DNA of 64,000 nt from Roseateles asaccharophilus. Its GTDB lineage: Bacteria > Pseudomonadota > Gammaproteobacteria > Burkholderiales > Burkholderiaceae_C. The stretch covers positions 161,964 through 225,963 of the forward strand of contig NZ_SNXE01000004.1 in assembly GCF_004362405.1 (NCBI RefSeq), written 5' to 3'. Below are positions 1 to 64,000 of this stretch, piece by piece (the stretch's first letter is position 1; every line of letters starts with the position of its first letter). The translations under genes and the position numbers were made by a program. A model generated the notes under the pieces. The model saw nothing but the letters and a program-made list of their open reading frames with translations, ran no database searches and was not told the origin of the DNA.

Positions 1-2
1 AG

Positions 3-1829
3 GTCTTGCAGTGGCGCAAGTCCGGGCTGGGCGACGGCGGCCGCTGGCAGAGCACGCGGCTGGACAGCAGCTGGCAGCTCGATCTGCCCGAGACCATGCT
101 CAGCCTCAGCGTCGGCGACAACTACAGCACGGCCCTGGACTGGACGCGCAGCCTGAGGTTTCAAGGGATACGGCTCGCACGCAACTTCCAGCTCCAGCCC
201 TACCGGGCGACCGTGCCCTTGGCCCGCTATGCGGGCGAGGCGGCACTGCCCTCCGTCGTGGACCTCTATATCAACGGCATCCGTGAAGCCCAGTCGGAAG
301 TCAGGCCGGGGCGTTTCCAGGTGCAGGCGGCACCGGTGCTCAACGGCGCTGGACAGGCGCAGGTCGTGGTGACCGACATCACCGGGCAGAGCCGGGTGCT
401 GGAGTTTCCGCTTTACAGCAGCACGCGCCTGCTGCAGGCCGGACTGAGCGACTGGTCGCTGGAGCTGGGCCGCCTGCGCAAGGTCTCCGGCCTCGAAACC
501 GAGTCCTCGGCTCAGGCCGGCTTTGCCGCAGGCACGCTGCGCTACGGCCTGAGTCGGCGGCAGGTGCTTGAGCTGCATGCCCAGGCAGGCGCGGGGCTCT
601 GGATGGCCGGCCTGGGCGGCGCCTGGCTGCTTGGACAACAGGCCGGGGTGCTCACCGGCTCGGCGGCCCTCAGCCGCGAGGGCGGTCTGCGCGGCGGGCA
701 GCGCGGACTGGGCTATGAATGGCAGAGCGGGGCCTTCAGCCTCAAGGCCGCGACGCTGCGCCGCGACCCGCAGTTTCGGGATATGGCCGCGCTGAATGCC
801 GGCGCCCTGCCACCCCGCACCGATCAGATTTTTCTGGGCTGGGCCCTGGGCGCCGCTCAGTTCGGCGCCAGCTTTGTGCGGCAGGACAGCGGCAACAACC
901 AGCACAGCCGCTTTCTCGGGCTGAGCTGGTCGCAGTCGCTGGGCGCTTATGGCTTCGCCAATCTGAGCCTGAACCGGGAGCTGGGGGCCGGCCACGGCTT
1001 CAGCAGCTACCTCTACTGGTCACTACCGCTGGAGCGTCTGCTGCACGGCTGGTTCAGCCACGAGCACCAGGCCCGGGGCGATGGCGTCCGGGCGGGCCTG
1101 ATGCGGCCCTTGCCCGCCGATGGCCCGGGTTGGGGATGGCGCCTGCAAGCCGGTGCGGGCGAGAACGCTGGCGGCAACGCCGAGCTCAGCCGCAGCACGC
1201 CCTATGGCCAGTGGCGGCTCGGGCTGGAGCGCTACCGGTCCACGGCTGGCGAGCAGCAGGCCGCCAGCACCGTCTATGCCGACGCGGTCGGCGCGCTGCT
1301 GCTGATGCAGGGGCAGCTCTTCCCCATGCGGCGCGCGCATGATGCGTTTGCACTGGTGTCCACCGAGGGCATTGCGGACGTTCCCGTCCTGCTCGAGAAC
1401 CGCCCCATGGGCAAGACCGATGCGCGAGGCCTGCTTCTGCTGCCCCAGCTCAACGCCTGGCAGCGCAATCTGGTGGCCATCGACCCCTTGGCACTCGGCG
1501 CCGAGATCAGCGTGCAGGATGTGGAGCGCCAGGCCGTGCCGGCGGGAGGTCGAGGCGTGCTACTGCGCTTCGGGATGAAGAAGTCCCTGAACCTGCTCAT
1601 CGCACTGCAGGGGCCGCAAGGAGATTGGGTGCCGGCCGGCACCGCGCTGCGTCTGCAGCCACGGGGGGGGAAAGCCATCGTGGGCTACGAGGGGCAGGTC
1701 TTTCTCCTCGACCCCGAGCCCGGCTCGCTCATCGTGGTCGAGGGCGGCTCGCTGGCCTGTAGCGCCCGTCTGCCGACCCGCTTGCCGGCGAGCGGCCATA
1801 TCCAGCTGGGGGTGTTGCGATGCGAGTGA
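3..1829 (+). CDS. Outer-membrane fimbrial usher, archaic (Csu-type) chaperone-usher family, 5' partial
   Basis: The reading frame is open from the window edge, so the N-terminus is missing; about 608 residues remain. The visible part looks like an usher beta-barrel followed by C-terminal plug domains. A segment near residues 75-150 (VDLYINGIREAQSEVRPGRF, then VVVTDITGQSRVLEFPLY and LSDWSLELG) matches the conserved usher pattern of a periplasmic loop followed by a glycine- and tyrosine-rich barrel. Ushers form the outer-membrane pore that takes subunits from the periplasmic chaperone and secretes the growing pilus. The next gene starts 10 bases before this one ends and encodes a spore-coat-U pilin, which points to the archaic Csu-like class. 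The chaperone and main pilin genes probably lie upstream, outside the window. Confidence 0.85.
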   Translation, partial: VLQWRKSGLGDGGRWQSTRLDSSWQLDLPETMLSLSVGDNYSTALDWTRSLRFQGIRLARNFQLQPYRATVPLARYAGEAALPSVVDLYINGIREAQSEVRPGRFQVQAAPVLNGAGQAQVVVTDITGQSRVLEFPLYSSTRLLQAGLSDWSLELGRLRKVSGLETESSAQAGFAAGTLRYGLSRRQVLELHAQAGAGLWMAGLGGAWLLGQQAGVLTGSAALSREGGLRGGQRGLGYEWQSGAFSLKAATLRRDPQFRDMAALNAGALPPRTDQIFLGWALGAAQFGASFVRQDSGNNQHSRFLGLSWSQSLGAYGFANLSLNRELGAGHGFSSYLYWSLPLERLLHGWFSHEHQARGDGVRAGLMRPLPADGPGWGWRLQAGAGENAGGNAELSRSTPYGQWRLGLERYRSTAGEQQAASTVYADAVGALLLMQGQLFPMRRAHDAFALVSTEGIADVPVLLENRPMGKTDARGLLLLPQLNAWQRNLVAIDPLALGAEISVQDVERQAVPAGGRGVLLRFGMKKSLNLLIALQGPQGDWVPAGTALRLQPRGGKAIVGYEGQVFLLDPEPGSLIVVEGGSLACSARLPTRLPASGHIQLGVLRCE

Positions 1830-2812
1830 TCAGGCCTGTCTCCCGCGCCAGGCTCAGCGCCTCGGTATCGTGCCTACTCGCCCTGCTCGGCGTTTGCTCA
1901 TCAAGCAGGGCGCAGGACTGCCATGTCGACGGCGACTTCCGCATGAGCTTTGGCCTGGTGAATCCGGGGGGACGTGCGGCCAGCACCGGCATCCAGTACG
2001 CCTGCGCGCCTGACTATTCGGAAGCCCGACTCACCCGCTACTACCTGCTGTGTCTCTACATCGGCCGGGGCGACCAGAGCGCGGGCCAGACCGGCCGGCG
2101 CCTGGGGAACTACAACGGTGCCTATCTGCGCTACGACCTCTTCTCCGATCCGGCCCACAGCCAGCTCATTGGCGCGCCGGGCAGCAACCCGGTCTACCAG
2201 CTCAGGCTGCTCGTCCCGCCCGGCGCCTACCAGAGCGCCCGCGCCAACGTTCACGGCTGGGTCTATCCCGGCCAGGTCGTGCCCGCCACGCACCTGTTCA
2301 TGGAACACGGCCATGAGGGACGGCTGCGCTGGCGCTATGGCATCAAGGGCTTTCCGGAATCCGCCGATTGCAGCCAGGGCGGCATCGCTGGCGGCTCCAC
2401 GAGCTTTGCCTCCGCCGGGGTGTGGGCGGCCTATGACAACAGCTGCTGGGTCAGCGCTGCCGATCTGGATTTCGGCCGGGGGCCGCCGCCGCTGAGCCCG
2501 GTTCTGGCCAGCACGCGCGTGAGCCTGCGCTGCCCCGTCGGCACCCAGTGGCGAATCGGGCTGGACAAGGGCTTGCATCATGACGGCAGCCAGCGCCGCA
2601 TGGCCGGTGCGGGCGGCTATCTGGCTTATCAGCTCTACCAGGATGAGGCGCGCAGCAAGCCCTGGGGCAACGATGCGGCCAGCATGCTCAGCGGCAGTTC
2701 GGACGCCAGCGGCAGCATCCGGCACCTGACGGTCTATGGCCGGGTCCCTGCGCAGCCCTCGGCCCGTGTCGGCAGCTACCAGGACAGCGTGGTGCTGACG
2801 CTCTACTACTGA
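1820..2812 (+). CDS. Spore coat U (SCPU) domain pilus subunit, two domains, CsuE-like tip protein
   Basis: The product has 330 residues with a signal peptide ending near SSSRAQ. Two SCPU-type modules follow, roughly residues 34-185 and 190-330. The second ends in YQDSVVLTLYY, the typical C-terminal beta strand of this family (consensus YxDxVxVTxxY). In Csu-type archaic pili the two-domain subunit coded after the usher is the tip adhesin, so this is probably the tip rather than the main rod subunit. The start codon overlaps the usher end by 10 bases, so the two are likely translationally coupled. No terminator is clear before the convergent MarC gene, whose stop lies 16 bases downstream. Confidence 0.8.
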   Translation: MRVIRPVSRARLSASVSCLLALLGVCSSSRAQDCHVDGDFRMSFGLVNPGGRAASTGIQYACAPDYSEARLTRYYLLCLYIGRGDQSAGQTGRRLGNYNGAYLRYDLFSDPAHSQLIGAPGSNPVYQLRLLVPPGAYQSARANVHGWVYPGQVVPATHLFMEHGHEGRLRWRYGIKGFPESADCSQGGIAGGSTSFASAGVWAAYDNSCWVSAADLDFGRGPPPLSPVLASTRVSLRCPVGTQWRIGLDKGLHHDGSQRRMAGAGGYLAYQLYQDEARSKPWGNDAASMLSGSSDASGSIRHLTVYGRVPAQPSARVGSYQDSVVLTLYY

Positions 2813-2828
2813 GTAGTGACCGCGCGCC

Positions 2829-3431
2829 TCAGAGCCCGCCCACGAAATAGCGCTTCAAGCCCGCCAGAATCATTTCCACGGCGATGGCCGTCAGCACCAG
2901 GCCCATGAGCTTCTCGATGGCCGAGACCACGGAGTCGCCCAGGAGCTTGCGGATGCGGTCCGCCAGGATCAGCACCACAAAGGACACGATCATGGCCGTG
3001 ATCAGGGCGCCAATCCATTCCCCGATGCGCTCGGGCTGACGCGAGGCCAGCAGCAGCACCGTGGCCATGGCCGAGGGGCCGGCCAGGAGCGGCACGGCCA
3101 GGGGGAAGACAAAGGGCTCACGGCCCGGCTCCAGGCCATAGGCCGACTCGCTGCTGCTGCCGAAGATCATGCGGATGGCGATGATCAGCAGGATCACCCC
3201 CCCGGCCACCTCCAGCGAGCGCTCGGAGAGATGCATCAGGCGCAGGAAGGCATCGCCCAGGAACATGAAGGTGAGCAGCACCACGAAGGCGATGCCGATT
3301 TCGCGCACCGCCACCAGGGTGCGCCGTTCCTTGGGCACGGCACGCATGATGGAAATGAAGATGGGCAGGCTGCCCAGCGGATCCAGCACCAGCAGCAGCA
3401 GGATCAGGGCGGAGAGAAAACTATGGTCCAT
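2829..3431 (-). CDS. MarC (UPF0056) family integral membrane protein
   Basis: This 200-residue, very hydrophobic protein has about six membrane segments. It begins MDHSFLSALILLLLVLDPLG, and the early LDPLGSLPIF motif is the hallmark of the MarC/YhgN family. A longer in-frame extension upstream exists, but it would run through the promoter region of the divergent regulator and lacks hydrophobic or conserved sequence, so the ATG at 3431 was chosen. Family members are multi-pass inner-membrane proteins of uncertain function; the old link to multiple antibiotic resistance is not supported. The gene is divergent from an Lrp/AsnC regulator 43 bases away, which may control it. Confidence 0.85.
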   Translation of the reverse strand: MDHSFLSALILLLLVLDPLGSLPIFISIMRAVPKERRTLVAVREIGIAFVVLLTFMFLGDAFLRLMHLSERSLEVAGGVILLIIAIRMIFGSSSESAYGLEPGREPFVFPLAVPLLAGPSAMATVLLLASRQPERIGEWIGALITAMIVSFVVLILADRIRKLLGDSVVSAIEKLMGLVLTAIAVEMILAGLKRYFVGGL

Positions 3432-3474
3432 GGGCGCTATTGTCGCGCCCGGCCTGCTGGACAATGCAAGCCCT

Positions 3475-3951
3475 ATGGACAAGGCCTCCCTCCCCCTGGA
3501 CGCGATCGACCGGCGCATCGTGGAAATCCTGCAGCGCAACGGACGGCTGTCGAATGTGGACCTGGCGGCCGAGATTCACCTCTCGCCGCCCCAGACCCTG
3601 CGGCGCGTCAAGCTGCTGGAGGAGCGCGGCGTGCTGCGCGGCTACCGCGCCCTGGTCGATCCGGCCTCACTGGGCCTGGGCGTGACGGCCTATGTGAGTC
3701 TGAGCATCGAAGCCGCCGCCTTTGGCCGTGTGCGCGAGATCGAGGCCCTGATCCGGGACTTTCCGGAGATCCTTGAATGCCACACCGTCTCGGGCGATAG
3801 CGACTACCTGCTCAAGGTCGTGGGCAGCGATCTCAAGACCCTGTCCCAGTTTCTGGCGGACAAGCTGATGCAGGTGCCGGGCGTGGCCGACATCCGGACC
3901 ATGATCTGCCTGGAGGAGATCAAACCGCCCGCGTCCCTGCCCGTTCGCTAG
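3475..3951 (+). CDS. Lrp/AsnC family transcriptional regulator
   Basis: The 158-residue product has an N-terminal winged helix-turn-helix (LDAIDRRIVEILQRNGRLSN, then LAAEIHLSPPQTLRRVKLLE) and a C-terminal RAM ligand-binding domain from about residue 70, including ECHTVSGDSDYLLKV. This is the standard Lrp/AsnC layout and length. Such proteins form dimers to octamers and sense amino acids; the ligand here is unknown. The ATG at 3475 gives the family-typical start. A GACAAT hexamer lies nine bases before it, so the 5' leader could be very short. The divergent marC-like gene is an obvious candidate target, though that is inference. Confidence 0.9.
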   Translation: MDKASLPLDAIDRRIVEILQRNGRLSNVDLAAEIHLSPPQTLRRVKLLEERGVLRGYRALVDPASLGLGVTAYVSLSIEAAAFGRVREIEALIRDFPEILECHTVSGDSDYLLKVVGSDLKTLSQFLADKLMQVPGVADIRTMICLEEIKPPASLPVR

Positions 3952-3958
3952 ACGCTGC

Positions 3959-4867
3959 TCAGGCGCGAGGATGGTGTGCGGCGTGGATGGCCTTGAGCCG
4001 CTCCCGCGCCACATGGGTGTAGATCTGGGTGGTGGACAGATCGGCATGGCCCAGCAGCAGCTGCACCGCACGCAGGTCGGCGCCATGGTTGAGCAGATGG
4101 GTGGCGAAGGCGTGGCGCAGGGTATGGGGTGAGAGCGGCGCCGTGATGCCGGCGGCCAGGGCGTGCTTCTTGACCAGGGTCCAGAACATCTGGCGCGTCA
4201 TGCCCTCGCCGCGCACGGTCACGAACAGCGCGTCCGAGCGCTGTCCCTTGAGCAGGGCCGGCCGCGCCTCCTGCAGATAGCGCATCAGCCAGGCATGGGC
4301 CTCCTCGCCAAAAGGCACCAGGCGCTCCTTGGCGCCCTTGCCCGTAATCCGCAGCACCGCCTCCTTGAACCCGACATGCACGCTCTTGAGCGTGACCAGC
4401 TCACTCACCCGCAGGCCGCTGGCATACATCAGCTCCAGCATGGCACGGTCGCGTAGACCCAGAGGGCTCTCGACATCGGGCGCATTCAGCAGGGCCTCCA
4501 CCTGCCCCTGGCTCAGGGTCTTGGGCACACGCAGCGGCTGTTTGGCGGCTGACAGGCGCAGGGTCGGGTCTTGCGTGATGCGCTGCTCACGCAGCGCCCA
4601 GCGGAAGTAGCGCTTGAAGACCGAGAGCCTGCGGTTGGCCGAGGTGGCGCGGCTGCCCGCGTGGCGGGCGCTGGCATAGGCAAGCAGTTGCAGCTCATCC
4701 GCCTGGTCCAGGCTCAGACCGGGGCCGGCCGCCAGCCAGTCGGCCAGCAGGGCCAGGTCGCGCCGGTAGGCCGCCAGGGTGTTGGCCGACAGCCCATCCT
4801 CCAGCCACAGGGCCTCGGCAAAACGCTCGATGGCCTGTTCGCTGTGCTCACGCGGGAGGGTGCTCAT
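3959..4867 (-). CDS. xerD: Site-specific tyrosine recombinase XerD
   Basis: The 302-residue recombinase has an N-terminal SAM-like core-binding domain (LSANTLAAYRRDLALLADWL) and a C-terminal catalytic domain. Catalytic residues are visible: Arg in ASGLRVSEL, Lys in GKGAKERLVP, His-x-x-Arg in HTLRHAFATH, the second His in LLGHADLSTTQ, and the nucleophilic Tyr in IYTHV. XerD acts with XerC at dif to resolve chromosome dimers under FtsK control. The length and lack of mobile-element neighbours fit the housekeeping protein rather than a phage or integron integrase. It is convergent with the Lrp gene (7 bases apart) and follows a Bug-receptor gene on the same strand. Confidence 0.92.
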   Translation of the reverse strand: MSTLPREHSEQAIERFAEALWLEDGLSANTLAAYRRDLALLADWLAAGPGLSLDQADELQLLAYASARHAGSRATSANRRLSVFKRYFRWALREQRITQDPTLRLSAAKQPLRVPKTLSQGQVEALLNAPDVESPLGLRDRAMLELMYASGLRVSELVTLKSVHVGFKEAVLRITGKGAKERLVPFGEEAHAWLMRYLQEARPALLKGQRSDALFVTVRGEGMTRQMFWTLVKKHALAAGITAPLSPHTLRHAFATHLLNHGADLRAVQLLLGHADLSTTQIYTHVARERLKAIHAAHHPRA

Positions 4868-4891
4868 GCGGATCGGCTAGGGGGTGAAACG

Positions 4892-4915
4892 AAAAAAGGA
4901 GCGCCGCAGCGCCCC
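4892..4915 (-). terminator. Rho-independent terminator after the Bug receptor gene
   Basis: Read on the minus strand, a 7-base-pair GC-rich stem (GGGGCGC pairing with GCGCTCC, one G-U pair) with a four-base loop is followed directly by six T residues. It lies between the stop of the receptor gene and the xerD start, so it should separate the two transcripts. Confidence 0.75.
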
Positions 4916-4939
4916 TCTCTCATGCCGCAACAGGGCTCA

Positions 4940-5917
4940 TCAATCCAGCTTGAGCTTTTGCTGCTGCACCACGCGCTTGTAGACCTCGAACTCGGCACGG
5001 GCCTCGGCGGCGAACTGCTCGGGCGTGTTGGCCACGATGATGGAGCCCGTGTCCTCGATGCGCTTGCGCACATCCGGCAGCTCCAGGGTCTTCTTCACCG
5101 CGGCGTTGACCTTGTCCACCACCTCCTTGGGCAGGCCCTTGGGGCCGTGGATGCCGTAGTAGGCCATGCGGTTCACCGGCTCCAGGCCCATTTCCTTGAA
5201 GGTGGGCACATTCGGCAGCACGCTCAGGCGGTTGGGCGCGGCCACCACGATGGGGATCAGGCGACCATCGCGAATGAAGGGCAGCGCCGAGGGCAGATTG
5301 TCAAAGATGATGGGCACCTGGCCCGCCACGGTGTCGTTCAGGGCCGGGCCGGCTCCGCGATAGGGGATGTGCAGCACGAAGACACCGGCCAGGCTCTTGT
5401 ACAGCTCCATCTGCATATGGCCGATGCCGCCGGTGCCCGAGCTGGCGAAGCTGTGCTTGCCGGGATTCTTCTTGAGTTCGGCGACGAAACTCTTGTAGTC
5501 GCGGGCTGGGAAGGAGGGGTGCACCGCGATCACATTGGGCGTGGCCGCCACATTGATGATGGAGGTGAAGTCCGTGAGCGGGTTGTAGGGCGTCTTGGGA
5601 TTGATGGCCGGGTTGGAGGCCGTGGTCGAGACGGTGGCCATGCCCAGGGTGTAGCCATCGGGCGCTGCCTTGACGATTTCGTTGGCGCCGATGATGCCGC
5701 CGCCGCCCGCCTTGTTGTCCACGATCATCTGCTGGCCCAGGGCCGCATTGACCTTGTCGGCCAGCACGCGGGCCACGATGTCCGTGGTGCCACCGGGGGC
5801 GAAGGGAACGATCAGGCGCACCGGCTTGGCGGGATAGGCCTGCGCAAGCACCAAGGGACTGAGCAGGGCACCTGCTGCCAGCACTCCACAACGACGCATC
5901 CAGTTTCGACGGCTCAT
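4940..5917 (-). CDS. Bug family (TctC-like) periplasmic solute-binding protein
   Basis: This 325-residue exported protein begins [19 protein letters not shown], with cleavage likely after VLAQA. The segments [20 protein letters not shown] and [11 protein letters not shown] are diagnostic of the Bug receptors of tripartite tricarboxylate transporters, which bind carboxylates and related small anions. The start at 5917 follows a GAGGAG ribosome-binding site; the longer frame up to 5959 has none. No TctA or TctB membrane partners are adjacent. Orphan receptors like this are numerous in Burkholderiales and may share membrane components or act in sensing. The ligand cannot be told from sequence. 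Confidence 0.88.
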
Positions 5918-6040
5918 GGCCTTTCTCCTCGTTTTGTCATTAAGAAAATCACACGGCATCCCGTGCCCCTGCGATGCTAGGGGCGCGACACGCCCAGCAT
6001 GCTAGCGGAACTACGTAAGCCCCTGGACTTGGGCCTGACT

Positions 6041-6679
6041 TCAGTCGGGTGAACCACCCAGCAAGCCGCGCTTGAGCCGGGCGTCCACGGGCCGCTGGCC
6101 CAGGAAAACCTTGAGCAGGGCCGTGTAGAACGCCCCCCCGGCGATGGGAGCGCCAATCGCACGTCCGTTCAGGCGGATCTGGGTGGCCTGGCTGGGCAGT
6201 TGATCGAGCTCGATCAAGTCCTTGTTGCGCACCTTGCCCACCGCACGCAGCTGGGTGACGAACTGGGACAGAGACGGGGCGATCTCGGCCTGTTCGGCCT
6301 CGCTGCAATTGCGCCGCACGCCCTTCTCGACCGCCTTGATGAATTCCTCGGTGCTCACATCCAGCAGCATCAGGATCTGCAGCTTCTTGGGACCGGCGGC
6401 CGCATAGATCGCTTCCGGGCTGCTAGCGGGCTGCGGCAGGTACAGGGCCGCCAGATAGCCCTTGATCACCGCCACGGCACGCTTGCCCACCCCATTCAGG
6501 CTGAGCCGCCGCCCCTCGAGCTCCAGACTGTCGGGAAACTCATGGCCCTCATAGCGACGCGCCAAGGCCGGACGCGCCGCGATCAGGCTGGCGGCCCCGG
6601 CCAGCAACACACGTCGCCGGCTCACGCTGGGTGCGCTGCTCGCCCGCAGGCGCGAAGGCGCAAACAAGGCATTTTTCAA
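6041..6679 (-). CDS. Chalcone isomerase-like domain protein, Tat-exported
   Basis: The product, about 212 residues, resembles the bacterial chalcone isomerase-like family: VGKRAVAVIKGYLAALYLP, then ILMLLDVSTEEFIKAVEKG, and a C-terminal GGAFYTALLKVFLGQRPVD. The N-terminus carries VSRRRVLLAGAASLIAA, a Tat-type twin-arginine signal ending near ARPALA, so it should be periplasmic. I chose TTG at 6679 because AGGAG lies six bases upstream of it; the longer frame to 6757 has no such site and approaches the divergent AEC gene. Bacterial members lack a proven isomerase reaction and their role is unknown. Confidence 0.75.
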   Translation of the reverse strand: MKNALFAPSRLRASSAPSVSRRRVLLAGAASLIAARPALARRYEGHEFPDSLELEGRRLSLNGVGKRAVAVIKGYLAALYLPQPASSPEAIYAAAGPKKLQILMLLDVSTEEFIKAVEKGVRRNCSEAEQAEIAPSLSQFVTQLRAVGKVRNKDLIELDQLPSQATQIRLNGRAIGAPIAGGAFYTALLKVFLGQRPVDARLKRGLLGGSPD

Positions 6680-6792
6680 ACTGGACTCCTGGAACTGCTC
6701 GGCAACAAGCCAGCAGCCTAACGCAGGGCTGTGGGTTCCGGCTGACAAGGGGCGCAAGCTCAGGCTCGCGGCGCTGGCACACTGGCCGGGCC

Positions 6793-7695
6793 ATGCCCGA
6801 TGTCCTGCTCCTGCTGCCCGACGCCTTGCTGATCCTGGCGGGCTTTCTGATTTGCCGCTACACCGCCCTGGATCGCCCCATCTGGGAGGCGGCCGAGAAG
6901 CTGGTCTATTACCTGCTCTTCCCGGTGCTGCTGTTCAACAGCATCGTGCGCACGCCGCTGCAACCCGCCGAGACCCTGAGCCTGGGGGGCGCCGGCATGG
7001 CCGTGGTGCTGCTGGGTATGGGCCTGGCCTATGCGCTGCGCGCCTGGCCGGGCGTGGACGCGCGCGCCCATGCCTCGGGCGCCCAGGTGGCCTTCCGGTT
7101 CAACTCCTACGTGGCCCTGGCCCTGGCCGAACGCCTGCAGGGCGCCCAGGGCGTGGCCTGGGTGGCCTTGCTGGTGGCCCTGTGCGTGCCCCTGTGCAAT
7201 GTCGGTGCGGTGCTGCCCCTGGCTCGCCATGGCGGGCACGGCCTGATTCGGGAGCTGGCGCGCAACCCGCTGATCCTGGGCACCCTGGCCGGCCTGGCGG
7301 CCAATCTGGCGGGCCTGCGCCTGCCCGAGCCGGCCGCCCTCACCCTGCACCGCATCGGCCTGGCCGCCCTGCCCCTGGGGCTGATGGCCGTGGGTGCCGG
7401 ACTGCGCCTGGGCGCGCTGCGCGAGGCGCCAGGCCTGGCCACGGCCCTGCTGGCCATACGCCACGCCCTGCTGCCGCTCTTTGCCCTGGGCCTGGGCCGC
7501 TGGCTGGATCTGGCCGCGGGGCAGCAGCTGGTGCTGCTGATGTTTGCGGCCCTGCCCACGGCCTCCAGCTGCTATGTGCTGGCGGCGCACATGGGCGGGC
7601 ATGCCGCCTTCGTGGCCGGTCTCGTGACCCTATCCACCCTGGTGGGCATGCTCAGCCTGCCCGTCTGGCTGGGGCTGTGGCAGAGCCTGCGCTAG
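6793..7695 (+). CDS. AEC (auxin efflux carrier) family transporter
   Basis: The 300-residue integral membrane protein has about ten hydrophobic segments. The N-terminus (LLLLPDALLILAGFLICRYT) and mid-protein asparagine-containing helices (VAFRFNSYVALALAE, LARNPLILGTLAGLAANLAG) match the AEC carriers, which in bacteria include malonate (MdcF) and other small-acid permeases. The substrate is not evident. Its 3' end overlaps the 3' end of queG on the other strand by 66 bases, an unusually long convergent overlap. A CACACT hexamer nine bases before the ATG could be a -10 element. Confidence 0.82.
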   Translation: MPDVLLLLPDALLILAGFLICRYTALDRPIWEAAEKLVYYLLFPVLLFNSIVRTPLQPAETLSLGGAGMAVVLLGMGLAYALRAWPGVDARAHASGAQVAFRFNSYVALALAERLQGAQGVAWVALLVALCVPLCNVGAVLPLARHGGHGLIRELARNPLILGTLAGLAANLAGLRLPEPAALTLHRIGLAALPLGLMAVGAGLRLGALREAPGLATALLAIRHALLPLFALGLGRWLDLAAGQQLVLLMFAALPTASSCYVLAAHMGGHAAFVAGLVTLSTLVGMLSLPVWLGLWQSLR

Positions 7696-8769
7696 CGCCC
7701 AGTCGATGTGCTCGGCCAGCAGGGCATCGGCCAGCGGGCGCTGGGATTCCAGCGCGGCACGGATGTCGCCATCAGACCGGGCACGCAGCGCGTTGCCCAG
7801 GGCCACGGCGATATTGCGGCGCCAGCGCGCATGCCCGATGCGGCGTATGGCCGTACCCTCGGTGCGGCGCAGGAACTCGGCCTCATCCCAGGCCCAGAGC
7901 GTGAGCAGATCGGCCTCGCGCCAGGGCTGACGCACCTCGAAGTCCGGCAGCAGGCTGCGCTGGGCGAATTTGTTCCAGGGACAGGCCAGCTGGCAGTCGT
8001 CGCAGCCGTAGATGCGGTTGCCCAGGGCCGGGCGCAGCTCCAGCGGGATGGGGCCGTCGTGCTCGATGGTCAGGTAGGAGATGCAGCGCCGCGCGTCCAC
8101 CCGGTAGGGCGCAACGATGGCCTGGGTGGGGCAGATGTCCAGGCAGGCGCTGCACTGGCCGCAATGCGCACTCACGGGCTCGGAAAGCGGCAGGGGCAGG
8201 TCCAGATAGATCTCGCCCAGAAAGAACATGGAGCCATGCTCGCGGTGCAGGGTCAGGGTGTGCTTGCCGCGCCAGCCTATGCCCGAGCGAGACGCCAGCT
8301 CCACCTCCAGCACCGGCGCCGAGTCGGTGAAGACGCGGTGGCCGAAGGGGCCTATGGCCTGGGCCAGCTTGTCCGCCAGCAGCTGCAGCCGCGCGCGCAG
8401 CACCTTGTGATAGTCGCGCCCCCGGGCATAGAGCGAAACCTGGGCGCGCCGCGGCGTGCCCAGGCCCTGCCACTCGATGGCCTGCCAGTCCTCGGGGCTA
8501 TTGGCCGGGCGGTAATCCATGCGCGCGGTCAGCACCCTCAGGGTGCCCGGCACCAGCTCGGCGGGCCGGGCCCGCTTGAGCCCATGAGCCGCCATATAGT
8601 GCATCTCGCCGTGAAAGCCGGCCTCCAGCCAGGCCAGCAGGCCCGGCTCGGCACTGGCGAGGTCGATATCGGCCACGCCAATCTGTGAAAATCCCAGCTC
8701 ACGCGCCCAGGCGCGCAGCTGTTGCATCAGCTGGTCTGTATCGATGGTTTGCCGCGGAGCCCCGTTCAT
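7630..8769 (-). CDS. queG: Epoxyqueuosine reductase QueG
   Basis: The 379-residue cytoplasmic enzyme catalyses the last step of queuosine synthesis, reducing epoxyqueuosine in tRNA with cobalamin and two 4Fe-4S clusters. Both cluster-binding motifs are visible: CGQCSACLDICPTQA near the middle and CDDCQLACPWN further on. The N-terminal segment LGFSQIGVADIDL and YHKVLRARLQLL also fit the family. Length is typical, with a short low-complexity C-terminal tail (residues after ALPQPQ) that overlaps the AEC gene. The start codon directly abuts the start of divergent tsaE with no bases between them. Confidence 0.93.
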   Translation of the reverse strand: MNGAPRQTIDTDQLMQQLRAWARELGFSQIGVADIDLASAEPGLLAWLEAGFHGEMHYMAAHGLKRARPAELVPGTLRVLTARMDYRPANSPEDWQAIEWQGLGTPRRAQVSLYARGRDYHKVLRARLQLLADKLAQAIGPFGHRVFTDSAPVLEVELASRSGIGWRGKHTLTLHREHGSMFFLGEIYLDLPLPLSEPVSAHCGQCSACLDICPTQAIVAPYRVDARRCISYLTIEHDGPIPLELRPALGNRIYGCDDCQLACPWNKFAQRSLLPDFEVRQPWREADLLTLWAWDEAEFLRRTEGTAIRRIGHARWRRNIAVALGNALRARSDGDIRAALESQRPLADALLAEHIDWALAQALPQPQPDGQAEHAHQGG

Positions 8770-9264
8770 TTGAGCATTCTAGAAACCCGCCACCTGGTCT
8801 GGCCCGAGGAGGCCGCCACCCAAGCCTTTGCCGCGCGCCTGGCCGCGCTGCCGGCCCTGCGCGACGCGACGATGGAACTGCATGGCGGCCTGGGCGCCGG
8901 CAAGACCAGCCTGGTGCGCCATCTGCTGCGCGCACTCGGTGTGGCAGGCCGCATCAAGAGCCCCAGCTATGCGGTGCTGGAGAGCTATGACCTGGCCGAC
9001 TGGGGCGGCCAGGGCGAGGTCAGCCACTTCGACTTCTACCGCTTCAGCGACCCGCGCGAGTGGGAAGACGCGGGCTTTCGCGAGATCTTTGCCCGCCCCG
9101 GCCTCAAGCTCTGCGAATGGCCCGAAAAGGCCGCCGGCATGCTGCCCGAACCGGATCTGCGACTGCATCTGGACATCCGTGCCGAGGACGAGGCCCGCCT
9201 GGTGCGCCTGGAGGCCTGCACGCCCCGGGGTCAGGCCTTGCTGCAGGGGAGTCTTGACGCATGA
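8770..9264 (+). CDS. tsaE: tRNA N6-threonylcarbamoyladenosine biosynthesis ATPase TsaE
   Basis: The 164-residue product carries a Walker A motif (LHGGLGAGKTSLVRHLLRAL) near residue 40, then IKSPSYAVLESY and FDFYRFSDPREWEDAG, all diagnostic of TsaE. TsaE is the ATPase that, with TsaB and TsaD, drives formation of t6A37 in ANN-decoding tRNAs. I infer a TTG start at 8770, because the family N-terminus begins just before the strand preceding EEAATQAFAARL; an upstream ATG at 8722 would lie inside queG. It overlaps the next gene (amidase) by 4 bases (ATGA). The same tsaE-amidase-mutL order is common in proteobacteria. Confidence 0.9.
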   Translation: MSILETRHLVWPEEAATQAFAARLAALPALRDATMELHGGLGAGKTSLVRHLLRALGVAGRIKSPSYAVLESYDLADWGGQGEVSHFDFYRFSDPREWEDAGFREIFARPGLKLCEWPEKAAGMLPEPDLRLHLDIRAEDEARLVRLEACTPRGQALLQGSLDA

Positions 9265-10634
9265 GCGCCAATTCCCGCCGGCGCGCCCTGCGCCGCATGG
9301 GCAGCCTGGCCCTGCTGCTGCAAGCCCCCACCCTGGTCCGGGCGGCCAGCGCTGCCAGCATCGTGGCCGTGCGGGTCTGGCCCGCCGCCGACTACACCCG
9401 CGTCACCCTGGAGTCCGACCGCCCCCTGGCGGCCAAGCACTTTCTGGTGGACAGCCCGGATCGCCTGGTGATCGATATCGACGGTCTGGAGCTCAGCCCC
9501 GGCCTGCGCGAGCTGCTGGGCAAGATCAAGCCCGATGACCCCTTCATCGCCGCGGTTCGCGTGGGTCAGAACCAGCCCCGCGTGGTGCGCATCGTGCTGG
9601 ACCTCAAGCAGGTGGTGGCGCCCCAGATCTTCACCCTGGAACCGGTGGCGGCCTACAAGCACCGCCTGGTCTTCGATCTCTACCCGCAGCAGGAGCGCGA
9701 CCCGCTGCTGGCCCTGATCCGCGAGAAGGAACAGGCCGAGACCCAGGCCGCCCAGGCCGTGCAGGACGCCCTGGGCGAGCTGATCGGCCGCATTGACAGG
9801 CCGGCCTCCGTCGCCAGCCCGCAGCCGCAGCCGATTCGCCCCCCCGCGAGCGCCCCGGCGCTGAGCACACCCGCCCCCGCGCCGCCCCCCAGTCCGCCCA
9901 GCATCAACCAGAACCGGCTGGACCGGCTCATCGTCATTGCCCTGGATCCGGGCCACGGCGGCGAGGACCCGGGCGCCATCGGGCCGACAGGTCTGCGTGA
10001 GAAGGATGTGGTGCTCGCCATCTCCCGCAAGCTGCGTGACCGGCTCAACAGCAACCCCAATATCCGCGTGATGATGACGCGCGACGGCGACTTCTTCGTG
10101 CCCCTGCATGAGCGGGTGCGCAAGGCGCGCCGGGTGCAGGCGGATCTGTTCGTGTCCATCCATGCGGACGCCTTCATCACCCCCAAGGCCCGTGGCGCCT
10201 CGGTGTTTGCGCTGAGTCAGGGCGGCGCCAGCAGCACGGCCGCGCGCTGGATCGCCGACAAGGAGAACCGTGCGGATCTGGTGGGCGGCGTGAACACCGT
10301 GGCCGTCAAGGACGCGGAGGTGATGCGCGCCATGCTGGACATGAGCACCGCCGCCCAGATCAAGGACAGTCTCAAGCTGGGTTCCGAGGTGCTCAACCAG
10401 ATCGGCAAGGTGGGTCGCCTGCACAAGCGCTCCGTGGAGCAGGCCGGATTCGCGGTGCTGAAGGCACCGGACATGCCCTCCATCCTGGTGGAGACGGCCT
10501 TCATCTCCAACCCCGAGGAGGAGGCCAAGCTGCGCGACCCGGACTATCAGGACGAGCTGGTCGAGGCTCTCGCCACGGGCATCGCACGCTACTTCGCCAA
10601 GAACCCGCCGCTGGCACGGCATCGCGCGCTCTGA
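9261..10634 (+). CDS. amiC: N-acetylmuramoyl-L-alanine amidase, AmiC type
   Basis: The 457-residue periplasmic cell-wall hydrolase starts with a Tat-like signal (SRRRALRRMGSLALLLQ). An AMIN domain covers about residues 35-140 and is expected to direct it to the septum. A Pro- and Ala-rich linker follows (about 185-220), then a zinc Amidase_3 domain. Zinc and catalytic residues are visible in DPGHGGEDPGAIG, in SIHADAF and in LVETAFISNPEEE. Amidases of this type split daughter-cell peptidoglycan, cutting the bond between N-acetylmuramate and L-alanine. It overlaps tsaE by 4 bases; mutL lies further downstream behind a minus-strand DedA gene. Confidence 0.92.
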   Translation: MSANSRRRALRRMGSLALLLQAPTLVRAASAASIVAVRVWPAADYTRVTLESDRPLAAKHFLVDSPDRLVIDIDGLELSPGLRELLGKIKPDDPFIAAVRVGQNQPRVVRIVLDLKQVVAPQIFTLEPVAAYKHRLVFDLYPQQERDPLLALIREKEQAETQAAQAVQDALGELIGRIDRPASVASPQPQPIRPPASAPALSTPAPAPPPSPPSINQNRLDRLIVIALDPGHGGEDPGAIGPTGLREKDVVLAISRKLRDRLNSNPNIRVMMTRDGDFFVPLHERVRKARRVQADLFVSIHADAFITPKARGASVFALSQGGASSTAARWIADKENRADLVGGVNTVAVKDAEVMRAMLDMSTAAQIKDSLKLGSEVLNQIGKVGRLHKRSVEQAGFAVLKAPDMPSILVETAFISNPEEEAKLRDPDYQDELVEALATGIARYFAKNPPLARHRAL

Positions 10635-10668
10635 GGCGACAGAAGCGCCTGAAGCGCCGTTGGGCGTA

Positions 10669-11328
10669 TCAGGTGCTGCTGGCCGTGTCGGCGCTCTTGC
10701 GCCCTGCCCGCCAGCCGCCATAGATGGCGATCAGGCCGGGGATGATGATCATGGCCCAGATGATCTTGCTCAGATGGGTCTGCACAAAGGGCAGATTGCC
10801 GAAGGCATAGCCCGCCAGGCACAGGCCCACCACCCAGATCAGGGCGCCCACCACGTTGTAGAAGGTGAACTTGGTCCGGTTCATTTCCGCCACGCCGGCC
10901 ACAAAGGGGGCGAAGGTGCGGATGAAGGGCATGAAGCGGGCGATGATGATGGTGATGCCGCCATGCTTCTCATAGAACTCATGGGCCGCATTGAAGGCAC
11001 GCTTGTTGAAGAAGCGCGACTGCTCCCACTGAAAGACCTTGGGGCCGAAGTAGCGACCTATCGTGTAGTTCGTCTGGTCGCCCAGGATGGCGGCCACCAG
11101 CAGGATGGCAATGGCCAGGGGCAGGCTCATCAGACCCAGGCCGCACAGCGCGCCCACCACGAAGAGCAGGGAATCACCCGGCAGAAAGGGCATGACCACC
11201 AGGCCCGTCTCCACGAACACGATCAGGAACAGCAGGGCATAGACCCAGGCCCCGTAGGCCTGCACGAACTCGGCCAGATGGCGGTCCACATGCAGGATGA
11301 AGTCGATCAGAAAGGCGGCGAATTCCAT
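10669..11328 (-). CDS. DedA family membrane protein
   Basis: The 219-residue inner-membrane protein contains the DedA core: ETGLVVMPFLPGDSLLFVVG, then a re-entrant region with FFNKRAFNAAHEFYEKHGG and IIIARFMPFIRTFAPFVAGV. The Glu, Asp and Arg residues in these motifs are those known to be needed in the family. Members are now linked to flipping of undecaprenyl phosphate or phosphatidylethanolamine and to membrane homeostasis. Which of these applies is not decided by sequence. It is convergent with the amidase gene and divergent from mutL, 50 bases apart. Confidence 0.9.
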   Translation of the reverse strand: MEFAAFLIDFILHVDRHLAEFVQAYGAWVYALLFLIVFVETGLVVMPFLPGDSLLFVVGALCGLGLMSLPLAIAILLVAAILGDQTNYTIGRYFGPKVFQWEQSRFFNKRAFNAAHEFYEKHGGITIIIARFMPFIRTFAPFVAGVAEMNRTKFTFYNVVGALIWVVGLCLAGYAFGNLPFVQTHLSKIIWAMIIIPGLIAIYGGWRAGRKSADTASST

Positions 11329-11366
11329 GGCCGCGCATTATGGGGGCAGCACCGGGGCGGACTTCT

Positions 11367-11372
11367 TACAAT
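11367..11372 (+). promoter_or_regulatory. Possible -10 hexamer directly before mutL
   Basis: TACAAT lies six bases before the mutL ATG, so transcription from it would start at or next to the start codon. No good -35 is visible at the usual distance, so this is tentative. Confidence 0.35.
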
Positions 11373-11378
11373 CCGGTG

Positions 11379-13310
11379 ATGATTGATGTGCCTGCCTCGC
11401 CGGCGCCGGCCCCGCGCCGGCCCATCCGCGAACTCCCTGACGAACTGATCAGCCAGATCGCCGCTGGCGAGGTGGTGGAGCGCCCGGCCTCCGTGGTGCG
11501 CGAGCTGGTGGACAACGCCCTGGACTCGGGCGCCCGCCAGATCAATATCAAGCTCATGGGCGGCGGCGTGCGCGCCATCGTGGTGGAGGACGACGGCTGC
11601 GGCATCCCGGCCGAGGAACTGCCCCTGGCGCTCAAGCGCCATGCCACCAGCAAAATCCGCAATCTGGACGAGCTGGAGTCGGTGGCCACCATGGGTTTTC
11701 GCGGCGAAGCCCTGGCCGCCATCAGCTCGGTGGCCGAGATGGCCTTGTCTAGCCGCTGCGAGGGCGCCCAGCACGCCTTCCGCCTGGACGCCCGCAGCGG
11801 CGAGCTGGTGCCCGCCGCCCGCTCGCAAGGCACCAGCGTGGAGGTGCGCGAGCTCTTCTTCAACACCCCGGCCCGCCGCAAATTCCTCAAGAGCGAGGGC
11901 ACCGAACTGGCCCACTGCCTGGAGGCCGTGCGCCGCCATGCCCTGGCCCGGCCCGATGTGGGCTTCACCATCTGGCACGAGGGCAAGCTGGTGGAACAGC
12001 TGCGCCCCACCCAGGTGGAGTCGCGCCTGGCCGATGTGCTGGGCGCCGAATTCCTGCGCGACAGCCGCCCCGTCTATGCCGAGGCCGGCCCGCTGCGCGT
12101 CTACGGCCGTGCCGGCCTGCCCGAGGCGGCGCGCGGCCGCGCGGACATGCAGTACGTCTATGTGAACGGCCGCTATGTGCGCGACAAGCTGATCGCCCAT
12201 GGCGTGCGCTCGGCCTATGAGGACGTGCTGCACGGCCAGCGCCAGCCCAGCTATGTGCTCTTCATCGACATTGCCCCGGACCGGGTCGATGTGAATGTGC
12301 ACCCGACCAAGATCGAGGTGCGCTTTCGCGATGGCCGCGAGCTGCACCAGCAGGCCCGCTATGCGGTGCAGGACGCGCTGGCCGTCTCGCGCAGCGCCGA
12401 GGCGGCCGCCTCGCCCGAGCCCACGGCGCCATCGGCGCCCTACCCTGCGAGCTACCAGGCCAGCTACCCCGGCGTGCGCGAGTCCAGCAGCCCGCCGCTC
12501 TATGCCGGCACACCCAGCTGGCGCAGCAATACCCAGACCTCGCTGGGCCTGGCCGAGGTGGCCACGCTCTACGGCAGCCCCGGGGCTCCGGGCCTGTCCG
12601 CCTTCTCGGCGCCCGCGCCGGCACGCCCGGGCTCAGGCGCTTTCGCCGCGGCCCAGCCGGCTGCCAATGCGCCGCGCCTGGATGTGGGCCTGAGCGCCGC
12701 GCCGGCAGTGCCCCTGCCCGAGGGCGACTGGCCCCTGGGTCGGGCCCTGGCCCAGATCCAGGGCGTCTACATCCTGGCCGAGAATGCCCAGGGCCTGGTG
12801 GTGGTGGACATGCATGCGGCCCATGAGCGCGTGGTCTACGAGCGGCTCAAGGCCAGCCTGGGCGCGGCAGCCATCGAGTCCCAGCCCCTGCTGATCCCGG
12901 TCACCTTCGCGGCCACGCCCCAGGAGATCGCCACCGCCGAAGCCCAGGCCGAGGCCCTGTCGCGCCTGGGTCTGGACATCGCGCCGCTATCGGCCAAGGT
13001 GCTTGCGGTGCGCGCCCGTCCTGCGGCCCTGGCCGGCGGCGATGTGGTGGAGCTGGCGCGCAGCGTGCTGGCCGAGCTGGCCCAGTACGACGCCAGCCAT
13101 GCCATCGAGCGCGCCCAGCACGAGATCCTGGCCACCATGGCCTGCCACGGCGCCGTGCGCGCCAACCGCCAGCTCACCCTGGATGAGATGAATGCCCTGC
13201 TGCGCGATATGGAGCGCACCGAGCGGGCCGACCAATGCAACCACGGCCGCCCCACCTGGCGCCAGCTCGGAATGCGCGAGCTGGATGCGCTCTTCCTGCG
13301 CGGCCGTTGA
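11379..13310 (+). CDS. mutL: DNA mismatch repair protein MutL, endonuclease type
   Basis: The 643-residue protein has a GHKL ATPase domain ([47 protein letters not shown]), a transducer domain to about residue 330, a long Pro/Ala/Ser linker (about 350-450), and a C-terminal dimerisation domain. The C-terminal domain carries [12 protein letters not shown], which fits the endonuclease metal motif DxHAxxExxxxE, and also ACHGAVRAN and CNHGRPT. E. coli MutL lacks this motif, so this protein should be a nicking MutL that works without MutH. MutL couples MutS mismatch recognition to strand incision. The ATG at 11379 was chosen from family alignment. Confidence 0.93.
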
Positions 13311-13333
13311 CCAATTTTTTGACGAAAGCCACC

Positions 13334-14602
13334 ATGGCCACCCTGAAACTGAAGAACAAGCCCGCGGCCAGCGGCGAGGCCAAGCCCGGCGGCGAACGCC
13401 GCAGCCCGCTGCGCGGCAAGGGCCTCTCGCGCCCGCGCCCCACGCTGGAGCAGGCCCAAGCCGAGCGCGCCGAACGCCAGGCCAGCTTCGAGCAGCGCCG
13501 CGCCGCCGAAGAGCAGCGTGATCGCCACGACGGGCCGGGTGGCAGCCGTCCGGCTCGCCCCGAGCGCTCCGGCGGCAAGAGCGGGTACGGCACTCATGGT
13601 GCTCAGCGCGGCCAGGGCGGCGGCCCCGCCGCCAAGTCCGCGCCGCGCCACAGCGCCGCCGGCGGCAGCTTCCGCCGCGAGGACATGGCCGGTGGGAGCG
13701 GCGCGCCCGCCCGCCCCCGCGCGCCCGCACCCGAGGCCGGCGCGCCGCCGCGGCGCGACCAGCGCCGTGCCACCGGCGTGCGTCCGCCGGAAAGCCAGGC
13801 CCGGCCCCGCCCGGCACCGCGCCCCCTTGCCGATGAGGGCGACGGCGCGGAGGGCGAACGCCTGTCCAAGCGCATGACGGCACTGGGCCTGGCCTCGCGT
13901 CGCGAGGCCGATGAATGGATCGCCGCCGGCTGGGTGCGCGTGGACGGCGAGCTGGCCGTGCTGGGCCAGCGCGTGGGCCCCGATGCCCGTATCGAGGTGG
14001 ACCCCGCCGCCCGCCAGGAGCAGGCCAAGCAGGTCACCATCCTGCTGCACAAGCCCATCGGCTATGTCTCCGGCCAGGCCGAGGACGGCTATGAGCCCGC
14101 TTCCGTGCTGGTCAAGAGCGCCACACACTGGAAGGACGACCCCTCCGGCCTGAAGTACCACGCCGGTCATGCGCGCGGCCTGGCACCGGCCGGCCGCCTG
14201 GACATCGACTCCACCGGCCTCCTGGTGCTGACGCAGGACGGCCGCGTGGCCAAGCTGCTGATCGGCGAAGAGAGCAAGGTCGAGAAGGAGTACCTGGTGC
14301 GCGTCGAGTACCACGGCCAGGCCTCCCCCATGAAGGACTTCCCCGAGCAAGACCTGGCCCTGCTGAACCATGGCCTGGAGCTGGACGGTGTGCAGCTCAA
14401 GCCCGCCAAGGTCAGCTGGATCAATGAGGACCAGCTGCGCTTTGTGCTGCGCGAGGGCCGCAAGCGCCAGATCCGCCGCATGTGCGAGCTGGTGGGGCTC
14501 AAGGTCGTGGGCCTGAAGCGGGTGCGCATCGGCCGCATCAATCTGGGCCATCTGCCCGCTGGTCAATGGCGCTATCTCGCGCCCTGGGAGCGCTTCGACT
14601 GA
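13334..14602 (+). CDS. Pseudouridine synthase of the RsuA/RluB/RluF family, RluF-like
   Basis: The 422-residue product has a long basic, disordered N-terminal region (about residues 1-170, rich in Gly, Arg, Pro, Ala), an S4 RNA-binding domain ([20 protein letters not shown]), and a catalytic domain. The catalytic Asp is in [19 protein letters not shown], and [20 protein letters not shown] is the RsuA-family signature near the C-terminus. These enzymes isomerise uridines in rRNA. The domain pattern is closest to RluF, but RluB or RsuA cannot be excluded. Start ATG at 13334 lies 23 bases after mutL. Its stop shares one base with the start of the next gene. Confidence 0.85.
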
Positions 14603-15840
14603 TGCCCGCTGCCGCCACGACGGGCCCGACCGGCCTGCCCGCCCGCCCGAGCCTGGGCTGGCAGGTGCTGGCCCTGGCCCTGCTGCTGGGCCTGCAGCCC
14701 ATCGGTACCGATCTCTACCTGCCCGCCCTGCCGGCCCTGCGCGCCGAGCTGGGGGCCGCCATGTCGGCCACCCAGCTCACGCTCTCGGGCCTGATCCTGG
14801 CCTTCGGCCTGGGGCAGCTGCTGATGGGGCCGCTGTCGGATCGCCTGGGCCGCCGCCCCGTGCTGTTGGGCGGGCTCACGCTCTACGCCATGGCGGGCGC
14901 GGGCGGAGCCCTGGCCGCCGACATCGAGCTGCTGGTGCTGTGCCGGGTGATGCAAGGTCTGGGTCTGGCCGCCGCGGTGGTGGGGGCCCGCGCCATGCTG
15001 CGCGACTGGTTCGCCCCGCAGGAGGGCGCCCGCGTCATGGCCCGGGCCCTGGGGGGCCTGGGTCTGCTGGCCATGCTGAGCCCGCCGCTGGGCGGACTGC
15101 TGGCCGCCACCCTGGGCTGGCGCTGGACCTTGCTGGCCATTGCGCTGGCGGGCGTGACGGCGCTGGTGATGGTCACGCGACGCATCCCCGAGAGCCTGAG
15201 CCGCCGCGATCCCCAGGCCCTGCAGCCGCGCCGCCTGCTGGCCAACTGGGCCCAGGTGGCGGCGCATCCGGGCTTTCGCGCCTACACCCTGCTCACCACC
15301 CTGGCCTACGGCACGCTATACACCTTTCTGGCGGCCTCGGCCTTTGTCTTCATCGAGGTGCTGGGCCTGGGCCGCGGCAGCTACGGCCTGGTGGTGGGTG
15401 CGGGGGCCGGCATCTATGTGCTGGGCACCCTGATCTGCCGGCGCTGGCTGTCACGCCTGAGCCTGGCCGCCACCGCGCGGCGCGGCGCGCTCTTCACCGC
15501 CATCGGCGCCCTGGGCATGGGGCTGGCGGCCTGGGTGCTGCCGCCCTCGGCCCCGGCCCTGCTGCTGCCGCATGTCTTCATCATGCTGGGCCATGGGGTG
15601 CTGCAGCCCTGCAGCCAGGTGGGTGCGGTCGGCCCCTTTCCCCAGCTCGCCGGCACCGCCGCCGCACTCTCGGGCTTTGTCTCCGCCCTGGGCGCTTTTC
15701 TCGTGGGCGCCTGGCTCAGCCTGAGCCTGGACGGCACGGTGCGCCCCATGGCTGCCACCATGGCCGTGCTGGGCGCGGGCGCGGCCCTGTGCGCCTGGAC
15801 CCTGGTGCAGACCCAGGCCCGTTCGGACACTCCCGCATGA
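14602..15840 (+). CDS. Bcr/CflA family multidrug MFS transporter
   Basis: The 412-residue inner-membrane protein has 12 predicted membrane helices. The segment [20 protein letters not shown] in helix 1, [20 protein letters not shown] in helix 2, and [16 protein letters not shown] as the loop 2-3 motif A are typical of the Bcr/CflA drug-proton antiporters. Substrate is unknown; relatives export bicyclomycin, chloramphenicol or sulfonamides. It sits inside a chain of overlapping genes: one base shared with the pseudouridine synthase and a 4-base ATGA overlap with miaA. That makes it likely to be co-transcribed with RNA-modification genes. Confidence 0.88.
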
Positions 15841-16772
15841 ACACGAACTTGACGCTGCGCCCCATCTGCCTGGCGGGCCCCACGGGCTGCGGCAAGACCG
15901 CCGCCGCCCTGGCCCTGGCCGAGTACCTGCCGCTGGAAATCATCAGCGTGGACTCGGCCCTGGTCTACCGCGGCATGGACATTGGCACGGCCAAGCCCAC
16001 ACCGGCCGAGCAGGCCATCGCCCCCCACCACCTGATCGACATCCTGGACCCGCTGGACAGCTACAGCGCCGCGGAGTTCGCGCGCGACGCGCAGCGCCTG
16101 GCCGCCGAGATCCTGGCCCGCGGCCGCCTGCCCCTGCTGGTGGGCGGCACCATGCTGTACTTCAAGGCCTTGTTCGAGGGCCTCTCGCCCCTGCCCCAGG
16201 CCGACGAAGCCCTGCGTGCCGAGCTGGACGCCGAGGCGGCCCGCATCGGCTGGCCCGCCATGCATGCGCGCCTGGCCGAGGTGGACCCTATCACCGCGGC
16301 CCGACTGGCGCCCGGCGATTCGCAGCGCGTCCAGCGCGCGCTGGAGGTCTGGCGCCTGAGCGGCCGACCGCTCTCGGCCCTGCATGCCGAGCAGGCCAAG
16401 AGCCCGGGCGTGGACTGGCCCCTGCTCTCGCTGGAGCCCACGGACCGTGCCTGGCTGCACCGACGCCTGGCCCAGCGCTTTCACCAGATGCTGGAGCAGG
16501 GCCTGGTGGCCGAGGTGGAGGGCCTGCGCGCGCGCGGCGACCTCAGGCCCGATCTGCCCTCCATGCGCTGCGTGGGCTACCGCCAGACCTGGGAATGCCT
16601 GGACGCCGGCGATCTGGCGCCCCTGGCCGAGCGCGGCATTGCCGCCACCCGCCAGCTGGCCAAGCGCCAGATCACCTGGCTGCGCAGCATGCCCCAGCGC
16701 CAAATCATCGACTGCCAGAGCCCCGAAGCCAGCCTGCATGTGCTGGCCGCGGTGCACAAGCTGCTGGCATGA
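15837..16772 (+). CDS. miaA: tRNA dimethylallyltransferase MiaA
   Basis: The 311-residue enzyme transfers a dimethylallyl group to A37 of tRNAs that read codons starting with U. The P-loop ([20 protein letters not shown]) is near residue 15, followed by [20 protein letters not shown] and HHLIDILDP. The segment [20 protein letters not shown] and the C-terminal [16 protein letters not shown] complete the family pattern. Length is normal. It overlaps the MFS gene by 4 bases and the following ABC ATPase by 4 bases, so translation is probably coupled. The common proteobacterial neighbour hfq is not present. Confidence 0.95.
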
Positions 16773-17458
16773 GCGAGGCCGCCCGCGCCCAGCTGGTGCT
16801 GCAGGCCCGGGGCCTGGGCAAGCGCTACGGCGAGCTGCCGGTGTTCAGCGGCATCTCGCTGGACTTGCGGGCGGGCGAGCTGGTGGCTCTGCTGGGCGAG
16901 TCGGGCTGCGGCAAGTCCACCCTGCTGAACTGCCTGGCCGGCCTGGACAGCGTGGAAGCCGGCGAGGTGCGCCTGCTGGACCAGCCCCTGAGCGCCCTGC
17001 CCGAGCCGGCCCAGGCCGCGCTGCGCCGCCGCGCCCTGGGCTTTGTGTTCCAGGCCTTTCATGTGCTGCCCCAGCTCAGCGTGGCGGACAACGTGGCCCT
17101 GCCCCTACTGCTGCTGGGCCGGCCCGATGCGGCGCGGGTGCAGCAGCTGCTGGAGGCCGTGGGCCTGGCCGGCCTGGGCGAGCGCGCGCCGCGCCAGCTC
17201 TCGGGCGGGCAGCTGCAGCGCGTGGCCATTGCCCGTGCCCTGGTGCACCGGCCGGCCCTGGTGCTGGCCGATGAACCCACCGGCAATCTGGACCCGCGCC
17301 ACGCGGCCCAGGTGCTGGAGCTGCTGCGCGCCCAGTGCCGGCAGGAGGGCGCCGCCTGCCTGCTCGTGACCCATTCCGAACGCGCCGCCGTCAGCGCCGA
17401 CCGCTGCCTGCGCATGGACGCCGAGGGCCTGCAGCCATGGTCGCCCTCGCCCCACTGA
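16769..17458 (+). CDS. ABC transporter ATP-binding protein, LolD/MacB-like
   Basis: The 229-residue ATPase has Walker A ([14 protein letters not shown], near residue 45), Q-loop ([21 protein letters not shown]), signature [15 protein letters not shown] near residue 143, and Walker [14 protein letters not shown] near 165. The AFHVLPQLS form of the Q-loop region and short length fit the class that partners FtsX/MacB-type permeases (LolD, FtsE, MacB). Such systems do mechanical work on periplasmic substrates rather than classical transport. It overlaps the permease gene by 22 bases, and the two surely form one complex. Confidence 0.92.
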
Positions 17459-20010
17459 CGCGCTGGCTGCACGCCCTCTCCTGGCCCATGGCCCGGGCCC
17501 AGGCCGGGCGCCAGCTGCTGGCCCTGCTGGCCATTGCCCTGGGCGTGGCCCTGGCCTATGGCGTGCAGCTGCTCAATGACTCGGCCCTGGGCGAGTTCGA
17601 GGCCGCCCAACGCCAGATCACCGGCACGCCCGATCTGGTACTGGCGGCCGAGGGCGGCGGGCCGCTCTCCGACGAATGGCCCGCCCGCCTGGCCGCCCTG
17701 CCCGGGGTGCAGCAGAGCGCGCCGGTGCTGGAGGCCTCGCTGAGTTTGCTGCCCGGCCGCCAGGGCCTGCGCCTGCTGGGGCTGGACGCGCTGCAGAGCG
17801 CGCAGTTCCGCCCCGCCCTGCTGCCCCAGCCCTTTGTGGATCAGGCCGCCGACGCCGGCCCGCTGGCGGTGCTGGCGCCCGATGCCGTCTACCTGAACGA
17901 GGCCGCGCTGCGCCTGCTGCCCTCGCCGCGACCCAGCCATATCAGCCTGCGCTGGACCGCCCAGGGCCAGACCCGCAGCGCCAGCCTGCGCCTGGCCGGC
18001 CGGGTGGCGTCCACCGGTGCGCCCCTGGCCGTGATGGACATTGCCGGTGCCCAGGCCCTGCTGGGCCGTCTGGGCGAGCTGGACCGGGTGGAGCTGCGCC
18101 TGGCCGAGGGCGCCACGGCCCCGCCCCTGTCGGCCGGCCTCAAGGCCGTGCCGGCCGAGGCCGGGCGCGGCGAAGACCTGGCCGCGCTCAGCCGCGCCTA
18201 CCGCGTGAACCTCAGCGTGCTGGCCTTGATGGCGCTGTTCACCGGCGCCTTTCTGGTGTTTGCCGTGCAGTCCCTGGCGGCCGCGCAGCGCCAGCCGCAG
18301 CTGGCACTGCTGGGCGTGCTGGGGCTTTCGGCGCGCGAACGCTTCGCCCTGGTGCTGGCCGAGGCCGCCCTGCTGGGCCTGCTGGGCAGTGCGCTGGGCC
18401 TGCTGGGCGGCGCGGGCCTGGCGGCCCTGGGCCTGCAGCTGCTGGACGGCGATCTGGGCAGCGGCCTGCTGGGCGGCGGCGGCCAGAGCCGTCTGCACAT
18501 CGAGCCGCTGCCCCTGCTGATCTATGGCGGCCTGGGCCTGGCCGTGGCCATGCTGGGCGCCATCGGGCCGGCCTGGCAGGCCCGGCATATGGCGCCGGCC
18601 CAGGTGCTCAAGGGTCTGGGGGCCGAGCTGCTGCCCGCGCCGCCCGTCTGGCTGGGGCCGCTCCTGCTGCTGGCGGGGGCCGGCTTGGCCTGGCTGCCGG
18701 CCTGGGGCGGCCTGCCCCTGGCGGCCTATCTGGCCATGCTCTGCATGCTGCTGGGCGGTCTGCTGTGCGTGCCGCCCCTGGTGCGGGCCCTGGGCGCCCT
18801 GCTGCCGGGACAGCGCCATGCCGGCCTGCTGCTGCTGCGCCAGCGCGCCCGCGAGGGGGCGGGCGAGGCGGCCCAGCTGCTGGCCGGGGTGCTGGTGGCG
18901 CTGGCGCTTTCGGTGGCCATGCTGGTGATGATCTACAGCTTCCGCGCCTCGCTGACGCACTGGCTGCAGCAGATGTTGCCGGCCGATCTCTATGTGCGAT
19001 CGACCCTGCGCGACGCCGGCGGGGCGCGCGCGCCGCTGAGCGAGAACTTCGTGACCGCGGTGGCCGAGGGCCGCGGCCTGCCGGCGCTGCGGGACTGGCA
19101 GGCCCAGCGCAGCCGCCGCCTGGCGCTGCCGGCCACGGTGCCCGGAGCCGCCGCCGTGAGCATCAGCCTGATGGCCCGCCCCATTCCCGACGAGAACCGC
19201 CTGCCCCTGGTGGGCACGCTGGGCCAGGTGCCGGCGCCCGGCCTGCAAGCGCTCTACATCAATGAAGCCCTGCGCGATCAGCTGGGTCTGCAGCCCGGCG
19301 CCCGACTCAGCCTGCCCGGTCTGGGCCCGCAGGGCCAGGCCCTGGACGGCTTTGTGCGTGGTGTCTGGCGCGACTACAGCCGCCAGAGCGGCGCGCTGAT
19401 GATGCCGCTGGCGGATTACCGCCGCTTCAGCGGGGACATGGCGGTCAATGAGCTCTTTCTCTGGCTGCGGGAGGGTGCCAACAGCGAGCAGGTACAGAGC
19501 CGCTTGCGGGCCCTGGCCGGCGATGCCCAGGACATCGAGCTGGCGGCCAGCGGCGACTTGCTGGCCCTCTCGCTGCACATCTTCGACCGCAGCTTTGCGG
19601 TGAGCTACTGGCTGCAGGCCATTGCGCTGGGCCTGGGCCTGGTGGGCGTGGCGGCCACGCTCTCGGCCCAGGTGCTGGCGCGGCGGCGCGAGTTCGGCCT
19701 GCTGCGCCATCTGGGCTTCAGCCGCGCCCAGCTGCGCACCCTGCTGCTGGCCGAAACCGCGGTGCAGACCACGGCCGGCGCCCTGCTGGGCCTGGGCCTG
19801 GGCCTGGCCATCAGCGCGGTGCTGGTCTTTGTGGTGAACCCGCAGAGCTTTCACTGGAGCATGGACCTGGCCCTGCCCACGGCCCGCCTGGCCGCCCTGC
19901 TCGCCGCCACGCTGGCCGCCACGCTGGCCGCGGCCCTGCTCACCGCCTGGTTGGCCGGGAGGCGCAGCCTGGGCCAGGATCTGCTGCGCGCGGTGCGGGA
20001 GGACTGGTGA
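17437..20010 (+). CDS. ABC transporter permease with two FtsX domains
   Basis: The 857-residue inner-membrane protein is built as two MacB-periplasmic plus FtsX units. There is an N-terminal membrane helix ([20 protein letters not shown]) and a periplasmic domain to about residue 240. A first FtsX helix bundle covers about 245-490, a second periplasmic domain about 500-700, and a final bundle about 715-857 ([20 protein letters not shown] is the cytoplasmic coupling loop). This large duplicated form is typical of permeases found next to AttH-like proteins. Its partner ATPase is encoded directly upstream, overlapping by 22 bases, and its stop shares one base with the next start. Substrate unknown. 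Confidence 0.88.
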
Positions 20011-21155
20011 TGCCGCCGTTCACGGGCCCGCGCCCGCGCCGCCAGCTGCTGCAGCAACTGGCGGCCCTGGGCCTGCTGGGCAGTCCCGCCCTGATGCTGA
20101 TGCCGCGGCCGGCCCAGGCCCTGGAGCGCCGGCCCTTGAGCTTTCCGCGCGACCATGGGGCGCATCCCGAATCAGGCCTGGAGTGGTGGTACCTGACGGG
20201 CCTGCTGGCCGAGCAGGACTGGGGCGCGCCGCGCTGGGGCTTCCAGCTCACCTACTTCCGCGTGCGGCATGGGGACGCCGCCGTGCAGCAGCATCCCAGC
20301 CGACTGGCCCCGCGCCAGCTGCTGCTGGCCCATGTGGCACTCACCGATCTCGCGCGTGGCCAGCTGCAGCACGACCAGCGGGTGGCCCGCCTGGGCCTAG
20401 GCCACGCCCAGTACGCCGAGGCCGATACCGCGCTGCGCCTGCAGGACTGGTGGCTGCGCCGCGAGCCGGCGAGCACAGGCGCCGGCGGCTCGCGCTACCG
20501 CGCGGCCTTTGGCAGCCAGCGCTTTGCCCTGCAGCTGGACCTGAGCACGGCCCTGCCGCCCCTGCTGCAGGGCGAGGCCGGCTGGTCCCGTAAGGGCCCC
20601 GAGCCCCATCACGCCAGCCAGTACTACAGCCAGACCCAGCTTCAGGGCCAGGTCTTGCTGCGCGAGCCGGACGGCAAGACCCGGCCCTACCAAGCCCGCG
20701 CCTGGCTGGACCATGAGTGGAGCGATGCCCTGCTCGCGCCCGAGGCCCAGGGCTGGGACTGGATGGGCCTCAATCTGCAGGACGGCCGCGCGCTCACGGC
20801 CTTTCGACTGCGCCGCGCCGACGGCAGCGAACTCTGGAGCGGCGGCAGCCTGCGCGAGGCCGCAGGCGCCAGTCGCAGCTTTGCCCCGGGCGAGCTGCGC
20901 CTGACGCCCCTGCGCGAATGGCGCAGCCCCGCCAGCGGCGCCCGCTATCCCGTGGCCTGGAGCCTGCAAGGCCCGGGTTTCGAGGGCTGGCGGCTGCAAG
21001 CCCTGGTCGACGCCCAGGAAGTGGATGCCCGTGCGAGCACCGGCATGCTGTACTGGGAAGGGGCCTCGGCGCTGCTCGACAGCCAGGGGCGCACGCTGGG
21101 GCGAGGCTATCTGGAGCTGACCGGCTACAGCGAGCGCATGCGCCTAGCCAGCTAG
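20010..21155 (+). CDS. AttH/CrtC-like lipocalin-fold protein
   Basis: The 381-residue protein has an N-terminal signal with [15 protein letters not shown], cut near PAQALE, and is probably periplasmic. The motif [20 protein letters not shown], then [10 protein letters not shown] and [14 protein letters not shown], marks the AttH/CrtC family (lipocalin-like, formerly annotated as hydroxyneurosporene synthase or carotenoid 1,2-hydratase). No other carotenoid genes are near, so carotenoid chemistry should not be assumed. The link to an ATPase and a duplicated FtsX permease is a recurrent arrangement in proteobacteria and suggests one envelope complex. The protein starts one base before the permease ends. 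Confidence 0.82.
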
Positions 21156-21230
21156 AGCGGGCCCTCGCGGCGGCCACGGTGCCCATTCGCAAGCCCTGGT
21201 TGCCGGCCCCGGGCAAGCCCTGACCCTGAG

Positions 21231-21236
21231 TACACT
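21231..21236 (+). promoter_or_regulatory. Possible -10 hexamer directly before the MsbA-like gene
   Basis: TACACT ends six bases before the ATG at 21243, the same geometry seen before mutL and the CopR-like gene. A matching -35 is not obvious, so the call is tentative. Confidence 0.35.
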
Positions 21237-21242
21237 GAGGCC

Positions 21243-23042
<1,800 letters not shown>

Positions 23043-23187
23043 GCGCCGCGCCGCGGCCCAAGCATGATCGTCAGCCCGGAATGAATAGGTTTTCTCGAAG
23101 TCAGAAGCCGATACACCCTGCTTGAACCGATGCTCGGCATGAGGGATCATCCGCGCCGTTCTGGTCCCGAACGGATTTTTCAGCCCT

Positions 23188-23355
23188 ATGGAAAACATTG
23201 ACAGCGCCGCCCTGATGGGTTTTGTCTTCTGCGTCACGCTGGCCTGGGTCGCCTGGCAGGCAAAGCGCCTGGGCAATGACCGCAGCGATGTCCGCCTGCT
23301 GGGCGCCACGGCCGCAGTCAGCGGCCTGGGCGCGGGCCTGGCCGCCCTGCTCTGA
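23188..23355 (+). CDS. Small membrane protein, 55 residues, unknown
   Basis: This short reading frame starts ATG GAA AAC ATT GAC and ends CTG CTC TGA. It encodes a likely two-helix membrane protein: MGFVFCVTLAWVAWQAKRLG, a short polar hairpin with NDRSD, and a second helix LLGATAAVSGLGAGLAALL. The helix-loop-helix layout and codon use like neighbouring genes argue that it is real. The 145-base gap upstream of it holds no other gene I can support. I recognise no family. It lies between the MsbA-like exporter and a secreted nuclease; no functional link can be claimed. Confidence 0.55.
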   Translation: MENIDSAALMGFVFCVTLAWVAWQAKRLGNDRSDVRLLGATAAVSGLGAGLAALL

Positions 23356-23452
23356 CACCTCGCGCCTCTGGCGCTCCCCACTGTGCTCGCAACCCTGGCC
23401 CCGGCCTTGCCAGCCCGGGGCTGGCTTGCGGCGTTTTTGCCATTCACGATTC

Positions 23453-24229
23453 ATGAAAGCCATAGCAAGAGGCCGCCACGCCCTCATGGGCGGGCTGGTG
23501 GCCCTGTTCCTCGGCATCAGTACCGGCGTCGCATCGGCCGGCACGCCGGATGTACGGCGGCTGCCCAGTTCCTTCGCGCAGTGTTCGAAGTTCTTCGCCG
23601 GTCAGCGTCCTCCGGCGGTGGCACCGCGCCCCCGTTTGCGCGAACTCTGCTACGACGGCTTTGCGGTCCTGCACAGCGGTGACACGCGCACGCCGGTCTT
23701 CGTCGCGCAAAGCCTGAACCGCAACAATGTGGGCGGCATCCGGCGGCAGAAGTCGGACCGCTTCTACACCGACGCCCGCTTGCCGCGCAGCGAGCGCGCC
23801 GAACTGGAGGACTACAAGCGTTCGGGCTTTTCGCGTGGCCATATGGCGCCCTCGGGCGATATGAGCACCGAGGAGGCCATGGCCCAGTCCTACTCCCTGG
23901 CCAATATGGTGCCGCAGGCCATACGCCACAACTCGGGCGCCTGGGCCCGCATCGAGGAAGACACCCGCCGCTATGTGCAGCGCGCCCAGGGTGAGGTCTT
24001 CGTGATCACGGGGGCGGTGTTTGCGCCGGACACGCCGCGCATCGGCGACAACGGCGTGGGCGTCCCCAGCCACCTGTTCAAGCTGGTCTATGACAGCCAC
24101 ACCCGTCGGGCCTGGGCCCACTGGCAGGCCAATGACGACGACGAGCGGGCCTCGGCGCCCATCAGCTATCGCGAGCTGGTACGTCGCACCGGCACCGAAT
24201 GGCTGCCCGCTCAAGATGTCAAGACCTGA
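23453..24229 (+). CDS. Secreted DNA/RNA non-specific endonuclease (NUC family)
   Basis: The 258-residue product has a signal peptide (ALMGGLVALFLGISTGVASA) and a beta-beta-alpha metal nuclease domain. The catalytic motif reads FSRGHMAPSGDM near residue 127; the usual form is DRGH, so the first position is Ser instead of Asp, while the general-base His is kept. The metal-binding Asn is expected in SLANMVPQ, and VFVITGAVF fits the family core strand. Members degrade DNA and RNA outside the cytoplasm for nutrient use or defence. No immunity protein gene adjoins it, in line with an exported enzyme. Confidence 0.87.
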   Translation: MKAIARGRHALMGGLVALFLGISTGVASAGTPDVRRLPSSFAQCSKFFAGQRPPAVAPRPRLRELCYDGFAVLHSGDTRTPVFVAQSLNRNNVGGIRRQKSDRFYTDARLPRSERAELEDYKRSGFSRGHMAPSGDMSTEEAMAQSYSLANMVPQAIRHNSGAWARIEEDTRRYVQRAQGEVFVITGAVFAPDTPRIGDNGVGVPSHLFKLVYDSHTRRAWAHWQANDDDERASAPISYRELVRRTGTEWLPAQDVKT

Positions 24230-24298
24230 CCCGCAAGGCCACGATCCCAGCTGCGGTACGCGGCGGGCTTGCGGGCGGAATTGGTGACAATGCCCGGC

Positions 24299-25057
24299 AT
24301 GAACGTCGCCATCGCCACGCCCGTCCATATCGCTATCGTTGATGATGAAGCCGATATCCGTCAGCTGCTGGGCGCCTACCTGGTCCCGCAGGGCTTTCGG
24401 GTCACGCCCCTGGCCACCGGGCGCGAGCTGCTGGCCCTGATGCACCGCGACGCGCCGCAGCTGGTGCTGCTGGATCTGGGCCTGCCCGGTGAGGATGGCT
24501 TTGCGATTGCGCGACAGCTGCGCGAGCACTGGCACTGCGGTCTGCTCATCGTCACCGGCCGCGGCGACCCGATTGACAAGGTCGTGGGCCTGGAAGTCGG
24601 GGCGGACGACTATGTCACCAAGCCCTTCGATCTGCGCGAGCTGCTCGCCCGCATCAAGGCCGTGTTGCGCCGCCTCCAGCCGGCGCAGGCCGGCGCCAGC
24701 AGCAAGGCCCAGCCCGAGACGACGCTCCCCCAGGAGCGCTACCGCTTCATGGACTGGCAGCTCGATGCCGGCGCCCGGCGGCTGGAGCATGAGCGTGCCG
24801 GTCCGGTGGAGCTGACGGGCGGCGAATTCGACCTGCTGACCGTGTTTCTGCGGCATGCCGGGCGGGTGCTCTCACGCGAATTCCTGCTGGAGCAGACGCG
24901 CGGCCGCGAAGCCGGCCCCTATGACCGCACCATTGATGTCCAGGTCGGGCGCCTGCGCCGCAAGCTGCAGGCTTGCATGCCCGAGCAGGCGGCCGAACTC
25001 ATACGCGCGGTGCGAGGTGCCGGCTACCAGCTGGTGGCCCTGGTGGAACGTCAATGA
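24299..25057 (+). CDS. OmpR-family response regulator
   Basis: The 252-residue regulator has a receiver domain (IAIVDDEADIRQLLGAYLVP with the acidic pair, LVLLDLGLPGEDG with the phosphoacceptor Asp, YVTKPFDLRELLARI with the Lys) and a winged-helix output domain (ELTGGEFDLLTVFLRHAG, then DRTIDVQVGRLRRKL). Two nearby starts are possible, ATG 24290 and ATG 24299. I chose 24299 because a GACAAT hexamer sits seven bases before it, but 24290 is nearly as good. It overlaps the hybrid kinase by 4 bases, so the two should form a signalling pair. Confidence 0.88.
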   Translation: MNVAIATPVHIAIVDDEADIRQLLGAYLVPQGFRVTPLATGRELLALMHRDAPQLVLLDLGLPGEDGFAIARQLREHWHCGLLIVTGRGDPIDKVVGLEVGADDYVTKPFDLRELLARIKAVLRRLQPAQAGASSKAQPETTLPQERYRFMDWQLDAGARRLEHERAGPVELTGGEFDLLTVFLRHAGRVLSREFLLEQTRGREAGPYDRTIDVQVGRLRRKLQACMPEQAAELIRAVRGAGYQLVALVERQ

Positions 25058-27132
25058 GCGGCAGCGTCCCTGCGCCGTCGCAAGCAGAGATGGCGGCGCC
25101 CAACCTTTTCAGCTCGCTCTTCAGTGCCTACCCGGACGCCCTGCTCCTGGTGGACTTCGCCGGGCTGATCGTGCAGGCCAACCCGGCGGCCGAACGCTTG
25201 CTGGGCTACGAGCCCGGCGCCTTGCTCGGTGAAGCGGTGGATGCACTGGTGCCCGACAGCATACGGCCACGCCACGCCGCCTACCGCGACGACTATGCGC
25301 GCAATCCGCGTCCGCGGCCCATGGGCACGCAGATGGAGCTGGTGGCCCGGCGGCGCGACGGCTCCGAGGTCATGGTGGAGATCGCCCTGAGCCCCTTGCA
25401 GGACCGGGGACTGCCCTTTGTGGTCGCGGCCATCCGCGACATCAGCGCCTATCCGCGCATGCGTCAAGCCTTGCAGCGCGCACGCTACGCGGAACAGGTG
25501 GCGCAGCTGGGCCGCCTGGCCGTGGACAGCCGCGACCCGGCAGCCCTTTTCCGCCAGGCGTCGCGCGCCGCCGCGCAGGCCCTGGAGGTTGAGCAGGCAC
25601 GGCTCTATCTGCTCGAAGCCGATGGTCGCAGCCTGCGCGTGGCGGGCGCAGCCGGCATGCTGGACCATGAGCATGCCGAGACCGAGGGGCAGGTCTTGCC
25701 CTGCCTGCCCGGTTCACCGCTTGCCTATCTGATGGCCCAGCAAAGGCCGACCGTGGTGCCAGACTACGCCAGCGAGCAGCGCTTCGAGGTGCCGCAGGCC
25801 TATCTGCGCGCCGGTCTGGTCAGCGCGCTGGGCACGCCCTTGCTGGATCAGGGGCGCTGCATTGGTGCGCTGGTCGTGCGCTCGCGCCAGCCCCAGCGCT
25901 TTGGCGACGATGAGCTGCGCTTTCTGGAGTCCATCGGCAATCTGCTCTCCACCATCCTGCAGCGCGCCCAGGGCGAGGAGGCGCTGCGACACGCCCAGCG
26001 CCTGGAGACTGTGGGCCAGCTGACCGGCGGCATTGCCCACGATTTCAACAATCTGCTCACCGTGATCCAGGGCAATCTTCAGGTCCTGGAAGAACTGCCC
26101 GCCGTGGCGGGTGATGCCGCAGCCCCGCCCATGGTGGCAGCCGCCATGCGCGCCACGCGCCGGGGCGCCGAACTCACGGGCAAGCTGCTGGCCTTCTCAC
26201 GGCGCCAGCTGCTCCAGCCCAGCCGGGTCGAGATTGCGGGGCTGCTGGCGTCCCTGGCCGGCATGCTCAGGCGCACCCTGGACCAGCGCATACACATCGA
26301 GGACGACGTTGCCCCCGACTGCCCGGCCCTGCTGGCCGATGCGGGCCAGCTGGAGTCGGCCCTGCTCAATATCGCGATCAATGCCCGCGACGCCATGCCG
26401 GAGGGCGGACGCCTGCGCTTTCGCGCCTGGCGCTATGACCGCCTGCCCCCGGACCTGCTGACGGAGCTCCCCCCCAGCGCCCTGCCCCTGCTGGCGATTG
26501 CGGTGAGCGACAGCGGCGCCGGCATGCCCGAGGCGGTGCGCAGACGCGCTTTCGAGCCCTTTTTCACCACCAAGGAGGCCGGCCGCGGCACGGGACTGGG
26601 GCTGTCTACCGTCTACGGCTTCGTCAAGCAGTCGCAGGGGGCCATCCGCCTGGACAGCAGTCCCGGTCAGGGCACCACGGTCACCCTCTACTTTCCGGCC
26701 GCGCCCCAAGGCGCCCACAGGGGTCAGGAGCAGGGGGAAGCGGGCGTACACGCGCCACCACCGGGCCTGCGCGTTCTGCTGGTGGAGGACGAGGCCGAGG
26801 TGCGTGCGGTGCTGCTCAACTTCCTGCAGGCCTGGGGCTGCGAGATCAGGGTCTGCAGCCACGCCGAGGCCGCCCTGGCTGCCCTGGCGGAGCCTGGGGC
26901 GGACTTCGATCTCTTGCTGACCGATGTGATGCTGAGCAGTGGCCTGCGGGGCACCGAACTGGCCGCGAAGGTGCGGCACCAGCATCCCGCGGTGGCCGTG
27001 CTGCTGATGTCGGGCTATGCCGCCGATCTGCTGACGGCCGAGCTGCCGGTGCTGCGTGAGCTGCCGCTGCTGCGCAAGCCCTTCAGCCGCGAGCAGCTGG
27101 CCAGCGCCATGGCCCAGGCCCTAGAGGCCTGA
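25054..27132 (+). CDS. Hybrid histidine kinase (PAS-GAF-HisKA-HATPase-receiver)
   Basis: The 692-residue protein has no obvious membrane helix, so it is probably a soluble sensor. A PAS domain covers about 20-130 (ALLLVDFAGLIVQANPAAER), and a GAF domain about 150-310 (LEVEQARLYLLEADGRSLRV). The HisKA helix has the phospho-His in GGIAHDFNNLLTVIQGN; the ATPase domain contains NIAINARDAMPEGG and GTGLGLSTVYGFVKQSQG. A C-terminal receiver follows (LRVLLVEDEAEVRAVLLNFL, phosphoacceptor Asp in LLLTDVMLS, LRKPFSREQL). With the adjacent DNA-binding regulator it forms a three-module relay. The signal is unknown; PAS and GAF could bind a cofactor or small ligand. Confidence 0.9.
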   Translation: MSGSVPAPSQAEMAAPNLFSSLFSAYPDALLLVDFAGLIVQANPAAERLLGYEPGALLGEAVDALVPDSIRPRHAAYRDDYARNPRPRPMGTQMELVARRRDGSEVMVEIALSPLQDRGLPFVVAAIRDISAYPRMRQALQRARYAEQVAQLGRLAVDSRDPAALFRQASRAAAQALEVEQARLYLLEADGRSLRVAGAAGMLDHEHAETEGQVLPCLPGSPLAYLMAQQRPTVVPDYASEQRFEVPQAYLRAGLVSALGTPLLDQGRCIGALVVRSRQPQRFGDDELRFLESIGNLLSTILQRAQGEEALRHAQRLETVGQLTGGIAHDFNNLLTVIQGNLQVLEELPAVAGDAAAPPMVAAAMRATRRGAELTGKLLAFSRRQLLQPSRVEIAGLLASLAGMLRRTLDQRIHIEDDVAPDCPALLADAGQLESALLNIAINARDAMPEGGRLRFRAWRYDRLPPDLLTELPPSALPLLAIAVSDSGAGMPEAVRRRAFEPFFTTKEAGRGTGLGLSTVYGFVKQSQGAIRLDSSPGQGTTVTLYFPAAPQGAHRGQEQGEAGVHAPPPGLRVLLVEDEAEVRAVLLNFLQAWGCEIRVCSHAEAALAALAEPGADFDLLLTDVMLSSGLRGTELAAKVRHQHPAVAVLLMSGYAADLLTAELPVLRELPLLRKPFSREQLASAMAQALEA

Positions 27133-27145
27133 GGCGGAATCACCC

Positions 27146-27910
27146 TCACTGCAGGGTGCGGCCGGCGGCCGAGCCGCCCTGCACAAAGGCCGCCAGGGCG
27201 CCGAGCTCCGGAATCTCGATATCGCGCCGCCCCTTCTCGGCAAAGCGGATCAGATGCCGGGCCGACAGCCGCGACAGCGCCCGGCTCACGGACTCGATGG
27301 TCATGCCCAGATAGTTGCCAATCTCGGCCCGGCTCATGCGCAGGCTGATCTGGTCCGCCCGCAGTCCGCGCCGGGCCAGCGAGTCGGCCCAGTAGTGTAG
27401 AAAGTCCGCCACGCGGGCATCGGCCGACAGTGTGCACAGGGACAGCAGGGCATCGCGGTCGCGGACGATCTCCCGGCTCATGGCTTCGTGCACCAGGGCC
27501 AGCAGGCGAGGCTGCGTCAGACTGGCCTGCAACAAGGCCTCGTAGCTGAAGCTCCAGATCTCACCCGTATCCATGGCCACCGCGTCGCAGCCGTGACGCC
27601 CCTGGGCAATGCCATCGAAGCCCAGCCAGTCACCCCGAAACTGCAGGGCCACCACCTGTTCCCGACCATCGCTGGCACTGTTGATCAGCTTGAAGAATCC
27701 GGCGTTGACCAGATGCAGGCGTTGGAATCCCTCGCCCGCCTGGTAGATCAGATCTCCGGCATGGACCACCCGCCGCTGCAGCGGAACATGGGAAGCAACC
27801 AGTTCCAGCATGCTGCCAATGCGCTGAGCCTCGTTGGCGGGCGACCCGACGGCGCGGTCGTGAGCGGCGACCTTGGCTGAGCTGGGAATAGACGCGCTGC
27901 GGGTTTGCAT
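27146..27910 (-). CDS. Crp/Fnr family transcriptional regulator
   Basis: The 254-residue regulator has a cyclic-nucleotide-binding-like domain (VVHAGDLIYQAGEGFQRLHL, then GRHGCDAVAMDTGEIWSF) and a C-terminal helix-turn-helix (MSRAEIGNYLGMTIESVSRA, then LSRLSARHLI). The recognition helix resembles that of Fnr. The N-terminal Cys cluster that binds Fe-S in true Fnr is absent, so oxygen sensing by that route is unlikely. The ATG at 27910 follows AGGAG by five bases; the longer frame to 27943 lacks this. An inverted repeat lies 26-56 bases upstream and may be its own operator. Confidence 0.88.
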   Translation of the reverse strand: MQTRSASIPSSAKVAAHDRAVGSPANEAQRIGSMLELVASHVPLQRRVVHAGDLIYQAGEGFQRLHLVNAGFFKLINSASDGREQVVALQFRGDWLGFDGIAQGRHGCDAVAMDTGEIWSFSYEALLQASLTQPRLLALVHEAMSREIVRDRDALLSLCTLSADARVADFLHYWADSLARRGLRADQISLRMSRAEIGNYLGMTIESVSRALSRLSARHLIRFAEKGRRDIEIPELGALAAFVQGGSAAGRTLQ

Positions 27911-27935
27911 GAGGGCTCCTACCTGAGTCTGGCTG

Positions 27936-27966
27936 TTGTGCAAGCCAGTGTCCCGGGCTTGCGCAA
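27936..27966. promoter_or_regulatory. Inverted repeat, candidate Crp/Fnr-type operator
   Basis: TTGTGCAAGCC and GGCTTGCGCAA form an 11-base inverted repeat with one mismatch around a 9-base spacer. It lies in the divergent region between the Crp/Fnr gene and the carbamoyltransferase-like gene. The TTG...CAA ends recall Crp/Fnr sites, although the spacing is longer than the usual 4-6 bases. It could equally be an RNA hairpin in the leader. Confidence 0.45.
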
Positions 27967-28107
27967 TCGGCTGAGGAACCGGTCATGACCAAGTGAAATC
28001 GACCATGTCATTTTGTAAATGGATGGTGAACGGCGCGCACTGCGCATCGGGCGCTTGACCTGCCGCAAAGGCCGGATCGCAAAGCGCTCTAGGCTCGCCC
28101 TCCGAGC

Positions 28108-28620
28108 ATGTATTCCGCCGCCCTTCCCCTCCCCGAAAGCAGCACCGAGCTTCTGTCGCCAAGCCGGTGTCAGGCCTTGCTGCAGCTTGCCCAGAGCCTG
28201 GACCGGGGCGCGGTGTTCTCGCGCCTTCAGGGGCGCAATATCGCCCTGCTCTGCCTGCAGCCGGATGAGGCTGCGCTCGCGAGCCTGGAGGAGGCGGCAT
28301 CCAGCCTGGGCGCACGTCTGGCCCGCCTGGATGCACAGAGCTGGCTGGAAGACAGCGCGGACAGTCCGGCGCTGCTGCGCATGCTGGAGCGCCTGTATGA
28401 CGCTGTGGACTGCGAAGGGCTGCCGGCCGAGCGCGCCCAGGCCTTGCAGCGCCAATGTGCCCTGCCCGTCCTGGTCAATCTGTCCCAGACCCAGCTGGCC
28501 GTGAAGGCGCTGGCGCCCCAGCTGCGCGCGCTGCGTTCGCCCGAGGCCCACCCCGCCAGCCTGGCCGAGGAGGAAGTGCTGCTGGTGCAGGCCCTCCTGG
28601 TCAGCAGCCTGGGCGCCTGA
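28108..28620 (+). CDS. Orphan protein resembling a degenerate ornithine carbamoyltransferase N-terminal domain
   Basis: The 170-residue cytoplasmic protein can be laid along the carbamoyl-phosphate domain of ornithine carbamoyltransferase (ArgF/ArgI). ALLQLAQSL matches the first helix and LQGRNIALL the first strand. LEEAASSLGARLARLDAQSW matches the region after the active-site helix, and LRMLERLYDAVDCEGLPAER matches the conserved VLGRMYDGI...RG segment; LPVLVNLSQTQ matches VPVWNGLT...PTQ. The carbamoyl-phosphate motif STRTR is missing (LQPDEA in its place), the HPTQ site is only partly kept, and the ornithine domain is absent. It should not be a working transferase. It is divergent from a Crp/Fnr gene. 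The homology is my alignment by eye. Confidence 0.6.
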   Translation: MYSAALPLPESSTELLSPSRCQALLQLAQSLDRGAVFSRLQGRNIALLCLQPDEAALASLEEAASSLGARLARLDAQSWLEDSADSPALLRMLERLYDAVDCEGLPAERAQALQRQCALPVLVNLSQTQLAVKALAPQLRALRSPEAHPASLAEEEVLLVQALLVSSLGA

Positions 28621-28658
28621 GTGTGACGGCGCAGCGCTGTCGTCGGCCGGTCTGGCAG

Positions 28659-28674
28659 ATGACAAATTCGTCAA
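28659..28674. promoter_or_regulatory. CusR/CopR-type palindromic box upstream of the copper two-component genes
   Basis: ATGACAAATTCGTCAA contains TGAC-N6-GTCA and is palindromic at 12 of 14 core positions. E. coli CusR binds a similar TGACAA..TTGTCA palindrome. Its centre is about 42 bases before the regulator start codon. A second box of the same form lies at 30721. Confidence 0.6.
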
Positions 28675-28708
28675 CTCACACCGCGAGCGCCACCCCCACA
28701 ATGCGGGC

Positions 28709-29395
28709 ATGAAGCTCTTGTTGATCGAGGATGAACCCAAGCTGGCCGAGTATCTGCGCAAGGGCTTGAGCGAGGAAGGCTTCAGCGTGGAGCTAGCGCT
28801 CAACGGCATCGATGGCCTGCACCTGGCCACCCAGGGTCAGCATGATCTGATCGTGCTGGACGGCATGCTGCCGGGCATTGACGGCCTGGCCGTGCTGGCC
28901 GCGCTGCGCCAGAGCCGCAACACCCCGGTGCTGATGCTCACCGCCCGCACCCAGGTGGAAGACCGGGTGCGTGGCCTGCAGGCCGGGGCCGACGACTATG
29001 TGCTCAAGCCCTTCGCCTTCTCTGAGCTGCTGGCCCGCATCCAGGGCTTGCTGCGGCGGGCCCAGGGCGCGCGCAGCAGCGGCGAAGTCACACAGCTGCG
29101 CCTGGGTGAGCTGGAGATGGACCTGATCCGACGACGCGCCCAGCGTGCCGGGCAGCGCCTGGACCTCACCGCCAAGGAATTCAATCTGCTGAGCCTGCTG
29201 CTGCGGCGTCAGGGCGAGGTGCTGTCCCGCACCGAACTGGCCGAGCAGGTCTGGGACATGAATTTCGACAGCGAGACCAATGTGGTGGAGGTGGCCATAC
29301 GGCGCCTGCGCAGCAAGCTGGACCAGCCCTTTGAGCGGCCCCTGCTGCACACGGTTCGCGGCATGGGCTATGTGCTGGAGGACCGCGGGGCATGA
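28709..29395 (+). CDS. Heavy-metal response regulator, CopR/CusR type
   Basis: The 228-residue OmpR-family regulator has a receiver domain (LLLIEDEPKLAEYLRKGLSE, phosphoacceptor Asp in LIVLDGMLPGIDG, Lys in LKPFAFSELLARI) and a winged helix ending in FERPLLHTVRGMGYVLEDRG. EDEPKLAEYLRKGLSEEGF and FDSETNVVEVAIRRLRSKLD are characteristic of the CopR/CusR/PcoR group. It is followed, with a 4-base overlap, by a matching sensor kinase and then by copper-handling genes, so copper is the likely signal. A CACAAT hexamer six bases before the ATG and the palindrome further upstream suggest autoregulation. Confidence 0.9.
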   Translation: MKLLLIEDEPKLAEYLRKGLSEEGFSVELALNGIDGLHLATQGQHDLIVLDGMLPGIDGLAVLAALRQSRNTPVLMLTARTQVEDRVRGLQAGADDYVLKPFAFSELLARIQGLLRRAQGARSSGEVTQLRLGELEMDLIRRRAQRAGQRLDLTAKEFNLLSLLLRRQGEVLSRTELAEQVWDMNFDSETNVVEVAIRRLRSKLDQPFERPLLHTVRGMGYVLEDRGA

Positions 29396-30777
29396 GCCAG
29401 CCGCAGGCCGTCCGCTCACGCGGCGCGGATCTGGGCTTGCGCCTGTCGCGCTGGCTGGCGCTGCTGAGCATCCTCGGCCTGGGCCTGCTGTGCAGCGGCA
29501 TCTACCTGGCCCTGGCCCTGACCCTGAACCAGCGCCAGACCCAGACCCTGGACCAGAAGCAGCAGGCGGTTCAGCAGCTGCTCGCCGAGCGCCGACCGGC
29601 CCCCCAACGCGACGAGCAGCTGCGCGACCTGCTGGCCGGTCATAACGAGTTGAGCCTCAGCCTGCACGACAAGCAGGGCCTGCCGCAGTTTTCATCCAAA
29701 CCGGCCACGCAGGCGCAGCCGGGCAAGACCCGGCACTTCCAGGCCGCATCACCCGCAGGTGAATCCGGCCCGCTGCAAGCCCGGCTGAGCCTGGACACCC
29801 GGGCCGATGCGGCCCTGCTCAGGCGCATGGCCCAGATCCTGGCACTGAGCGCCCTGGCGGGCGTGCTGCTGATCTCCGCCGGTGCCTTTGTCCTGGTGCG
29901 GCGTGGCCTGGCGCCGCTGCGCCTGCTGGGGGCCCAGATGCAGCAGCTGGGGGGCCATGCACTGGAGCGTCGCCTGGACGGGAGCGGACAGCCCCGCGAG
30001 CTGCAGCCCCTGGTGGCCCAGTTCAATGCCCTGCTGGACCGCCTGGCTGCCAGCTACCGGCAGATGGAGGCCTTCAACGCCGATGTGGCCCATGAGCTCA
30101 ACACCCCGCTGGCCACCCTGATCAGCAGCTGCGAGCTGGCCCTGCGCAGGCGGCGCCAGGACCCGGAGCTGCAGGACTTGCTGGGCTCCAATCTGGAAGA
30201 GCTGCACCGCTTGGCCGGCATCGTGGCCGACATGCTCTTTCTCTCCCACGCCGACCGAGGGCGCGCCGCCAGGCGCGAACCGCTGGCCAGCGTGGCGGCC
30301 CTGGCTCGGGAGGTGCTGGACTTCCACGAGGCGGCCTTGCTGGAGGCGGGCCTGCAGGCCCAGGTCTGTGGCGACGCCAGCGCCGCCCTCGATCCCGGCT
30401 TGCTGCGTCGGGCCCTGTCCAATCTGCTGGGCAATGCCACGCGCTATGCCTATCGCGGCAGCATGCTGCAGCTGCTGATCCAGACCGAGCCAGGGGATCA
30501 GCTGCGGCTTGCGGTGCTCAACGAGGGCCCGGAGATCGCGGCCGTGCACCTGCCACGCCTCTTTGACCGCTTCTACCGCGCCGACCCCGCGCGCAGCCAG
30601 GCCGACCGCAATCATGGGCTGGGCCTGGCCATCGTGGCCGCCATCGCGCGCATGCATGGTGGTCAGCCCTATGCGCAATCGGCCCCGGGGCACAGCTGCA
30701 TCGGACTGCTGCTGCCTCGCATGACACAAACGTCATCCGCGCGCCCGGCTTTCGACCCCTCGCCCTCCCTACAGTGA
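29392..30777 (+). CDS. Heavy-metal sensor histidine kinase, CopS/CusS type
   Basis: The 461-residue inner-membrane kinase has two membrane helices (WLALLSILGLGLLCSGIYLA near residue 25 and ALAGVLLISAGAFVLVRRGL near 160) around a periplasmic sensor loop. A HAMP segment follows (LRLLGAQMQQLGGHALERRL), then HisKA with the phospho-His in VAHELNTPLATLISSCELAL, and an ATPase domain (LLGNATRYAY, NHGLGLAIVAAIARMHGG). The last two blocks are typical of the CusS/CopS heavy-metal group. It overlaps the regulator by 4 bases. A second TGAC-N6-GTCA box lies within its last codons and should control the next gene. Confidence 0.9.
   Translation: MSQPQAVRSRGADLGLRLSRWLALLSILGLGLLCSGIYLALALTLNQRQTQTLDQKQQAVQQLLAERRPAPQRDEQLRDLLAGHNELSLSLHDKQGLPQFSSKPATQAQPGKTRHFQAASPAGESGPLQARLSLDTRADAALLRRMAQILALSALAGVLLISAGAFVLVRRGLAPLRLLGAQMQQLGGHALERRLDGSGQPRELQPLVAQFNALLDRLAASYRQMEAFNADVAHELNTPLATLISSCELALRRRRQDPELQDLLGSNLEELHRLAGIVADMLFLSHADRGRAARREPLASVAALAREVLDFHEAALLEAGLQAQVCGDASAALDPGLLRRALSNLLGNATRYAYRGSMLQLLIQTEPGDQLRLAVLNEGPEIAAVHLPRLFDRFYRADPARSQADRNHGLGLAIVAAIARMHGGQPYAQSAPGHSCIGLLLPRMTQTSSARPAFDPSPSLQ
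30721..30736. promoter_or_regulatory. Second CusR/CopR-type box, before the copper effector genes
   Basis: ATGACACAAACGTCAT has the same TGAC-N6-GTCA form as the box at 28659 and lies in the 3' end of the sensor gene. A TACAGT hexamer follows at 30770-30775, which would place a start of transcription near 30782, about 53 bases from the box centre. Confidence 0.6.
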
Positions 30778-30781
30778 AGCC

Positions 30782-30850
30782 ATGGTGCTCAGCACGAGCC
30801 CCATGTTCCGAGACAAGCAAGCACTGGAGGTCATATGTTCCGTACCCTGA
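30782..30850 (+). other. Possible 22-residue leader reading frame overlapping the next gene
   Basis: An ATG six bases after TACAGT opens a frame of 22 codons that ends TGA at 30850, running 16 bases into the DUF4148 gene in another frame. Its position at the predicted transcript start suggests a leader peptide coupled to the next gene. There is no evidence that it is translated. Confidence 0.25.
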
Positions 30851-31242
30851 CTCTGAGCCTGGCCCTGCTGGGCGCAAGCGCACTGCCCGCCCTGGCCCAT
30901 CCCCTGAGCCAGACCAACGAGGGGGCTCGCAGCCGCGCCGAAGTCCTGGCCGAGCTGGACGCCGCCCGCCGTGACGGCAGCCTGGCTCGCATGAACCGCG
31001 AAGGCGGCCACGCACCCGAGTACGAGCAGCGCGGCAGCCGCACGCGCGATGAGGTGCTGGCCGAGCTGGACGTGGCGCGCCGCAGCGGCGATATGGCCCG
31101 CCTCAATCGCGAGAGCGGCCTGCCCCTCGAGCCCTTGCCGCTCGGCCAGTCGCTCAGCCGCGCCGAGGTGCTGGCCGAGCTGGAACACGCCCGCACGGAC
31201 GGCAGCATGCGCTGCAGCCTGGGCAATCGCGGCAGCTGCTGA
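30835..31242 (+). CDS. DUF4148 repeat protein, exported
   Basis: The 135-residue protein has a signal peptide (LTLSLALLGASALPALAHP) and three tandem copies of a DUF4148-like unit of about 40 residues. Each carries R-x-E/D-V-L-A-E-L-[DE]-x-A-R near its start: SRAEVLAELDAARRDGSLAR, TRDEVLAELDVARRSGDMAR and SRAEVLAELEHARTDGSM. DUF4148 proteins are common and unexplained in Burkholderiales. Here the gene is the first after the copper two-component box, preceded by GGAGG four bases before the ATG, so it is probably copper-induced. It may be a periplasmic structural or binding factor; no catalytic residues are visible. Confidence 0.8.
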   Translation: MFRTLTLSLALLGASALPALAHPLSQTNEGARSRAEVLAELDAARRDGSLARMNREGGHAPEYEQRGSRTRDEVLAELDVARRSGDMARLNRESGLPLEPLPLGQSLSRAEVLAELEHARTDGSMRCSLGNRGSC

Positions 31243-31282
31243 GAACGCGCCGGTCGGCAGGCCTGACTTACACTCTGCAGTC

Positions 31283-31759
31283 ATGAAGAGCACGATGTGG
31301 CGCCTGCTGCTGACCCTGCTGCTGGCAGTGACCCTGCCGCTGCAGGGCTATGCCGCGCATGCGCTGCAGCTCTGCGGCCTGGGCGGCGCCGATGTGCCGG
31401 CCCTTCAGTCCGCGCCTCACCACGGCGGCGCTCACGCACAGACCCACGCGGACCACCACGCCCTTGGCGCAGATCCGCAGGCCATGAGCGCTCATGCCAC
31501 GGCCTCGGCCGACGTGGAGCATGGCGGCTGCCAGCCCGGTCCGGCCGCCCACTGCCATGCACAGGATGCCGGCGCGACCGGCGATCACGGCGCCTGCAGC
31601 GCCTGCGCGGCCTGCTGCCACGCCATGGCCCTGATCACCGAGCTTCCCCAGCTCCATCTGCCCACCCAGCATCCGCCGGGCGTGGCCACCGTGCCCACGG
31701 GCCATGAGGGTCCGCACCGCGGCGGGCTGGAGCGCCCGCCCCGCTCGCTGCAGCACTGA
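31283..31759 (+). CDS. His- and Cys-rich exported protein (DUF2946/CopL-like)
   Basis: The 158-residue product has a signal peptide (LLLTLLLAVTLPLQGYAAHA) and then a region rich in His and Cys: HHGGAHAQTHADHHALG, HGGCQPGPAAHCHAQD and CSACAACCHAMAL. This composition fits periplasmic metal sequestration and recalls DUF2946 or CopL-type proteins found in copper operons. The C-terminus has GHEGPHRGG. A TACACT hexamer lies eight bases before the ATG, so it may also have its own promoter. Binding of copper is inference from composition and context. Confidence 0.68.
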   Translation: MKSTMWRLLLTLLLAVTLPLQGYAAHALQLCGLGGADVPALQSAPHHGGAHAQTHADHHALGADPQAMSAHATASADVEHGGCQPGPAAHCHAQDAGATGDHGACSACAACCHAMALITELPQLHLPTQHPPGVATVPTGHEGPHRGGLERPPRSLQH

Positions 31760-31790
31760 ACGCCGGCATCAGCGCGTCTCTTTGCGTGCG

Positions 31791-31842
31791 CATTTGCGCG
31801 CCCATTTGCGCGCCCCGCCGGCGCCGGAACCGGAACCGGAAC
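31791..31842. repeat. Short tandem repeats in an intergenic spacer
   Basis: Two copies of CATTTGCGCGCC lie head to tail at 31791-31814, followed by three GGAAC(C) units at 31826-31842. They sit in the 171-base gap between the two His-rich genes. No promoter or terminator function is evident. Confidence 0.6.
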
Positions 31843-31930
31843 ACCCCGCCCCGGCAAGCTTGAAGCCCTTGTGCGGCTCAGGCCTGCCCCGCGCGATCCG
31901 GCGCCCCAGTGTCTGTCAGCGAGATCAAAC

Positions 31931-32353
31931 ATGAACCCACTGCCCATGGTGCGGCGCCTGATGGCGCTTTGCCCCCTGTGCTGGCTGGCCCTGTCGCCTT
32001 CGGCGATCTGGGCCCAAGCCCCTCATCGCCCGGAAGTCGGCCGCGTCCAGGACGCCAACGCCACCGTTCCGCCCCTGCGCTACAGCTCCGTGCTGCAGCA
32101 CTACCGCCCCTTGCCCGAGATCCAGGAGCCAGCATCCTGGGTGCAAAGCAATGAGCGCGTGGGCCGCATCGGCGGCTGGCGTGCCTATGCCCGCGAGATG
32201 CAGCCAGCCGATGCGCCTGCGGCGTCGCCGCCCCCCGCAAGCTCGACGCATGACGCGCACAAGGCCCGTCCGGCAGAGCCTGCCGGGGCTAAGCCTTCAC
32301 ACGGCCATCACCACCATGGCGTCGCCGCTCAGCATGGGGGGCACAAGCCATGA
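31931..32353 (+). CDS. Exported His-tailed protein of the copper island, unknown
   Basis: The 140-residue product has a signal peptide (LMALCPLCWLALSPSAIWAQ). The segment YSSVLQHYRPLPEIQEPASW, followed by VGRIGGWRAYAREM, resembles a small conserved protein often seen upstream of TolC-like genes in betaproteobacterial metal-resistance loci. I know no function for it. The C-terminal third is Ala/Pro-rich and ends with HGHHHHGVAAQHGGHKP, a likely metal-binding tail. It overlaps the TolC-like gene by 4 bases, which suggests joint production. Confidence 0.65.
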   Translation: MNPLPMVRRLMALCPLCWLALSPSAIWAQAPHRPEVGRVQDANATVPPLRYSSVLQHYRPLPEIQEPASWVQSNERVGRIGGWRAYAREMQPADAPAASPPPASSTHDAHKARPAEPAGAKPSHGHHHHGVAAQHGGHKP

Positions 32354-33789
32354 AGACGTCTTCCATGATGGTTTTCGGGCGTCGCGCAGCGACTCATCTG
32401 CGTGGCATGAGCGTGCTGGCCGCGGCCCTGCTGCTGGCGGGCTGTGCCAGCCTGGGGCCGGATGCCGGTCTGGACCCCGTGCGCCAGGTGGTGGGCGAGC
32501 GCCTGGGCACACAGCAAGCCCAGAGCCTGCAGGCCCGGCCCGCGGCCCAGCGAGCGCCCGAGCTGGAGGCCTTGCTGGCCGCGCCGATAACGGTCGACTC
32601 AGCGGTGCAGATCGCCCTGCTGAACCACCCGGGGCTTCAGGCCGATCTGCATGGCCTGGGTGTCAGCGAGGCCGAACTGGTGCAGGCCAGCCGCCTGCCC
32701 AACCCCGGTTTTTCCTGGGGCCGCAGCAGACAAGGGCATGAGCGCGAGATCGAGCGTGGCCTGGGGCTGGAGCTGGGCCATCTGCTGGCCCTGCCCCTGA
32801 TCCGGCAGGCCCAGAGCCAGCGCCTGGCCGCCGCTCAGCTGGAGACCGCGCAGCGCGTGCTGAGCCATGTGGCCGAGACCCGCAAGGCTTTCTACACCGC
32901 GGTGGCCGCCCAACAGACCCTGGCCTATCAGCGCGATGTACAGACCGCCGCGGAGGCCGGCGCCGAGCTGGCCCGCCGCATGGCCCAGACCGGCAACTGG
33001 AGCGCGCTGCAGCAGGCACGTGAGCACGCCTTCTATGCCGAGGCCGCGCTCGGCACCGCCCGGGCCGAGCGGGCCTTGATGAGCGCCCGCGAACGCCTGA
33101 GCCGCCTGCTGGGCCTTTGGGGCGCGCAGACGGAGTACCGCCTGAGCGAGCGCCTGCCCGACCTGCCCGCAAACGCCCAGCCGCGCCCCGCGCTGGAGCA
33201 GGAGGCGCTGGGCCAGCGTCTGGACCTGCGCGCCAGCCTGGCCCAGACCGAGGCCCTGGCCCGCCAGCTGGGATTGCAGCGCGCCACGCGCTGGGTCAAT
33301 GTGCTGGAGCTGGATTTGCTGCACGCCAACAGCAATGAGGCGCCGCGCAAGACCGGCTTCGAGTTCAGCCTGCAGCTGCCGCTCTTCGACTGGGGCGATG
33401 CCCGGGTGGCGCGTGCCGAGCGGCAATACATGCAGAACCTGCACCGCAGTGCACAGATCGCCGTGGAGGCACGCTCCGAGCTGCGCGAGGCCTACCAAAA
33501 CTACCGCGCCGCCCACGATGTGGCACGCCACTACCGGGACGAGCTGGTGCCGCTGGCACGCCGGGTCAGCGAGCAGAACCTACTGCGCTACAACGGCATG
33601 TTCATCGGGGTCTTCGAGCTGCTGGCGGACACCCGGGCCCAGATCGGCACGGTCAACGCCTCCATCGAGGCCCTGCGCGACTTCTGGCTGGCGCAGGCGG
33701 ACTATGAGCTGGCCCAGGTCGCCAAGCCCGCTTTAGGTGGCCCCTCCTCGCCCAAGGCCGCCGCGGCCGCTGCCGGCGCCGATCACTGA
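32350..33789 (+). CDS. TolC/CusC family outer-membrane efflux lipoprotein
   Basis: The 479-residue protein has a lipoprotein signal with lipobox LLLAGC, so the mature protein starts at Cys near residue 33. Two outer-membrane efflux repeats follow, with long coiled-coil helices (LNHPGLQADLHGLGVSEAEL, then SEQNLLRYNGMFIGVFELLA). It resembles CusC/CzcC channels that normally work with an RND pump and an adaptor. Here no pump or adaptor gene lies in the island, so it either pairs with a pump coded elsewhere or acts alone. It starts inside the preceding His-tailed gene and is followed closely by the multicopper oxidase. Confidence 0.86.
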   Translation: MKTSSMMVFGRRAATHLRGMSVLAAALLLAGCASLGPDAGLDPVRQVVGERLGTQQAQSLQARPAAQRAPELEALLAAPITVDSAVQIALLNHPGLQADLHGLGVSEAELVQASRLPNPGFSWGRSRQGHEREIERGLGLELGHLLALPLIRQAQSQRLAAAQLETAQRVLSHVAETRKAFYTAVAAQQTLAYQRDVQTAAEAGAELARRMAQTGNWSALQQAREHAFYAEAALGTARAERALMSARERLSRLLGLWGAQTEYRLSERLPDLPANAQPRPALEQEALGQRLDLRASLAQTEALARQLGLQRATRWVNVLELDLLHANSNEAPRKTGFEFSLQLPLFDWGDARVARAERQYMQNLHRSAQIAVEARSELREAYQNYRAAHDVARHYRDELVPLARRVSEQNLLRYNGMFIGVFELLADTRAQIGTVNASIEALRDFWLAQADYELAQVAKPALGGPSSPKAAAAAAGADH

Positions 33790-33807
33790 CACCGAACGAG
33801 GATCGCA

Positions 33808-35229
33808 ATGGTTTCCCGACGTCAATTCTTCCGTGGTGCCGGCGCCGTGACGGCCGCCGTGTCCGCCGCGAGTGTCAGCAAGGTGGCCCTGGCCGCCTTG
33901 CCCGAGCCCGTGCTGCAGGCCCGGCCCGACACCATGCCCCCGCTGCTGCCCGGCACCGGGCGCCCCTATCAACCCGTGGTCACGCTCAACGGCTGGACCC
34001 TGCCCTGGCGCATGAATCAGGGCGTCAAGGAGTTTCATCTGGTGGCCGAGCCGGTGCTGCGCGAGCTGGCGCCCGGCATGAAGGCCCATCTCTGGGGCTA
34101 CAACGGTCAGTCCCCCGGCCCCACCATCGAGGTGGTGGAGGGTGACCGGGTGCGCATCTTCGTCACCAACAAGCTGCCCGAGCACACCAGCATTCATTGG
34201 CATGGCCAACGCCTGCCCAATGGCATGGATGGGGTCTCGGGCCTGACGCAGAAGGCCATCGCTCCGGGCAAGACCTATGTCTACGAGTTCGTGGCACGCC
34301 GCCCCGGCACCTTTATGTACCACCCGCATGCGGATGAGATGACGCAGATGGCCATGGGCATGATGGGCTTCTGGATCACGCATCCCAAGAGCCGTCATCC
34401 CCAGATCAGCGAGGTCGACCGGGACTTCTGCTTCCTGCTCAATGCCTTCGACATCGAGCCCGGCAGCGCCACGCCCAAGATCATGACCATGCTGGACTTC
34501 AATCTCTGGTGCTGGAACAGCCGCGTCTTTCCCGGCATCGACACCCTCAACGTACGCCTGGGCGACCGGGTGCGCATACGGGTGGGCAATCTGACCATGA
34601 CCAACCATCCCATCCATCTGCATGGACACGAGTTCGAGGTCACCGGCACCGATGGCGGCCCCGTGCCCCGCAGCGCGCGCTGGCCCGAGGTCACGACCGA
34701 TATCGCCGTGGGGCAGATGCGCCAGATCGAGTTTCTGGCCGACGAGCCGGGCGACTGGGCCTTCCACTGCCACAAGAGCCACCACACCATGAATGCCATG
34801 GGCCATGGCGTGCCCACCATGATTGGCGTGGACCATAGCGAGGTGGTCAAGAAGATCGGCAAGCTCATTCCCGACTACATGGTCATGGGTGAGCGCGGCA
34901 TGGCCGATATGGCCGAGATGGAGATGGCCCTGCCGGCCAACACCCTGCCCATGATGACCGGCCAGGGCCCCTTTGGCGGCGTGGAGATGGGCGGCATGTT
35001 CAGCGTGCTCAAGGTCCGCAAGGAACAAAAGCCCGGGGACTACAGCGACCCGGGCTGGTACCGACACCCGCGCGGCGAGGTGGCCTTCGAGTGGGCGGGC
35101 GCCCTGCGCGAACCACGCCGCTTCGCGGCCGAGGGCGGCGGCTCCATGCCCAGCCAGGCGCCCGAGGGCGCCAGCACCGAACTGCGCGCCCGCAAGCCGG
35201 GGGGCAGCGGCAACAAACACTCGCACTGA
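33808..35229 (+). CDS. Multicopper oxidase, CopA/CueO-like, Tat-exported
   Basis: The 473-residue periplasmic oxidase has a twin-arginine signal (VSRRQFFRGAGAVTAAVSAA). Copper ligands are visible in all four expected motifs: HWHGQRLPNGMDG near residue 130, YHPHADEMTQMAMG near 172, HPIHLHGHEFEV near 268, and FHCHKSHHTMNAMGHG near 317. The last supplies Cys, His and the axial Met of the type 1 site. A Met-rich stretch (MADMAEMEMALPANTLPMM) lies towards the C-terminus and may bind Cu(I). Such enzymes oxidise Cu(I) to the less toxic Cu(II). It lies between the TolC-like and cupredoxin genes. Confidence 0.93.
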   Translation: MVSRRQFFRGAGAVTAAVSAASVSKVALAALPEPVLQARPDTMPPLLPGTGRPYQPVVTLNGWTLPWRMNQGVKEFHLVAEPVLRELAPGMKAHLWGYNGQSPGPTIEVVEGDRVRIFVTNKLPEHTSIHWHGQRLPNGMDGVSGLTQKAIAPGKTYVYEFVARRPGTFMYHPHADEMTQMAMGMMGFWITHPKSRHPQISEVDRDFCFLLNAFDIEPGSATPKIMTMLDFNLWCWNSRVFPGIDTLNVRLGDRVRIRVGNLTMTNHPIHLHGHEFEVTGTDGGPVPRSARWPEVTTDIAVGQMRQIEFLADEPGDWAFHCHKSHHTMNAMGHGVPTMIGVDHSEVVKKIGKLIPDYMVMGERGMADMAEMEMALPANTLPMMTGQGPFGGVEMGGMFSVLKVRKEQKPGDYSDPGWYRHPRGEVAFEWAGALREPRRFAAEGGGSMPSQAPEGASTELRARKPGGSGNKHSH

Positions 35230-35245
35230 AGCCAAGGAGCAGCAC

Positions 35246-35752
35246 ATGAAACGACACACGCTGGGCGCCGCCCTGGCCATGGCCCTGCTGAGCGGGGCCA
35301 GCACGGCCGTTCTGGCTCATGGACCCGGTGGCGGCCACCATGGCGCCAGCAAGCAGGAGCAGACGGACTGGGGCATCGCGGCCGAGCGCAAGCAGGCCCA
35401 ACGCAGCATCGACATCCGCATGGATGACAAGATGCGCTTCACGCCGGATCGCCTGCAGTTCAAGCTGGGCGAGACGGTGCGCCTGCGCATCCGCAACGAG
35501 GGCAAGCTAATGCATGAGTTCGTCATCGGAACCAAGAAGGAACTGGATGCGCATGCCGAGATGATGATCAAGCATCCGGGCATGGAGCATGACGAGCCCT
35601 ATATGGCCCATGTGGCGCCCGGGCAGACGGGCGAGATCGTCTGGACCTTCAACCGCGCGGGCGAGTTCGACTTTGCCTGCCTGATCGCCGGCCACTACCA
35701 GGCGGGCATGGTGGGCAAGATCCTGGTGGAGGCGACTCATGGCAAGAAGTGA
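35246..35752 (+). CDS. Periplasmic cupredoxin (CopI-like blue copper protein)
   Basis: The 168-residue protein has a signal peptide ending near AVLAHG and a His-rich start (HGPGGGHHGASK). The cupredoxin domain carries the type 1 ligands: His in LMHEFVIG, then Cys, His and Met in FACLIAGHYQAGM. This layout resembles CopI of Rubrivivax gelatinosus, a copper-induced periplasmic protein that protects against copper. AAGGAG lies eight bases before the ATG. It probably accepts or shuttles copper alongside the oxidase encoded just upstream. Its end overlaps the DUF411 gene by 14 bases. Confidence 0.87.
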   Translation: MKRHTLGAALAMALLSGASTAVLAHGPGGGHHGASKQEQTDWGIAAERKQAQRSIDIRMDDKMRFTPDRLQFKLGETVRLRIRNEGKLMHEFVIGTKKELDAHAEMMIKHPGMEHDEPYMAHVAPGQTGEIVWTFNRAGEFDFACLIAGHYQAGMVGKILVEATHGKK

Positions 35753-36221
35753 AACACGCCGCCGGCTGCTGCTGGGCCTGGTGGCGGCGGCCACGCCGAT
35801 CTGGGCCCGGGCGCAGACCGTGCCCCTGATCGAAGTCTGGAAAGACCCCAGCTGCGGCTGCTGCAAGGACTGGGTCAGCCATGTGGAGGCCGCCGGCTTT
35901 CGCACCAAGGTTCACGATGTGGGCAATGCCGCCATGCGTCGGCGTCTGGGCATAGACAGCAAGTACGGCTCCTGCCACACCGCCGTGGTGGGCGGCTATG
36001 CGCTGGAGGGCCATGTGCCCGCCCGCGAGATCTGGCGCCTGCTGCGCGAACGTCCCAAAGCCCTGGGCCTGGCCGTTCCCGGCATGCCCATAGGCTCGCC
36101 CGGCATGGATGGGCCGGCCTATGGCGATCGCTCGGACCGCTACGAGGTGCTGCTGCTGGCCCGTGATGGCAGCGCCAGCGTGTTCCACACCTATCCCGGC
36201 ACGCAGAGCAAGAAAGCATGA
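35739..36221 (+). CDS. DUF411 metal-binding protein
   Basis: The 160-residue product has a Tat-like signal (SETRRRLLLGLVAAATPIWA). The DUF411 core contains a CxCC motif in WKDPSCGCCKDWVSHVEAAG and the segment KYGSCHTAVVGGYALEGHVP. DUF411 proteins are thioredoxin-fold, copper-linked proteins found in many copper loci; the CGCC cysteines may bind metal or take part in thiol chemistry. The C-terminal segment GMPIGSPGMDG is conserved in the family. It overlaps the cupredoxin gene by 14 bases and the CusF-like gene by 4 bases. Confidence 0.87.
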   Translation: MARSETRRRLLLGLVAAATPIWARAQTVPLIEVWKDPSCGCCKDWVSHVEAAGFRTKVHDVGNAAMRRRLGIDSKYGSCHTAVVGGYALEGHVPAREIWRLLRERPKALGLAVPGMPIGSPGMDGPAYGDRSDRYEVLLLARDGSASVFHTYPGTQSKKA

Positions 36222-36547
36222 AGATAACGATGAACTCACAACGCTCCCTGGGCCGCGCTCTCGGCACCGTCGCGCTGCTGGCCACACTGGGCCTGTCCAG
36301 CCTGAGCGCCCTGGCCACCGAGCTGACGCCCGGCGAGGTGCGCAAGATCGATCGTGAGGCCCGCAAGATCACCCTCAGGCATGGCGAGATCCGCAATCTG
36401 GACATGCCGCCCATGACCATGGTGTTCCAGGTCCGCGACGAGAAGCAGCTTGAGCGCCTGAAGGTGGGCGACAAGGTGCTGTTCGCCGCCGAGAAAAGCG
36501 CGGGCGGCGCCTATGTGGTGACGGAGCTGCAAAGCGCCGCGCCCTGA
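36218..36547 (+). CDS. CusF-like periplasmic copper-binding protein
   Basis: The 109-residue product has a signal peptide cut near SALATE and a small beta-barrel domain. The motif LDMPPMTMVFQVRD holds the Met residues, and the upstream LRHGEIRNL supplies His, as in CusF, where His, two Met and a Trp coordinate Cu(I). CusF normally carries copper to CusB of the CusCBA pump. No CusA or CusB is present here, so its partner may be the oxidase, the cupredoxin or a pump elsewhere. It is the last gene of the island, followed six bases later by a strong terminator. Confidence 0.87.
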   Translation: MKITMNSQRSLGRALGTVALLATLGLSSLSALATELTPGEVRKIDREARKITLRHGEIRNLDMPPMTMVFQVRDEKQLERLKVGDKVLFAAEKSAGGAYVVTELQSAAP

Positions 36548-36552
36548 CGTGA

Positions 36553-36576
36553 AAAAGCCCCTCGCGAGGGGCTTTT
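36553..36576. terminator. Perfect bidirectional terminator between the copper island and degP
   Basis: A 24-base perfect palindrome has arms AAAAGCCCC and GGGGCTTTT around a short TCGCGA centre. The A run on one side and T run on the other let it work on both strands, ending the cusF-like transcript and the convergent degP transcript. Confidence 0.85.
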
Positions 36577-36619
36577 CCTAGGAGAGCACCTAGGGGCTCG
36601 GCCGGGGGCCTGTGCCGGT

Positions 36620-38137
36620 TCAGCCGATGCGCACCGGCACAAAGATCTGCTGGCCGCCGCGCAGCACCAGCAGGGCCACGGACTTCTCGGCCGCGGCCAC
36701 GGCCTCACGCACCTGCTCCACACTGGCCACCTTGTTGCCGTTCACGGCCAGCAGCACATCGCCGGGCTGCACGCCGGCGCGCTGGGCCGCACCGCTCACT
36801 TCCTCGACCAGCAGGCCTTCGCGCTGCTTGCCGCGCTCGCCCGGCTGCAGGGGGCGCAGGGCCAGGCCCAGCTTGCCGGTGGGGGCCTGCGCTTCGACCT
36901 CGGCCTGGGCCTGGCGCTGCTCGCTGGCGTCACCCAGGGTGGCGTTCAGCGACTCGCGCCGGCCCTGGCGCCAGACTTCCAGGCTGGCGCGCTCGCCCGG
37001 CGTGGCCTGACCCAGACGGGCGGGCAGATCGCTGGACGCGATGATGGGCTGATCGTTGAACTTCAGGATCACGTCCCCAGGCTTGAGGCCGGCCTTGTCC
37101 GCCGGGCCACCGGGCTCCACGCTGGAGACCAGGGCCCCGGCCGGGCGCTCCAGCTTGAAGGAGTCTGCGAAGGCCTGATTCACGTCCTGGATCACCACAC
37201 CCAGGCGCGCATGCTGGGCACGTCCCCCCTTCTGGATCTGCTGCTGCACTCTTGTGGCCACCTCGATGGGAATGGCGAAGGAGATGCCCTGATAGCCGCC
37301 GGACTGGCTGTAGATCTGCGAGTTGATGCCCACCACCTCGCCACGCGCATTGAAGAGCGGGCCGCCCGAGTTGCCGGGATTGACGGCCACATCGGTCTGG
37401 ATGAAGGGCACGAAACTGTCGTCCGGCAGGGCCCGGCCCTTGGCACTGACCACGCCGGCGCTCACGCTGTTCTCGAAGCCGAAGGGCGAGCCGATGGCCA
37501 GCACCCATTCACCCACCCGCAGCTCCTGGCTGCTGCCGAGCTTGAGCGTGGGCAGGTTCTTGGCCTCGATCTTGAGCACGGCCACATCGGTGCGCGGATC
37601 GCTGCCCAGCACCTTGGCCGGGAATTCGCGCCGGTCGGTGAGCTTGACCGTGACCTCCTGCGCGTCCTTGATCACATGGGCATTGGTCAGGATCACGCCG
37701 TCCTCGCTGACGATGAAGCCGGAGCCCTGACCGCGCACCGGCATGGAGCGCTCGCCACCCGGCTGGCCGGGAATCTGGAAGCGGCGGAAGAACTGATAGA
37801 AGGGATCGTTGGGATCCATCTCCGGCAGCGCCTGCGGCCCCCGCTGCCCGGTCTTGACGCTGCCGCTCACGCTGATATTGACCACGGCCGGGCCGTTGCG
37901 CGCCGTGATCTGGGCAAAGTCGGGCGCCAGCGCTGTGGGCAGCGGCTGGGCCGCCTGTGGAGGCGTTGTAACCACGGGCGCGGTCTGCGTGCTCAGGGCC
38001 GCGACCACGGGCGGCGCACTCTCGCCCTTGGTCAGGGCCAGGGCGCCAACGACGCCGCCCCCCAGGCCCAGCACGCCCGCGGCGGCGAGGGCCCAGACCA
38101 GTCGCTTGACGGGAACCATTTTCTCCACAACAGCCAT
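36620..38137 (-). CDS. degP: Periplasmic serine protease, DegP/HtrA family
   Basis: The 505-residue protein is held by one N-terminal helix (LVWALAAAGVLGLGGGVVGA) or released by cleavage. The trypsin-like domain has His in LTNAHVIKD, Asp in DPRTDVAVLKI and Ser in NPGNSGGPLF. Two PDZ domains follow: LGVVIQDVNQAFADSFKLER starts the first and LGLALRPLQPGERGKQREGL the second. Do-type proteases degrade or refold damaged envelope proteins. ATG 38137 follows AGGAG by four bases. A tandem-hexamer box shared with the response regulator gene lies 46 bases upstream, so the pair of genes downstream of 38.2 kb probably controls it. Confidence 0.9.
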   Translation of the reverse strand: MAVVEKMVPVKRLVWALAAAGVLGLGGGVVGALALTKGESAPPVVAALSTQTAPVVTTPPQAAQPLPTALAPDFAQITARNGPAVVNISVSGSVKTGQRGPQALPEMDPNDPFYQFFRRFQIPGQPGGERSMPVRGQGSGFIVSEDGVILTNAHVIKDAQEVTVKLTDRREFPAKVLGSDPRTDVAVLKIEAKNLPTLKLGSSQELRVGEWVLAIGSPFGFENSVSAGVVSAKGRALPDDSFVPFIQTDVAVNPGNSGGPLFNARGEVVGINSQIYSQSGGYQGISFAIPIEVATRVQQQIQKGGRAQHARLGVVIQDVNQAFADSFKLERPAGALVSSVEPGGPADKAGLKPGDVILKFNDQPIIASSDLPARLGQATPGERASLEVWRQGRRESLNATLGDASEQRQAQAEVEAQAPTGKLGLALRPLQPGERGKQREGLLVEEVSGAAQRAGVQPGDVLLAVNGNKVASVEQVREAVAAAEKSVALLVLRGGQQIFVPVRIG

Positions 38138-38182
38138 GACAGCTCCTTTGCACTGTGTGATTGGGATGGCTCCACTGTGAGG

Positions 38183-38206
38183 CCCCAGACTTAGAGGGCA
38201 CTTAAG
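38183..38206 (-). promoter_or_regulatory. Tandem-hexamer box upstream of degP (PmrA/QseB-like)
   Basis: Read on the minus strand: CTTAAG, five bases, TCTAAG, one base, CTGGGG. The same pattern occurs before the response regulator gene at 40234. PmrA/QseB-type regulators bind CTTAA-like hexamers repeated with five-base spacing, so this is a likely site for the neighbouring regulator. Confidence 0.6.
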
Positions 38207-38225
38207 CCCCCGCCGCAACATGGGG

Positions 38226-39551
38226 TCAGGACTTGCTGAAGACCAGGTCCACGCGCAGGCCGCCCAGGGCCTCTGAGCGCTCCAGCTGCAGCTGGGCGGC
38301 GTGGCGCTCGGCAATGGTCTTGACAATGGCCAGGCCCAGACCGCTGCCACCCGCCTGGGTCTGGGCGGCCGCGCTGCGGTAGAAGCGGTCAAACACCCGC
38401 TCTCGCTCCTCGGGCGCAATGCCCGGTCCGCTGTCCTCGATGCGCAGGCGGGCGCGCTCGCCCTCATCCAGCAGCAGCACATCGACCTTGCCGCCATCGG
38501 GGCTGTACTTGATGGCGTTGTCCAGCAGATTGCGCAGCAGCACGGCCAGGGCATCGGGCCAGCCCTTGATCTGCACCGCGTCGGCGCGCAGCAGGCCCAG
38601 GTCGATGCCGCGGGACTGGGCCGCGCCCACCTGCTCGGCCAGGACGCGACGCAGCAGCGGCTCCAGGGCCAGCGCCTGGGCCGTGCCCGTACCCGTACCC
38701 GACTCCTGGCGCGCCAGCAGGAGCAGCTGCTCCACCAGATGGCTGGCGCGCTCCACGCCAGCCGCCAGGCGCGCGCGTGCCTGGGCGCGTGCAGCTTCGT
38801 CACCGGCACGCTGCAGGCCCTCGATCTGCAGCTTGAGGGCGGTGAGGGGTGAGCGCAGCTCATGCGCCGCATCGGCCACAAAATGCTGCTGCGCCTCGAA
38901 GGCCTGGCGCATGCGCTCCAACAGGGAGTTGAGCTCGCGCACCAGGGGGCGGATTTCCACCGGCAGGCCTTGCTCGCTCACCGCCGTGAGATCCTCCGCC
39001 GCGCGTTGCGAGAGCTGGCGTCGCACCCGCTCCACGGGCGCCAGCGATTGCCGAATCACCCAGCCCACCACCAGCAGCAGCACCGGCAGCACCAGGGCAA
39101 TCGGCGTGATGGTGCGCCAGGCCAGGCGGCTGGCCAGGCGCTCACGCACCGCCAGCTCCTGGGCCACCTGCACGACCTGTCCGCCCGTCTGCATGGAAAG
39201 CACGCGGTAGGCCCGGCCATCCTCGCCCATCACATCGGCAAAGCCCATGACGGCGCGCTGGGGCAGGCGGGCCCGGGGCGGCGGAGCAAACAGCTGCAGG
39301 CCGTCCAGGCTCCAGCCCTGGATGATGAGCTCCAGCTCCTCGGGCATCACATGGCGTGCCCCGGGCGTCGCACCGCTGATGGACAGCGCCGTCTGCTGCA
39401 TCTGGTAGTCGAAGATGGCATCGGCCTCGGCCAGGGCGGTGCGGTAGGCCGAGACGCCCTGCAGCAGGGCCGCCAGGCAGACCGCGCCCAGCACGAAGAG
39501 CATGAGACGCCGCCTGAGCGAGGGGGCCCGGTCGCGCAGCGGCTCGCTCAT
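38226..39551 (-). CDS. Sensor histidine kinase, QseC/PmrB/TctE-like
   Basis: The 441-residue inner-membrane kinase has helices near residues 16-36 (LMLFVLGAVCLAALLQGVSA) and 155-180 (ITPIALVLPVLLLVVGWVIR) around a periplasmic domain that starts ADAIFDYQMQQTALSISG. A HAMP-like segment follows, then HisKA with its His in VADAAHELRSPLTALKLQIE, and an ATPase domain ending GSGLGLAIVKTIAERHAAQL. The periplasmic domain type fits QseC; TctE is the main alternative because a Bug receptor gene is adjacent. It overlaps the regulator gene by 4 bases. Confidence 0.87.
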   Translation of the reverse strand: MSEPLRDRAPSLRRRLMLFVLGAVCLAALLQGVSAYRTALAEADAIFDYQMQQTALSISGATPGARHVMPEELELIIQGWSLDGLQLFAPPPRARLPQRAVMGFADVMGEDGRAYRVLSMQTGGQVVQVAQELAVRERLASRLAWRTITPIALVLPVLLLVVGWVIRQSLAPVERVRRQLSQRAAEDLTAVSEQGLPVEIRPLVRELNSLLERMRQAFEAQQHFVADAAHELRSPLTALKLQIEGLQRAGDEAARAQARARLAAGVERASHLVEQLLLLARQESGTGTGTAQALALEPLLRRVLAEQVGAAQSRGIDLGLLRADAVQIKGWPDALAVLLRNLLDNAIKYSPDGGKVDVLLLDEGERARLRIEDSGPGIAPEERERVFDRFYRSAAAQTQAGGSGLGLAIVKTIAERHAAQLQLERSEALGGLRVDLVFSKS

Positions 39552-40207
39552 TGCTTGGGCACCAGATAGCCCAGGCCGCGCACGTTCTGGATCAGACCGG
39601 CGCCCAGCTTCTTGCGCAGGCCGTGGATATAGACCTCCACCGCATTGCTGCTGATCTCGTCCTTCCAGCTGTAGAGTTTTTCCTCCAGCTGTTGACGCGA
39701 GAGCAGCAGGCCGGGCCGGGCCAGCAGGGGTTCCAGCACCGCCCATTCGCGCGCCGTCAGCTGCACCGGCTGGCCATGCACCGAGGCCTCATGCGTGGCG
39801 GGGTTCAGCACCACCCCCATATGCTCGTACACCGGCTCGGCCACCCCCTGGGCGCGACGCAGCTGGGCACGGATGCGGGCCAGCAGCTCGTCCAGCTCGA
39901 AGGGCTTGATCACATAGTCGTCCGCGCCGGCATCCAGCCCCTCGATACGCTGGGCCAGAGCGTCGCGCGCGGTGGCGATCAGCACCGGCAGACGCTGCTT
40001 GCGGGCACGCAGGGCGCGCAGCACCGACAGCCCGTCACGCTTGGGCAGGCCCAGGTCCAGCAAGAGCAGGTCGTAGCTCTGGGACTGCAGGGCGGCGTCG
40101 GCCAGTTCGCCGTCGCGCACCCAGTCCACCGCATAGCCCTCGGCGCGCAGCAGGTCCAGCAGCTGCTCGCCAATCATCGCGTCGTCTTCCACCAGCAGTA
40201 GGCGCAT
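39548..40207 (-). CDS. OmpR-family response regulator, QseB/PmrA/TctD-like
   Basis: The 219-residue regulator has a receiver domain (LLLVEDDAMIGEQLLDLLRA, Asp in LLLLDLGLPKRDG, Lys in VIKPFELDELLARI) and a winged helix. The output segment LLSRQQLEEKLYSWKDEISS, followed by NAVEVYIHGLRKKL, is typical of the QseB/PmrA group. Upstream a GAGAAT hexamer lies six bases before the ATG, preceded by the tandem-hexamer box at 40234-40257, which fits autoactivation. The same box before degP suggests that the pair answers an envelope stress. Confidence 0.88.
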   Translation of the reverse strand: MRLLLVEDDAMIGEQLLDLLRAEGYAVDWVRDGELADAALQSQSYDLLLLDLGLPKRDGLSVLRALRARKQRLPVLIATARDALAQRIEGLDAGADDYVIKPFELDELLARIRAQLRRAQGVAEPVYEHMGVVLNPATHEASVHGQPVQLTAREWAVLEPLLARPGLLLSRQQLEEKLYSWKDEISSNAVEVYIHGLRKKLGAGLIQNVRGLGYLVPKQ

Positions 40208-40233
40208 GCGCCTATTCTCGCCCGCGGATGAGT

Positions 40234-40257
40234 CCCCAGGCTTAGACCCCGCTTAAG
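40234..40257 (-). promoter_or_regulatory. Tandem-hexamer box upstream of the response regulator gene
   Basis: On the minus strand it reads CTTAAG, five bases, TCTAAG, one base, CTGGGG, the same as the box before degP apart from the spacer bases. It ends 14 bases before a GAGAAT -10-like hexamer, covering the -35 position as expected for an activator of this class. Confidence 0.6.
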
Positions 40258-40276
40258 CCGGGCGCCTTGCGGGGGC

Positions 40277-41239
40277 TCAGGCCTTGAGCTTGAGCATATG
40301 AACCACGACGCGGGCCGTGGTCATCTCGGACTCCACGAAGCTGCGGAAATCGCTGCCCGCGCGGTAGGCCCCCACCCAGTCATTGCGGCGCAGCAGCTCG
40401 GTCCAGTCGGGCGAACGGGCGCCACGCTCGATCAGGGCCGCCAGGGCCTGGCTCTGGGCTTCGCTGATGCCGGCCGGCGCGAAGAGGCCGCGCCAGTTCG
40501 CCAGATCCGTGTCGATGCCGCCCTCGCGCAGGGCGGGCAGACCATAGCGTGAGCGGCGCGAACTCACGGCCAGCGCCCGGATGCTGCCGGCGGCCATGGC
40601 ATTGCGGAACTCGCTGTAGCCGGAGATGCCGATCTGGGCCTTGCCTTCGGTCAGGGCGCGGACCGCGTCATTGCCGCTGCTGGTGGCCAGATAGCTGTAG
40701 TTGTCGGGGTTGCCGCGGCGTGCGCGCAACATCATGCCCAGCAGCATATGGTCCACCCCGCCAGCGGAGCCCCCGACCACGGTGGCTTTGTAGTCGGGAC
40801 GCCCCAGGGCCTCGGCCAGATCCTTGAGGCTGCGCAGCGGCGAGCTGGCGGGCACCGCCACCACCATGTAGTCGCTGGTCAGACCGGCGATCGGATTGAG
40901 CTGGCTGAGCTCGACCTTGGGTCGGTGCAGGGCCACGCCGCCCAGCAGCACCAGGCCACCCACCATCAGGGTATTGGGCGTGCTGGCATAGCGCTCGACG
41001 AACTGGGCCAGGCCCACGGTGCCGGCCTTGCCACCGATGTTCTCGTACTGGACGCGTTCGACCAGCTTGGCGCTTTGCAGGGCGGCGCCGAAGGCGCGCC
41101 CCGTCTGGTCCCAGCCACCGCCCGGGTTGGCGGGAATGACGATGCGCAGCTCGGGCAGGGGCTCGCTCTTCTGGGCCCAGGCGGGTGCGGTGCACAGGCC
41201 GGCCCCCGCGCCGATCAGGATTTGACGTCGTTGCAGCAT
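40277..41239 (-). CDS. Bug family (TctC-like) periplasmic solute-binding protein
   Basis: The 320-residue exported protein begins with a signal (RRQILIGAGAGLCTAPAWAQ). ELRIVIPANPGGGWDQTGRA and YENIGGKAGTVGLAQFV match the Bug receptor pattern. It differs from the receptor at 4.9 kb in the ligand-loop residues (PANPGGGWD instead of PFAPGGTTD). The PGGGWD form is seen in TctC-like tricarboxylate receptors, which fits regulation of citrate-type uptake by an adjacent kinase pair. No TctA or TctB genes are in the window. It is upstream of and on the same strand as the response regulator, with 69 bases between. Confidence 0.85.
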   Translation of the reverse strand: MLQRRQILIGAGAGLCTAPAWAQKSEPLPELRIVIPANPGGGWDQTGRAFGAALQSAKLVERVQYENIGGKAGTVGLAQFVERYASTPNTLMVGGLVLLGGVALHRPKVELSQLNPIAGLTSDYMVVAVPASSPLRSLKDLAEALGRPDYKATVVGGSAGGVDHMLLGMMLRARRGNPDNYSYLATSSGNDAVRALTEGKAQIGISGYSEFRNAMAAGSIRALAVSSRRSRYGLPALREGGIDTDLANWRGLFAPAGISEAQSQALAALIERGARSPDWTELLRRNDWVGAYRAGSDFRSFVESEMTTARVVVHMLKLKA

Positions 41240-41408
41240 GGGGTGTCTCCCTAGACTTGTTCGTGAATAGTTGGCAAAAGAGCGGCGAGTCTAGGGGCCG
41301 ACTCCTGCCACGGCCGCCGCGCTCGGCACAAAGGCGCCGGGGCCGTGCAATCCTTGGCACTCTGCGACCCCACTCAAGAAGCTTGCCCGCCACCCCGCAA
41401 TCCATGGC

Positions 41409-41414
41409 TACAAT
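41409..41414 (+). promoter_or_regulatory. -10 hexamer for the glycine riboswitch transcript
   Basis: TACAAT ends seven bases before the 5' base of the first aptamer stem, which is where transcription should begin. The region 41240-41408 holds no gene I can support; a possible -35 (TTGCCC, 41383) is spaced 20 bases away, longer than ideal. Confidence 0.5.
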
Positions 41415-41421
41415 GCGCCCC

Positions 41422-41632
41422 GTCAGGAGAGAGCTCGCTCGCGCGAGCCGCCGAAGGCGCAGTGGCACCGGTTGATCCCACGCTGCGAACGCTCAGGCAA
41501 AAGGACTGACAAGACGCTCTGACCCGAGCGTTCCTCACTGGAGAGAGGCGGACCTCTGAGTCCGTCCACCGAAGGGGCAAGCTTCTGGCGATACGCCGGG
41601 TGCCAATCTCTCAGGTAAAGCGGACAGCGAGG
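41422..41632 (+). promoter_or_regulatory. Tandem glycine riboswitch
   Basis: Two glycine aptamers are visible. The first (41422-41510) is closed by GTCAG with CTGAC and holds GGAGAG, CCGAAGG and CAGGCAAAAGGAC. The second (41533-41632) is closed by CCTCACTG with CAGCGAGG and holds GGAGAG, ACCGAAGGGGCAA and CTCTCAGGTAAAGCGGACAG. A 22-base linker contains an extra hairpin (ACGCTC with GAGCGT). Tandem glycine riboswitches switch on glycine cleavage genes when glycine is abundant, which fits the gcvT, gcvH and gcvP genes downstream. Confidence 0.93.
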
Positions 41633-41641
41633 GCATATCCC

Positions 41642-41662
41642 CCACTCCCATATCGGGAGTGG
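41642..41662 (+). other. Hairpin between the glycine riboswitch and gcvT
   Basis: CCACTCCC and GGGAGTGG form a perfect eight-base-pair stem with a five-base loop. No T run follows, so it is not a classical terminator. It lies 19 bases before the GGAG ribosome-binding site and may belong to a translational or other expression platform. Confidence 0.55.
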
Positions 41663-41693
41663 CCATCAGATGATGCCCTCGGAGTTTCTCCCC

Positions 41694-42812
41694 ATGTCCG
41701 CCGCCGAACTTCTCAAGACCCCGCTGCACGCGCTGCACCTCGAACTCGGCGCCAAGATGGTGCCCTTCGGGGGCTACGACATGCCGGTGCAGTACCCCCT
41801 GGGGCTGATGGCCGAGCACAAGCACACCCGCGCCGCCGCGGGCCTCTTCGACGTCTCGCACATGGGCCAGGTGCGCCTGGTGGGCGCCGATGCCGCCGCC
41901 GCGCTGGAAACCCTGGTGCCGGTGGACATCGTGGACCTGGGTGTCTTCAAGCAGCGCTATGCCCTCTTCACCAATGAGCAAGGCGGCATCCTGGACGACC
42001 TGATGGTTTGCCGCCGCCCCGACGACCTCTTCGTGGTCGTCAACGCCGGCTGCAAGGCCCAGGACATTGCCCATCTGCAGGCCAAGATCGGCGGCCGCTG
42101 CGAGGTCATCCCCATGCCCGAGCAGGCCCTGCTGGCCCTGCAGGGCCCCGAGGCCGTGACCGTGCTCTCGCGCCTGAACCCGGGCGTGGCCCAGCTCACC
42201 TTCATGACCGGCGGCTTCTTCGAGTTGGACGGCATTCCCACCTTCCTGACCCGCTCCGGCTACACCGGCGAGGACGGCTACGAGATCTCGGTCCACCAGG
42301 ACCAGGCCGAGGCCCTGGCCCGCAAGCTGCTGGCCCACGCCGAGGTCAAGCCCATCGGCCTGGGTGCGCGCGACTCGCTGCGCCTGGAAGCCGGTCTGTG
42401 CCTCTACGGCCATGACATCGACACCGGCACCACGCCCGTGGAAGCCAGCCTGACCTGGGCCATCCAGAAGGTGCGCCGCGCCGGTGGCGCGCGCGCCGGC
42501 GGCTACCCCGGTGCCGCCGTGATCGACCAGCAGCTGGCCGAGGGCGCCGCCCGCAAGCGCGTGGGCCTGCTCAGCAGCGAACGCATGCCGGTGCGCGAGG
42601 GCGCCAAGCTGGTGGATGCCAGCGGCGCCGAGGTCGGCGTGGTCACCAGCGGCACCGTGGGCCCCACCGTGGGCAAGCCGGTGGCCCTGGCCTATGTGGC
42701 CAAGGAACACGCCGCCCTGGGCACCGAGCTCTTCGCCCTGGTCCGCGACAAGCGCACGCCCATGACCGTGAGCGCCACGCCCTTCACGCCCAACCGTTAC
42801 TACCGCGGCTGA
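41694..42812 (+). CDS. gcvT: Aminomethyltransferase, glycine cleavage T-protein
   Basis: The 372-residue T-protein takes the aminomethyl group from lipoylated GcvH, releases ammonia and makes methylene-tetrahydrofolate. The family pattern is clear: GAKMVPFGGYDMPVQYPLG, then AGLFDVSHMGQVRL, GYTGEDGYEISV and GLGARDSLRLEAGLCLYGHD. The ATG at 41694 follows GGAG by nine bases; an upstream ATG pair at 41670 lacks a site. It is the first gene after the glycine riboswitch and is followed 51 bases later by gcvH. Confidence 0.96.
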   Translation: MSAAELLKTPLHALHLELGAKMVPFGGYDMPVQYPLGLMAEHKHTRAAAGLFDVSHMGQVRLVGADAAAALETLVPVDIVDLGVFKQRYALFTNEQGGILDDLMVCRRPDDLFVVVNAGCKAQDIAHLQAKIGGRCEVIPMPEQALLALQGPEAVTVLSRLNPGVAQLTFMTGGFFELDGIPTFLTRSGYTGEDGYEISVHQDQAEALARKLLAHAEVKPIGLGARDSLRLEAGLCLYGHDIDTGTTPVEASLTWAIQKVRRAGGARAGGYPGAAVIDQQLAEGAARKRVGLLSSERMPVREGAKLVDASGAEVGVVTSGTVGPTVGKPVALAYVAKEHAALGTELFALVRDKRTPMTVSATPFTPNRYYRG

Positions 42813-42863
42813 TCCCGGCCCGGCCTCATTTCAGCCCACCTCTTTTTTGCACGGAGCCTCCCC

Positions 42864-43238
42864 ATGAGCATCAAGTACACCCCCGACCACGAATGGGTCC
42901 AGATCGAAGCCGACGGCGTCGTCACCGTGGGCATCACGGTCCATGCGCAGGACGCCCTGGGTGATGTGGTCTTCGTGGACCTGCCCGAGGTGGGCAAGAG
43001 CTTTGCCGCCAAGGAGGTGGCCGGCGTGGTGGAGTCCGTGAAGGCCGCCGCCGATGTGTACATGCCCGTCAGCGGCGAGATCACCGAGGTCAACGAAGAG
43101 CTGCGCAACGACCCGGCCCTGGCCAATAGCGACCCGCTCAAGGCCGGCTGGTTCTTCAAGGTCAAGCTGGCCAACCCGGCCGAGCTGGACGGCCTGATGG
43201 ACGCCACCGCCTACGACGAGCTGGTCAAGAACAGCTGA
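42864..43238 (+). CDS. gcvH: Glycine cleavage system H-protein
   Basis: The 124-residue carrier protein shuttles the aminomethyl group on a lipoyl arm among P-, T- and L-proteins. The lipoyl-attachment Lys is residue 60 in [15 protein letters not shown]. The N-terminal [19 protein letters not shown] and the C-terminal [20 protein letters not shown] are family hallmarks. It lies between gcvT and gcvP in the standard order. The L-protein (dihydrolipoamide dehydrogenase) is not in the window and is probably shared with other complexes. Confidence 0.97.
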
Positions 43239-43266
43239 TCCATTCCGCCGACCCAGTGTCGCGAAA

Positions 43267-43287
43267 ACGGGCACAGCGGGTGCCCGT
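43267..43287 (+). terminator. Hairpin between gcvH and gcvP, possible attenuator
   Basis: ACGGGCA and TGCCCGT form a perfect seven-base-pair stem with a seven-base loop, preceded by an A run and followed by TTGTTGTAT. It looks like a weak intrinsic terminator that could lower gcvP expression relative to gcvT and gcvH. Confidence 0.5.
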
Positions 43288-43309
43288 TGTTGTATCCCGA
43301 GGAACTCCC

Positions 43310-46195
<2,886 letters not shown>

Positions 46196-46236
46196 GCCCC
46201 TCGCCCGGCCCATCATCCGTCACACCGGGCCGGGCT

Positions 46237-46287
46237 GTCCCCCGAGGGGACGCAATTCCTTCTTGGGGCGGCCCGGCGAAGGAATTG
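46237..46287. repeat. Stacked inverted repeats upstream of sdaA, REP-like
   Basis: Two palindromes lie side by side: GTCCCC with GGGGAC (46237-46251, three-base loop), and CAATTCCTTC with GAAGGAATTG (46253-46287, fifteen-base spacer). The 114-base gap between gcvP and sdaA holds nothing else that I can identify. The compact structure resembles a dispersed intergenic repeat, but only one copy was noticed in this window. Confidence 0.6.
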
Positions 46288-46309
46288 CCCGCGCCAACCA
46301 GGAGCCAGC

Positions 46310-47698
46310 ATGGCAGTTTCCGTTTTCGACCTGTTCAAGATCGGCATCGGCCCGTCGAGTTCCCACACGGTGGGACCGATGCGCGCGGCGCGTCTCTTCG
46401 GCCTGCGGCTCAAGCACGAGGGCCTGTTGACGCAGACCGCGCGCGTGCAGGTCATCCTCTACGGCAGCCTGGGTGCCACCGGCAAGGGCCACGGCAGCGA
46501 CAAGGCGGTGCTGCTGGGCCTGGCCGGCCATGAACCGGACACGGTGGACGTGGAGGCCATCCCGGCCCTGCTGGACGCCATCCGCGCCGGCGCACTGAAC
46601 CTGATCGGCGAGCACGCGCTGCGCTTTGACGAGCCCAAGGACCTGGTCTTCAAACGCCGCGAGTCCCTGCCCTTCCATGCCAATGGCATGCGCTGCCTGG
46701 CCTTCGATGCCGAGGGCCGGGAAATCGCCAACCGCGTCTACTACTCGGTGGGCGGCGGCTTTGTGGTCAGCGACGAGGTGGCTGCGGACGGTTCCAAGCA
46801 GAAGGTGATCGCGCCCGACGCCACCGTCCTGCCCTACCCCTTCAAGACCGGCGACGAACTGCTGGCCCTGACCCGCGAACACGGCATCTCCATCGCCGAA
46901 GTCATGCGCCGCAACGAGCGGCACTGGCGCTCCGACGAGGAAACCCGCGAGGGCCTGCTCAAGATCTGGCGCGTGATGCAGGACTGCGTGACGCGCGGCT
47001 GCCGTACCGAGGGCATCCTGCCCGGCGGCTTCAAGGTCAAGCGCCGCGCCGCGCAGCTGCACCGTGACCTGACCAGCAACCCCGAGGCCGCGCTGCGCGA
47101 CCCGCTGCAGGTGATGGACTGGGTGAATCTCTACGCCCTGGCCGTCAACGAGGAAAACGCCGCCGGCGGCCGCGTGGTCACCGCGCCCACCAATGGCGCG
47201 GCCGGCATCGTGCCCGCGGTGCTGCACTACTACTCGCGCTTTGTGCACAACGCCAGTGACGAGGGCGTGGTCGACTTTTTGCTGACCGCCGCCGCCATCG
47301 GCATCCTCTACAAGGAAAACGCCTCCATCTCCGGCGCCGAGGTCGGCTGCCAGGGCGAGGTGGGCGTGGCCTGCTCCATGGCCGCAGCGGCCCTGTGCCA
47401 GGTCATGGGCGGCACACCCGAGCAGGTTGAGAACGCGGCCGAAATCGGCATGGAGCACCATCTGGGCCTGACCTGCGACCCCGTGGGCGGCCTGGTGCAG
47501 ATCCCCTGCATCGAGCGCAATGCCATCGCCTCGGTCAAGGCCATCAACGCCGCCCGCATGGCCCTGCGCGGCGACGGCACACACTTCGTGAGCCTGGACA
47601 AGGTCATCAAGACCATGCGCGACACCGGCGCCGACATGATGACGAAGTACAAGGAAACCGCCCGCGGCGGCCTGGCGGTGAATATCGTCGAGTGCTGA
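46310..47698 (+). CDS. sdaA: L-serine ammonia-lyase, single-chain
   Basis: The 462-residue Fe-S enzyme turns L-serine into pyruvate and ammonia. The N-terminal domain has [20 protein letters not shown]. The C-terminal domain has [20 protein letters not shown] and [20 protein letters not shown], which carry the conserved Cys residues of the 4Fe-4S cluster. Both domains are in one chain, as in the E. coli SdaA/SdaB type. Placed after gcvTHP, it completes glycine catabolism: glycine-derived one-carbon units make serine, which is then deaminated. GGAG lies seven bases before the start. Confidence 0.95.
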
Positions 47699-47710
47699 GC
47701 CGGGACAGCC

Positions 47711-48394
47711 CTAGAGGCTGTGCAGCTCGGACTTCAGGTACCAGGACTGCATGCGCTGACCATCCCAGACCAGGCTCACATGCTCGGCCTGGCGGGCCGG
47801 AGGCTGGGTGGCGCGCGGCGTGAACAGGGCCACGCAGCTACCCCCGGGTCGGCGCACGCTGTCATAGGCAATGCCCAGCGCGCCAGCTGCGCGCTGCTCC
47901 AGGGCAAAGCGCTGCGAGGCTTGGTAGCTCTGCGCGTCGTGCAGCTCGCCGCCTTGCCCACGCACATCCAGCAAACGAGCCCGCACCGCGACGCGGTAGC
48001 AGCGCAGGTCCAGCTCCAGCGGCGGCTCGGCGGTACTGGCGAGGAAACGTGCGCGGTGGTGGCTGACCTCGGCCACCGCCGTCTCCAGCGACTCGGCCGC
48101 GTAGTAGACGCCGTAGCTGCCGTCCGAGAAGCGCGAGCCCTCGGGGTTGAGATGGGTGAAGGCCGCCATGATGGCGCTGGTGCCGGGCCCGCTGATTCGC
48201 TCGGACGGCGGCACCAGGCTCAGATCGCCCACCTGCTGGCGCAGGCGCGGATTGCCCAGGGCCTCGATGGCGAACACGATGTCCAGATCGGCGGGCACGG
48301 CAACCCGCTCGAAAAGGCTGACCGGCGGAAAACGGCTGGGGATGAGCCGACAGCTGTCGGGCCAGAAGAGATCGCTCTCGGGTACCACGCTCAA
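47711..48394 (-). CDS. RES-domain toxin
   Basis: The 227-residue protein has a RES domain with GSRFSDGSYGVYYAAESLETAV, then ARLLDVRGQGGELHDAQSYQ and GIAYDSVRRPGGSCVALF. RES toxins are ADP-ribosyltransferase-fold enzymes; studied members (MbcT, ParT) break down NAD or modify metabolic enzymes. The Arg, Glu and Ser at these motif positions fit the active type. It begins 4 bases inside the upstream antitoxin gene, the normal antitoxin-first order of this class. It is convergent with sdaA, 12 bases away. Confidence 0.87.
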   Translation of the reverse strand: MSVVPESDLFWPDSCRLIPSRFPPVSLFERVAVPADLDIVFAIEALGNPRLRQQVGDLSLVPPSERISGPGTSAIMAAFTHLNPEGSRFSDGSYGVYYAAESLETAVAEVSHHRARFLASTAEPPLELDLRCYRVAVRARLLDVRGQGGELHDAQSYQASQRFALEQRAAGALGIAYDSVRRPGGSCVALFTPRATQPPARQAEHVSLVWDGQRMQSWYLKSELHSL

Positions 48395-48816
48395 GCCCAG
48401 CCCCCGCGCTGCGCATCCAGGTACTGGCGCACCGCATAGAGATCGGACACCTGGCCGCCCAGCATGCGCTCCAGGGCCGTGCCGCCGCCAAACAAGGGGG
48501 CGCTGTTGGCGCGGCGGATCCAGGCATTGGCCCGTTCTGGGAGGGGCAGCAGGATCTGCAGCGCGGCGTAGATGCCAAAGAGGTGGGAGAGGCGCTCCAG
48601 GGTCGCGCCGTCCAGGCCGCGCCTGATGCGCCCCGCTTTCCAGTCAAAGAAGGTGGTGCGGCCGCAGCCCAGCAGGCGCTGCTGCTCTTCATTGCTCAGA
48701 CCCCAGGCCTGGGCGATATTGAAAAAGGTGCGCAGCCCCGCAGCCGCGGCGGCCACAGACGCCAGGTCGTAGGCCGGGACGGCCGACTCCCGGACTTGGT
48801 GAGCGCTGAGTGCCAT
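48391..48816 (-). CDS. Xre/MbcA/ParS-type antitoxin (DUF2384)
   Basis: The 141-residue protein has an Xre-like helix-turn-helix (WGLSNEEQQRLLGCGRTTFFDWKAG) and a C-terminal DUF2384 region (ANAWIRRANSAPLFGGGTALERMLGG), which usually binds the RES toxin and blocks its NAD pocket. GGAGG lies seven bases before the ATG. The pair is autoregulated in known systems. A sigma-70-like promoter and repeated AGAACT/AGTTC sequences lie upstream at 48856-48906. Confidence 0.87.
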   Translation of the reverse strand: MALSAHQVRESAVPAYDLASVAAAAAGLRTFFNIAQAWGLSNEEQQRLLGCGRTTFFDWKAGRIRRGLDGATLERLSHLFGIYAALQILLPLPERANAWIRRANSAPLFGGGTALERMLGGQVSDLYAVRQYLDAQRGGWA

Positions 48817-48855
48817 CGGGATGCCTCCAACAGGAATCTGCCCCTGATGGCACTC

Positions 48856-48906
48856 AGTGTAAGTCCATTAAAGAACTTTTTCCATTGATTAGTTCGTTGC
48901 AGAACT
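48856..48906 (-). promoter_or_regulatory. Promoter and candidate operator of the toxin-antitoxin pair
   Basis: On the minus strand TGGAAA (48884-48879) and TACACT (48861-48856) are spaced by 17 bases, a fair sigma-70 promoter. AGTTC and GAACT form an inverted repeat at 48891-48906 upstream of the -35, and AGAACT recurs in the spacer at 48872-48877. These could be the antitoxin-binding sites. Confidence 0.5.
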
Positions 48907-48938
48907 CATCATCCGACCCTGCCGCCGCTAAGGCCGAC

Positions 48939-49955
48939 TTACTTCTTGGCGCGAATCTTGGCCAGCTCGGCCTGCGCCTCATTCCACAGCTCCATGCCCA
49001 CCTGGGTGGCCACGGTGGCGTTGATGCGAGTGAGCTTGTCGCGCATGCGGGCGGTCTCGGCGGGGCTCAGCTCGGTGATCTGCATGCCCTTGGCCTTGAG
49101 ATCGGCGAGTGCACGCGCGGCTTCCTCGCGGGTGTCCTTGCGCTCGAAGTCGCGGCTCACCACGGCAGCCTTCTGCAGCACGGCGCGCTCGTCCTTGGAC
49201 AGGCCATCCCAGAACTTCTTGCTGACGGTCACGATCCAGGGTGCATAGACGTGATTGGTCACGGTCAGGTACTTCTGCACCTCATAGAACTTGGCCGAGA
49301 GAATGGTGTTGTAGGGGTTCTCCTGGCCATCCACCGCCTTGGTTTCCAGGGCCGTGAAGAGCTCCGAGTACGGCAGGGGCACGGCATTGGCGCCCAGGGT
49401 CTTGAAGCTGTCCAGGAAGACATTGTTCTGCATCACGCGCAGCTTGATACCCTCCAGGTCTTCCAGCTTGGCCACCGGGCGCTTGTTGTTGGTGAGGTTG
49501 CGGAAGCCGTTTTCCCAATAGACCAGCCCCACCAACCCCTTGTCTTCCAGCTTGGCCTTGATCTTCTCGCCCACGGGCCCGTCGAGCAGCGCATCGGCTT
49601 CCTTGGTGTTATTGATCAGGAAGGGCGTGTCCCACAGGGCCATTTCCTTGGTGATACCCACCAGGGTGGCGGTGGAGCCCACCATCATTTCCTGGGCACC
49701 GCCGATCAAGGCCTGCTGCATCTGGGTGTCCGGGCCCAGGGCGGCGCCACCGATGGCACGCACCTTCATCTTGCCGCCCGACAGCTTTTCCACCTGCTCG
49801 GCAAAGACCTTGACCGCACGGCCCTGATTGCTGGCCTCGGCCAGACCATAGCCAAAGCGGATCAGTCGCGGCTTGATGTCCTGGGCCTGGGCCAGGGGGG
49901 CCAGTGCGGCCAGGGCCACGGCAGCCAGCAGGGTACGGCGAAGCGTCTTCATCAT
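48939..49955 (-). CDS. TRAP transporter solute-binding protein (DctP family)
   Basis: The 338-residue periplasmic receptor has a signal peptide (LRRTLLAAVALAALAPLAQA). LIRFGYGLAEASNQGRAVKV, then LVGLVYWENGFRNLTNNKRP and LRVMQNNVFLDSFKTLGANA with the conserved Arg that binds the substrate carboxylate, identify DctP. PYSELFTALETKAVDGQENP is the family signature near the C-terminal lobe. It is the last gene of a four-gene set with DctM-, DctQ- and gluconokinase-type proteins, so the ligand is probably gluconate or another sugar acid. Thirty-eight bases separate it from the permease. Confidence 0.9.
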   Translation of the reverse strand: MMKTLRRTLLAAVALAALAPLAQAQDIKPRLIRFGYGLAEASNQGRAVKVFAEQVEKLSGGKMKVRAIGGAALGPDTQMQQALIGGAQEMMVGSTATLVGITKEMALWDTPFLINNTKEADALLDGPVGEKIKAKLEDKGLVGLVYWENGFRNLTNNKRPVAKLEDLEGIKLRVMQNNVFLDSFKTLGANAVPLPYSELFTALETKAVDGQENPYNTILSAKFYEVQKYLTVTNHVYAPWIVTVSKKFWDGLSKDERAVLQKAAVVSRDFERKDTREEAARALADLKAKGMQITELSPAETARMRDKLTRINATVATQVGMELWNEAQAELAKIRAKK

Positions 49956-49993
49956 GGAGTCTCCTTGGTTGATTGAGCAGGGGCAGGAATTCG

Positions 49994-51286
49994 TCAGCGC
50001 ATCCACGCCACGGGCGCGGTCACGATCTGGGGAAACACGACAAACAGGGCCAGGATCAATGCATAGGTGATCAGGAAGGGGTTCACGCCCCGGATCACCT
50101 GGTGCATGGTCAGGCGCCCCACGCCGGCGACCACGTTCAGCACGGTGCCCACCGGCGGCGTGATCAGGCCGATGGCGCCGTTGAGCACGAACATCAGACC
50201 GAAATACACCGGATCGATCCCGGCCTTGACGGCAATGGGCAGCATCACGGGCGCAAAGATCAGGATGGTGGGGGTCAGGTCCAGCGCGGTGCCGATGATG
50301 ACCAGCACGATCATCATCACGGCCATCAGCAGGCGTGGCGACTCGATCAGCCCACCCAGCCAGCCACTGAGCAGGCCGGGTAGATCCGCCAGGGTGATCA
50401 TGTAGCTGGCCACCTGGGCACCTGCGCACAGGAACATCACGATGGCCGTGGTCTTGGCCGCGCGCACCAGCACCTGGTGCAGCTCGGGCAGGCTGAGCTC
50501 GCGATGGATGAACAGCGCCACCACCAGGGCGTAGAAGGCCGCCACCACGGCGGCCTCGGTGGGCGTGAACACGCCCGACTTCATGCCGCCAATGATGATC
50601 ACCGGCATCAGGATGGCCCAGAAGGCCCGGCCGGTGGCACGCAGGCGTTCGACCATCGGCAGCGCCGGCACGCCCGGCAGGTCCAGCTGGCGCAGCGTGA
50701 TCTTCCAGGCCACGATCAGGCCCAGGCCCATGATCAGGCCGGGCACGATGCCCGAGAGGAAGAGCGCCGAGATCGAGGTATTGGTCGTCACGCCATAGAT
50801 GACGAAGGGCATGGACGGCGGGATGATGGGCGCGATGATGCCGCCCGAGGCGATCAGGCCGGCCGAGGTGTGCATGGGATAGCCATGCTGGCGCATCATG
50901 GGCAGCAGGATGGTGGCCAGGGCCGCGGTGTCGGCCAGGGCCGAGCCGCTCATGCTGGCCATCAGCACCGCCGCGCCGATGGCCACGAAACCCAGGCCGC
51001 CGTGGATATGCCCGACCCAGGCCTGGGCCATGCTGATGATGCGGCGGCTGATGCCGCCGGCATTCATCAACTCCCCCGCCAACACAAAGAAGGGCACGGC
51101 CAGCAGCGGAAAGCTGTCAATGCCGGCCACCAGGTTCTGGGCCAGCAGCTGGGTGTCCCAGAAGTCCAGGGCCCAGGCCATGCCCGCGCCGGTCAGCACC
51201 AGGGCAAAAGCCATGGGCATGCCGATGGCCATGAGCACCAGCATGCCGGCCGAGAACATCAGAAATGCGAGCGCTTCATTGCTCAT
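49994..51286 (-). CDS. TRAP transporter large permease (DctM family)
   Basis: The 430-residue inner-membrane protein has about 12-13 helices. FPLLAVPFFVLAGELMNAGG, MASMSGSALADTAALATILL with the conserved SGSA(L)AD loop, and GGIIAPIIPPSMPFVIYGV are core sequences of the DctM subunit. It carries sodium-coupled flow of substrate handed over by the DctP receptor. The gene is 30 bases downstream of the small permease gene and in the same operon. Confidence 0.93.
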   Translation of the reverse strand: MSNEALAFLMFSAGMLVLMAIGMPMAFALVLTGAGMAWALDFWDTQLLAQNLVAGIDSFPLLAVPFFVLAGELMNAGGISRRIISMAQAWVGHIHGGLGFVAIGAAVLMASMSGSALADTAALATILLPMMRQHGYPMHTSAGLIASGGIIAPIIPPSMPFVIYGVTTNTSISALFLSGIVPGLIMGLGLIVAWKITLRQLDLPGVPALPMVERLRATGRAFWAILMPVIIIGGMKSGVFTPTEAAVVAAFYALVVALFIHRELSLPELHQVLVRAAKTTAIVMFLCAGAQVASYMITLADLPGLLSGWLGGLIESPRLLMAVMMIVLVIIGTALDLTPTILIFAPVMLPIAVKAGIDPVYFGLMFVLNGAIGLITPPVGTVLNVVAGVGRLTMHQVIRGVNPFLITYALILALFVVFPQIVTAPVAWMR

Positions 51287-51316
51287 GAGGGTCTTCTTTC
51301 TTGCTCAGCCCGGGGC

Positions 51317-51802
51317 TTACTCGACATCGACTTCATGACCCAGATCCAGGGCCTCGCCGCGGATCAGCTGCCACAGAGCCATCAGGGCTATGGCTACGGC
51401 GCACAGCAGGGCCGGCAGCGGCAGCAGGGCCATCGGATAGCCCAGCACCACCGAATGGCTGTCCATGCCCACCACCACCTGCTGCCAGGCGCCCCAGGCC
51501 AGCAGGACACAGGCCGTGATCACCGACAGCCGGATCAGCACCGTCATGGCCTGTAGCGCGCGGGGCTTGCTGCGCAGGGGCAGCAAGAGGCTGGTGAAGG
51601 CCATGTGCTCGCCGCGCGGATAGGCCGCAGTGGCACCGACAAAGACCATCCAGACAAAGAGCAGCCGCGACAGCTCCTCACTGGCCGCAATGCCGCTGCC
51701 AAAGCCGTAGCGCAGCACCACGTTGACGAACACGGCCAAGGCCATCACAGCCAGACAGGCCGCCATGAGCGCATCGGTGCATTTGCGCAGGGTTTCACTC
51801 AT
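51317..51802 (-). CDS. TRAP transporter small permease (DctQ family)
   Basis: The 161-residue protein has four membrane helices: ALMAACLAVMALAVFVNVVL, the amphipathic FGSGIAASEELSRLLFVWMV with the family EE(L)xR pattern, and two more before a basic C-terminus. The small subunit forms a complex with DctM and DctP. It overlaps the gluconokinase gene by 8 bases, and 30 bases separate it from the large permease. Confidence 0.9.
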   Translation of the reverse strand: MSETLRKCTDALMAACLAVMALAVFVNVVLRYGFGSGIAASEELSRLLFVWMVFVGATAAYPRGEHMAFTSLLLPLRSKPRALQAMTVLIRLSVITACVLLAWGAWQQVVVGMDSHSVVLGYPMALLPLPALLCAVAIALMALWQLIRGEALDLGHEVDVE

Positions 51803-52307
51803 GCTTGTTCTCCTTGTACGCATCCAGCCAGGACAAGGCCCGCTGCAACTGGATGTCGGGGGCCAGTTCGGCCGGCACCGCCACAACGCCCGGCTCGCCC
51901 ACCGGCGACTCCAGGGCTGCAAACTGGCTGTCCACCAGGCTGGCTGGAAACAGGTGCTGGGCCGCGCGGGCCGCCACACGGCTCAGGGCCAGCTCACGCG
52001 AGATCTCGATGAAGACAAAGCCCAGATCCGCTCGGGCCGCGCGCAGGCGCTCACGATACGCCCGTTTCAGCGCCGAACAGGCCAGCACCACGCCTTGGGG
52101 ATGGGCCTGCAGCTGACGGCCCAGCTCGTCCAGCCAGCCGGCGCGATCGGCGTCATCCAGCGCAATGCCGGCGCGCATCTTGGCGATCGAGGCCGGGGCA
52201 TGGAAGGCATCACCCTCCACATAGGTCCAGCCCAGTGTCTGCGCCAGGGCGGCACCCAGACTGGACTTGCCGCAACCGGCCACACCCATCACCACCACTG
52301 CCTTCAT
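51795..52307 (-). CDS. gntK: Gluconokinase
   Basis: The 170-residue kinase phosphorylates gluconate to 6-phosphogluconate with ATP. Walker A is VVMGVAGCGKSSLGAALAQ near residue 8, followed by GDAFHAPASIAKMRAGIALDDADR and VLACSALKRAYRERLR, all GntK hallmarks. The ATG at 52307 is three bases from a perfect GATAGCGCTATC palindrome, which a repressor could use to block both transcription and translation. It is the first gene of the TRAP operon, so imported substrate is probably gluconate. The longer frame to 52421 would run through the operator and lacks a good start. Confidence 0.92.
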   Translation of the reverse strand: MKAVVVMGVAGCGKSSLGAALAQTLGWTYVEGDAFHAPASIAKMRAGIALDDADRAGWLDELGRQLQAHPQGVVLACSALKRAYRERLRAARADLGFVFIEISRELALSRVAARAAQHLFPASLVDSQFAALESPVGEPGVVAVPAELAPDIQLQRALSWLDAYKENKHE

Positions 52308-52309
52308 TG

Positions 52310-52323
52310 GGATAGCGCTATCC
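52310..52323. promoter_or_regulatory. Operator palindrome next to gntK
   Basis: GGATAGCGCTATCC is a perfect 14-base palindrome, three bases upstream of the gntK start. An identical copy lies 119 bases away. The GCGC centre is typical of LacI-family operators, and a LacI-type gene is divergent from gntK. Confidence 0.8.
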
Positions 52324-52428
52324 AAATCAATCAAACAAAAGGCGGCGAGCTCAAGAGCCGACACCACCCGATACACCCAAGCGGCTTCCAGACGACGGCT
52401 AGGGGCCGGCCCGGATGGCAACCATGTT

Positions 52429-52442
52429 GGATAGCGCTATCC
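52429..52442. promoter_or_regulatory. Operator palindrome next to the LacI-type gene
   Basis: An identical GGATAGCGCTATCC lies 43 bases before the repressor gene. Two copies about 119 bases apart (roughly 11 helical turns) allow looping and autorepression. Confidence 0.8.
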
Positions 52443-52485
52443 TAGCTTCTCGTTACCATCGGGTTACATCAGGGAAACTACTGAA

Positions 52486-53544
52486 ATGAGCGCACATCGC
52501 GGCGAAACCACGCCGGCTGCGGAACGAGGGGCGCGTCGGCGCCGCTCCAGTGGGCGGGTCACCTTGCAGGATGTCGCGCAGGCGGCCGGGGTCAGTCCCA
52601 TCACGGTCTCCCGTGCCTTGCGAGGTGAGCGCGCCGTGGCGCCGGACCTGGTGGCGCGGGTTCAGGCCGCCGTGGACCAGCTGGGCTATGTGCCCGACCC
52701 CGCGGCACGCGCCCTGGCCTCCAGCCGCAGCTCGCAGGTGGCGGTGCTGATCCCCCTGCTCTCCAACGCCCTCTTCGTGGATCTGCTGGATGCGGTACAG
52801 CGCAGCCTGCTGAGCGCCGGCTACCAGACCCTGATCGGCGTCACCCACTACGACCCGGCCGAGGAAGAGGCCTTGTTGCGCAGCTATCTGCTGCATCGCC
52901 CGGCCGGCCTCATCGTCACCGGCTTTGACCGCAGCCCGGCCGCCGCTGGCCTGATTGCGTCCAGCGCTGTGCCCTGTGTGCATGTGATGGAGACCAGCCA
53001 GCGCGAAGGGGTCTACAGCGTGGGCTTCTCCCAGAACGCCGCCGGCCGTGCCATGAGCGAGGCCTTGCTGGCACGCGGGCGGCGCCGCATCGCCTTTGCC
53101 GCGGCCCAGCTCGACCCGCGCACCCTGCAGCGCGCTGAGGGCTACCGGGCCGCCCTGCAAGCCGCCGGCTGCTACGACCCGACGCTGGAGTTCCTGGACC
53201 CGGCGCCCTCCTCCCTGGCCCTGGGTGGCGCCTTGCTGGAGCGGGTGCTGGCTGCCGCCCCCGAGGTGGACGCCATCTTCTTCAACAACGACGACCTGGC
53301 CCAAGGGGCGCTGCTGGCGGCGCTGCGGCTGGGCATCAAGGTGCCCGAACGCCTGGCCGTGGCGGGCTTCAATGATCTGACCGGCAGCGACCAGATGCTG
53401 CCGCCGCTCTCCACCGTGCGCACCCCCCGCAGCGAGATCGGGCGCGAGGCGGCCGCCATGCTGCTCAAGCTGATGCGCGGCGAGTCGCTGGCCGAACCCC
53501 ACCGCGATCTGGGTTTCGAGGTGCTGATGCGCGGGAGCTGCTAA
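52486..53544 (+). CDS. LacI family repressor, probable gluconate regulator
   Basis: The 352-residue repressor has a basic N-terminal extension (about 25 residues) before the helix-turn-helix RVTLQDVAQAAGVSPITVSR. The hinge helix region YVPDPAARALASSR follows, then a periplasmic-binding-like ligand domain (VAVLIPLLSNALFVDLLDAV, and VDAIFFNNDDLAQGALLAAL). It resembles GntR of the gluconate system. It is divergent from gntK and shares the two palindromes. The effector is probably gluconate or 6-phosphogluconate, by context only. Confidence 0.88.
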   Translation: MSAHRGETTPAAERGARRRRSSGRVTLQDVAQAAGVSPITVSRALRGERAVAPDLVARVQAAVDQLGYVPDPAARALASSRSSQVAVLIPLLSNALFVDLLDAVQRSLLSAGYQTLIGVTHYDPAEEEALLRSYLLHRPAGLIVTGFDRSPAAAGLIASSAVPCVHVMETSQREGVYSVGFSQNAAGRAMSEALLARGRRRIAFAAAQLDPRTLQRAEGYRAALQAAGCYDPTLEFLDPAPSSLALGGALLERVLAAAPEVDAIFFNNDDLAQGALLAALRLGIKVPERLAVAGFNDLTGSDQMLPPLSTVRTPRSEIGREAAAMLLKLMRGESLAEPHRDLGFEVLMRGSC

Positions 53545-53864
53545 GGCCGAGACTGCGGGGACGCGTCTGAGCGCAATTGATGGGCAAATGAGCGGCGCTG
53601 CCATAGCCAGGCCACCCGCATGGGCCCTAGACTTTGTAACAAGTCAGCAGGAAGCGGGCGGCCCCGGCGCGCTCGGCTTCCAACATTGCCACGTTCAAAC
53701 GCGGCCATGAGATGCCGCTTGAGCCAGCGGCTCGTCTTGACCATTCACCAGCCCGCAGTCCGCCCATTCCTGGGCGGACCGGCGCGCTCGACGCTGCGGC
53801 ACGCCTGTGCCGTCCCCATCGCGGCCGATTCCAAGGGAATCCCGCAAGCACACGGAAATGCCCC
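53545..53864. other. 320-base gene-free spacer with two hairpins
   Basis: No convincing gene is visible; short frames on both strands lack start sites and family features. A perfect hairpin has stem GTCCGCCCA/TGGGCGGAC at 53758-53779, and a weaker one GCCGCT/AGCGGC at 53714-53731. Neither has a T run. They could form an untranslated leader or a small RNA, but nothing proves it. Confidence 0.4.
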
Positions 53865-54242
53865 ATGCTTCATCTGCCCTACCTGCCTCATCTGGCCTAC
53901 CTGTTCGCCGTCCTTTTTGTCACGGCGCTTGCCGCGCTGCTCATCCAGCACCGGCGCCTGCGCCGACAGGAGATTCGCATCAAGGTTCTCGTTCACCAGT
54001 CCAAGCAGCTGGTTCAGGCGCTTCAGCACTCGCAGGCCGAGGTGCGCTCGTTGGAGCGGCAGCGGCGTGATCTTTCCGAGCGACTCAGCAATGACGCCAA
54101 CAAGCGCAGACGCACCGAAGCCCGTCTGCGCCAGCTGATCGTGCTGGAGGATGAGGTACCGCAGGCTCAGGCCTCTGCCAACCAGTCCGGCTTTTCCGAC
54201 ACCGTCCCCATGTCCCTGGACGAGCTTCCCATGCGGGCATGA
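53865..54242 (+). CDS. Small membrane protein with coiled coil, unknown
   Basis: The 125-residue product starts MLHLPYLPHLAYLFAVLFVT, one membrane helix to about residue 25, then a basic segment (IQHRRLRRQEIRIK). A likely coiled coil follows over about residues 45-95 (QSKQLVQALQHSQAEVRSLE, then RRDLSERLSNDANKRRRTEA), and an acidic tail with VLEDEVPQ. I recognise no family. It is convergent with the RND permease gene, 16 bases away, and about 320 bases after the LacI gene. The frame extends further upstream without a plausible start. Confidence 0.6.
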   Translation: MLHLPYLPHLAYLFAVLFVTALAALLIQHRRLRRQEIRIKVLVHQSKQLVQALQHSQAEVRSLERQRRDLSERLSNDANKRRRTEARLRQLIVLEDEVPQAQASANQSGFSDTVPMSLDELPMRA

Positions 54243-54258
54243 AGACGGGCCGGGCGAA

Positions 54259-57200
54259 TCACTTGGCCGGTAGCGCAGCCGCCTCTGGCGCCCCACTCCC
54301 CACGCTGCCCGTGGCCGGCTTGCGCTCCCGCACCAGGTAGGAATAGAGCACCGGCACCACGATCAGGGTCAGCAGGGTCGAGGTGATCACACCCCCTATG
54401 ATGGCCCGGCCCATGGGAGCCTGGATCTCACCACCTTCGTTGAGCGCGATGGCCATGGGCAGCATGCCAAAGACCATGGCCGCGGTGGTCATCATGATGG
54501 GCCGCATGCGGATCAGGCCGGCCTGCAGCAAGGCATCGGCCACGCTGGCGCCAGCCTGGCGCGCATGGTTGGCGAAGTCCACCAGCAGAATGGCGTTCTT
54601 GGTGACCAGACCCATCAGCATCACCAGGCCGATCATGGAAAACACATTGAGCGTGGAGTTCCACAGCAGCAGGGCCAGCATCACACCGATCAGCGAGAGC
54701 GGCAGCGAGGCCATGATGGCAATGGGTTGCACAAAGCTGCCGAACTGGCTGGCCAGCACGATGTAGATGAAGATCACCGCCAGACCCATGGCCCCCAGCA
54801 GCCCCTTGAAGGCCTCGGCCTGATCCTTGGTCTGGCCGCCGACGTCGAAGGACAGGCCGGGCGGGAGCTGGGTCTCCTTGACCAGCTTCTGCACATCGGC
54901 CCCCACCTCGCCGGCGCTGCGGCCCTGCACGCCGGCAAAGATGGCCTCGCGGCGCTGCAGGTTCTGGCGGCGGATGACCTCAGGGTTGTAGACCGGCTCG
55001 ATGCTGGCCACCTGGTCCAGGGCAATGGGAGCGCCATTGGCGGCATAGGCCACGGGCAGCTTGTTCATCTGCTCGATGCGCTCGCGCAGGGAGCCCGGCA
55101 GGCGCAGATTCACCTCAACCTGGGTGCCGTCCGGCGTGGTCCAGTAGGTGGCGGTTTCACCATTCACATAGGCTCGCAGCGAGGCGGCCACCTGGGGTGG
55201 GGTCAGCCCCAGCTCACGGATGGCCGAGTCCTTGAGCTTGACCGCATAGGCGGGCAGACCAGGCTTGGCCGACAAGTCCACGTCCACGATGCCTGGGATC
55301 TTCTTGAGCTTCTCGGCAAAATCCTGGGACGCGCGCGTCAGCAGATCGGCGTCCGAGCCCAGGATGGCGACATAGATGGGCCGGTTGAAGCCTACCGACA
55401 CCTCGATGCCCGGGATCTTGGCAATCGCCTCACGCGCCGCGTTCTCCACCTCTTTCTGCGTGCGCTTGCGGCTCTTGCGGTCCGTCAGCGCGATGTTCAG
55501 CGCCGCCTGATTGCGGCCAGTGGACAGGCCCTCGCCGCTGCTGCCCACCACGGTGGAGATGGTCTTGATCTCGGGGAAGGCCAGCAGAATCTCCTCCACC
55601 TGGGCCACCTTGGCATGGCTGCGCTCCAGGCTGGAGCCCACGGGCATGCGCAGATTGATCTGGGTAAAGCCCTGGTCGGTCTCGGGCACGAACTCGCTGC
55701 CCACCAGGGGCGTCAGGCCCAGGGCCAGCACAAAGCTGCCGGCACCGGCGGCCATGACCACGCCGCGCGGCGTGAGCGTGGCCCAACGCAGCCGGCGGGG
55801 CGCCGTCTTGTCGCGTCGGCCATCGGCACCAAAGGGGCGGCCGTAGACCGGCAGCAAGCACAGACGGTAGCGGCGTCCCGAGAAGGCCCAGCGCAGGGTT
55901 CGCTCATAGACGGCGTGCAGCAGGTCCATCATGCGGTCGGTGCCGCGGATCAGGGCGCCGATCACGGGCAGGCGCTTCATGCGCGTGCCGGGCGGATCGG
56001 GCCAGACGGAGGACAGCATGGGGTCCAGGGTGAAGCTCACGAAGAGCGAGACCAGGACCGCCACCACCACCGTGATGCCGAAGGGATAGAAGAACTTGCC
56101 AATGATGCCGCCCATAAAGGCCACGGGCACAAACACGGCGCAGATGGCAAAGGTGGTGGCCATCACCGCCAGGCCGATTTCATTGGTGCCGTCCTCGGCC
56201 GCACGGTGGTGATCCTTGCCCATGCCCACATGGCGCACGATGTTCTCGCGCACCACGATGGCATCGTCGATCAGCAGACCGATGCACAGCGAGAGCGCCA
56301 TCATGGTCATGAAGTTCAGCGTGAAGCCGAAGGCATGGACCGCGATGAAGCTGGAGATCACCGCGATCGGCAGGGTCAGGCCGGTGATGATGGTGGAGCG
56401 CCAGCTGTGCAGGAAGAGGAAGACGATGGCCACGGTCAGCAGCGCGCCTTCGATGAGGGTGTGCTGCAGGCCCTTGAGCGAGCCCTTGACGAAATCGCTG
56501 CTGGCAAAGATCAGGCGCAGCTCCACGTCCTGGGGCAGGCTCTTGCGCAGCTCGTCGGCGGCGGCCTGCACCGCGTCGCCGGTCTTGACGATATTGGCGT
56601 CCTGCTGCTTGAAGATATTGAAGCTCACGGCCGGCTGGCCGTTGATGCGCGCCAAGCTGTCGGGCTCGCGCTCACGTTCCACCAGGGTGCCCAGGTCGCC
56701 CAGGGTCAGCACAAGATTGCCGCGCCGCGCCACCACCACGCTGGCGAACTGCTTTGGATCGCGCACCCGACCCTCCACGCGCAGCGAGGCGTCCTGGTAG
56801 CGGTCGGAGAGCAGGCCCACGGGCTGGTCGGCATTGGCCGCGGCCAGAGCCTGGGAAATCTCGGCCGGCGTGATGCCATAGGCGCGCAGGCGCAGCGGGT
56901 CCAGATCGATGCGCACCTCGCGCTGGCTCAGGCCGCCGATGTCCACGGTGGCCACGCCCTCCACGCGCTGCAGGCGCTTGGCGATGGTGAGCTCGCCGAT
57001 CATGGACAGCTCCCGTGCCGAGCGGGTCTTGCTCATCAGGGCCATCACCACGATGGGCTGGCTGTTGTCGCCCTGGAAGCGCGAGATATTGGCCGGCTTC
57101 ACATCCTTGGGGAATCGTGCCTGGGCCAGGGACAGGCGGTCGCGCAAGTCCTGCATGGCGCGGCCCATATCGGTGTCCAGCGTGAACTCCACGCTGGTCT

Positions 57201-57468
57201 GGGCCCGACCTTCGAAGCTGCGCGACTGGATGCGCTTGACCCCGGCGATGGAATTGATCATCTCCTCCAGGGGCTTGGCCACCTCACGCTCGACGGCCTC
57301 GGGGCTGGCGCCGGGGTAGCGCACATCGATCCAGGCGCCCGGCATGGAGATGTCGGGCATCTGCTCGACGCCCAGCTTGGCATAGGAGAACAAGCCCAGC
57401 ACGCACAGGGCCACCATCACCATGGTGGCAAACACGGGGTGCCGGATGGAGACACGGGTCATCCACAT
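54259..57468 (-). CDS. RND efflux permease, HAE-1 type
   Basis: The 1069-residue inner-membrane pump has an N-terminal helix ([20 protein letters not shown]), two large periplasmic loops and 12 helices in total. The proton-relay Asp pair is in [21 protein letters not shown] basic loop of about 40 residues in the middle ([20 protein letters not shown], then [10 protein letters not shown]) is longer than I expect at this inter-domain join. The C-terminus is Ala/Pro-rich. It works with the adaptor encoded upstream by a 21-base gap and an outer-membrane channel that is not in this operon. Substrate class is unknown; hydrophobic drugs or toxins are likely. Confidence 0.92.
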
Positions 57469-57489
57469 GATTGATTCCTCCGTGTCGGC

Positions 57490-58659
57490 TTATTGGTGAG
57501 CGCGCGCGGCGCCGCTGGCGGCGCTGGCCACGGCCGCCGGCTGCTTGCCGGCCAGCACCAGGGCCTTGCTGCCCTCGCGCAGATTGTCATAGCGCGCGGC
57601 CAGCACCTGGCTCTCGGGACTCAAGCCCTGCAGCACCTCCACCCTGCCCTCGCGTGCGTCGCGCCGCCCGGTCGTGATGATGCGGCGCACCAGCGCCCCC
57701 TGCTCGATCAGCCAGACCTGCTCCTGGCCGGCATTGCTGCTCACGGCCGTCTGCGGCACGGTCAGGCGCTCGCGCTCGTCGGGCAGTTCGACCCGGGCCA
57801 CGGCGTACTGACCGGCTCGGAATTGCTCCTTGGGATTGGCCAGCTCCAGGGTCACGCCGATGGAGCGGGTGCCGGGCTCGGCGGCTGGTGCGATGCGCGT
57901 GATGTGGGCCTGCACAGCCTGCTCCACCCCCTCGATACGCACCTGCACCGCCATGCCGGGCTGCAGACGGCTCACCTCATGCGTGCCCACCAGGCCGGCG
58001 AGCTCAAGGCGCGAGAGATCCACGATGGTCAGAATGGGCTGCTCAGCCGTCAGCTTCTCGCCGGGCAGGGCCTGGCGCTTGGCCACCACGCCGTTAATGG
58101 GCGAGACCAGGGCGGCCTGGCGCAGCCCGACCTGGCTGGTGTCGAGCTGGGCCTGTGCCACCTGCAGCTGGGCGCGTGCAGCTTCCAAGGCGGCGCGCGA
58201 GGTTTCGAGGGCGGTGGGGGCCACGAAGTTCTGCGCGGCCAGCCCCTCATTGGCCCGATGTTGGCGCTCGGCCTGGGCCAGCTGGGCCCGGGCGGACTCC
58301 AGGCTGGCGTGGCGCTCGGCCACACGCAGGCGCTGTTCTTCCAGATCGGCCTGCCCCAGGGCCTGACCGGCTCGCACACGGCTGCCCTCGCCCACGGCCA
58401 GGCTGAGCAGCGTGCCGGCCGACTTGCTGCGCACGATCACCGTGCCCGGCGCGACCAGGGGGCCGGAGAACTCGATCAGTCCGGGCATGGCGGCCTGAAT
58501 CGGCCTGACCACCTCGGTGGGCCGGAATTCAAGCGCCGCCGGGGTCGACTTGTCGCCGGCCCCATCGGCGCTACCCGCACCCTTGGATGCCAGGACGGCC
58601 ACACCGGCTCCGCCCGCCAGCGCCACGACCACCACACCATAAAGCCATTGCTTGCGCAT
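57490..58659 (-). CDS. RND efflux periplasmic adaptor (membrane fusion protein)
   Basis: The 389-residue adaptor has an N-terminal helix (WLYGVVVVALAGGAGVAVLA). A lipoyl half-motif follows (APGTVIVRSKSAGTLLSLAV, then VGEGSRVRAGQALGQ), and a long helical hairpin (about residues 110-175, with LESARAQLAQAERQHRANEG). The second lipoyl half is SPINGVVAKRQALPGEKL; beta-barrel and membrane-proximal domains complete it. It links the pump to an outer-membrane channel. The ATG at 58659 gives the family-typical N-terminus. Confidence 0.9.
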   Translation of the reverse strand: MRKQWLYGVVVVALAGGAGVAVLASKGAGSADGAGDKSTPAALEFRPTEVVRPIQAAMPGLIEFSGPLVAPGTVIVRSKSAGTLLSLAVGEGSRVRAGQALGQADLEEQRLRVAERHASLESARAQLAQAERQHRANEGLAAQNFVAPTALETSRAALEAARAQLQVAQAQLDTSQVGLRQAALVSPINGVVAKRQALPGEKLTAEQPILTIVDLSRLELAGLVGTHEVSRLQPGMAVQVRIEGVEQAVQAHITRIAPAAEPGTRSIGVTLELANPKEQFRAGQYAVARVELPDERERLTVPQTAVSSNAGQEQVWLIEQGALVRRIITTGRRDAREGRVEVLQGLSPESQVLAARYDNLREGSKALVLAGKQPAAVASAASGAARAHQ

Positions 58660-58783
58660 GCTCTCCCCCACATCCGTCTCTGTAGAAAGTGCCGGCAGTG
58701 TAGGGAGGCGCCGGGCCGCCGCCGCCAGCACTTGCGACGAATCGCAGAAAGCGGGGCACGACCTGCACCGCCGGCCGACCAGA

Positions 58784-59983
58784 TCAAGCGCTGGCGCTAC
58801 CCTGCTCGTGCCAGCGCATGCTGCGCCAGCAGCAGAGCGCACCCAGCAGGCCCATGGCACTGGCCGCCCAGAACACGCTGGCATAGCCCGCATGCTGGGC
58901 CAGCCAGCCCCCACCCAGTCCCCCCAGCACCCCCGAGAAACCATAGCCCAGGACCGAATACAGGGCCTGACCACGGCCGCGCAGCGGGCCAGGAAAGTAA
59001 CGGGTGATGAGCGCGATGCAGGCCGTGTGCTGCACGGCAAAGGTCAGGGCGTGCAGGCACTGGGCCAGCATCAGCAGCAGCAGACTCTGGCCGAAGGCCG
59101 CGGTCACGGCAAAGCGCAGCGCCGTCAGCAGGGCCGACACCAGCAGCCAGCGATGCAGGCTGGCGCTTTCCATCAGGCGCCCCTGGAAGGCGAACCAGGC
59201 GATCTCCACTCCCACGGATACGGCCCAGAGCAGCCCGACCATGCCCTTGCCATAGCCCAGCTCGATCAGGTAGAGACTGAAAAAGGCGTAGAGCGCCGAG
59301 TGCGCCAGCACGGTCAGAAAGAGTCCGGCGAAGAACCAAGCCACCTCTGGGCGACGCAACACGCTGGCGATAGGTGCAGCGGTGCCCTGCTCAGTACGCC
59401 TCACACGCTGCATGGGCAGGCGCCAGGCTGCCAGTACAACCAGACTCAGCAGCACCAGGGTGGTGGCGGCAAAGACTCGCAGACCCAACCACTGGTACCA
59501 CCAGCCGGCCAGCACCACGCTGGCGAGAAAACCCACCGATCCCCAGACGCGCACCCGGCCATAACGGCGTGCGTCCATATTGCCCTGTTCATCGGTGATG
59601 CGGGCTGCCACCACCGTTTCGGTCAGGGGAACAATGGCGGCGTTGAAGCTGAACATCAGGAACACCACCAGGCCGAGCCCCAAGGGCCCGACGGGCAGCA
59701 AGAAGCCCACCCCCGCTACAAAGCTGGCCAGAGCGGCCACGCGAATGATCCAGACCCGCTGGCCGCTGCGATCCGCCAAAGCCCCCCAGGCATAGGGCGC
59801 GAAGAGCCGGGTCCAGCTCTGCAGCGAGACCAGCACCCCGATCGCGAAGACCGAGAGCCCGAGTTCCTTGAACCAAAGCGGCGCGTAGGGGTTGAAGGCG
59901 CCGATCGCCGCGAAATAGGCGCAAGACAGCAGTGCGCTGGCGCCCAGGGTGCTGCGCCCCGTGTCGGGCGCGCGCTCGTTCAT
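58784..59983 (-). CDS. MFS transporter, HcaT/nucleoside-symporter-like
   Basis: The 399-residue protein has 12 membrane helices. The segment [20 protein letters not shown], then [20 protein letters not shown] and [20 protein letters not shown], match the MFS_1-like group that includes HcaT (3-phenylpropionate) and related carriers. The substrate is unknown. It overlaps aroC by 4 bases and lies downstream of it, so the two may be co-transcribed, though no functional link is evident. The gene ends 124 bases from the RND adaptor start. Confidence 0.8.
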
Positions 59984-61080
59984 CCGCGTTGACCGGGAAT
60001 CGGGGGCTGGCTCAGCTGCACATCACCGCACTGGGCGCGGTGGCGCAGCGCATGGTCCATCAGCACCAGGGCCAGCAAGGCCTCGGCAATGGGCGTGGCG
60101 CGTATGCCCACACAGGGGTCGTGACGGCCGAAGGTCTCCACCTGGGTGGGCTGGCCGGCACGGTCGATGGAGGCCTTGGCCGTGCGGATGGAGCTGGTGG
60201 GCTTGATGGCCACCGAGACGCGCAGATCCTGACCGGTGGAGATGCCGCCCAGCACGCCGCCGGCGTGGTTGCTGGCAAAACCCTCGGGCGTGAGCTCGTC
60301 GCCATGCTCGCTGCCGCGCTGGGCCACCACGCCGAAGCCGTCACCGATCTCCACGCCCTTGGCGGCGTTCAGTCCCATCATGGCGTAAGCGATGTCGGCA
60401 TCCAGGCGGTCATAAAGCGGCTCGCCTAGGCCCACCGGCACGCCGGTCGCCTCCACATAGATGCGGGCGCCGACCGAGTCGCCGGACTTGCGCAGCGCAT
60501 CCATATAGGCTTCGAGCTCGGCCACCTTGCTGCTGCCGGCGGCAAAGAAGGGATTGAGCCCGGTCTGGCTCCAGTCCTCGATGGGGATCTCGATCTCGCC
60601 CAGGGCCGTCATGCAGCCGCGGAACTCGGTGCCATAGGCCGCCTTGAGCCATTTGCGCGCCACCGCGCCGGCGGCCACCGTGGGCGCCGTCAGGCGGGCC
60701 GAGCTGCGGCCGCCACCGCGCGGGTCGCGAATGCCGTACTTGCGCCAGTAGGTGTAGTCGGCGTGACCGGGGCGGAAGGTGTCGAGGATATTGCCGTAGT
60801 CCTTGCTGCGCTGGTCGGTGTTGCGGATCAGCAGGCAGATGGGCGCGCCGGTGGTCTGGCCCTCGTAGACGCCGGAGAGGATCTCCACCGCATCGGCCTC
60901 ATTGCGCTGGGTCACATGGCGGCTGGTGCCGGGGCGGCGGCGGTCCAGCTCGGGCTGGATATCGGCCTCGGAGAGTGCCATGCCGGGCGGGCAGCCGTCG
61001 ATCACGCAGCCAATGGCGGGCCCGTGGCTCTCGCCGAAATTGGTGACGCGGAACAGGGTACCGAAAGTGCTGCCTGACAT
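59980..61080 (-). CDS. aroC: Chorismate synthase
   Basis: The 366-residue enzyme converts 5-enolpyruvylshikimate-3-phosphate to chorismate, the branch point for aromatic amino acids and folates. All three family signatures are visible: [19 protein letters not shown] at the N-terminus, [20 protein letters not shown] in the middle, and [17 protein letters not shown] towards the C-terminus. It needs reduced flavin. Length is normal. A CBS-domain gene lies upstream on the same strand, separated by a terminator. Confidence 0.97.
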
Positions 61081-61131
61081 GGGAATCCGTGGTTGCTGGG
61101 CCTCTTGATTCTAAGAGCAGGCGCACAAAGC

Positions 61132-61154
61132 AAAGGCGGCCCGCAGGCCGCCTT
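61132..61154 (-). terminator. Rho-independent terminator after the CBS-domain gene
   Basis: AAGGCGGCC and GGCCGCCTT form a perfect nine-base-pair stem with a four-base loop; on the minus strand it is followed by T-rich TTTGCTTTG. It should separate the CBS-domain transcript from aroC. Confidence 0.7.
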
Positions 61155-61193
61155 GGGGCGTGGGCGCGGCTGGCGCCCTTCGCGACTCGTGGA

Positions 61194-61658
61194 TCAGAGC
61201 TTGGGTTCCGGCGAAGGGTTTTCCTCCAGCGGCCAGTCACGGATATAGGCCTTGAGCATGCGGTTCTCGAAGTCCTGGCTGTCCACCACGGCCTTGGCCA
61301 CGTCATAGAAGGAGATCACGCCCTGCAGGGTGCGGCCGTTGAGCACGGGCATATAGCGCGCATGGCGGCCCAGCATCATGCGGCGCACCTCGTCGATCTC
61401 GGTCTCGGGCGTGCAGGTCAGGGGATGGTCGTCCATCACGCTGCGCACCAAGCTGGCGCCTACCGTGCCACCGTTCTTGACCACGGCCTGGATGACCTCG
61501 CGGAAGGTGAGCATGCCCACCAGATCGCCATGCTCCATCACGACCAGGGAGCCGATATCGAATTCGGCCATGGTGGCCACGGCCTGAGCCAGGGGCTGGT
61601 CGGGCGCAACGGTGTAAAGAGTGCCGCCTTTGACGCGAAGGATGTCGACGACTTTCAT
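61194..61658 (-). CDS. CBS-domain protein (tandem CBS pair)
   Basis: The 154-residue protein is essentially one Bateman module. The first CBS is residues 1-65 (VDILRVKGGTLYTVAPDQPL, GSLVVMEHGDLVGMLTFREV), the second about 75-135 (SVMDDHPLTCTPETEIDEVR, YMPVLNGRTLQGVISFYDVA). Such stand-alone pairs bind adenosyl ligands (AMP, ATP, SAM or NAD) and regulate partners; no partner is evident. GGAGG lies seven bases before the ATG at 61658. It is divergent from the sulfhydrylase gene. Confidence 0.88.
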   Translation of the reverse strand: MKVVDILRVKGGTLYTVAPDQPLAQAVATMAEFDIGSLVVMEHGDLVGMLTFREVIQAVVKNGGTVGASLVRSVMDDHPLTCTPETEIDEVRRMMLGRHARYMPVLNGRTLQGVISFYDVAKAVVDSQDFENRMLKAYIRDWPLEENPSPEPKL

Positions 61659-61728
61659 GATGAAACCTCCAGGAATCCAGGGACCCAACATAGCACACAA
61701 TCCCCGCATCAAATACCTCGGAGACACC

Positions 61729-63033
61729 ATGGCGGGCTACACCGACCCCGGCTTTGACACCTTGGCGCTACACGCGGGCGCTGCGCCCGACCCCGCCACC
61801 GGCGCGCGCGCCACGCCCCTGCATCTGAGCACCTCCTTTGTGTTTGAAAGCGCGGAGCACGCCGCCTCGCTCTTCAATTTGGAGCGCGCCGGCCATGTCT
61901 ATTCGCGCATCTCCAATCCCACCACCGCCGTTTTTGAGGAGCGCATGGCCGCACTCGAAGGCGGCGTGGGCGCCATTGCCACCGCCAGCGGCCAGGCCGC
62001 CCTGCATCTGGCCATCGCCACCCTGGCCGGCGCGGGCTCGCACATCGTGGCCTCAGCCGCGCTCTACGGCGGCTCGCACAATCTTCTGCACTACACCCTG
62101 GCGCGCTTCGGCATCACCACCAGCTTTGTGCGCCCCGGCGATCTGGACGCCTGGCGCGCTGCCATCCAGCCCAACACCAAGCTGCTCTTCGGCGAGAGCC
62201 TGGGCAACCCGGGCCTGGACGTGCTGGACATCCCGGCCGTGAGCGCCATCGCCCACGAGGCCGGCCTGCCCCTGCTGGTGGACGCCACGCTCACCACCCC
62301 CTATTTGCAGCGCCCCGTCGAGCTGGGCGCGGACTTGGTCTATCACTCGGCCACCAAATTCCTCTCGGGCCATGGCACGGTGGTGGGCGGCGTGCTGGTG
62401 GACAGCGGCCGCTTCGACTGGCAGGTCGCCCATGACAGACATGGCCGCTTCCCGGAGTTGTGTGAACCCTATCCCGGCTTCCACGGCATGGTCTTCGCCG
62501 AGGAGAGCACGGTGGGCGCCTTCCTGCTGCGCGCGCGGCGCGAGGGCCTGCGCGACTTCGGCGCCTGCCTCAGCCCGCACAGCGCCTGGCTGATCCTGCA
62601 GGGCATCGAGACCCTGCCCCTGCGCATGCAGCGCCATGTGGCCAATGCCCAGAAGGTGGCCGAGTTCCTGGCGGGCCAGGCCCAGGTCAGCCGCGTCGGC
62701 TACCCCGGCCTGGAAAGCCATCCGGACCACGCCCTGGCGCAGCGCCTGCTGCCGCGCGGCTGCGGCTCGGTCTTCAGCTTCGATCTGCAGGGCAGCCGCG
62801 AGCAGGGTCGGCGCTTCATCGAGGCGCTGCAGCTCTTCTCCCACCTGGCCAATGTGGGCGACTGCCGCTCCCTGGTGATCCACCCCGCCAGCACCACGCA
62901 TTTCCGCATGGACGACGCGGCCCTGGCCCAGGCCGGTATCGCGCCGGGCACCATCCGCCTGTCCATAGGCCTGGAAGACCCGGACGATCTGATCGCCGAC
63001 CTCAAGCGCGCGCTCAAGATCGCGGCCAAGTAA
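61729..63033 (+). CDS. O-acetylhomoserine sulfhydrylase / cystathionine gamma-synthase family enzyme
   Basis: The 434-residue pyridoxal-phosphate enzyme begins GFDTLALHAGAAPDPATGAR, then HVYSRISNPTTAVFEERMAA and ATASGQAALHLAIATLAGAG. The cofactor Lys lies in VYHSATKFLSGHGTVVGGVL. The length and the N-terminal motif favour O-acetylhomoserine sulfhydrylase (MetY), which makes homocysteine from O-acetylhomoserine and sulfide. MetZ and cystathionine gamma-synthase are alternatives. A GGAG site lies six bases before the ATG, and CACAAT upstream may be a -10. A hydrolase gene follows on the same strand, 18 bases on. Confidence 0.88.
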   Translation: MAGYTDPGFDTLALHAGAAPDPATGARATPLHLSTSFVFESAEHAASLFNLERAGHVYSRISNPTTAVFEERMAALEGGVGAIATASGQAALHLAIATLAGAGSHIVASAALYGGSHNLLHYTLARFGITTSFVRPGDLDAWRAAIQPNTKLLFGESLGNPGLDVLDIPAVSAIAHEAGLPLLVDATLTTPYLQRPVELGADLVYHSATKFLSGHGTVVGGVLVDSGRFDWQVAHDRHGRFPELCEPYPGFHGMVFAEESTVGAFLLRARREGLRDFGACLSPHSAWLILQGIETLPLRMQRHVANAQKVAEFLAGQAQVSRVGYPGLESHPDHALAQRLLPRGCGSVFSFDLQGSREQGRRFIEALQLFSHLANVGDCRSLVIHPASTTHFRMDDAALAQAGIAPGTIRLSIGLEDPDDLIADLKRALKIAAK

Positions 63034-63051
63034 GCCCCAGGACCTCGCACG

Positions 63052-63870
63052 ATGAAACTCACCGTCAACGGCCACGAGGCCTATGCCTACACCGGCGGCC
63101 GCCCGCTGGACACCTCCCTGCCCTGCCTGGTCTTGCTGCACGGCGCCCTCAACGACCACAGCGTCTGGACCCTGCTGGCGCGCTGGTTCGCCCATCACGG
63201 CCATGCGGTGCTGGCGCCCGATCTGCCCGGCCATGGCCGCAGCGCCGGCCGGCCGCTGGAGAGCGTGGGAGCCCTGGGCGCCTGGGTCTGGCAGCTGCTG
63301 GACGCCGCCGGCTTTGCGCCCGATGCCCAGGCCGCCCTGGTGGGCCACAGCATGGGCTCCCTGATCGCGCTGGAGGCCGCGGCCCAGGCGCCGCAGCGCG
63401 CCCGCGCCCTGGGCCTGGTGGCCACGGCCTTTCCGATGAAGGTCTCGGAACAGCTGCTCAGCACCGCCCGCGAGCAGCCCGGGCGCGCCATCGCCATGGT
63501 CAACACCTTCTCTTTCGGCGGCATCGCGGCCAAGCCCTCCTACCCAGGCCCGGGCGCCTGGCTGCAGGGCGGGGAGCTGGCGCTCAAGCACCGGATCCAG
63601 TCACGCCAGAGCGGGCTCAATCTCTTCGAGCACGACTTCAGGCTGTGTGACAGCTATGCCCGCGGCCTGGAGGCCGCCGCCCAGGTGCGCTGCCCCACCC
63701 AGCTGATCCTGGGTGAGCGCGACCAGATGACGGCGCCCAAGCAGACCACCGCGCTGCAGGCCGCCTTCAGCGCGCCGCCCCGGGTGCAGCGCCTGAATGC
63801 CGGCCACTCCCTGATGGCCGAGGCGCCGGACGCCATGCTGCGCGCCCTGCGCGAGCTGCTGGGCGCCTGA
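63052..63870 (+). CDS. Alpha/beta hydrolase
   Basis: The 272-residue cytoplasmic protein has the hydrolase fold. LPCLVLLHGALNDHSVWTLL holds the oxyanion region, ALVGHSMGSLIALEAAAQAP the nucleophile elbow Ser, and the catalytic His is probably in NAGHSLMAEAPDAML near the end; LILGERDQMTAPKQT supplies the acid. Substrate cannot be told. It follows the sulfhydrylase gene by 18 bases and is probably in its operon. Confidence 0.85.
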   Translation: MKLTVNGHEAYAYTGGRPLDTSLPCLVLLHGALNDHSVWTLLARWFAHHGHAVLAPDLPGHGRSAGRPLESVGALGAWVWQLLDAAGFAPDAQAALVGHSMGSLIALEAAAQAPQRARALGLVATAFPMKVSEQLLSTAREQPGRAIAMVNTFSFGGIAAKPSYPGPGAWLQGGELALKHRIQSRQSGLNLFEHDFRLCDSYARGLEAAAQVRCPTQLILGERDQMTAPKQTTALQAAFSAPPRVQRLNAGHSLMAEAPDAMLRALRELLGA

Positions 63871-63882
63871 GCGCCTGCGGGG

Positions 63883-64000
63883 CTACCAGCGGCAGCCCTT
63901 GTCGCTGCCCGCGCCCAGCACCAGGGGCACGGCGGCGAGCAGGCCCTTGTCGGCATGAGCCTCGCGGCAGTCCTTGCGGGCCGCATCCTCGATGCCCTGC
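63883..64000 (-). CDS. C-terminal fragment of an unidentified protein, 5' partial
   Basis: Read on the minus strand, an open frame enters from the window edge and ends TAG at 63883. Thirty-eight residues are visible: QGIEDAARKDCREAHADKGL, an Ala/Leu/Val stretch, and a C-terminal GSDKGCRW. Two Cys residues could pair in an exported protein. It is convergent with the hydrolase gene, 12 bases away. Too little is visible to assign a family. Confidence 0.5.
   Translation of the reverse strand, partial: QGIEDAARKDCREAHADKGLLAAVPLVLGAGSDKGCRW

Follow-up and report, generated by a model that had tools for sequence, protein, structure and literature searches.

A transcarbamylase-like gene and its surroundings

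On the forward strand of the window (the whole stretch of DNA analysed, 64,000 nucleotides), positions 28108..28620 hold an ATG-started gene for a protein of 170 aa, here called pseudo-OTC, which is related to the ornithine carbamoyltransferase (OTC) ArcB. The protein appears to consist of the carbamoyl-phosphate (CP) domain of the enzyme plus a C-terminal helix, and the catalytic motifs are absent. Upstream lie an OmpR-type response regulator (24299..25057, forward strand), which belongs to a conserved gene set described below, a hybrid histidine kinase with the domains PAS-GAF-HisKA-HATPase-REC (25054..27132, forward strand), and a divergent regulator of the Crp/Fnr family (27146..27910, reverse strand). 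A degenerate FNR/FixK-type box, TTGACctgcCGCAA, is found at 28055..28068 on the forward strand. Directly downstream, 28709-30777 holds the genes for another OmpR regulator and for a histidine kinase with a HAMP domain, after which a DUF4148 protein is encoded at 30835-31242. The opposite strand of 28108-28620 gave no Pfam matches.

The stretch matching the OTC CP domain spans 28153..28524 on the forward strand (residues 16-139), as delimited by the Pfam, PDB, NCBIfam and family-profile match ranges. The earlier note had recognized this domain by eye, and the profile search bore it out: the Pfam model OTCace_N matched the window protein with E 9.4e-5 and 23.0 bits, below its curated cut-off of 29.9, and four NCBIfam OTC models, each scoring well short of its cut-off, matched with E 3.4e-6 to 5.4e-5. 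Among PDB sequences, the OTCs 9y83 (E 9.4e-6), 2ef0 (1.9e-5) and 1akm (3.2e-5) were retrieved. A joint profile of 54 short relatives had as its best PDB match 1dxh (E 1.8e-35), annotated in the PDB as an OTC, which we take to be the P. aeruginosa catabolic enzyme, ArcB; 1dxh is also given as the catabolic OTC of P. aeruginosa in PMC4581275. At E <= 1e-3, 51 of the 54 short relatives matched OTCace_N and all 54 an NCBIfam OTC model. On sequence grounds, the homology of the window protein to the OTC CP domain is beyond chance. An AlphaFold model of the window protein, built from a three-sequence alignment, had a mean pLDDT of 42.

Distribution and conserved gene neighbourhood

We surveyed 399 genomes of the window's family with a profile that sets a high-scoring group apart from ordinary ArgF. 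In all, 88 loci had a match, 80 of which were fetched as stretches; forms with neither STRT nor HCLP were classed as dead and those with both as ArcB, giving 71 dead and 17 ArcB loci. The window gene had been described as an orphan; on the contrary, dead paralogs occur in at least 64 of the 399 family genomes, in 28 genera, a lower bound that leaves out G242:C1, G373:C21, G290:C2, G376:C177, G216:C7, G088:C3 and G199:C1:6272898. The dead loci also include one in a Variovorax and one on an unplaced Burkholderiales contig. Most dead forms are short (56 have 142-182 aa), eleven have 234-271 aa, and two, L098 and L103, are full-length forms of 311 and 334 aa; the remaining rows are one of 574 aa with a mis-called start and one 128-aa piece. 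A typical short dead form has about 165 aa, against about 332 aa in ArcB. Six genomes carry two dead paralogs each, namely G032 (L016, L017), G072 (L069, L073), G223 (L091, L105), G270 (L080), G316 (L109, L116) and G337 (L087, L104), a pairing not obviously needed by a mere relic. A match in G054 (L006, L019) contained no ORF resembling OTC, and we regard it as a chance hit.

Beyond the family we searched 399 genomes of the order, some of them from the window's own family, and 274 of the class, with cut-offs of 1e-14 and 1e-20 at which very diverged short forms could escape. The frames among the matches listed were at least 295 aa long (the 295-aa frame of G848 was taken by length alone), with the exception of a 275-aa frame in G587 that holds L155, an intermediate of 246 aa. 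L155, from another family of the order, is sister to L086 of G125 with support 100, a possible case of horizontal transfer. No relatives of pseudo-OTC were found in the plasmids and viral contigs searched. Neither Pfam nor NCBIfam has a dedicated family for these proteins; they match general transcarbamylase models only and could therefore be wrongly named or overlooked. Among the papers listed in searches of the open-licence PMC literature, none dealt with such a protein in its title or the opening of its abstract.

The neighbouring genes of the relatives, as well as arcA and arcD, were located by sequence search. The divergent Crp/Fnr neighbour, which the earlier note had picked out, proved to be conserved: an Fnr-like gene lies divergently within 700 bp at 53 of 71 dead loci and at 0 of 17 ArcB loci. 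The kinase is present in the fetched stretch of 59 of 71 dead loci and only two of 17 ArcB loci, L090 and L093, and the regulator in 54 of 71 and one of 17, respectively. At least one of the three genes accompanies 67 of the 71 dead paralogs; none was found at L061 (a 3.3-kb contig), L070, L084 and L091. The kinase PAS domain matches FixL (1dp6, E 1.8e-15) and DosP, and the window kinase retains the PAS His, at a position that is presumably the proximal haem-binding one. The same His is present at all 55 loci with a residue there, two of which are ArcB loci, while six rows are gapped. The neighbouring kinase is thus likely a FixL-like haem-PAS protein. The window's Fnr-like protein has a recognition helix, EIGNYLGMTIESVS, that we take to be of Fnr type, and no Cys in its N-terminal region; the N-terminal cysteine cluster of Fe-S FNR is therefore absent from it. 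Counted over 55 residues that may begin before the true starts, 29 of the 50 readable Fnr-like neighbours (of 53) have no N-terminal Cys, 15 have one, five have two and one has three. FixK likewise lacks the cysteine cluster (PMC7888657).

The intergenic regions between dead paralogs and Fnr genes are enriched in the corresponding box. The strict form, TTGAY-N4-RTCAA, occurs in 38 of 53 such regions versus 32 of 334 that precede other genes of the same loci, and a match at 8 or more of 10 positions in 47 of 53 versus 75 of 334. The window's own box (TTGACCTGCCGCAA) is not strict; it agrees with the consensus at 7 of 10 positions, which is weak alone, and lies 39 bp upstream of the start codon, at the place where both congeners have boxes scoring 7 and 8 (38 bp upstream). 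For the family, control by an FNR/FixK-type regulator is moderately supported; the window gene, with its degenerate box, may share it. Other genes in the fetched stretches are those for universal stress proteins, for hemerythrin and for a PatZ-like enzyme, besides cbb3-related and further genes of this sort; they occur around 36 of the 71 dead paralogs and 4 of the 17 ArcB, with each family named from one representative. Universal stress protein genes alone occur in 21 of 71 dead-paralog stretches, a likeness to lxa, reportedly the low-oxygen-activated locus of Burkholderia cenocepacia, which is said to include such genes. Taken as a gene set, the pseudo-OTC locus is likely an oxygen-response locus.

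In the rhizobial hFixL-FxkR-FixK cascade, FxkR is a regulator of the OmpR type. The genes at 24299-27910 look like a betaproteobacterial counterpart of this cascade: they share with it a FixL-like PAS in a hybrid kinase, an OmpR-type regulator, and an Fnr-family regulator without the Cys cluster together with boxes of the TTGAT-N4-ATCAA type (PMC7888657). Unlike the rhizobial set, the window set is betaproteobacterial and its kinase has a GAF domain; a like order of signalling, with pseudo-OTC as a target, would be a prediction.

Descent, lost motifs and selection

A quick tree of 127 rows, in which long branches were flagged so that the inner branching is unsure, set ArgF apart (support 100) and nested the dead forms within catabolic ArcB. 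A clade of 70 rows (98) contains all dead forms plus two active ArcB, L090 and L093. Within this clade full-length dead L103 branches next (92), followed by a group of 66 rows that holds the short and intermediate forms (99). L098, which retains S-T-R of the motif, groups instead with active L090 and L093 (93), and is probably a separate, recent inactivation; the full-length step of the series is therefore represented by L103 alone, which has the kinase and the regulator at its locus but gave no Fnr match. Both the tree and the profile scores identify an ArcB-type OTC, and not ArgF, as the enzyme nearest to pseudo-OTC, which corrects the assignment to ArgF/ArgI in the earlier note. ArgF as the parent was ruled out on the same two grounds. 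In the window genome, OTCace_N matched ArgF (one copy only), ATCase, pseudo-OTC and one weak stretch of 34 positions; ArcB was absent among these matches, and no match to arginine deiminase (PF02274) was found.

The genes of L090 and L093 belong to arcD-arcA-arcB clusters that adjoin the kinase also seen at the dead loci, the L090 cluster with a divergent Fnr gene and the L093 cluster with the regulator. The arcD genes of both and the arcA of L093 were named by NCBIfam, and the L090 arcA is 94% identical to that of L093. Both arcD genes are preceded by TTGACGGGCATCAA, and the same 14 bases precede dead L098. No trace of arcA or arcD was found by sequence search in the fetched stretches of the 71 dead loci. 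Because the two arcDAB clusters share the kinase and the box, and arcA and arcD are gone at the dead loci, pseudo-OTC most likely inherited the place and the promoter of an arcDAB operon. One genome, G305, has both the arcDAB cluster of L093 and full-length dead L098, each by a kinase/regulator pair, perhaps as a duplicated locus.

Residues were compared across 66 dead paralogs of short or intermediate length, aligned with 43 ArcB and 16 ArgF; L098 and L103 were counted apart. The 66 rows differ from the 71 loci since alignment and tree do not include L072, whose start is fused, L120, which has an in-frame stop, and the short pieces L124 and L128, while L155 was added as an intermediate, and only one of the two paralogs of L080 was used. 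At the place of the enzyme's phosphate-binding STRTR loop the window protein reads LQPDEAAL (28255..28278, forward strand; residues 50-57), with D-E-A-A-L at residues 53-57 aligned to the motif itself, so that the replacement noted earlier is confirmed. The letters LQPDEA are not conserved among the relatives, as one might have expected from the earlier note; what is conserved is an acidic replacement of a basic loop, with a mean net charge of -2.3 in the 66 dead paralogs versus +2.0 in the 43 ArcB. STRT and HCLP were found in 0 of 71 dead forms. The S, T, R and T of SxRT are retained in 5, 2, 2 and 1 of 66 dead paralogs, and the Gln of HPxQ (LAVK in the window) in 4. By ArcB numbering, Gln84 is kept in 2 and Lys88 in 1, while Arg100, His135 and Arg319, which we take from E. 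coli OTC to be ligand positions, are kept in 53, 54 and 44. Of eleven ligand and motif positions tabulated, the window protein retains one alone, R95 (equivalent to Arg100), and lacks the His and Arg that most relatives retain.

Three positions have become fixed in a state unlike that of ArcB. Leu67 is found in 65 of 66 dead paralogs (Leu also occurs in about half of ArgF); Cys102 (28411..28413, forward strand) is Cys in 61 of 66 and Tyr in 98% of the 43 ArcB; and Gln161 is found in 65 of 66, with Lys in 43 of 43 ArcB and 16 of 16 ArgF. At position 49, 19 of the 66 have Ser, and Cys49 occurs together with Cys102 in 33.

The ornithine domain is absent from the window protein and the short forms. 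The protein had accordingly been read as half an enzyme, which holds in that only the CP domain of the two domains is present; what that reading missed is that the C-terminal helix appears to be retained. Residues 155-170 (28570..28617, forward strand), including Gln161, are by profile and alignment a likely remnant of this helix. HMMER aligned profile positions 148-166 to 1dxh residues 315-333, at -0.6 bits as a separate stretch, which is weak alone, and the same tail is present in the full-length and intermediate dead forms. Among the 54 short relatives, 27 tails score above the 95th percentile of their own shuffles and 35 above that of internal windows; half thus fail to beat their shuffles, and the window tail scores 7.1 bits. 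In transcarbamylases the two domains are linked by helices 5 and 12, and helix 1 crosses helix 12 (PMC4581275). Because the tail aligns with the last OTC helix, the ornithine domain seems to have been cut out from the middle, with the CP domain and the closing helix left over.

The dead paralogs evolve under purifying, though relaxed, selection. We estimated omega by NG86, which tends to understate dS; values ranged from 0.11 to 0.70 and were below 1 in 61 of 61 pairs, and third positions hold most changes in all 61. In the window's genus omega was 0.42-0.55 in pairwise alignment, versus 0.13-0.19 for the Fnr gene and 0.22-0.25 for the kinase. With the family alignment, the bootstrap medians for this genus were 0.53 (0.38-0.76), 0.67 (0.47-1.05) and 0.51 (0.35-0.80), and 8 of 200 replicates of the pair with median 0.67 were at or over 1. 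By these estimates, constraint in the window's genus is real but weak. The only inner stop among the paralog rows listed is an in-frame TAG in G230.

Possible roles and meaning

Compared with ArcB (1dxh and the Burkholderiales ArcB), pseudo-OTC shares the CP-domain sequence and the C-terminal helix, as well as the kinase and box common to two arcDAB clusters; unlike ArcB, it is without SxRT, HPxQ, HxLP and the ornithine domain. An ArcB-derived history of pseudo-OTC is well supported, and by its descent, its lost catalytic residues and the selection maintained on it, the window protein is predicted to be a pseudoenzyme from ArcB.

That it is retained in a non-catalytic binding or regulatory role is, in our judgement, somewhat probable. 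In the history we favour, an FNR box preceded an arcD-arcA-arcB cluster whose neighbours were a FixL-like kinase, an OmpR regulator and a divergent Fnr/FixK-like gene; the clusters of L090 and L093 still adjoin parts of this set. Later arcD and arcA disappeared, and arcB was stripped of its catalytic motifs and of the ornithine domain. What was left is a CP domain with the original C-terminal helix of the enzyme to close it, still preceded by an Fnr/FixK-type box. Such a protein would fold as a CP domain, be made at low oxygen, and probably still associate by the face with which CP domains form the trimer in OTC. It would work by binding and not by catalysis, with a second copy of itself, ArgF or some component of the low-oxygen response as its partner. 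More tentatively, the lone CP domain and helix may have been recruited, in one bacterial family, as a dedicated non-catalytic regulator of the haem-PAS/FixK-type oxygen response, with Cys102 and Gln161 serving a new partner or signal.

Alternatively, pseudo-OTC could be a functionless relic of arcDAB that decays slowly, its small size and an active promoter in front of it having kept it for long. The window genome, with neither a PF02274 match nor ArcB, would fit such a relic, as would the raised omega of the window's genus, the in-frame TAG in G230 and the shorter pieces L124 and L128. We nevertheless consider it unlikely, given that the listed paralogs other than that of G230 are free of inner stops, that dead paralogs occur in 28 genera, that omega is below 1 throughout, that residues are fixed which ArcB lacks, and that the neighbour genes and the box persist. 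The decaying gene proposed in the earlier note is thus improbable for the family, although slow decay may hold in the window's own lineage, where omega is raised and the box is degenerate.

A rather improbable alternative is that the protein assembles together with ArgF by way of the CP-domain interface and, when oxygen is low, reduces or diverts the carbamoylation of ornithine. The window genome has one ArgF, and in transcarbamylases the CP domains build the bottom of the trimer, with active sites between subunits (PMC4581275); the closest enzyme in the tree, however, is ArcB and not ArgF. Still harder to credit is a role as thiol or metal sensor, with Cys102 and often Cys49 acting at the edge of the former active site: the frequency of these cysteines and the likely oxygen-response setting would suit it, but position 49 is often Ser, and a buried Cys may be mere packing. 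Sensing of carbamoyl phosphate, as suggested in the earlier note, is very improbable, for although Arg100, His135 and Arg319 are mostly retained, the SxRT loop, the Gln of HPxQ, Gln84 and Lys88 are lost in nearly all 66 paralogs, the loop is acidic, and the window retains Arg100 alone.

That a carbamoyltransferase complex can include an inactive homologue of an enzyme has a precedent in the inactive dihydroorotase bound to some bacterial ATCases (PMC4581275). Unlike in pseudo-OTC, the inactive member there is a dihydroorotase and not a transcarbamylase, and the part of PMC4581275 drawn on here describes no domain deletion. The steps from the active enzyme to a protein of one domain can be read off the paralogs, since dead forms of full length and others with part of the sequence deleted lie in between, mostly at one conserved locus; this makes the question of relic or regulator testable for a pseudoenzyme. 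An oxygen cascade of the FixL/FixK kind in Burkholderiales is also suggested by the locus. In pseudo-OTC an enzyme seems to have lost half its body and its chemistry but may have gained another job.
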